The position numbers were made by a program, and so were the translations under genes. From a virus, in the IMG/VR virus record IMGVR_UViG_3300034190_000180, positions 1 through 23,182 of that record: a stretch of 23,182 bases of DNA, one strand, 5' to 3'. Shown one piece after another: positions 1 through 23,182 of this stretch. Position 1 is the stretch's first letter; every line of letters starts with the position of its first letter. The notes under the pieces were generated by a model. That model searched no databases, was not told where the DNA came from, and saw nothing but the letters and a program-made list of their open reading frames with translations.

Positions 1-2197
1 CAGGGTCAGCTTTAGGTTCTGACTTCATTGCTTTAGCAGTCTCACCATCAATAGCCGGGAGGTTATCACCTTGACCAGCAGGAGCCAGTGAAGGCACCGT
101 TCCACGATCAACAGCCACATCACGAGCAGTGGTGAGCGCAGCAGCACCTTCCGGTGTCTTTGCGTTTGCAATCGCTGCATCGAACCCTGCGATCTCAGAC
201 TGGATATCAGCGTTCTGACGAGCCTGATCTTCCAGTGCGTTAGCCTCACGTGTCTTGTTCATATCAGCAGCATCAAGCAGTGAGTCTGCTTTCTGTTTTT
301 GAGCGGCAATCAGAGCGGTTTCAGCTTTCGAGACACCTTCCATATCACCTCGCGCCGCTGCATCTGCTATAGCTTGTGTTTGAGCAGCTATCTCATTGTC
401 AGCGTTCAGGGTAACGTTGTTGTTCGCAAGAATATCAGTTCCAAGAACTTCAGGTGACGGGATTCCAGAACCAGTGTAGGGAGAATCACTACGACCAAGG
501 TTCGACAAATGATGAGCACGTTGTTCTTGGAGGAACTCATAACCAGGAGCATCGCGAGGCGTCGTCTGTAATTGCAAATTGATACGATCAAGCTCTTGTT
601 GACTATTATAATCTGCTTCCATGCGTGATTCAGCGTATTCCTGATATGCATTATAATTCGCATCAGGGTGTACAGGAGGTCTGCCTATCTCAGGAGGCAT
701 ATCCGCTGCCGAGGGCACTTCCGTAAGAGCAGGCACAGCTTGTGATACAATAGCCGTCTCAGCAGATGGTACAACAGGAACGTTGTCCGTTACGGGAACA
801 GGAGGAGGCACAGGTGAGCCTGTACGTCCAGCTTCAGTTTGTGCTAAGTCGTAGTCTCCAGGGATAGCAGCAAGACCACTGTTCGCACCTACTCGGTTCA
901 GCACATCCAGATGTGATTGGTTAGTGTAGATAGCAGGACTTGCGTTGATACGCTTCGTGTGCTGTTCTTGAGCTACGGGATGTAGTGAGTCCCAATAACC
1001 TTGTGCTCCTAAACCTGAGCGCTCGGCCATCACTTGAAACATAGGATCTTGGAAGACTGGGTTAGTACCAACTCTTTGAGCAGCAACTCCTTGCGGAATA
1101 AACCCTGGCGGAGTAGCAGCCGGCATCATGTCGGCTCCAGCGTCACCGTGGGCCGCACTTTGATCGCCGCTACCTTGAAGCATGTCAGTTGATTGACTGA
1201 AATCAAGTGCAGGCATGTCGAAGCTCGGTACACCGGAGTCGTCCGTAGGAGCACTTTGTGAACCATGAGAGCCTGGTATAGTCATACGGGCAACAGATGT
1301 ATCACCTGGAGACCAATCATTAGCACCTTGACCACGAGCTACAGCAGTCATGTACTTAGTGCCACTCGTTCCCCAGCCATCTTTTCCTATTACACCAGTG
1401 TCTAGAAATTTAAGAGCACCACCAGCACCTTGGTTGTGAGCGTACCCGAGGTACCGCTGCTGTTCAGCGGGATCCATATCACGATACTGGCTTGAAATCT
1501 GTTCCATAGTACGGTGGTTTACTTGTGTGAAAGCGTTGAACAAGCGCTCCTGTAGTTGAGGGTTCTTACGCACCTCTTCACGAGACGGAGTCTTTTCCAT
1601 ACCTAAGAATCTAGACGCATCTTTAATAGCCTCAGCGCCAAGCTGATACTTACCTACGTAATGGTTGTTGTATCCGCCATAGATCGAGTAGGGATCTTTA
1701 TGACCAGCAGACTCAATGCTAGCGATAGAGTTAGCATAATTGCCAAAACCTGATCCTGAGAACATATCAAACTCAGGGGCTGGAGGAGCTTGTGTGGTTG
1801 AAACTGCAGGAACTGCTGTTTGCTGTGGAACAATGGGAGCTGCTGCTTGCTGTGGAACAACGGGAGCTGTCGATTGAACTGCAGGAATTTGCTGAGGTAC
1901 AGGTGATTCATTCTGCTGACCAAATAAGCTTCCTAGAAAGTCAACCAGACCGCCAGCTGCAAGATACTGAACTTCAGCAGGCATAGGAGGAACTGAGTCA
2001 CCCCGTTGAGCCTGAACAGCTCGACCGTGGTTGTTCATTGCTTCAATTTGAGGACCATACATAGCAGTTGCCTCCTGATTAACTACGAACTCGTTTGGTG
2101 CTAACCATGCAGGAACTCTATCGTTGCCTACAGGCACGCCGGGGTGGTTAGATGGACTACCTTGTACGTAGTCTCCGCGGACTGGCTTATTATTCAT
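1..2197 (-). CDS. Large internal virion protein with transglycosylase-like domain (3' end outside window)
   Basis: The frame opens at ATG 2197, with AAGGAG seven bases upstream, and stays open for 732 codons to the window edge; no stop is present. Residues 28-55 hold VPAWLAPNEFVVNQEATAMY, like the 'apgEfVvn..A...yG' motif of phage tape-measure and core proteins. Residues about 100-140 are a Pro/Gln/Ala linker with a 27-bp repeat. Residues about 152-290 look like a lysozyme/lytic-transglycosylase fold: SIASIES with candidate catalytic E162, GGYNNHYVGKYQLG (174-187), and YAHNQGAGGALKF (252-264), matching the ES, GxxQ and A-x-N-x-G motifs of that superfamily. Residues after 300 are Pro-rich, then coiled coil. 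The likely role is local peptidoglycan opening and DNA ejection, as for T7 gp16; that is inference. Confidence 0.8.
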   Translation of the reverse strand, partial: MNNKPVRGDYVQGSPSNHPGVPVGNDRVPAWLAPNEFVVNQEATAMYGPQIEAMNNHGRAVQAQRGDSVPPMPAEVQYLAAGGLVDFLGSLFGQQNESPVPQQIPAVQSTAPVVPQQAAAPIVPQQTAVPAVSTTQAPPAPEFDMFSGSGFGNYANSIASIESAGHKDPYSIYGGYNNHYVGKYQLGAEAIKDASRFLGMEKTPSREEVRKNPQLQERLFNAFTQVNHRTMEQISSQYRDMDPAEQQRYLGYAHNQGAGGALKFLDTGVIGKDGWGTSGTKYMTAVARGQGANDWSPGDTSVARMTIPGSHGSQSAPTDDSGVPSFDMPALDFSQSTDMLQGSGDQSAAHGDAGADMMPAATPPGFIPQGVAAQRVGTNPVFQDPMFQVMAERSGLGAQGYWDSLHPVAQEQHTKRINASPAIYTNQSHLDVLNRVGANSGLAAIPGDYDLAQTEAGRTGSPVPPPVPVTDNVPVVPSAETAIVSQAVPALTEVPSAADMPPEIGRPPVHPDANYNAYQEYAESRMEADYNSQQELDRINLQLQTTPRDAPGYEFLQEQRAHHLSNLGRSDSPYTGSGIPSPEVLGTDILANNNVTLNADNEIAAQTQAIADAAARGDMEGVSKAETALIAAQKQKADSLLDAADMNKTREANALEDQARQNADIQSEIAGFDAAIANAKTPEGAAALTTARDVAVDRGTVPSLAPAGQGDNLPAIDGETAKAMKSEPKADP
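1814..1867. repeat. 27-bp tandem repeat, two copies
   Basis: Units 1814-1840 and 1841-1867 differ at two positions. They encode adjacent nine-residue copies, APVVPQQAA and APIVPQQTA, in a linker of the large internal virion protein just before its hydrolase-like domain. In frame, consistent with recent duplication. Confidence 0.8.
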
Positions 2198-2207
2198 GTG
2201 GGTCTCC

Positions 2208-2879
2208 TTACCTTGCAGACAAAGGAGTTTGAAAACCTGAGGCTGCTTCTGTGAGCTTTTGTTGTTGCTGCATCATCTTCATGCGATGAGCTTCTTCTTT
2301 ACGCTTCTGATCAGCATCAAAAGTAGCTTGTTTGAGAGCTAGCTTCTGCTGCTGTTCAGCATGCTTAAACGAGAGAGGCCCACCTGTTTGAGTAGGAGCC
2401 ATGTTTTGTTGTGGATCGTGAGCTGTCATAGTCTCAGACGGAACTCGACCACCTTGGTTGAAGAGACCGAATAGCTTAGCGGCGATCAAAGCAGGCACCG
2501 CAATAGGGGCCGCAGCAGCTAAACCGGCACCGGCTAAACCAGTACCTGCAGCGCCTGCAGCACCAGCAGCAAGTGGAGCAGCTCCAGCAGCAAGTGGAGC
2601 AGCAGCCACAGGAGCAGCCGTGGCAGCTAAACCAGCACCTGCAGTAAGTGGAGCCACAGCTGCAGCCGCAGGAGCAGCCGCAGCAGCAGCCGCAGGAGCA
2701 GCCGACGAGGTGATACCTAAGGCGTCCGTGACCATAGGCATGCCTTTCGTCATAGCTTTATTAATAACTTGATCCTTAACTTGCCCAACAAGTTTGTCAG
2801 TCTGTGAAGGCTGGAACTGAGCATGCCGGACAGGAGACATAGGTTGTGGTGCGTTCGGCATTAATGGACGAGCAACCAT
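2208..2879 (-). CDS. Ala-rich internal virion protein candidate
   Basis: A 223-residue protein in three parts: a Pro/Gln-rich start (about 1-30), a long Ala/Gly/Pro region (about 59-138) built from short repeats such as APLAAGA and ending in the hydrophobic VPALIAAKLFGLFNQGG, and a charged Gln/Lys coiled coil (about 170-212). The hydrophobic low-complexity centre could insert in a membrane, which would suit an ejection protein, but nothing proves this. ATG start with AGGAGG at the end of the previous gene. The next gene starts 10 bases past the stop. No enzyme motif seen. Confidence 0.65.
   Translation of the reverse strand: MVARPLMPNAPQPMSPVRHAQFQPSQTDKLVGQVKDQVINKAMTKGMPMVTDALGITSSAAPAAAAAAAPAAAAVAPLTAGAGLAATAAPVAAAPLAAGAAPLAAGAAGAAGTGLAGAGLAAAAPIAVPALIAAKLFGLFNQGGRVPSETMTAHDPQQNMAPTQTGGPLSFKHAEQQQKLALKQATFDADQKRKEEAHRMKMMQQQQKLTEAASGFQTPLSAR
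2563..2703. repeat. Short tandem repeats coding an Ala-rich region
   Basis: A 20-bp sequence at 2563-2582 recurs at 2584-2603 (21-bp period), and an 18-bp sequence GCAGCCGCAGGAGCAGCC at 2662-2679 recurs at 2686-2703. All lie inside the Ala-rich protein and keep its frame, so they look like in-frame slippage or duplication. Confidence 0.75.
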
Positions 2880-2880
2880 A

Positions 2881-3501
2881 TTACTTTCCTCCTGTTGAAT
2901 TAGTAGTCTGAGTAGATCCTACAGTGCCGGGGTTGATGAGACCAAACAAACGTTGAATGCCTTGATACTGAGCATCTAGTTCTGCTTGTGACTGGTCCTG
3001 CTGAGCTTGACCTGATTGAGCAAGGTTGTTGTAAGCGTTTAGACCCGCAGTGGCACCGCCCATCGCACTGTTACGTTGAGCATTGACTTCTGCTGCCGAC
3101 ATATCAGAAGCAATCTGGCCGGCGGCTCCAGCTGAAGCGGCTTGAGCACGTGCTCCACCGAGATTTCCTGTTTGAGAGAAAGCTCCTGATTGTTTTCCAA
3201 GAGCTCGAGTGACTTGATCGTCAATCTGTGGTTGGAGTTGTCCAGCTACTTGCCCGTACGCGTTAGCTCCGAAGATGCCTTGTCCCCGCTGCGCTTGATT
3301 GAATGTAGTGTTAGCATCTGCTGTGTTAGCTCGAATGCCGCCTGCTGCCGCGCTCTGGTCTGCATTGAGACCTGCTACGTTTTCAAGTGCACCACTGCCA
3401 TAAAGACCCGTGGCATCCTTTGCCGCACTTTCAAGATATGGCCGTGCCCAATCTGGGACACCACTATCTGTCGTTGATGTTTTATTACCGCCGCCGCCCA
3501 T
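2881..3501 (-). CDS. Small internal virion protein candidate
   Basis: About 206 residues, rich in Ala, Gly, Gln and Asn. It starts MGGGGNKTSTTDSGVPDWAR; the ATG at 3501 was preferred over a GTG at 3510 because AGGAGG lies eight bases upstream of it. Motifs VPDWARPYLE near the N terminus, NLGGARAQAASAGAAGQIA in the middle, and AELDAQYQGIQRLFGLINPG near the C terminus recur in small virion proteins of marine short-tailed phages. Largely helical, no signal peptide. It lies between the GNAT-like gene and two further ejection-protein candidates, so it is probably ejected with or lines the portal channel, like T7 gp14; this is inference. The next gene's ribosome site lies in its last codons. Confidence 0.68.
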   Translation of the reverse strand: MGGGGNKTSTTDSGVPDWARPYLESAAKDATGLYGSGALENVAGLNADQSAAAGGIRANTADANTTFNQAQRGQGIFGANAYGQVAGQLQPQIDDQVTRALGKQSGAFSQTGNLGGARAQAASAGAAGQIASDMSAAEVNAQRNSAMGGATAGLNAYNNLAQSGQAQQDQSQAELDAQYQGIQRLFGLINPGTVGSTQTTNSTGGK

Positions 3502-3925
3502 GTTGAGCACCTCCTAAATCTTTTGTAAGTATAGTATACGGTTCGCAGTAGCCGTGCTTTGATAAAACACGTTGCCATCCACGTCGTCCGTATATGTTGA
3601 CCTTCTCACAACCTTCTGACTCAGCAAACCTTTCAAAGAATCCTAAGACGTCAGGCCCTTCAGAGAACCAGTCCGGATGTGTTGTAGTTACGATTGCAAA
3701 GATCTTTGTAGCTTCACTCTGTTCAAACCTAGTGATGGCTACGCCTAAGATATCTCCGCTATCACTCTCATCCAACCAGCACTGAGCAGCACCGCCCAGA
3801 CATTGGATGAAAAGACCATATGAAGTTACAGTCCCAGAGCCGTGAAGAAGAGCCTCCTCGACCTGTGGTACAATTTCTGACCACCGCCGAGCAAGCGTAT
3901 CTCCTGACATTCTCTTTAAGTTCAT
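3485..3925 (-). CDS. GNAT-like virion-associated protein (T7 gp13-like position)
   Basis: A 146-residue protein with an acetyltransferase-like pattern: a central strand-turn-strand (CWLDESDSGDILGVAITRFE), a helix with DVLGFFERFAESEGCEKVNI, and the C-terminal block GRRGWQRVLSKHGYCEPYTI, which matches the last strand-helix of GNAT folds. The usual acetyl-CoA motif (Q/R-x-x-G-x-G/A) is not clear, so activity is doubtful. T7 gp13, a small protein needed for ejection-protein assembly, has a similar fold pattern and also precedes the internal core proteins, so a virion-assembly role fits. ATG start with GAGGA. Its last 17 bases overlap the next gene, whose AGGAGG site lies within its final codons. 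Confidence 0.68.
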   Translation of the reverse strand: MNLKRMSGDTLARRWSEIVPQVEEALLHGSGTVTSYGLFIQCLGGAAQCWLDESDSGDILGVAITRFEQSEATKIFAIVTTTHPDWFSEGPDVLGFFERFAESEGCEKVNIYGRRGWQRVLSKHGYCEPYTILTKDLGGAQHGRRR

Positions 3926-3966
3926 GTTGTTGTCCTCAGTTCTAATTTATGCCGATTGGATACCTG

Positions 3967-5190
3967 TTAAGTTATCGTTGCGGATGGTGTCAACGTACCA
4001 GTGATCTCTAAGTCTCCAGCGGCAGTAAGTTTCATCTTGTTTGTGCCAGATGTAGCAAAGTACAAAGACCCACCTGACTCTGTTATAGTCCAGTCACCAA
4101 AGTCTATGGTGGTTACGCCTAGAGTGCCCGTCATGTTGCTTCCGGTTTTTAATACGGAATGCTGGAGAGGTTCGTGCTCATCTTGACCAGTGGCTCTTAC
4201 CATTAACTCGCCTACAGTAGCGTGTGTGTGTACAACAAAAGCTACGGACTGAGCCATGTCTGATGTTGATGCAGGCTCCACGTTTGTGAGACCACCTGTG
4301 GTTACTGGATCAATCCACAAAACGTCTCCATCAGACCATGTCTCGCCATAAGGAGTGCCTGTCGTATCGATATGACGCACTTTACCAAACTGTGTAACTT
4401 TACCGTCTGTTCCGTTAGCAATCTCTTCTGTCGTAATGCCTATTAAGTATTTGGCGTTAGCTTGAACCGAGCCAACCATAGGCGTGACAAGTATTCTGCT
4501 TGAAGCACCTAATGTACCATTTGCCATTACTGGAACGCCTTCTGCTATCGTTACACCTGTGTTGTTCCTAACGTGCACGTGCATCTCTTGTCCCAGTTGT
4601 AGAACTGCACCGTTGTTGACTAAATCAAGTGTTTCTTCATCGACATTCCAAGTCAATTGACCCTGAGTACCGGTACCACCAGTTAGCTGTATCATATCTG
4701 CAGTGAGAGCAGTTACTCCGTCGATAGCGCCTGTCATAGTTCCGCCAGCGAGTGGCAGATACGTAGCTGTTAGAGTAGAAAAGTCATACAAAGCAACAGG
4801 AGTAGATCCAGTATCAGTTGTAGTAGCAAATGGTTCGATGGAATCATTGAATGTAATTTTAGAGTAGTAAACTGTGTCGGTACTTGTAGGGTCAATAGTC
4901 GGAGGAGTTTGAGACCAACCAGCCGTAACACCTGATACTGCCGCCGTAAACCATGTGAACGTTGCTGTAGGGGCAGGAGGAGGTAAGCTCACCGCAGGGT
5001 CAGTGTATAGAGTAACCTCTGCGTAATGAGCTGCGTCAATTCCGTCGGCGCCTGCAAGGCCAGTAGTACCGCCGAGTACTTCGATCTCATTGGATTCCGG
5101 CTTCAACTGAGTGTTGAGGGTCTGGGTTACTTGGTTCATCCAGCTGTCTAGCTCTGGCTTGCCAAGGTAAGGTGGTCTGACTAGTGGCAT
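3967..5190 (-). CDS. Tail fibre-like protein
   Basis: A 407-residue structural protein. It begins MPLVRPPYLGKPELDSWMNQ, followed by a Pro/Thr-rich section (about 60-130), the fibre repeat motif YLPLAGGTMTG (144-154), and a domain with DEETLDLVNNGAVLQLGQEM (184-203), common in phage fibres, where it often precedes a receptor-binding head. A second partial repeat (VLKTGSNMTGTLGVTTI, about 345-361) resembles the first. The C terminus is short and beta-rich (KMKLTAAGDLEITGTL). No hydrolase domain. The start overlaps the nozzle stop as TAATG, so it is co-translated with the nozzle and may attach to it. It is separate from the two spike/fibre genes upstream. Confidence 0.78.
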   Translation of the reverse strand: MPLVRPPYLGKPELDSWMNQVTQTLNTQLKPESNEIEVLGGTTGLAGADGIDAAHYAEVTLYTDPAVSLPPPAPTATFTWFTAAVSGVTAGWSQTPPTIDPTSTDTVYYSKITFNDSIEPFATTTDTGSTPVALYDFSTLTATYLPLAGGTMTGAIDGVTALTADMIQLTGGTGTQGQLTWNVDEETLDLVNNGAVLQLGQEMHVHVRNNTGVTIAEGVPVMANGTLGASSRILVTPMVGSVQANAKYLIGITTEEIANGTDGKVTQFGKVRHIDTTGTPYGETWSDGDVLWIDPVTTGGLTNVEPASTSDMAQSVAFVVHTHATVGELMVRATGQDEHEPLQHSVLKTGSNMTGTLGVTTIDFGDWTITESGGSLYFATSGTNKMKLTAAGDLEITGTLTPSATIT

Positions 5191-6959
5191 TACCTGCGCC
5201 CTCCTCGGTCAACTTCAAATTGCATGTTTGTTAGAGCGAAGCCAGCATCGGCATCTGCAGTATCAGCAGTGTGAGTGATGCGATAGTTTAGGTAACGACC
5301 TTGAGCTCTAAGATCCTGCTTATAGTCGGTAGAGATATCGAAGTCAGAAGTTACCAACTGACGATCTCCAGTAACTGTTGGGTCACGGTCATCACCAGGG
5401 GCATTCGATCCTACGATACTTGTCGCAAACGTTCCGTTACCTTCTACTACATACACAACAGACATTAAAGCGTCTGTCTCAAAGTCAGGAGCTACAGTCA
5501 TACGACGACGCTCAACATAAGATGAGGTAGCGTATCCTGAATCTACAGTCTTAACTGAAGTGCTATCAGTGATTAGTAGATTACCTGTCACACTTGTAAG
5601 AGAAAGAGGTGTAGTTCCGGAACGCTTAGTCCATAGATCTGAGCGGTAGTTGTACACATACATTAGAGCGACACCTGGTTTGTAGAACCACAGTTCATCG
5701 TACTTGTTAAACCGTTGGACTTTATATCCAGTGACGTCACGGAAGTTATTACGAACACGCCCAGCAGCAATGGAGTTAATAGATCCAGGATGACCTGAGA
5801 ACATGTATACATCGTCATCACTGACAACTACATGCTTACCGTCAATCTCCGCCACTGAATCGACAGAGGCAGCACCATAGTGAGTTGTTACTGTAGAGAC
5901 TTGGAATGGGATTTGACTATTGCCAGTCTGTTGAATCGCATGGATAGATGAGTCAGTATAGACATAGAGAATACCCTGAAGTTCTGCCATGTCACGGATT
6001 GTACCTGTGGATGACAGAAGAAACTCGTCAGCAGTGTTAGCACCTAAGTAGAACGGATTCCAATCTTTAGGGATCTGACCTGGAGCAGCTACGTTAGATG
6101 TACGAACTGTACCTACCATAGTGCGTCGGCCGTTCTCAACTAGGTTACCTGCTACAAGCAAGTTACCGTATGCCCGGATCACGCCGCATGTTACATCAAC
6201 AACTGGGTCAGAGATAGTAGCAACAGTGAATGTCGTACCACCAGTCCCAGCGGCGGGCGTGAATGAGAAACCCGTCGCACTTACACCACTGATGACTCCA
6301 ATACCTGTAAGAGTTCCACTAGGCACAATAGTGTACGTAGGCCCTGCTGTCACAGAGATCGTTACAGTTTCCGTTGTGATGGCTTCTGCGGCACTCCTCG
6401 GAGTGCTGGTAACTCGGATTGTAGCACCATCTTCGATAGTGGTTGTGATGCTCCGTGTGTTCCTAGCACCCCGGTGCTTGTATTCGATCTCAGTTGCCTC
6501 AACCGCGTATGAGTCCCAACCAGGCAAAGGAGCTAAGTTAGCTAAGTTATCCTGTAGGAACTGCGGAGTTGTAACTCCATTGTTCAGGATAAAGTGGAAG
6601 CCACCATTGAACTCAGTGTGCTGCCATTCTGCAGAAGCTGAAGTAGTCATAGTTCCGGTAGACACTACAGTGTCACGATCAGAGTTATACACATCAACAG
6701 TTGCTGTGGTGCCCGCTCCATGTACGACAACGTAACGCAAGCCAGCTGGAGAGTTCCATGATGCTACGTACAGAAGATTAGAGACTGCTGGAGTGAACGT
6801 TAACGCTGCTGATTCACCGGGGAATTTACGAACGGCTCCATCGAGGAATCGAACGTTAAGAGCATCGCTAAATGTGTTAGGTGGTAAGGCAGCACTCGGG
6901 GTATCTTCTACCAAACCGAATGCCGCGAGATCACCTACTGGTAGGATTTCAGTGGCCAT
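5190..6959 (-). CDS. Tail nozzle-like protein (beta-propeller, P22 gp10-like role)
   Basis: A 589-residue tail protein, probably the nozzle below the adaptor that closes the DNA channel. It starts MATEILPVGDLAAFGLVEDTP, then LPPNTFSDALNVRFLDGAVRKFPGE, a segment I associate with nozzle/packaged-DNA-stabilisation proteins of short-tailed phages. Repeated short blade-like blocks occur along the chain (FHFILNNGVTTPQFL, GILYVYTDSSIHAI, HVVVSDDDVYMFSG, DELWFYKPGVALMYVYNYRS), as in a beta-propeller. Residues about 190-250 (ATIRVTSTPRS... TFTVATI) look like an inserted Ig-like or fibre-type domain. It is separated from its usual neighbour, the adaptor gene, by fibres, lysis genes and the reductase. 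Start ATG with AGGAG. Assignment is from pattern, not a search. Confidence 0.68.
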   Translation of the reverse strand: MATEILPVGDLAAFGLVEDTPSAALPPNTFSDALNVRFLDGAVRKFPGESAALTFTPAVSNLLYVASWNSPAGLRYVVVHGAGTTATVDVYNSDRDTVVSTGTMTTSASAEWQHTEFNGGFHFILNNGVTTPQFLQDNLANLAPLPGWDSYAVEATEIEYKHRGARNTRSITTTIEDGATIRVTSTPRSAAEAITTETVTISVTAGPTYTIVPSGTLTGIGVISGVSATGFSFTPAAGTGGTTFTVATISDPVVDVTCGVIRAYGNLLVAGNLVENGRRTMVGTVRTSNVAAPGQIPKDWNPFYLGANTADEFLLSSTGTIRDMAELQGILYVYTDSSIHAIQQTGNSQIPFQVSTVTTHYGAASVDSVAEIDGKHVVVSDDDVYMFSGHPGSINSIAAGRVRNNFRDVTGYKVQRFNKYDELWFYKPGVALMYVYNYRSDLWTKRSGTTPLSLTSVTGNLLITDSTSVKTVDSGYATSSYVERRRMTVAPDFETDALMSVVYVVEGNGTFATSIVGSNAPGDDRDPTVTGDRQLVTSDFDISTDYKQDLRAQGRYLNYRITHTADTADADAGFALTNMQFEVDRGGRR

Positions 6960-6980
6960 TGCTCACTCCTTAGTTTTATG

Positions 6981-7898
6981 TTAAGAACACTCTCGTTGTC
7001 CTGTGGCTGCGTCGAAGTAGCAAGCTTGAGCTTCCTCTTCTACAACCTCTACTTCTTTCTCAACCTCATTGAGAATACCATAGCGCTTACCGGCCATGCG
7101 GAATGTAGTGCATCCCTTAGAGCCTTCACGCCAAGCAGTCTCATAGACGCTCTTAAACTGCTCATAGGTAACATCGTCGCCTACGTTGATAGTCTTTGAA
7201 CAAGCTGAGTCGATATAGTGCTGTGCCAGTGTAAGGACAGCGAGATGCTCATCTACAGATAGATCGTTAGCTTTACGGCCTTCAACTCCGCGTACATACG
7301 CGTAGTCTTCTACACGCTCAATACGAGGACCATCAAATGTTTGAATGGTACGGTCGTAGTAGTGCGAGAATACGGGCTCAATACCACCAGAGATATTATC
7401 AGCAACAAGCGAGATAGTTCCCGTTGGCGCGATAGATGTCAAGTGAGAGTTACGGATACCGTGCTCACGGATCTCGTTACGAACAGAGGCTGGAAGAGTG
7501 CGGATGAAGTTACCTTTCATGTACTCATCACGATACAAAGGGAATGCTCCCTTCTCTTTAGCCAACCGTGCGGATGCCCGATACGTGTTGTCACGAAGAC
7601 AAGCAAAGAGCTTCTCCATCCATTCCAAGAACTCAGGAGATCCATATGGATAACCAAGCATCTCGCCAGCGTTTGCTAGACCAGTAAAGCCAAGACCCAT
7701 TCGACGCTTGTTACGTGCTTCAGTTGCCTGTTCTTCAAGCGGATAGATTGTACGATCGATTACGTTATCCACAGCGCGCACAACGTGAGGGATGTCTTTC
7801 TTAAGTTGTGTAAAGTTAAATGTGTTGTCGTCACTCACATACTTAGTAGCATTGAATGAACCGAGGAGACATGCTCCGTAAGGCGGTAAGGGTTGTTC
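6981..7898 (-). CDS. Class II ribonucleotide reductase, exon 2
   Basis: Residues 265-569 of the spliced reductase. It begins E265-Q-P-L-P-P-Y-G-A-C-L-L-G-S-F-N, completing the active-site NPCGE motif. Next come MGLGFTGLANAGEML, the phosphate-binding loop PTGTISLVADNISGGIEP (about 422-439), SACSKTIN and the class II signature KGCTTFR (525-531). The C terminus has C557 and C568 (CYFDAATGQRECS), likely the redox pair that re-reduces the active site via thioredoxin-type donors. Translated alone from an internal GTG it would lack the active-site Glu, so it is an exon, not a gene. The total of 569 residues is a compact phage-type reductase. The nozzle gene follows 21 bases after the stop. Confidence 0.92.
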   Translation of the reverse strand, partial: EQPLPPYGACLLGSFNATKYVSDDNTFNFTQLKKDIPHVVRAVDNVIDRTIYPLEEQATEARNKRRMGLGFTGLANAGEMLGYPYGSPEFLEWMEKLFACLRDNTYRASARLAKEKGAFPLYRDEYMKGNFIRTLPASVRNEIREHGIRNSHLTSIAPTGTISLVADNISGGIEPVFSHYYDRTIQTFDGPRIERVEDYAYVRGVEGRKANDLSVDEHLAVLTLAQHYIDSACSKTINVGDDVTYEQFKSVYETAWREGSKGCTTFRMAGKRYGILNEVEKEVEVVEEEAQACYFDAATGQRECS

Positions 7899-7933
7899 CA
7901 GTCATGTTCAACAGAGTTCGTTATGCTCTGCCA

Positions 7934-7941
7934 GTGTAGGT
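7934..7941 (-). repeat. 3' arm of stem enclosing the intron endonuclease gene
   Basis: ACCTACAC (minus strand) complementary to GTGTAGGT at 8356-8349. Just downstream, CAGAG and CTCTG (about 7930-7908) can form a further small stem before the 3' splice site. Confidence 0.6.
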
Positions 7942-7945
7942 ATCG

Positions 7946-8326
7946 TTAGTTTATGTGTTCTTTGTTTGAGAATGTTTTGAGAGCGTGGCAATTTGCGCAT
8001 AGCACATCACACTTATCAATCTCCGCAAGGATCCGAACTCGGCTCCATGAGGGCTCGTACGCTCTACCGTTCCCATTTTTGGTCTTGGATGATGGATCTC
8101 GATGATCCAGTTGAAGTTGTGCTGGTATCACTGCTTTGAAGTCACAGTGTTTACAACCTTCTTTCATCTTGAATTCACCAACCCATCGTCGGGATTTAGC
8201 GCGATATTCTCTCGTCTTAGCGACGTCACATATTTTACAGCGAACGTTTTTGTCTTTACGCTTGCCGCCTCTATTACCAAACTCAGCAATAGGTTTAGTT
8301 TCTTTACAATCGATACATTGTTTCAT
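7946..8326 (-). CDS. Intron-encoded HNH homing endonuclease
   Basis: A 126-residue nuclease expected to cut intron-free alleles of the reductase gene and so spread the intron. The ATG at 8326 was chosen because GGAG lies eight bases upstream; a GTG at 8350 has no such site. Residues C4/C7 and C30/C33 form a zinc ribbon (CIDC...CKIC). C58/C61 (CKHC) begin the HNH domain, with LDHRDP (D74-H75) and the block CDVLCANCHALKT (C110, N112, C113, H114). The C-terminal NKEHIN ends 47 bases before the 3' splice site. Catalytic His and Asn are intact, so the protein looks active. Specificity for the N-P-C-G/E target is inference from location. Confidence 0.9.
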   Translation of the reverse strand: MKQCIDCKETKPIAEFGNRGGKRKDKNVRCKICDVAKTREYRAKSRRWVGEFKMKEGCKHCDFKAVIPAQLQLDHRDPSSKTKNGNGRAYEPSWSRVRILAEIDKCDVLCANCHALKTFSNKEHIN

Positions 8327-8348
8327 ATTGTGTTCTCCAAGTGGAGAC

Positions 8349-8356
8349 ACCTACAC
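8349..8356 (-). repeat. 5' arm of stem enclosing the intron endonuclease gene
   Basis: GTGTAGGT here (minus strand) is perfectly complementary to ACCTACAC at 7941-7934. Together they would close a stem that loops the endonuclease gene out of the folded intron, a common arrangement for group I introns carrying homing endonucleases. Confidence 0.6.
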
Positions 8357-8555
8357 ATCTATATGTTTCCATATAGCTCAGACTATATCTTCAATCCTTT
8401 CGGATGCTCTGCGCTTCCAGCCACTTGGCTGTACTTCCTTGCGGAATAGTCGTTGCACGTTCCCTGTTAAGGGCTTCGCTCAGGATTGTCTTCGTCACTA
8501 CACGGTCAGAGTTTCCCTGAATTCACAGAGTGTTTTACTTGAGGCAATTATGTCT

Positions 8556-9347
8556 ACCACAAGGATTGGTCGCTGCAATCTCTTCACAATAATATAAGTT
8601 GTTCATCTCTTGGATGCGATCAATAAATAGGACGCCAGGCTCTGCCCAGTCCCAAGTATTTTGCATAATGATGTCCCACAACTCACGAGCTTTCACTGTA
8701 TCAAATACGATACCTTCAAATACCAGATCGAATGAGTCATCTTCTTTCGTCAGTGCTTGCATGAACTTGTCTGTGATGCCTACACTTACGTTGAAGCCAG
8801 TCAGTACATGAGAGTTAGACTTAGCTTTAATAAACTCAGCGATATCAGGATGGTCAACCCGCAGCACACCCATCTGAGCGCCTCGGCGGTGTCCTGATGA
8901 GGAGATGGTTTGACATACAGCATCAAAGATACCCATAAAAGAAACAGGACCAGAGGCAGATGAATCAAGAGATAGGATTGACTTACCGCGTGGACGGATC
9001 TTAGAGAAGTCGTAGCCAATACCACCACCTCTTCGCATAGTCTCAGCAGCTTCAGAAGCCTTCTCCATAATGGAGTGCATACTATCTTCAATCTCACCAG
9101 ATACAAAGCAGTTGAAGCTTGTCACTACCTTCTTCCCACCCATTGATGCTTGGACACGGCCAGCAGGCAGAAACCTCATTTCCCCAAAGATGTCTTCAAG
9201 GTCTAAACGGTGATCTTCACCATCACTCATAGAATCAGCTAGTCGCTTAATCTTATCGTGGAATGTCTCACCCTCTTGCCGATACTTCATAGCATCGATC
9301 TCTTGAGAGAGTGGTGTTGTCGGGCCTTCATAGATTCTATTGTCCAC
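8556..9347 (-). CDS. Class II ribonucleotide reductase, exon 1
   Basis: First 264 codons of the B12-dependent ribonucleotide reductase, which reduces ribonucleotides to deoxyribonucleotides for phage DNA synthesis. Seen: the redox-active cysteine C80 in SFNCFVSG, the class II block FDAVCQTISSSGHRRGAQMG (141-160), the FNVSVGITDKFM segment (185-195), and N261-P-C263-G at the end, which are the active-site Asn and thiyl-radical Cys. The active-site Glu is the first codon of exon 2. Without splicing the frame runs six codons into the intron and stops. Start is GTG at 9347 with GAGG eight bases upstream; no better ATG exists. It follows the hairpin after the lysis cassette. Class II assignment is by motif, and no small (NrdB/NrdF-type) subunit gene is seen in the window. 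Confidence 0.92.
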
Positions 9348-9374
9348 GTACGTGTCCTCTTTATAGATTGATTA

Positions 9375-9421
9375 ATAGACGGGTGCCTATCCCTATAAGG
9401 GACGGATACCCGCCAGTCTAT
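9375..9421 (-). terminator. Hairpin after lysis cassette
   Basis: Minus strand: ATAGAC pairs with GTCTAT at the base, GGGT with ACCC next, and an interrupted stem ends in GTCCCT / AGGGAT around a TAT loop. TCTATTAATC follows, so the T tract is poor. It lies between the Rz1 stop and the ribonucleotide reductase start. It shares the 8-mer CCGTCCCT with the hairpin at 11243-11270. Confidence 0.5.
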
Positions 9422-9618
9422 CAAGCTTCACAAATGGCCCTTCGTTTCTCAAGGAAGTTGTCTAACTCTTTGAGTGATTGGTCGCTGAGCCGTTCAAGCT
9501 CAGCCTGCGTAAATGTAGGTGCATCGAGTCCACACAGCACATCAGTCCTTCCGGACATTACCGTTGTCGCGCAACCGCTCAATGCGAGCATCCCTGCTAA
9601 GATCAGTGTCAACCGCAT
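9421..9618 (-). CDS. Rz1: o-spanin, Rz1-like outer-membrane lipoprotein
   Basis: 65 residues with a lipoprotein signal peptide MRLTLILAGMLALSGC; the lipobox LSGC places the lipidated cysteine at residue 16. The mature part is about 50 residues (TTVMSGRTDVLCGLDAPTFT... LEKRRAICEA) and carries two further cysteines. It would insert in the outer membrane and bind the C terminus of the i-spanin. The ATG has the strong AGGAGG site five bases upstream and lies inside the Rz gene, overlapping it by 77 bases in a different frame. The stop codon touches the hairpin that follows. Confidence 0.87.
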   Translation of the reverse strand: MRLTLILAGMLALSGCATTVMSGRTDVLCGLDAPTFTQAELERLSDQSLKELDNFLEKRRAICEA

Positions 9619-9787
9619 CTTCCGCCTCCTTTGCTTTCTTGTAATCCTTCAAGTCTTTGACTTGTAAATCCTTCTTCATGTCTCGACGGCCCACTTGAAA
9701 TACTAGCAGTATCGAGACCATAACAGCCAAGGCACTCGCCACAAGGCGTCCCACTTTTGACCCAACAAATGTAATCAGCCATGTCAT
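9542..9787 (-). CDS. Rz: i-spanin, Rz-like inner-membrane spanin subunit
   Basis: 81 residues: an N-terminal transmembrane anchor (LVASALAVMVSILLVFQVG, about 15-33) followed by a charged periplasmic helix (RRDMKKDLQVKDLKDYKKAK) likely to form a coiled coil. With its outer-membrane partner it spans the periplasm and fuses the two membranes in the last lysis step. The identification rests on this topology together with the partner gene that starts inside it in another frame, the classical Rz/Rz1 arrangement. Shorter than lambda Rz (153 residues), but short versions are known. Start overlaps the previous stop (ATGA); no strong ribosome site, so coupling is likely. Confidence 0.83.
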   Translation of the reverse strand: MTWLITFVGSKVGRLVASALAVMVSILLVFQVGRRDMKKDLQVKDLKDYKKAKEAEDAVDTDLSRDARIERLRDNGNVRKD

Positions 9788-9957
9788 TTAGTCCACTGTT
9801 TTGCAACAGCGTCCAGTCCGAACGCTCCAGCCGCAAATCCTACAATTGGCCAAACCATGATCTCAACCATAGCGGCATCGCCCATAGCAACCAGTACTCC
9901 TAGTCCTGCAAGCATTACTGTAGCTAGCTCGCGTTTATAAGTCTTAACCTTATCCAT
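9784..9957 (-). CDS. Small hydrophobic protein, candidate holin
   Basis: 57 residues from the ATG at 9957, which has GGAGAG eight bases upstream; a GTG three codons earlier is less well placed. A basic N terminus (MDKVKTYKREL) is followed by two hydrophobic stretches, ATVMLAGLGVLVAMGDAAMV and EIMVWPIVGFAAGAFGL, consistent with one long or two short membrane helices, then a short charged tail. Size, topology and position just before Rz fit a pore-forming holin. The coiled-coil protein two genes upstream is the alternative holin. The gene starts inside the last codons of the previous gene and its stop overlaps the Rz start as ATGA. Confidence 0.68.
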   Translation of the reverse strand: MDKVKTYKRELATVMLAGLGVLVAMGDAAMVEIMVWPIVGFAAGAFGLDAVAKQWTK

Positions 9958-10384
9958 GTGATTCACTCTCCAAGTCTATTGTTGCGAATACTTTGTCTAC
10001 TACTACACCGTCACAATCATGCCGCGTTCTGATCTCTAACGTGTCATAGTCAACGTCAGCAGTAATCACTAGGATAATCATATGCTGCTTGCCTATTGAG
10101 CGGTCATAGTCTGTAGCTGGTGAGCCATCTAGAGCAGACCAATCAAGGTAGACAAGAACACCTGTGTTGCTGCCAAAGACTTCAAGACGTTTGAATGTGC
10201 AATCTGTCTTGATGAAGTTAGCATGGACTATATAACCATCATCAGTGCGCTCTACTTCGGTGATCTCAACATCCGTGTAAGGTTCACTACCTAACAGAGA
10301 AGACCACGGTAGGAGAATGAGAGTAGCAAGCAATATGCCTGCCGCGAACTCCTTCCACATGATCTTCTTATAAACATATCTCAT
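9950..10384 (-). CDS. Membrane-anchored unknown protein in lysis cassette
   Basis: 144 residues from the ATG at 10384, chosen because it overlaps the previous stop as ATGA and has GGAGG nine bases upstream; an upstream in-frame start at 10411 lies inside the previous gene. An N-terminal basic segment (MRYVYKKIMWKE) precedes one hydrophobic helix (FAAGILLATLILLPWSSLLG), then about 110 residues of beta-rich, acidic, periplasm-type sequence with two cysteines (TDCTF, RHDCDG) that could form a disulfide. No lipobox at the helix end, so a signal anchor or cleaved signal peptide. I do not recognise the family; it could regulate holin or endolysin action or act at the periplasmic face. Confidence 0.65.
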   Translation of the reverse strand: MRYVYKKIMWKEFAAGILLATLILLPWSSLLGSEPYTDVEITEVERTDDGYIVHANFIKTDCTFKRLEVFGSNTGVLVYLDWSALDGSPATDYDRSIGKQHMIILVITADVDYDTLEIRTRHDCDGVVVDKVFATIDLESESHG

Positions 10385-10575
10385 TTGACGATACCTCCAG
10401 CCGTTATCCACCCTACGATGGAAGCCAAGAAGCCACCACCTAGGATCCAGAGACCTCTTCCGATACCGCCTTTCACGCTATCTAACTCTGAGTGAATTTG
10501 TTTCACCTCTTGTGCCAGCAGAGCATTCTCTAGTTCGAGAGCTCTTAGGCGTTCATTAACTTGTTCATCTGACAC
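10381..10575 (-). CDS. Holin-like coiled-coil / transmembrane protein (XhlA-like)
   Basis: A 64-residue protein: residues 1-36 form a charged coiled coil (NERLRALELENALLAQEVKQ) and residues about 40-62 one transmembrane helix (LWILGGGFLASIVGWITAGG). This layout resembles XhlA/hemolysin-type lysis accessory proteins. Start is GTG at 10575 with GGAAGG eight bases upstream; nearby ATG triplets are out of frame. Stop overlaps the next start as ATGA. It directly follows the endolysin gene, so a role in membrane permeabilisation or holin function is plausible but not proven by sequence. Confidence 0.68.
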   Translation of the reverse strand: MSDEQVNERLRALELENALLAQEVKQIHSELDSVKGGIGRGLWILGGGFLASIVGWITAGGIVK

Positions 10576-10600
10576 ATCATGTACCTTCCTTTTACTGTTA

Positions 10601-11134
10601 TCATTTAACGAACTGAACTCGCTCAGCTTCGCGGCGGCGTACTAATCCATTGACTATACGTCCACCCGCTTTGTTCCACCGTTTGAATTCAAGTGACGCA
10701 GCGTGGAAGTCATTAGCATTCAACTTCCGCAGAATCGTAGACTTACTGAAAGCTGTCCCACCTACATTGTAGATGAGAGAGGCAACAGCGTCGTACTGGT
10801 TCTGCTTCAGAGGTACTTTAACGTACTTATTGATAACTGCCTCAACCCAAGCGAGATCTTGGCGTAGAAGCTCTTCAGCTCCACGTTGAGTGATCTTCAT
10901 ACCGGGTTTAGCAGTCTTAGTGTGTCCATACCCAATTGTCCAAACTCCTACGATGTCTTTGTAGGCGGTCAACTTGCATCCTTCAAACTCCTTAATCAGA
11001 GATACATCAGATACACGAGAGACGCGACCTGAGGTGGGCTGGGTGCTCTTCTCTACTGTTTTTGTAGTAGTAGCAGTGAAGCTCTTGAGAATGCTCTCTA
11101 TGAGCAGTTTAATAATGTTCATGATGTTTTCCAT
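10601..11134 (-). CDS. Endolysin, GH24 lysozyme (T4-type muramidase)
   Basis: Cleaves the N-acetylmuramic acid to N-acetylglucosamine bond of peptidoglycan at lysis. 177 residues. The T4-lysozyme catalytic triad is present with exact spacing: E51 in EFEG, D60 in AYKD and T66 in WTIGYGHT (E+9=D, D+6=T, as E11/D20/T26 in T4 lysozyme). The conserved Q-x-x-x-L-x-S/x-x-x-N-x-G block (QNQYDAVASLIYNVGG) and the C-terminal RRREAERVQF are also present. Residues 1-44 are extra: a short amphipathic/hydrophobic helix (IMNIIKLLIESILKSF) and a Thr/Ser/Lys-rich linker. It is not a convincing SAR or cleavable signal, so holin-dependent export is likely. ATG start with GGAG 10 bases upstream. Confidence 0.93.
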   Translation of the reverse strand: MENIMNIIKLLIESILKSFTATTTKTVEKSTQPTSGRVSRVSDVSLIKEFEGCKLTAYKDIVGVWTIGYGHTKTAKPGMKITQRGAEELLRQDLAWVEAVINKYVKVPLKQNQYDAVASLIYNVGGTAFSKSTILRKLNANDFHAASLEFKRWNKAGGRIVNGLVRRREAERVQFVK

Positions 11135-11219
11135 TATAAGGATTCTCCGTTAGGTCGAGTGAGAGCTGAGCTATCCGCACGTACTGAGCATTGTTTATTA
11201 GTGCACTAGCGCAAGCCAT
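11109..11219 (-). CDS. Possible 36-residue protein ahead of endolysin
   Basis: ATG at 11219 is preceded by GGGGAGG five bases upstream, one of the strongest ribosome sites in the window. The frame encodes MACASALINNAQYVRIAQLS and a further 16 residues ending KHHEHY. It overlaps the endolysin start by 26 bases. No membrane segment and no recognised family. It may be a real small protein or a leader whose translation opens the endolysin start. Called mainly on the ribosome site and the lack of any other gene here. Confidence 0.4.
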   Translation of the reverse strand: MACASALINNAQYVRIAQLSLDLTENPYNGKHHEHY

Positions 11220-11242
11220 TGTGGCCTCCCCGATGGTTGTAG

Positions 11243-11270
11243 AACCCGCCCCTGTTATTAGGGACGGGTT
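11243..11270 (-). terminator. Hairpin before lysis cassette
   Basis: On the minus strand AACCCGTCCCT and AGGGGCGGGTT pair over 11 bp (one G.U wobble) around the loop AATAAC. On the plus strand the wobble becomes a C.A mismatch, so the stem is best in the direction of transcription. Only TTCTAC follows, not a T run, so it may be a weak terminator, an attenuator or an RNA-processing site. Confidence 0.6.
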
Positions 11271-11363
11271 AGTGTTAAGTTACCGCAGAGTTCTTACGGA
11301 TTCCGAGGATCATGCCTTGTTGTTTAATAGTCGTATATCACCTATGAAGTTATATTTATCGTA
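11271..11363 (-). promoter_or_regulatory. Intergenic stretch with T7-promoter-like half sites
   Basis: Between the fibre stop and the hairpin, the minus strand has TAATACGA (11366-11359, including the stop codon) and TATACGAC (11337-11330). These match the upstream half of the T7 class III promoter (TAATACGACTCACTATAG), but neither has the CACTATAGGG half. Possibly a phage-specific promoter for the lysis genes; equally possibly chance in an AT-rich spacer. No good sigma-70 pair seen. Confidence 0.2.
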
Positions 11364-13229
11364 TTAAACTTGTGTCCAACGAGACCCACTAGTTTTTACA
11401 AAGGAAACAGCCGTCCCAGGTACAGGGTTTAGGTTGCCTACTGTATTGTAACCACTCTTAACCTCAAGCGTTGTGCTATCAATGAGCGTCGTCTGGCCTG
11501 ACTGAAAACGCAGCGTGACACGCTGCCCGACTAGACCGCCTGTAAATCCTGTGAAGCTTGTTGCTGTACTATCATTACACAACAAGATAGCTAGGCCGTC
11601 CGCGTCTTGTGTGGTTGCGCCGCTGGTTTTGGAAACTGTTGAACCAGCAAGGACAATGCCGTCCATTCGCAAGGCTCCGTTATCAAAAACAACGCGCCCG
11701 CCTGTTGGACTTTCGATAATAAGCTTAAACCCATCGTTCGCGTCCATATACATTTCGTACAGCTGGGTAAGCGCGCCTGATCGTCCAAACGAAAGCCGCG
11801 AATCTTCGGTCAAAAGTATCTTCTTGCCTTTGACTTGAATAGGGAAATTACGGTCAACCTCTGGGACCGCCGTTTCATCCCCAAGCATCATTAGAGGCCA
11901 TTGCCCGTCATTGCCCGGCTGATTGGCGGACACGTAACCAATGAACTCCCACGACACGCCGCCATCTGACGCAACTAGGCCAGCAACAGACGGACCGGGA
12001 GGCTTGCCACCCGCTGCTACGTCTTCTGATACTGTGGCGTCTCCTTGGGATACGAGCGTTTGCCCCGTTGATGTGTTATCGCCAAAATTCAACGTTTCTG
12101 ACGTTACCCAACCATCAGCCAAAGACGTGGCGTTTTCGTTTTCAAGGTAGAATGTTGTTCCGTTCACAATCGTATTAATGACACCGGTCGCACCGCTTGT
12201 CGCGCCCTTGATCGTGTCGCCAACCGTCAAACCAGACGTGTCTGCCACAACGAGCTCTTTAAGCGACCATTGGCCGTGGACTGGACGTGTCGCGCCTGTG
12301 GTGCCTGCGCCTGTTGCCGCGTATACGCACGAATTGTTGAAGCACGTTTTGCCGTCTGCCGTGACTACCATGCCCGCGCGCCATACTGAGTTCCCGTCGT
12401 CGCAGTCAGGGAGACCGCCAGAGAATGCCGAAGTCGTTCCGGCTGGCAATTCCTCTGGAATCATAAACATTCCGCGAAGGTACGGGTTGGCCTCGCCTTG
12501 GAATGACAGTTGCAACTCTGGCATAGCGCCGAGTGCATTGCCGTTTGCCTTGGGCGCGATCAGCGCAATGCCTTGATTGCCGTACCCTCCAACTTGCTCC
12601 GCCGCACGCACAAAGTCGCGATAGCCCGCGCCGTCTGATTTAATAAGGCTATCAAAGAATAGCTTAGTCGCTGCTGTTTGAGCATTTGCTGCGCTGCCTG
12701 CATCTGGGACGCCGCTAGGCATGATCCAGAGAGCTGCTACACTGTCATCCTTCAACGGCATCAAGGCCACGGGTGCCCGTTGTGCGTTGCTGTCGCTGCC
12801 TGCTGACATAAAACCAGAGTTACCAAAAGCCATTGCGCCTGTGTTCAAGTCAACAAGCAAACCACTTGTTGGACCGTCAAATGCTGCCGTGTCGTAAGAT
12901 ATACCCTCTTCAACAATTACACCATTGAACAAGCCAAGGGCCGTTTCAATAATCGTAAGATTTGCGGCATCTGTATTTGAGGACACACATCCCATTTGAA
13001 TAGCTGTCACAAATCCTGCATTGTTTGGTACTGCGTCAAATTCAACACTTGCTGCATTTGTTTGTCCTAGATTACCACTTGAAGCCACCTCTTTGTAGTA
13101 GAACTCTCCATCAGAACCTACCGCAGTCCAAATAGAGCCGGCACCTCGTGCGGGGTCGTTTGATGCCAAAAGTGCTGATACGCTATCATAGACGTTACCT
13201 AGGTTAGCTATTTCGCGTGTTTTACTCAT
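11364..13229 (-). CDS. Second tail fibre protein with nested domain
   Basis: A 621-residue fibre protein. The N terminus MSKTREIANLGNVYDSVSAL resembles short attachment peptides of phage fibres. Residues 303-318 (YAATGAGTTGATRPVH) and 421-432 (SDGGVSWEFIGY) look like two halves of a common fibre module normally contiguous ('Y.a...GtTG.t.Pth...DG.v.W.yiG'). Between them lie about 100 residues including LTVGDTIKGATSGATGVINT. The C-terminal third (about 470-621) is beta-rich and ends in KTSGSRWTQV. No chaperone or protease domain is visible. Third-position G/C and overall GC are higher than in the surrounding genes (35 of 60 at 12301-12360 against 24 of 60 at 5521-5580), consistent with recent acquisition. 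ATG start, AGGAG ribosome site. Confidence 0.8.
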   Translation of the reverse strand: MSKTREIANLGNVYDSVSALLASNDPARGAGSIWTAVGSDGEFYYKEVASSGNLGQTNAASVEFDAVPNNAGFVTAIQMGCVSSNTDAANLTIIETALGLFNGVIVEEGISYDTAAFDGPTSGLLVDLNTGAMAFGNSGFMSAGSDSNAQRAPVALMPLKDDSVAALWIMPSGVPDAGSAANAQTAATKLFFDSLIKSDGAGYRDFVRAAEQVGGYGNQGIALIAPKANGNALGAMPELQLSFQGEANPYLRGMFMIPEELPAGTTSAFSGGLPDCDDGNSVWRAGMVVTADGKTCFNNSCVYAATGAGTTGATRPVHGQWSLKELVVADTSGLTVGDTIKGATSGATGVINTIVNGTTFYLENENATSLADGWVTSETLNFGDNTSTGQTLVSQGDATVSEDVAAGGKPPGPSVAGLVASDGGVSWEFIGYVSANQPGNDGQWPLMMLGDETAVPEVDRNFPIQVKGKKILLTEDSRLSFGRSGALTQLYEMYMDANDGFKLIIESPTGGRVVFDNGALRMDGIVLAGSTVSKTSGATTQDADGLAILLCNDSTATSFTGFTGGLVGQRVTLRFQSGQTTLIDSTTLEVKSGYNTVGNLNPVPGTAVSFVKTSGSRWTQV

Positions 13230-13245
13230 TATTGTCTCCTTGTGA

Positions 13246-15555
13246 CTATTCGAAATCTATGCGGAGGTTCCGCGTTCCGGCGAAGTTATTCTTGATGTAG
13301 ATGTTCCCGTCGTTAGCCGCACTGATGCGAAGTCTTGTGTCAACAACTGCATCCGGCGTCAGGACGCCTGTGCTTTTTACGATGAACGTACCGATCGCTG
13401 TTCCTTCAAGAGCAGTATTTGCAGTTGTGTTGTAATGCAGTGTACCCCAGATGTTTGACGCTGGGGAGATGCCGCTATTTCCACAGTGGAAAGTCCCTGC
13501 ACCATACGGCGTTGGAATTGCCAAAACAGCACCGCTTGCAAGCGTGAACCTGTGTGTTCGTGGCAATCTTAGGTCTGTGTACTGTTCACTAAAGGATGCA
13601 AATGTATTACCTGCCGCCATGATCTGCTGAGGCGTGCCTACGATACGTTTACCGCTGGACCGCTCCTGTACGTCAAGTGTGAGCCTGTCAAAGTTCTCCA
13701 TACCAGCACCACAGATGCCAACAGTGAGTGCACCTACAACAACCTGCATAGTTCCAGTAAGTTCGTTAGACGCCATACGCAGTGATGCGTTATCATCGAG
13801 ACGGATGACATGATCTGCTGTACCGTGATGCTCAATGCCCTCAAAGTGTAGGCCGTAGCAATTACGGATAATACCACCTTGACCGGCCCCATCGTCGCCA
13901 AGTGCTCGTCCACGTGCCATAACAATAATATCATCAACATTACCGTGGTGGCTAAAGTTAGAGATACGAACGTGCCGCATCTGGCCCCAGATCATTGCAC
14001 CTACATTGCCAGTGAGGCCATAACCCACACGGGATGGAAAATCAGTGGGATAGCCCGGAGTGGTATTTGGGTATGAAATATCGTTGCGGCCACGGACGTT
14101 TGTTACAGTACAGTTAGCTGCTTCTAGGAAATTAAGGACACCAGACTTTTGTTGGTCACTTCCTACAAGACGCCGTGTGTTGTGACCACAGTTCTCGTAG
14201 GTAACACCATCAACAATCGTCATAGCATCATCAGAATCGCCATCTGGGGCAGCAGCACCGTTTAGTCCTGCAATGACAACTGGTGCACCTACGTTATCAA
14301 AGTGGTTGTTTACAAACTGCACACCGACTGCACGTTCTTTTTCGCCGTTGCCGAATGTCCCGTCACGTCCCTGCGTCCATAGGCCCACTGGCAGATTTCT
14401 AAACGTGCTGTTGCTGACAAGGCCATTTGTAATGCCAGTATCAAATGCAAAGCCCTTACCACCGCCAGCAGATGACACCATTTCAAATCCGTCTAGGTTC
14501 TGAAAGGTGCAGCCATCAACCACTACATCACTAACACCAGCAATCAAAGAAAGTAGATTGTCGTTCCAGCCGTAAAGTGCGATGTCGCCAGCTTGGGGTG
14601 CTGCTGATAGTGCTGTGTTGAGGGTCAATGTACGTGTCGCACCTACATAAGAGCCTGTGAACGAAAACTCCCTTGCCGCAGCTCCAGTAGCAAACTGCAT
14701 GATACGACCCTTGTAGAAGTCATCGACAGAGGATGCAGTTGCAGGCAAGACAATAGACGTTGTGGTGCTACCTGCTGGTAAAGTAAACTGAACGAGGCCG
14801 GGGTAATTAGTGCCATCAAAAGTAATATTGCTAAAGCGCATGTCGCTCTTGATTGAGGCAGCGGCACTTGAGTTAGGGTCAACGGATTTACCAAGGGAGC
14901 CTGTCGAAGACCAGTCGTTGAAATCAATTCGGCCATCACGAACGTCTGCACCACTGTCAAAAATGATATCGCCGTCCATTGTGATGCCTTCACCAAGGAC
15001 AAGTGGAAGCTTGTTTAGAGCACTGTGATCTAACGCAGTCTGGAATAGAGTACGGTCAGTTCGAGCAGCCCCGAACGCTTTGACGTTGTATCCACCATTA
15101 CTCGGGAGCACATACAGCTTCACCCCGCCCGCTGTCGTGATGTGCTGGTCAGTCGCACCGATTGCCGCCACTTCGTAGCTGAAAGTCTCCGCGCGTGTAG
15201 TTACAATATCCCCAGCGCTGACTGGTGTGCCTGTAGCGTAACCTAAAACCGTATCCGCGAGGACCGCAGCTACGTCACTAAATGTCAGAGTCCTGTCCAC
15301 AGACGTTACTGTCGTCCCGAATGAGAGTGTTGATACTACGTCGTTTAAAGCTGCACCTACAGTCAGTACAACATCTGAGCCGTTAGTGGCTGTGAAGTCA
15401 GTACCATTTACGAGTTTAACACCGTTTAGGTATACGTCAATGTAATTAGGTGTATACCCTAGTGTAGCAAAACTAGTCTGTGAAGCTGTTGCTACGAAAG
15501 TCTCCCGAATCTGGGTAGACTGAGGGACGGGGACGTTTCCGATATAACCAGCCAT
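13246..15555 (-). CDS. Tailspike / tail fibre with beta-helix domain
   Basis: Receptor-binding tailspike, 769 residues. Residues 1-83 are an N-terminal virion-attachment domain (IGNVPVPQSTQIRETFVA... PNYIDVYLNGVKLVNGTDFT) shared by many phage fibres. Residues about 150-170 carry NGGYNVKAFGAARTDRTLFQ, a degenerate form of the 'vkdFGAkgDGvtDDt' entry motif of pectate-lyase-type right-handed beta-helix spikes. The next 450 or so residues have the repetitive short-strand and Asn/Gly-turn pattern of a beta-helix (DVVVDGCTFQNL, VSNSTFRNLPVG, TNVRGRNDISYPN). The C-terminal 150 residues look like a trimerisation/beta-sandwich region. Such spikes bind and often cleave surface polysaccharide; I cannot assign catalytic residues. 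Start overlaps the upstream stop. The second fibre gene follows 16 bases downstream. Confidence 0.87.
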   Translation of the reverse strand: MAGYIGNVPVPQSTQIRETFVATASQTSFATLGYTPNYIDVYLNGVKLVNGTDFTATNGSDVVLTVGAALNDVVSTLSFGTTVTSVDRTLTFSDVAAVLADTVLGYATGTPVSAGDIVTTRAETFSYEVAAIGATDQHITTAGGVKLYVLPSNGGYNVKAFGAARTDRTLFQTALDHSALNKLPLVLGEGITMDGDIIFDSGADVRDGRIDFNDWSSTGSLGKSVDPNSSAAASIKSDMRFSNITFDGTNYPGLVQFTLPAGSTTTSIVLPATASSVDDFYKGRIMQFATGAAAREFSFTGSYVGATRTLTLNTALSAAPQAGDIALYGWNDNLLSLIAGVSDVVVDGCTFQNLDGFEMVSSAGGGKGFAFDTGITNGLVSNSTFRNLPVGLWTQGRDGTFGNGEKERAVGVQFVNNHFDNVGAPVVIAGLNGAAAPDGDSDDAMTIVDGVTYENCGHNTRRLVGSDQQKSGVLNFLEAANCTVTNVRGRNDISYPNTTPGYPTDFPSRVGYGLTGNVGAMIWGQMRHVRISNFSHHGNVDDIIVMARGRALGDDGAGQGGIIRNCYGLHFEGIEHHGTADHVIRLDDNASLRMASNELTGTMQVVVGALTVGICGAGMENFDRLTLDVQERSSGKRIVGTPQQIMAAGNTFASFSEQYTDLRLPRTHRFTLASGAVLAIPTPYGAGTFHCGNSGISPASNIWGTLHYNTTANTALEGTAIGTFIVKSTGVLTPDAVVDTRLRISAANDGNIYIKNNFAGTRNLRIDFE

Positions 15556-15863
15556 TAGCTCTCTCCTTGTTCAAGCACCGATAAGATCACGTCACAGGAA
15601 GCCGCGGTGTTACTTGTGATGATACAAGTGTCTGTGACCTCAAGGATGATCTTGCCATCCAGTGCACTCAACGCGGAGTTAGCTGGGATGGGTGCCCCCT
15701 TAATCAGATAGACACCAGCGATTTGAACATCCACATTGATTTGACTCGCTGTGATGTTCGCTAGGTTCAGACCAATTACAATGGCCTCTTGTCCTGTTGC
15801 TACAGTGTGTACTGTCACAGGTGATGTGCCAATGGCACTAGATGTGTAGTTATTAAAAGCCAT
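15555..15863 (-). CDS. Small beta-rich protein coupled to tailspike gene
   Basis: A 102-residue protein beginning MAFNNYTSSAIGTSPVTVHTV, with regularly spaced hydrophobic residues suggesting a beta-sandwich (IVIGLNLANITASQINVDVQ, ILEVTDTCIITSNTAASCDV). Small proteins with this pattern occur beside fibre genes in many marine phages, but no function is known to me. The stop overlaps the tailspike start as TAATG, so translation of the spike is probably coupled. Its own ATG is 3 bases past the stop of the coiled-coil gene. Likely a virion component; inference from context. Confidence 0.72.
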   Translation of the reverse strand: MAFNNYTSSAIGTSPVTVHTVATGQEAIVIGLNLANITASQINVDVQIAGVYLIKGAPIPANSALSALDGKIILEVTDTCIITSNTAASCDVILSVLEQGES

Positions 15864-15866
15864 GAT

Positions 15867-16226
15867 TTACCCCAGTGCGATTGCATATAAGATCGCAGCA
15901 TTAACTGCGGAAGCCGCAGATGCAGCTGCGTTTGTTTCTGATACACCAGCGTTAGTCTCGCTGATAGCTGCTGCTGCTGCATTAGCTGTTGTAGCAGCCG
16001 CGTCAAGTCCAGTCTGCACACGATCTGCTGCAGTAGCTGTTGCGTCTAAGTCAGTCTGTACGAGGTCTGCAGCTACTTGAGCAGCGATCGCAGCGATATC
16101 AGCAGCGAGTGCCTCTGACGAAAGATAAGCATCTCGAAGGTAGTTGACGTGTGATAGAGAAGTTGAGTTCCCGTTCTGAGTGAATAAGCCGCCTTTAGCG
16201 GCCGATGTTGTATATCCTGCTGCCAT
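15867..16226 (-). CDS. Ala-rich coiled-coil tail/fibre-associated protein
   Basis: About 119 residues. After a Gly/Ser-rich start, residues about 40-110 are Ala-rich heptad-like repeats (QTDLDATATAADRVQTGLDA, then TNAAAAAISETNAGVSETNA), the type of trimeric coiled coil found in phage tail-fibre N-terminal or shaft segments. Two adjacent ATG codons exist (16229 and 16226). I chose the second because AGGAGG is then 5 bases away instead of 2. It lies directly before a small beta protein and the tailspike gene. It could be a fibre adaptor or connector; there is no receptor-binding domain, so it is not a complete fibre. Confidence 0.7.
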   Translation of the reverse strand: MAAGYTTSAAKGGLFTQNGNSTSLSHVNYLRDAYLSSEALAADIAAIAAQVAADLVQTDLDATATAADRVQTGLDAAATTANAAAAAISETNAGVSETNAAASAASAVNAAILYAIALG

Positions 16227-16238
16227 CATGGCCTCCTA

Positions 16239-17177
16239 TTAAATCAGGCCACGCCCGTTGAAGTTCATTTGAATTGTACCACCAGCTGCGTTACGACGAA
16301 CATCTTCATCGTTGAGCTCTGCGATCTCTTCCACAAACCGTTGCTTGTACTTCTGCGCTTGATCATCCTCTTGGAGATATGAGAAGGCCTCCGCGAGACC
16401 ACCATATACCAAGAGCTTTTCATTCTCATTAAGAAGCCAATGCTCAGGAGATTTCCCAGCGAACTTGATAACGCCTGTAGCAGGATCAACTGCGGTCAAT
16501 AGGGTATCGACTGCTGTGTTTCCAACTGCAAATACTGTATCTGTCAGCGGTGGATCTTGAGTGATCGGGTTAAGAGCATTGTTGAGGATCTGGATGAAAC
16601 CTTCACCTGCCGCGGCGGCTCCTGCTTGTACAGGTGCCAGCTCAATGAATGAACTTGAAGCATCGAAGTTAGCGGCTTCTACCGTGTACAGAGCGTCCAA
16701 CGCTGCGAGACGACGATAGTAGTAAAGTTCAATATACGTCTCTGAACTGCTGAACTCACCAGCAATCGTTCCCACTTGAGTAGTGACGTAGATACGGTTT
16801 CCTTTACGCGTCCACCCGTTATAAGCATTAACTCGCTCGGACTCCGGGTTGAAGAATGTACGGACATCTACTTTCGAATCGATCACACGGACAGTCTTGC
16901 CCTCAGCATCTGTTGTACGTATTTTAATTACTTCGATCATGTCGTCAGGAACACCGAATGATGTAACTGTCAATCCACCGATTGAGGATTCTGGAATAAG
17001 TTGCCCAAGTCCAGTGAAAAGTGTGGTACATTCCAGAGGTGGAACGCGCAACGTACGATAGGCATCGTCTGCCGCCCAGCGGATACAATCTTGTAAGATA
17101 GCATCACTGATGACGTCCGAGCTGCGGTTCAACCAATCCCGAGTACGAGTAACTAACTCGCTAAATGTGTCAGCCAT
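16239..17177 (-). CDS. Head-tail adaptor protein (SU10-adaptor-like)
   Basis: Adaptor (head-completion) subunit of 312 residues expected to form a ring below the portal and to seat the tail. The N terminus MADTFSELVTRTRDWLNRSSDVISDAILQDCIRWAADDAYRTLR has the pattern seen in phage adaptor families (an opening helix ending in a D-W-L-N-R type motif, then 'I..a...A..ey.r.lR'). The middle is beta-rich, with a TRKGNRIYV strand, and the C terminus is helical (LVYGGLAEAFSYLQEDDQAQKYKQRFVEEI), which would pack against the portal. Longer than P22 gp4 (166 residues), closer to SU10-type adaptors. ATG start with AGGAGG ribosome site. It lies between head genes and fibre genes, as expected. Confidence 0.78.
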   Translation of the reverse strand: MADTFSELVTRTRDWLNRSSDVISDAILQDCIRWAADDAYRTLRVPPLECTTLFTGLGQLIPESSIGGLTVTSFGVPDDMIEVIKIRTTDAEGKTVRVIDSKVDVRTFFNPESERVNAYNGWTRKGNRIYVTTQVGTIAGEFSSSETYIELYYYRRLAALDALYTVEAANFDASSSFIELAPVQAGAAAAGEGFIQILNNALNPITQDPPLTDTVFAVGNTAVDTLLTAVDPATGVIKFAGKSPEHWLLNENEKLLVYGGLAEAFSYLQEDDQAQKYKQRFVEEIAELNDEDVRRNAAGGTIQMNFNGRGLI

Positions 17178-17189
17178 TGTATGACCTCC

Positions 17190-17525
17190 TTAGGTTGACA
17201 GGAGGTAAGGATATTCCTGTCGAATGATTAGCATGAACTTCGCAAGACTATCCTTATCATGCATGAACTCAGGGGCGTGGATGTCCAGACCCCATTTATC
17301 TTTAATATCTATAGCTACGATGTCAGGAACTGTAGCGAACTTCTTCATACCGTTTGATCCGGTCTTTTGAAGCTCTCTGTCAACCTTTGCCTGTTCAAGG
17401 AAAGGCTTGACGTCTTGAGTGACGCTCCACGCGTGTTCTCCACCTACAGTTCCTGAATCGTACTCGAAAGTACCTGTCATAGACGTCCGTGTGTCTTGAC
17501 TAGGTTTAACTCTCCATTTAGCCAT
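17190..17525 (-). CDS. Unknown structural-module protein
   Basis: A 111-residue soluble protein starting MAKWRVKPSQDTRTS, preceded by TAAGGAGA, a strong ribosome site. The C-terminal half is helical with a conserved-looking MHDKDSLAKFMLIIRQEYPYLLS ending. It lies 12 bases before the adaptor gene. Small proteins are commonly found here between capsid and adaptor genes. No function recognised; a virion or assembly role is inference from position. Confidence 0.72.
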   Translation of the reverse strand: MAKWRVKPSQDTRTSMTGTFEYDSGTVGGEHAWSVTQDVKPFLEQAKVDRELQKTGSNGMKKFATVPDIVAIDIKDKWGLDIHAPEFMHDKDSLAKFMLIIRQEYPYLLST

Positions 17526-17548
17526 GTCCTCTTCTCCTTATATATATA

Positions 17549-17776
17549 TTAGATCGTGTGCTTTACAAAGCGACCAGTCTTACCGACGTGTCCGAATTGA
17601 GCATCTGCGATCGCAGTCTCAGTAGTGCCTTGCACGTAGAAAGCTGTGCTGATTGAATAACCGTCGCCATTGGCGATGACTTTCCATACGCACTTATCTG
17701 CTGGTACTGTGAACACGTCAGTTACGAGGTTTGTACCAAATGTGTTAATGGGGAATGTTCCTTGGATTACATACAT
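17549..17776 (-). CDS. Small beta-rich unknown protein after capsid terminator
   Basis: A 75-residue protein dominated by alternating hydrophobic and polar residues (MYVIQGTFPINTFGTNLV... KCVWKVIANGDGYSI), suggesting a small all-beta fold. No signal peptide or membrane helix. ATG start with an AGGAG ribosome site 7 bases upstream. It is the first gene after the terminator in the minus-strand block. Size, predicted beta content and position next to the capsid gene are compatible with a head decoration or fibre-associated protein, but I recognise no family. Confidence 0.7.
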   Translation of the reverse strand: MYVIQGTFPINTFGTNLVTDVFTVPADKCVWKVIANGDGYSISTAFYVQGTTETAIADAQFGHVGKTGRFVKHTI

Positions 17777-17796
17777 TATTCTTCTCCTAATGATGT

Positions 17797-17837
17797 GAAA
17801 TAAAATAGGGGAGAAGGAGAAAACTCTCCCTCTCCCC
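17797..17837 (-). terminator. Intrinsic terminator after capsid/HNH genes
   Basis: Read on the minus strand, 17837 to 17808 forms a 13-bp stem (GGGGAGAGGGAGA with TCTCCTTCTCCCC, one G.U wobble) around a GTTT loop, followed by TATTTTATTT (17807-17798). The same bases on the plus strand give an A.C mismatch and no T tract, so the signal is directional and agrees with transcription of the flanking genes. It ends the portal-to-capsid block and leaves the next genes to read-through or a separate promoter. Confidence 0.88.
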
Positions 17838-17840
17838 AGA

Positions 17841-17854
17841 GGTCTAATTAGACC
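17841..17854. repeat. 14-bp perfect palindrome
   Basis: GGTCTAATTAGACC is its own reverse complement and sits between the HNH stop codon and the terminator hairpin. Too short for a terminator alone. It could be a protein-binding site, an extra RNA stem, or chance. Confidence 0.5.
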
Positions 17855-17857
17855 AAA

Positions 17858-18301
17858 CTATTGTCCGTGTTCTTGTAGGTAGTTCAGCATGCTTGTAAGT
17901 ATCTCTTGATCATCGTTTATGAGACCAAGAGACACATTACAGTTATGACAAAGAACCCCTCGCACCTTACCACTCACGTGGCAATGGTCAACAACCGCTC
18001 TACGACTATCTCCGTTGTTACGATCTGTGCCAGTTCCTTGAATCTTAGTAAAGACTACAGGAGTGTCACATACCTTGCAACAGTGATCTTGTTCGTTGAG
18101 CATGTCATTGCGATCAGTCATGGTTATTCCGTACCGCTTACGCAACTCCTTACAGGGGTTACAAGTGAGACTACGGGAATTACTTTTGACCATCCGCCCA
18201 CAGACGTCGTACTCAGAACATTTACGTTCCTGCTTTGACTGCTGTGATGCGTAGAGAGCCTTATGGTAATCTCTACGCTTTTGAGGATCTTTGTATGGCA
18301 T
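17858..18301 (-). CDS. Free-standing HNH endonuclease, endonuclease VII type
   Basis: A 147-residue nuclease of the recombination endonuclease VII / HNH group. Metal-site residues are readable: C28, C34, C47 and C50 in the N-terminal half, C75 and C78, then VVDHCH with D105-H106 and H108, and C118-C121-N122 in the block RGVLCHNCNVSLG, the endonuclease VII hallmark. The N terminus is basic (MPYKDPQKRRDYHKAL), typical of phage HNH proteins. It lies between the capsid gene (20 bases away) and the terminator, so it shares the capsid transcript. Endonuclease VII proper resolves branched DNA during packaging. Similar small free-standing HNH genes often behave as mobile homing nucleases nicking a neighbouring conserved gene. 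Sequence alone does not separate these roles. Start ATG has a GGCGG-type ribosome site. Confidence 0.85.
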   Translation of the reverse strand: MPYKDPQKRRDYHKALYASQQSKQERKCSEYDVCGRMVKSNSRSLTCNPCKELRKRYGITMTDRNDMLNEQDHCCKVCDTPVVFTKIQGTGTDRNNGDSRRAVVDHCHVSGKVRGVLCHNCNVSLGLINDDQEILTSMLNYLQEHGQ

Positions 18302-18321
18302 ACTTTACCGCCTATTTTTAG

Positions 18322-19455
18322 TTACACGAGATTGTAGATAGCGCCACAGCCTTTAGGGTTCTTAACCTCAAGTGTGCACTCTTCTACGAACATGCCTGCA
18401 GTAGAGTCACCCTTCTGGCCGACTTCAACTTCCTGCATAGGACGCAAGGTAGCAACTGCGAACCACATTGGATCATAGATCAATGCGGAGGAGTTACCCC
18501 AATCAGCTGCGTTACCAGCACCACCGCCGAACAGACCAACTGCTGGTGCGTTCAGACCCATGATGTAGTTAGGAACAACCATCAGCTCACCGAAGTCAGA
18601 CATGTAGATGTCTACGGACTGACGAAGTGTGCCGTCTGCATCGATGTTACGACGAACGTTAGTCTCAGTCTGCATCAAGTCAGAGAAGTCACGACGAAGC
18701 TTTGGAGACAGCATGATCTTAGATGCCTTGCCGCCTTCTTCGTAGATACCCTGCATGATTGCGTCAACGTCGGACAGAGCCAACGCGCCACGAGAAGATT
18801 CGTTGGCCAGAGTGATAACACCAGTACCATCGGAAGAACCAGCAGTAACAGAACCACCAGTACCAGCGAAGGAAACAGTAGAGCTATCGTTGATGAACGC
18901 CTGGTATCCGCCCATGGTGCGAGCACCGGGGTTGCCGGATGTGCCAGCAGCGTTAGAAACGTTACCTGTGTTTACGATATCATGCTCGATGTCACGGCGC
19001 ATTTCTGTGCCACGCTTCTTAAGCTGATAAGCGTACTCATCTGCAACACCAGCTTGGTCAACAGCACGACGTGTACCAGATACGGCGATTGTCTTACCAT
19101 TGATCTGTGTGTAGTTGCCGAGACGTGTACGAGTAGCACCACCGACGGCGAATACTGCGCCAACAGTTGGAGTTACTGTAGGAGATACGTCTGCCAAACC
19201 GCTACCATCAGGAGCAACATAGTCTTGGCCTTCACCAATCCGCGAGTCACCTGGTGTGTTCAGCTCGTCAGTCTGCCATTCGTGGTAGATTGCTTTAGCT
19301 TTTGTTTTGCCAATCGAAGACAAGAACGGAGTCTCGTCGCGAGTGATCATTGTGATGAAGTTTGCGAGGTCCTCACGCTGAGAAACGTCTGCGCCTGTAC
19401 CACGTACCGGGCCTCCTGGGCCGCCTGTACCGCGTCCACCAATTGTAGTAGTCAT
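18322..19455 (-). CDS. Major capsid protein (SU10-type/DUF5309-like)
   Basis: Main shell protein, 377 residues. The N terminus is Gly/Thr-rich, followed by the signature block ANFITMITRDETPFLSSIGK and YHEWQTDEL (residues about 31-66), which I recognise from the phage SU10-type (DUF5309) major capsid family with the HK97 fold. The Gly/Ser/Thr-rich middle (about 165-215) fits an extended loop, and the SKIMLSPKLRRDFSDLMQ segment fits the spine/A-domain region of that family. Length is normal. It follows the scaffold gene by 20 bases, with a strong AGGAG ribosome site 9 bases before the ATG. An HNH gene and then a strong terminator (17808-17837) follow. The terminator probably limits read-through from this highly expressed gene; that is inference. 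Confidence 0.92.
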   Translation of the reverse strand: MTTTIGGRGTGGPGGPVRGTGADVSQREDLANFITMITRDETPFLSSIGKTKAKAIYHEWQTDELNTPGDSRIGEGQDYVAPDGSGLADVSPTVTPTVGAVFAVGGATRTRLGNYTQINGKTIAVSGTRRAVDQAGVADEYAYQLKKRGTEMRRDIEHDIVNTGNVSNAAGTSGNPGARTMGGYQAFINDSSTVSFAGTGGSVTAGSSDGTGVITLANESSRGALALSDVDAIMQGIYEEGGKASKIMLSPKLRRDFSDLMQTETNVRRNIDADGTLRQSVDIYMSDFGELMVVPNYIMGLNAPAVGLFGGGAGNAADWGNSSALIYDPMWFAVATLRPMQEVEVGQKGDSTAGMFVEECTLEVKNPKGCGAIYNLV

Positions 19456-19475
19456 AGTAAAATACTCCTAGAGTT

Positions 19476-20579
19476 TTATCGTTGATTGAGAGATTTGCTT
19501 GCAAAGTCACGCAAGAATGCCATTTGATCTTCGGGGCTCGAGTTCTCTTTGAACGCACGAGCTTTCCGTAGTGATTCAGCATTCTGCTTCTTGTTAGCAG
19601 TAGACTTAGATTTCTTAACAGGGATTGCCTTCTTTGCAGGCGCTGCCTTACGTTTAGCTGTTCCCTTGTTAACACCTTGCTTAAGGCGACGATAATCATC
19701 AATAAACTTGACGACCATAGGATCGACTACAGAACTGAGGAGGCCTTCCTCAATACCTTGTTCGATAGCAAAATCCCGGATAGACATAGCAACTTCGTCA
19801 CTAAAGTCCGGAATGAGTGTTGGGATAGTTTCAGAGAATGAAGCGAGCTGTGTCTGTAGTAGAGCATCAGCGTCTGCCTTTTTCTTAGCTTCCCATGACT
19901 CTTGCATACCCTCACGGTTACGTCGCGCTTCCCAGTATTCAGATTGAATCTGTTCACGCTTGTCTTTTAGGTCATTGATCTCATATGTGTTTCCATCAGC
20001 ACGAGCCTTTTTAATTTCAGCTTCAACTGCATGGAATTCTTGTGCCTTGGCCTGCTCAGCACCCATGATGATAGCGTTTGAAAGCTCGGAAGCTTTTTCA
20101 AGCTCACCCATGCGTTCAGCGCGTTCTTCATCAAGTGCTTTGCGTGCTTCGCCTAGTTCACGACCTTGTTTTGAAAGGTGTGCATCAGTCTGGAATCCTT
20201 TTAACAGATCCCCGAAAGATACGGCGCGTTCTTCACCGTCAATTTTGACCATGACCTTCGCGTCTAGATCGAGATCCTCAGAAGTAAAGACTGAATCATC
20301 TTGGGTAGCGGGCTCATCACCGGCATCCTCATATTCACCTTCATCATCTTCGAACTCGCTCTCCTCTCCACTAACGGCATCATCTGAATCGTCGTCGTCA
20401 TATTCAGACTCTTCCGGAACCTCAACAAAGTCGTCCTCATCTGGTAGCGGCACATCGTTCGGACCCTTTAGAAATTCGGATCCACGAAGTACGGCATCAA
20501 GGAGTGATTGTTCCGTAGGTTCAGCTGCGGGCATGTCATCCATTTGATTGGGTAGAGTACCTTCTGCTTTTGTATTCAT
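19476..20579 (-). CDS. Capsid assembly scaffolding protein
   Basis: Probable scaffold of 367 residues that directs capsid polymerisation and then leaves the prohead. Architecture is typical: an extremely acidic N-terminal third (Asp/Glu runs, residues about 46-95), a short folded segment VMVKIDGEERAVSFGDLLKG (about 108-127) of a kind seen in many phage scaffolds, a long coiled coil (about 130-235), and a basic C-terminal region with KRKAAPAKKAIPVKKSKS (about 310-330), as expected for electrostatic docking to the inner capsid surface. It directly precedes the major capsid gene, the usual order. ATG start with GGAGGG ribosome site. No protease motif is seen, so processing, if any, would need another protein. 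The role rests on composition, motif and position. Confidence 0.85.
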   Translation of the reverse strand: MNTKAEGTLPNQMDDMPAAEPTEQSLLDAVLRGSEFLKGPNDVPLPDEDDFVEVPEESEYDDDDSDDAVSGEESEFEDDEGEYEDAGDEPATQDDSVFTSEDLDLDAKVMVKIDGEERAVSFGDLLKGFQTDAHLSKQGRELGEARKALDEERAERMGELEKASELSNAIIMGAEQAKAQEFHAVEAEIKKARADGNTYEINDLKDKREQIQSEYWEARRNREGMQESWEAKKKADADALLQTQLASFSETIPTLIPDFSDEVAMSIRDFAIEQGIEEGLLSSVVDPMVVKFIDDYRRLKQGVNKGTAKRKAAPAKKAIPVKKSKSTANKKQNAESLRKARAFKENSSPEDQMAFLRDFASKSLNQR

Positions 20580-20583
20580 TTAC

Positions 20584-20805
20584 TTATCCCTCCACGTCTT
20601 TCTTAACTGGCTTCTTGACTACTGTGGGCTCAACAGGTTTGGTGAGCATCTCGCGGTAGCGATCGGCAAGTTCGTAAAGACCGTGTATAGGATGTACGTT
20701 AACTTTTGCCTTACCCGCAGAACGCATTGCGTCATACTCGAGTAAGTTGATCATCTGCTCTACGTTATTGAGTAGAGTAGTGTAATTAATAGGTTGATTA
20801 GCCAT
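20584..20805 (-). CDS. Small unknown protein upstream of scaffold
   Basis: A 73-residue protein with a helical N-terminal half (YTTLLNNVEQMINLLEYDAM) and a lysine/valine/proline-rich tail (VVKKPVKKDVEG). Start is an ATG preceded by GAGG, which lies inside the end of the upstream gene (8-base overlap). The GGAGGG ribosome site of the scaffold gene lies within its last codons, and the scaffold start is only 4 bases past its stop. No known domain recognised. Position suggests a head-assembly accessory role, which is inference. Confidence 0.7.
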   Translation of the reverse strand: MANQPINYTTLLNNVEQMINLLEYDAMRSAGKAKVNVHPIHGLYELADRYREMLTKPVEPTVVKKPVKKDVEG

Positions 20806-21112
20806 TGTCCTCAGTTCCTTCCATATAAGGGATATTGCGTCCGTACGTCTCGTACTGAACCATCTTTGCTTTAACGTCGCCTAGAGCCAACGCAGAGTTA
20901 TAGATAAACTCTCGCGTCTTGTTCTCATGTGGTTCAGTCTTCAGCCATTCAATGAAATACTGTACGAGGATATCCCCGTAAGCACTTTCAAAGAACATCT
21001 CACGCTCACGAGAGGCGAAGGCTGCATTAACTAGAGCCTCCTTCGCCAGAGCGTCGGGATGTACTTTCTTGGGATCGAGCCTCTTCTCGGCCGACTTCCT
21101 ATACTTATCCAT
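20798..21112 (-). CDS. Small unknown protein between portal and scaffold
   Basis: A 104-residue soluble protein with no signal peptide or membrane segment. The N terminus is very basic (KYRKSAEKRLDPKKVH) and the rest is mostly helical and acidic, ending in EGTEDNG. ATG start with an AAGGA ribosome site just after the portal stop. Its last 8 bases overlap the start of the next gene, so the two are probably co-translated. Small genes at this position are common between portal and scaffold in short-tailed phages, but I do not recognise a function. A role in head assembly is inference from position only. Confidence 0.75.
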   Translation of the reverse strand: MDKYRKSAEKRLDPKKVHPDALAKEALVNAAFASREREMFFESAYGDILVQYFIEWLKTEPHENKTREFIYNSALALGDVKAKMVQYETYGRNIPYMEGTEDNG

Positions 21113-21121
21113 TTAGTTTCC

Positions 21122-23182
21122 TTATTGGGGTTGTTGTACCTGTTGCATCATTTGTTCCATCATTTCAGGATCGCCTGGTTGCTCTTCAGCCATCTCTGGC
21201 CCTTGTTCTTGTTCTGCCGCAGCATTCATAAGAGTTTTAGCAAGCTCTACAAGTTCCTCGATGCTCGGCTTTACTGGAGGCTGAATGCCTTCCTTTGCTG
21301 CCTTGATCGAGAGATCTGCCCATTCCTGGTGATGCTTGTCTAACATGATAGCGAGAGAACGTGCGTTGTCTTCAGATGTGTTCCGCGATTGTGACTTTGT
21401 GAAATCAACGTTAGCTTCTGCTAGTTCGACATCAGCGTTAGTTTTACGCATTTCCAACTCTTGAGCTTCCATACTTTTCTTAGTTTGCTCTTCGACGTTC
21501 TGAGCAGCCTTGTCCTTGAACTCATCAGCAGTGTAGTCTTCAAGGAAGTCATTGCTGTCGAGACCCATAGATTCAATGAGCTTAGTTGCCAGTACTGCTG
21601 GGGCTTCTGGTTTGATAACCATGCCTGCACCTTGCTGGTTTAGAGCTGGTAGGATCTGAGAACCAACCTGACCATATTTAGAAATAAGGTTAGAGTTACT
21701 GTTCTCACCTAAGTCTAAGAAGATCTCACATTCCATCTCCCGTGGGAGTTTCTGCACGTCTACATCACGGAAGGTTGAACCATCCAGATACTTGATGTTA
21801 ACTTGCAGATGCTCACGCATAGTACTATAGATACCTGTGACAAGACGTTTGAGTCCTGTCTCAGCGAACCGACGAGCGATATGCTGGATACGCTGCTGTG
21901 AAGCAGATTGTACCTGTGAAAGCTTAGCTTGGCTGTTACCAGAAACAAACAACTCATCCTGTAGACCCTGAGCTGCTTTACTCATACCAGTCGCTTGTTC
22001 CTTAATAACCTGCATGTGCTGGAGTAGAGGAACAGTACCGGAGCTGATAGCTTCAGGTGGAAGCTGGGCAACTGCGTTTTTAGGGTTACCGTTAGTTGGG
22101 ATGATCTGCTTTGGCTTCATATTCTGAAGAGCAGAGAAATCAACAACGTTAGGATCAGCAAGCTTCGGAGAGTAGTTAGTGAGATAAGTGTTCTCAATGA
22201 AACCACGAAGGATTGCTGTAGATGCGAGTGTGCTTGACCGCGAGAAGTCTGCCATGGACATACCATAGAACTCATGCGGGATATCGATTGGGCTAAGAGA
22301 AGCAAGTGGAACACTGTCAACGTCTTCTTCATAGAGAATGTGATTGCCAACAATGATAAAGTGCTTCAGTTCGGCTACACCATCCCCATCTCGATCTACT
22401 GGAATCCAGCATTCGGTTACAGTAACTTCACGGTTAGCTTCTAGACCAAAACTATCAGGGGTGTCAGTATACGAGCTTTGGCCAGTGACCAACTTACGTG
22501 CTGATACATCCTGAGGAGTTCCAGACAACCAACCTGCGTCAGAGCCGAGCTCATCCCAGTTGTCGATGTTTTCTGCTACTTCAGGCCATTCACGACGAAT
22601 GTCAGAACGGCTCATCTCAGATTGAATGCCAACGAAGTCGGCTTCTTCAATGCATGATGCATCACGAGAGATACGGAAGTTCTCAGGAGGAATGTTAGTC
22701 ATCTTGACTCGAGACTTATCAGTCTTACGACGCAGGCGTACATCAACGTAGATAAGTTCTACATCTCCGCCGCCACCCATTGCATCAAGACCTGTAATCT
22801 CATTCTCGAACTGTAGGTCACCAATGATCTCAATATTCTCATCTGCGAGGAGAAGATCGAGCTCTACTTGGTCAATACGTTCGTACTCTTCGATACTGTA
22901 CTTAAAGTCTTCTACAAAGTCCCAACGGATGATCCCATTCTTCCATAGAAGCGCGGACTTCATCCAAGTCTGGATCTGTTCCCAACCTTTGTTCTGTTTG
23001 AAGATAGCATAGTTTGTGATCATACCTGCATCACGTGCAGCTTTGTATGAACCGGGTCGATCGTCCAATGGGACAAATCGTGCTATTTTGCCGTTGTTCA
23101 GAAACAACTCAGACAAGACAGCAATATAAGCTTCAATTACCTCAGTAGTAGATGTATCAACGATAGATGAAACACCTTGAGG
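21122..23182 (-). CDS. Portal protein (5' end outside window)
   Basis: Portal (head-to-tail connector) subunit: a dodecameric ring at one capsid vertex through which DNA is packaged and ejected. The frame stays open to the window edge: 22 codons reading PQGVSSIVD... lie before the internal TTG at 23116, so the true start is upstream and 686 codons are visible. P22-type portal features are an acidic DRDGDG segment (about 22380-22400), a long central alpha/beta region with LADPNVVDFSALQNMKP and the helix-rich QAKLSQVQSASQQRIQHIAR stretch (about 21870-21930), and a coiled-coil C terminus ending in a Met/Gln-rich tail. P22 portal is about 725 residues, which fits. It heads the late head module: scaffold and capsid follow after two small genes. 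The next gene starts 9 bases after the stop, so translation is probably linked. Family assignment is from recalled motifs and gene order. Confidence 0.88.
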   Translation of the reverse strand, partial: PQGVSSIVDTSTTEVIEAYIAVLSELFLNNGKIARFVPLDDRPGSYKAARDAGMITNYAIFKQNKGWEQIQTWMKSALLWKNGIIRWDFVEDFKYSIEEYERIDQVELDLLLADENIEIIGDLQFENEITGLDAMGGGGDVELIYVDVRLRRKTDKSRVKMTNIPPENFRISRDASCIEEADFVGIQSEMSRSDIRREWPEVAENIDNWDELGSDAGWLSGTPQDVSARKLVTGQSSYTDTPDSFGLEANREVTVTECWIPVDRDGDGVAELKHFIIVGNHILYEEDVDSVPLASLSPIDIPHEFYGMSMADFSRSSTLASTAILRGFIENTYLTNYSPKLADPNVVDFSALQNMKPKQIIPTNGNPKNAVAQLPPEAISSGTVPLLQHMQVIKEQATGMSKAAQGLQDELFVSGNSQAKLSQVQSASQQRIQHIARRFAETGLKRLVTGIYSTMREHLQVNIKYLDGSTFRDVDVQKLPREMECEIFLDLGENSNSNLISKYGQVGSQILPALNQQGAGMVIKPEAPAVLATKLIESMGLDSNDFLEDYTADEFKDKAAQNVEEQTKKSMEAQELEMRKTNADVELAEANVDFTKSQSRNTSEDNARSLAIMLDKHHQEWADLSIKAAKEGIQPPVKPSIEELVELAKTLMNAAAEQEQGPEMAEEQPGDPEMMEQMMQQVQQPQ

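Follow-up and report, generated by a model that had tools for sequence, protein, structure and literature searches.

Our analysis of a stretch of viral DNA of 23,182 nucleotides (hereafter the window) indicates that the nuclease gene found at the 3' end of its major capsid protein (MCP) gene encodes a free-standing DHHRN-type homing endonuclease (the Endonuclease VII-motif, F-CphI type) and that, in this SU10-like phage, it is lodged in the final codons of the capsid gene, a reading to which we assign a probability of about 0.86. The first-pass annotation of this DNA had offered two possibilities, a mobile nuclease targeting a neighbouring conserved gene or a resolvase used in packaging. The former is now supported by empty sites in the nearest relatives, by synonymous divergence that points to transfer and by the homing-type DHHRN architecture of the protein; the latter is not, as the protein has no equivalent of the C-terminal portion of T4 endonuclease VII and the gene is missing from nearly all capsid relatives. 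Genes with the Endonuclease VII motif are usually annotated "endonuclease VII" and taken for resolvases; for one of them, this locus offers a clean pair of occupied and empty sites. Its junctions predict a testable target and also show how an intron-less nuclease gene can enter an essential capsid coding sequence while the protein remains unchanged.

The gene that hosts the insertion (18322..19455, minus strand) encodes an SU10-type MCP (PF17236, SU10_MCP, E=2.1e-72; phrog_1328), and the portal protein of this phage also belongs to an SU10 family in Pfam. The phage is therefore SU10-like by capsid and portal, not T7-like, and the earlier comparison of this slot with that of T7-like phages was mistaken and does not apply. 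By capsid, the nearest cultured phage is Roseobacter phage CRP-7 (56.8% identical). Directly past the terminator, a gene of 75 amino acids (17549-17776, minus strand) is unusually variable, being only about 61% identical to its counterpart in L002, the nearest relative, when the flanking genes are 95-98% identical.

Based on sequence and folding, the capsid transcript would end at an intrinsic terminator with a 13-pair stem and the U-rich tail TATTTTATTT (17808..17837, minus strand), in a region that folds at z=-4.7 compared with shuffles. Just before it lies the palindrome GGTCTAATTAGACC (17841..17854, minus strand), a small hairpin that holds the MCP stop in the alleles devoid of the nuclease (empty alleles). 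In the five closest contigs (L002-L006, MCP 96-98% identical in amino acids), which represent three haplotypes (L002; L003/L004/L006; L005), all alleles are empty and read ...GGCGCTATCTAT AAC TTG GTC TAA (T/A)TAGACC, with the terminator directly past the capsid stop. As this stop is situated inside the small hairpin immediately before the terminator, there is no free gap at the capsid 3' end, so that an insert keeping both hairpins must enter the coding sequence.

This is the arrangement that we found in the window, which reads ...GGCGCTATCTAC AAT / CTC GTG TAA CTAAAAATAGGCGGTAAAGT ATG...nuclease...TAG T / TTGGTCTAATTAGACC, followed by the same terminator. The inserted block of 474 bp (17857..18330, minus strand) is absent from L002-L006 and present in L007; it lies between the MCP codons N (AAT) and L (TTG), three codons inside the end of the gene, and joining its flanks restores ...AIYNLV-stop. 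It brings a replacement tail for the capsid gene, CTC GTG TAA (L-V-stop; 18322..18330, minus strand), where the empty alleles have TTG GTC TAA, then the Shine-Dalgarno-like AGGCGG (18308..18313, minus strand, by direct reading), 6 nt ahead of the nuclease ATG, and finally the nuclease gene itself (17858..18301, minus strand). Past the nuclease stop, the displaced original tail TTGGTCTAA (17848..17856, minus strand) has exactly the sequence with which the MCP gene ends in the empty alleles. The alignment of these alleles shows a synonymous replacement of the final L-V-stop of the window capsid gene, the old tail and the terminator remaining intact behind it. L007 has the same arrangement with L-T-stop as the capsid ending. 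The first-pass annotation had described an Endonuclease VII-type gene between the capsid stop and its terminator; the gene, its domain and the terminator were all confirmed, but the position has to be revised, since relative to the empty sites the block sits within the last three MCP codons. A search of the viral contigs for a donor of the left end of the insert, using an 18-mer, returned two contigs only, the already known L126 (the full contig of L007) and L191, whose context is without a capsid gene and which we took for a chance match. The pattern TTGGTCTAAWTAGACC occurs in 29 viral-contig stretches, six of them with a capsid gene (L002, L126, L134, L141, L142, L146), and the other 23 gave no match to capsid or nuclease.

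The exact restoration of ...IYNLV* by the joined flanks is also what one would expect if the block were an intron or another spliced element of the capsid gene. We rejected this reading, whose probability we regard as close to nil: the unspliced MCP is complete and already ends L-V-stop, and the nuclease ORF takes up all but 30 nt of the 474. Group I introns have a U at the exon end together with a G at the intron end, which the ends of the block do not fit. The sole group I intron match in the window (RF00028, 8595-8359, E=2.4e-21) splits the ribonucleotide reductase gene (6981-9347, minus strand), where an HNH ORF is located at 8350-7946 and the exon break adjoins the conserved NPCG motif. 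An interruption near the NPC motif occurs in the reductase gene of CRP-7 (L001 19937-22555) as well, where another ORF (gp45) occupies the gap; no tblastn match was obtained between the CRP-7 and window reductases.

The first-pass annotation had suggested looking for an empty site in relatives, and the outcome of this comparison was clear. Taking the best 80 of 523 viral-contig stretches matching the capsid, we scored the DNA past the capsid stop in all 80: in 76, many of which look like near-duplicates and therefore represent fewer than 76 independent lineages, a terminator-like hairpin begins 4-10 nt past the MCP stop and there is no block. One relative, L007, is occupied, with the nuclease present and no hairpin within 110 nt of the MCP stop, and the remaining three are cut off (L008 and L029 lack the stop, and L028 ends 2 nt past it); L007 and L008 (99.8%) represent almost one and the same phage. 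The MCP 3' end of CRP-7 is empty too. Among the loci compared, capsid and nuclease share a contig only in the window and in the L007/L082/L126 contig, which gives two occupied genomes in this analysis, both metagenomic virus contigs. At the sequence level, these comparisons show that the block is optional within the clade. In principle, the block could instead be ancestral and have been lost precisely from the relatives, through recombination with an empty phage. We consider this highly unlikely, because the empty relatives include all the scorable deeper ones as well as CRP-7, and because synonymous divergence indicates recent transfer rather than shared descent.

Between the window and L126, dS (Nei-Gojobori) is 0.24 for the nuclease, as compared to 1.32 for the MCP and 0.90 for the scaffold, and is saturated for the portal, the adaptor and two small genes (tail-side genes are saturated). 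Using Fisher tests on rounded synonymous counts, the nuclease differs from the MCP with p=1.4e-12 and from the scaffold with p=5.8e-8. In addition, the window and L007/L126 share an identical run of 258 bp (17840..18097, minus strand), which extends from the 3' part of the nuclease gene across the right border and up to the terminator edge. Within the nuclease, pS is 0.36 over the first 50 codons and 0.13 over the remainder. Co-conversion of the MCP flank is not visible between the window and L126, codons 301-375 having a pS of 0.72. The nuclease being far less diverged than the capsid gene, and sharing this identical run, we conclude that it moved sideways; the comparison shows that the block has been transferred between diverged phages.

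The nuclease (147 amino acids) matches Endonuclease_7 of Pfam (PF02945, E=2.7e-17, 62.9 bits against a cut-off of 23.6) and the endonuclease VII families of PHROGs (best 1.1e-26). Its catalytic domain, placed by the Pfam range and alignments at residues 52-143 (17873..18148, minus strand), contains D105, H106, H108, R114 and N122, which align with F-CphI and T4 endonuclease VII, as do the zinc cysteines C75-C78 and C118-C121 (CX2-4C / CX2C ligands). In pairwise scores, F-CphI is the closer of the two (36% identity over 94 positions, E=2e-19, against a weaker E=1e-5 for T4 endonuclease VII). A profile built from 23 nuclease relatives gave Hpy99I as the best PDB match (E=1.9e-16), followed by T4 endonuclease VII (E=1.6e-11). 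The AlphaFold model has a mean pLDDT of 75.9 with a weak middle part, and its only high-probability Foldseek neighbours are again Hpy99I (E=2.8e-3) and T4 endonuclease VII (probability 1.00, E of about 0.01-0.03), no Foldseek match reaching E<=0.001. Four N-terminal cysteines (C28, C34, C47, C50) have the look of another zinc site, but the model is poor in that region. The N-terminal start MPYKDPQK recurs in other nuclease-like proteins (L121 5001-5639, L110, L117), in L121 apparently ahead of a different domain, which suggests a shared, exchangeable N-terminal module.

The same catalytic motif, together with a late, capsid-linked gene position, is compatible with a phage Holliday-junction resolvase that would debranch DNA before packaging, like T4 gp49. 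Several observations make this explanation very improbable. The profile match to T4 endonuclease VII covers its residues 6-71 of 157 only, and residues of about 72-157, which form the C-terminal dimer part of the T4 enzyme, have no counterpart. The gene is missing in 76 of the 80 capsid relatives, three more being unscorable, and it has moved sideways. Finally, the DHHRN motif of the window protein is C-terminal, as in F-CphI; according to PMC6083498, this motif is mostly C-terminal in the endonuclease clade and mostly N-terminal in the resolvase clade.

We also compared the genomic surroundings of nuclease relatives. By tblastn, 679 phage records match the nuclease, all below 60% identity, and in the eight records that we examined out of 60 listed, the relatives adjoin genes for tail, internal virion, DNA-injection, exonuclease, RNA-polymerase or unknown functions; in one of these eight, Pectobacterium phage Jarilo, the relative lies between two parts of a DNA polymerase gene. 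In bacterial genomes, two loci carry relatives that are 36-38% identical. A PHROGs scan of 20 neighbour ORFs in the viral contigs left five without a match and assigned 15, to families of connector, tail, helicase, exonuclease and phosphoesterase proteins, to a major head protein (L182), to large terminases (four, one of them weak) and to one family without a known function. This scatter fits mobile genes. The large terminases next to distant relatives (L174, L179, L183 and, weakly, L186) speak for the resolvase and are the sole hint of packaging. Genes of HNH packaging nucleases adjoin terminase genes; the window nuclease is not in such a position, as the capsid, scaffold and portal genes separate it from that end of the window. 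At L182 (3836-6083), the gene that immediately follows a nuclease relative encodes a different major head protein (phrog_777), and L119 harbours two Endonuclease VII-motif ORFs (1495-1974 and 4848-5255) in one stretch of 5.5 kb.

Returning to the homing reading, we infer the following sequence of events. The nuclease would be translated from the capsid mRNA, ahead of the terminator. During a mixed infection, it would nick or cut an empty allele at the 3' end of the MCP gene or close to it, and repair of the break off the occupied genome would copy the block into that allele. The carrier's own DNA would be protected because the insertion splits ...CTATCTATAAC/TTGGTCTAA.... Over the last 170 nt of the MCP before the insertion, no base is common to the window and L007 against all five empty alleles, which leaves the insertion as the sole possible mark of a carrier there. 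The nearest such bases are MCP nt 952 and 954, with 12 more downstream, and these two, or such sites further upstream or downstream, may also give immunity. As described in PMC2988022, the free-standing homing endonucleases of T4 cleave DNA hundreds or thousands of bp away from where they are inserted; the cut of the window nuclease may thus lie elsewhere, and although the simplest reading is that the junction confers immunity, it is not the sole one.

A variant of the homing reading is that the enzyme recognizes a structure, the palindrome and the terminator hairpin being extruded as a cruciform that an Endonuclease VII-type core would cut. The insertion point is indeed close to both, at 2 nt for the palindrome and about 20 nt for the 13-pair inverted repeat. 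We nevertheless hold this variant to be improbable: palindrome and terminator are intact in both carriers, which would therefore not be immune, the palindrome is imperfect in L003-L006 (GGTCTAAATAGACC), and F-CphI is sequence-specific according to PMC6083498.

We tentatively propose, at somewhat less than even odds, a self-mending homing element: an intron-free nuclease aimed at the last capsid codons, whose insert rewrites those codons and the stop and would thereby mend the broken gene, destroy its own recognition site and keep the double-hairpin 3' end. In the open-access PMC literature (subscription papers not covered), no report was evident in which a free-standing homing gene replaces the final codons of the gene that hosts it.

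The general kind is already known, as DHHRN homing endonucleases, free-standing homing genes and T4 SegD beside a capsid gene have all been described; it is the junction that is unusual here. Homing genes are common near capsid and other essential genes, as stated in PMC10448857. The DHHRN homing family has F-CphI of cyanophage S-PM2 as its type member (PMC6083498). Both F-CphI and the window nuclease have the D/H/H/R/N residues at the C-terminus and a short N-terminal region with cysteines, and both are encoded by free-standing genes directly downstream of a conserved gene. However, F-CphI adjoins psbA, which contains a group I intron (collaborative homing), whereas the window capsid gene is intron-free, the single Rfam match in the window being the one in the reductase gene (8359-8595); moreover, the window insert lies inside the last codons of its host gene and replaces them. 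With T4 endonuclease VII (gp49), the window nuclease shares the zinc-bound core (gp49 residues 6-71) and differs by the lack of residues 72-157, the C-terminal motif and the optional nature of the gene. The Endonuclease VII-motif restriction enzyme Hpy99I is its best PDB match by profile and by fold, but the window nuclease is a phage gene with empty sites, and no neighbour gene matched a methylase in Pfam or PHROGs. For the T4-like phages, the comparison relies on PMC2988022. SegD of T4 is located between the major capsid gene 23 and gene 24, yet it is a GIY-YIG enzyme, encoded antisense, whose activity is given there as not established. MobE of Aeh1 and MobA of T4 are, like the window nuclease, inserted into coding sequence; those insertions split their genes, whereas the window capsid gene is kept whole by its built-in replacement tail.
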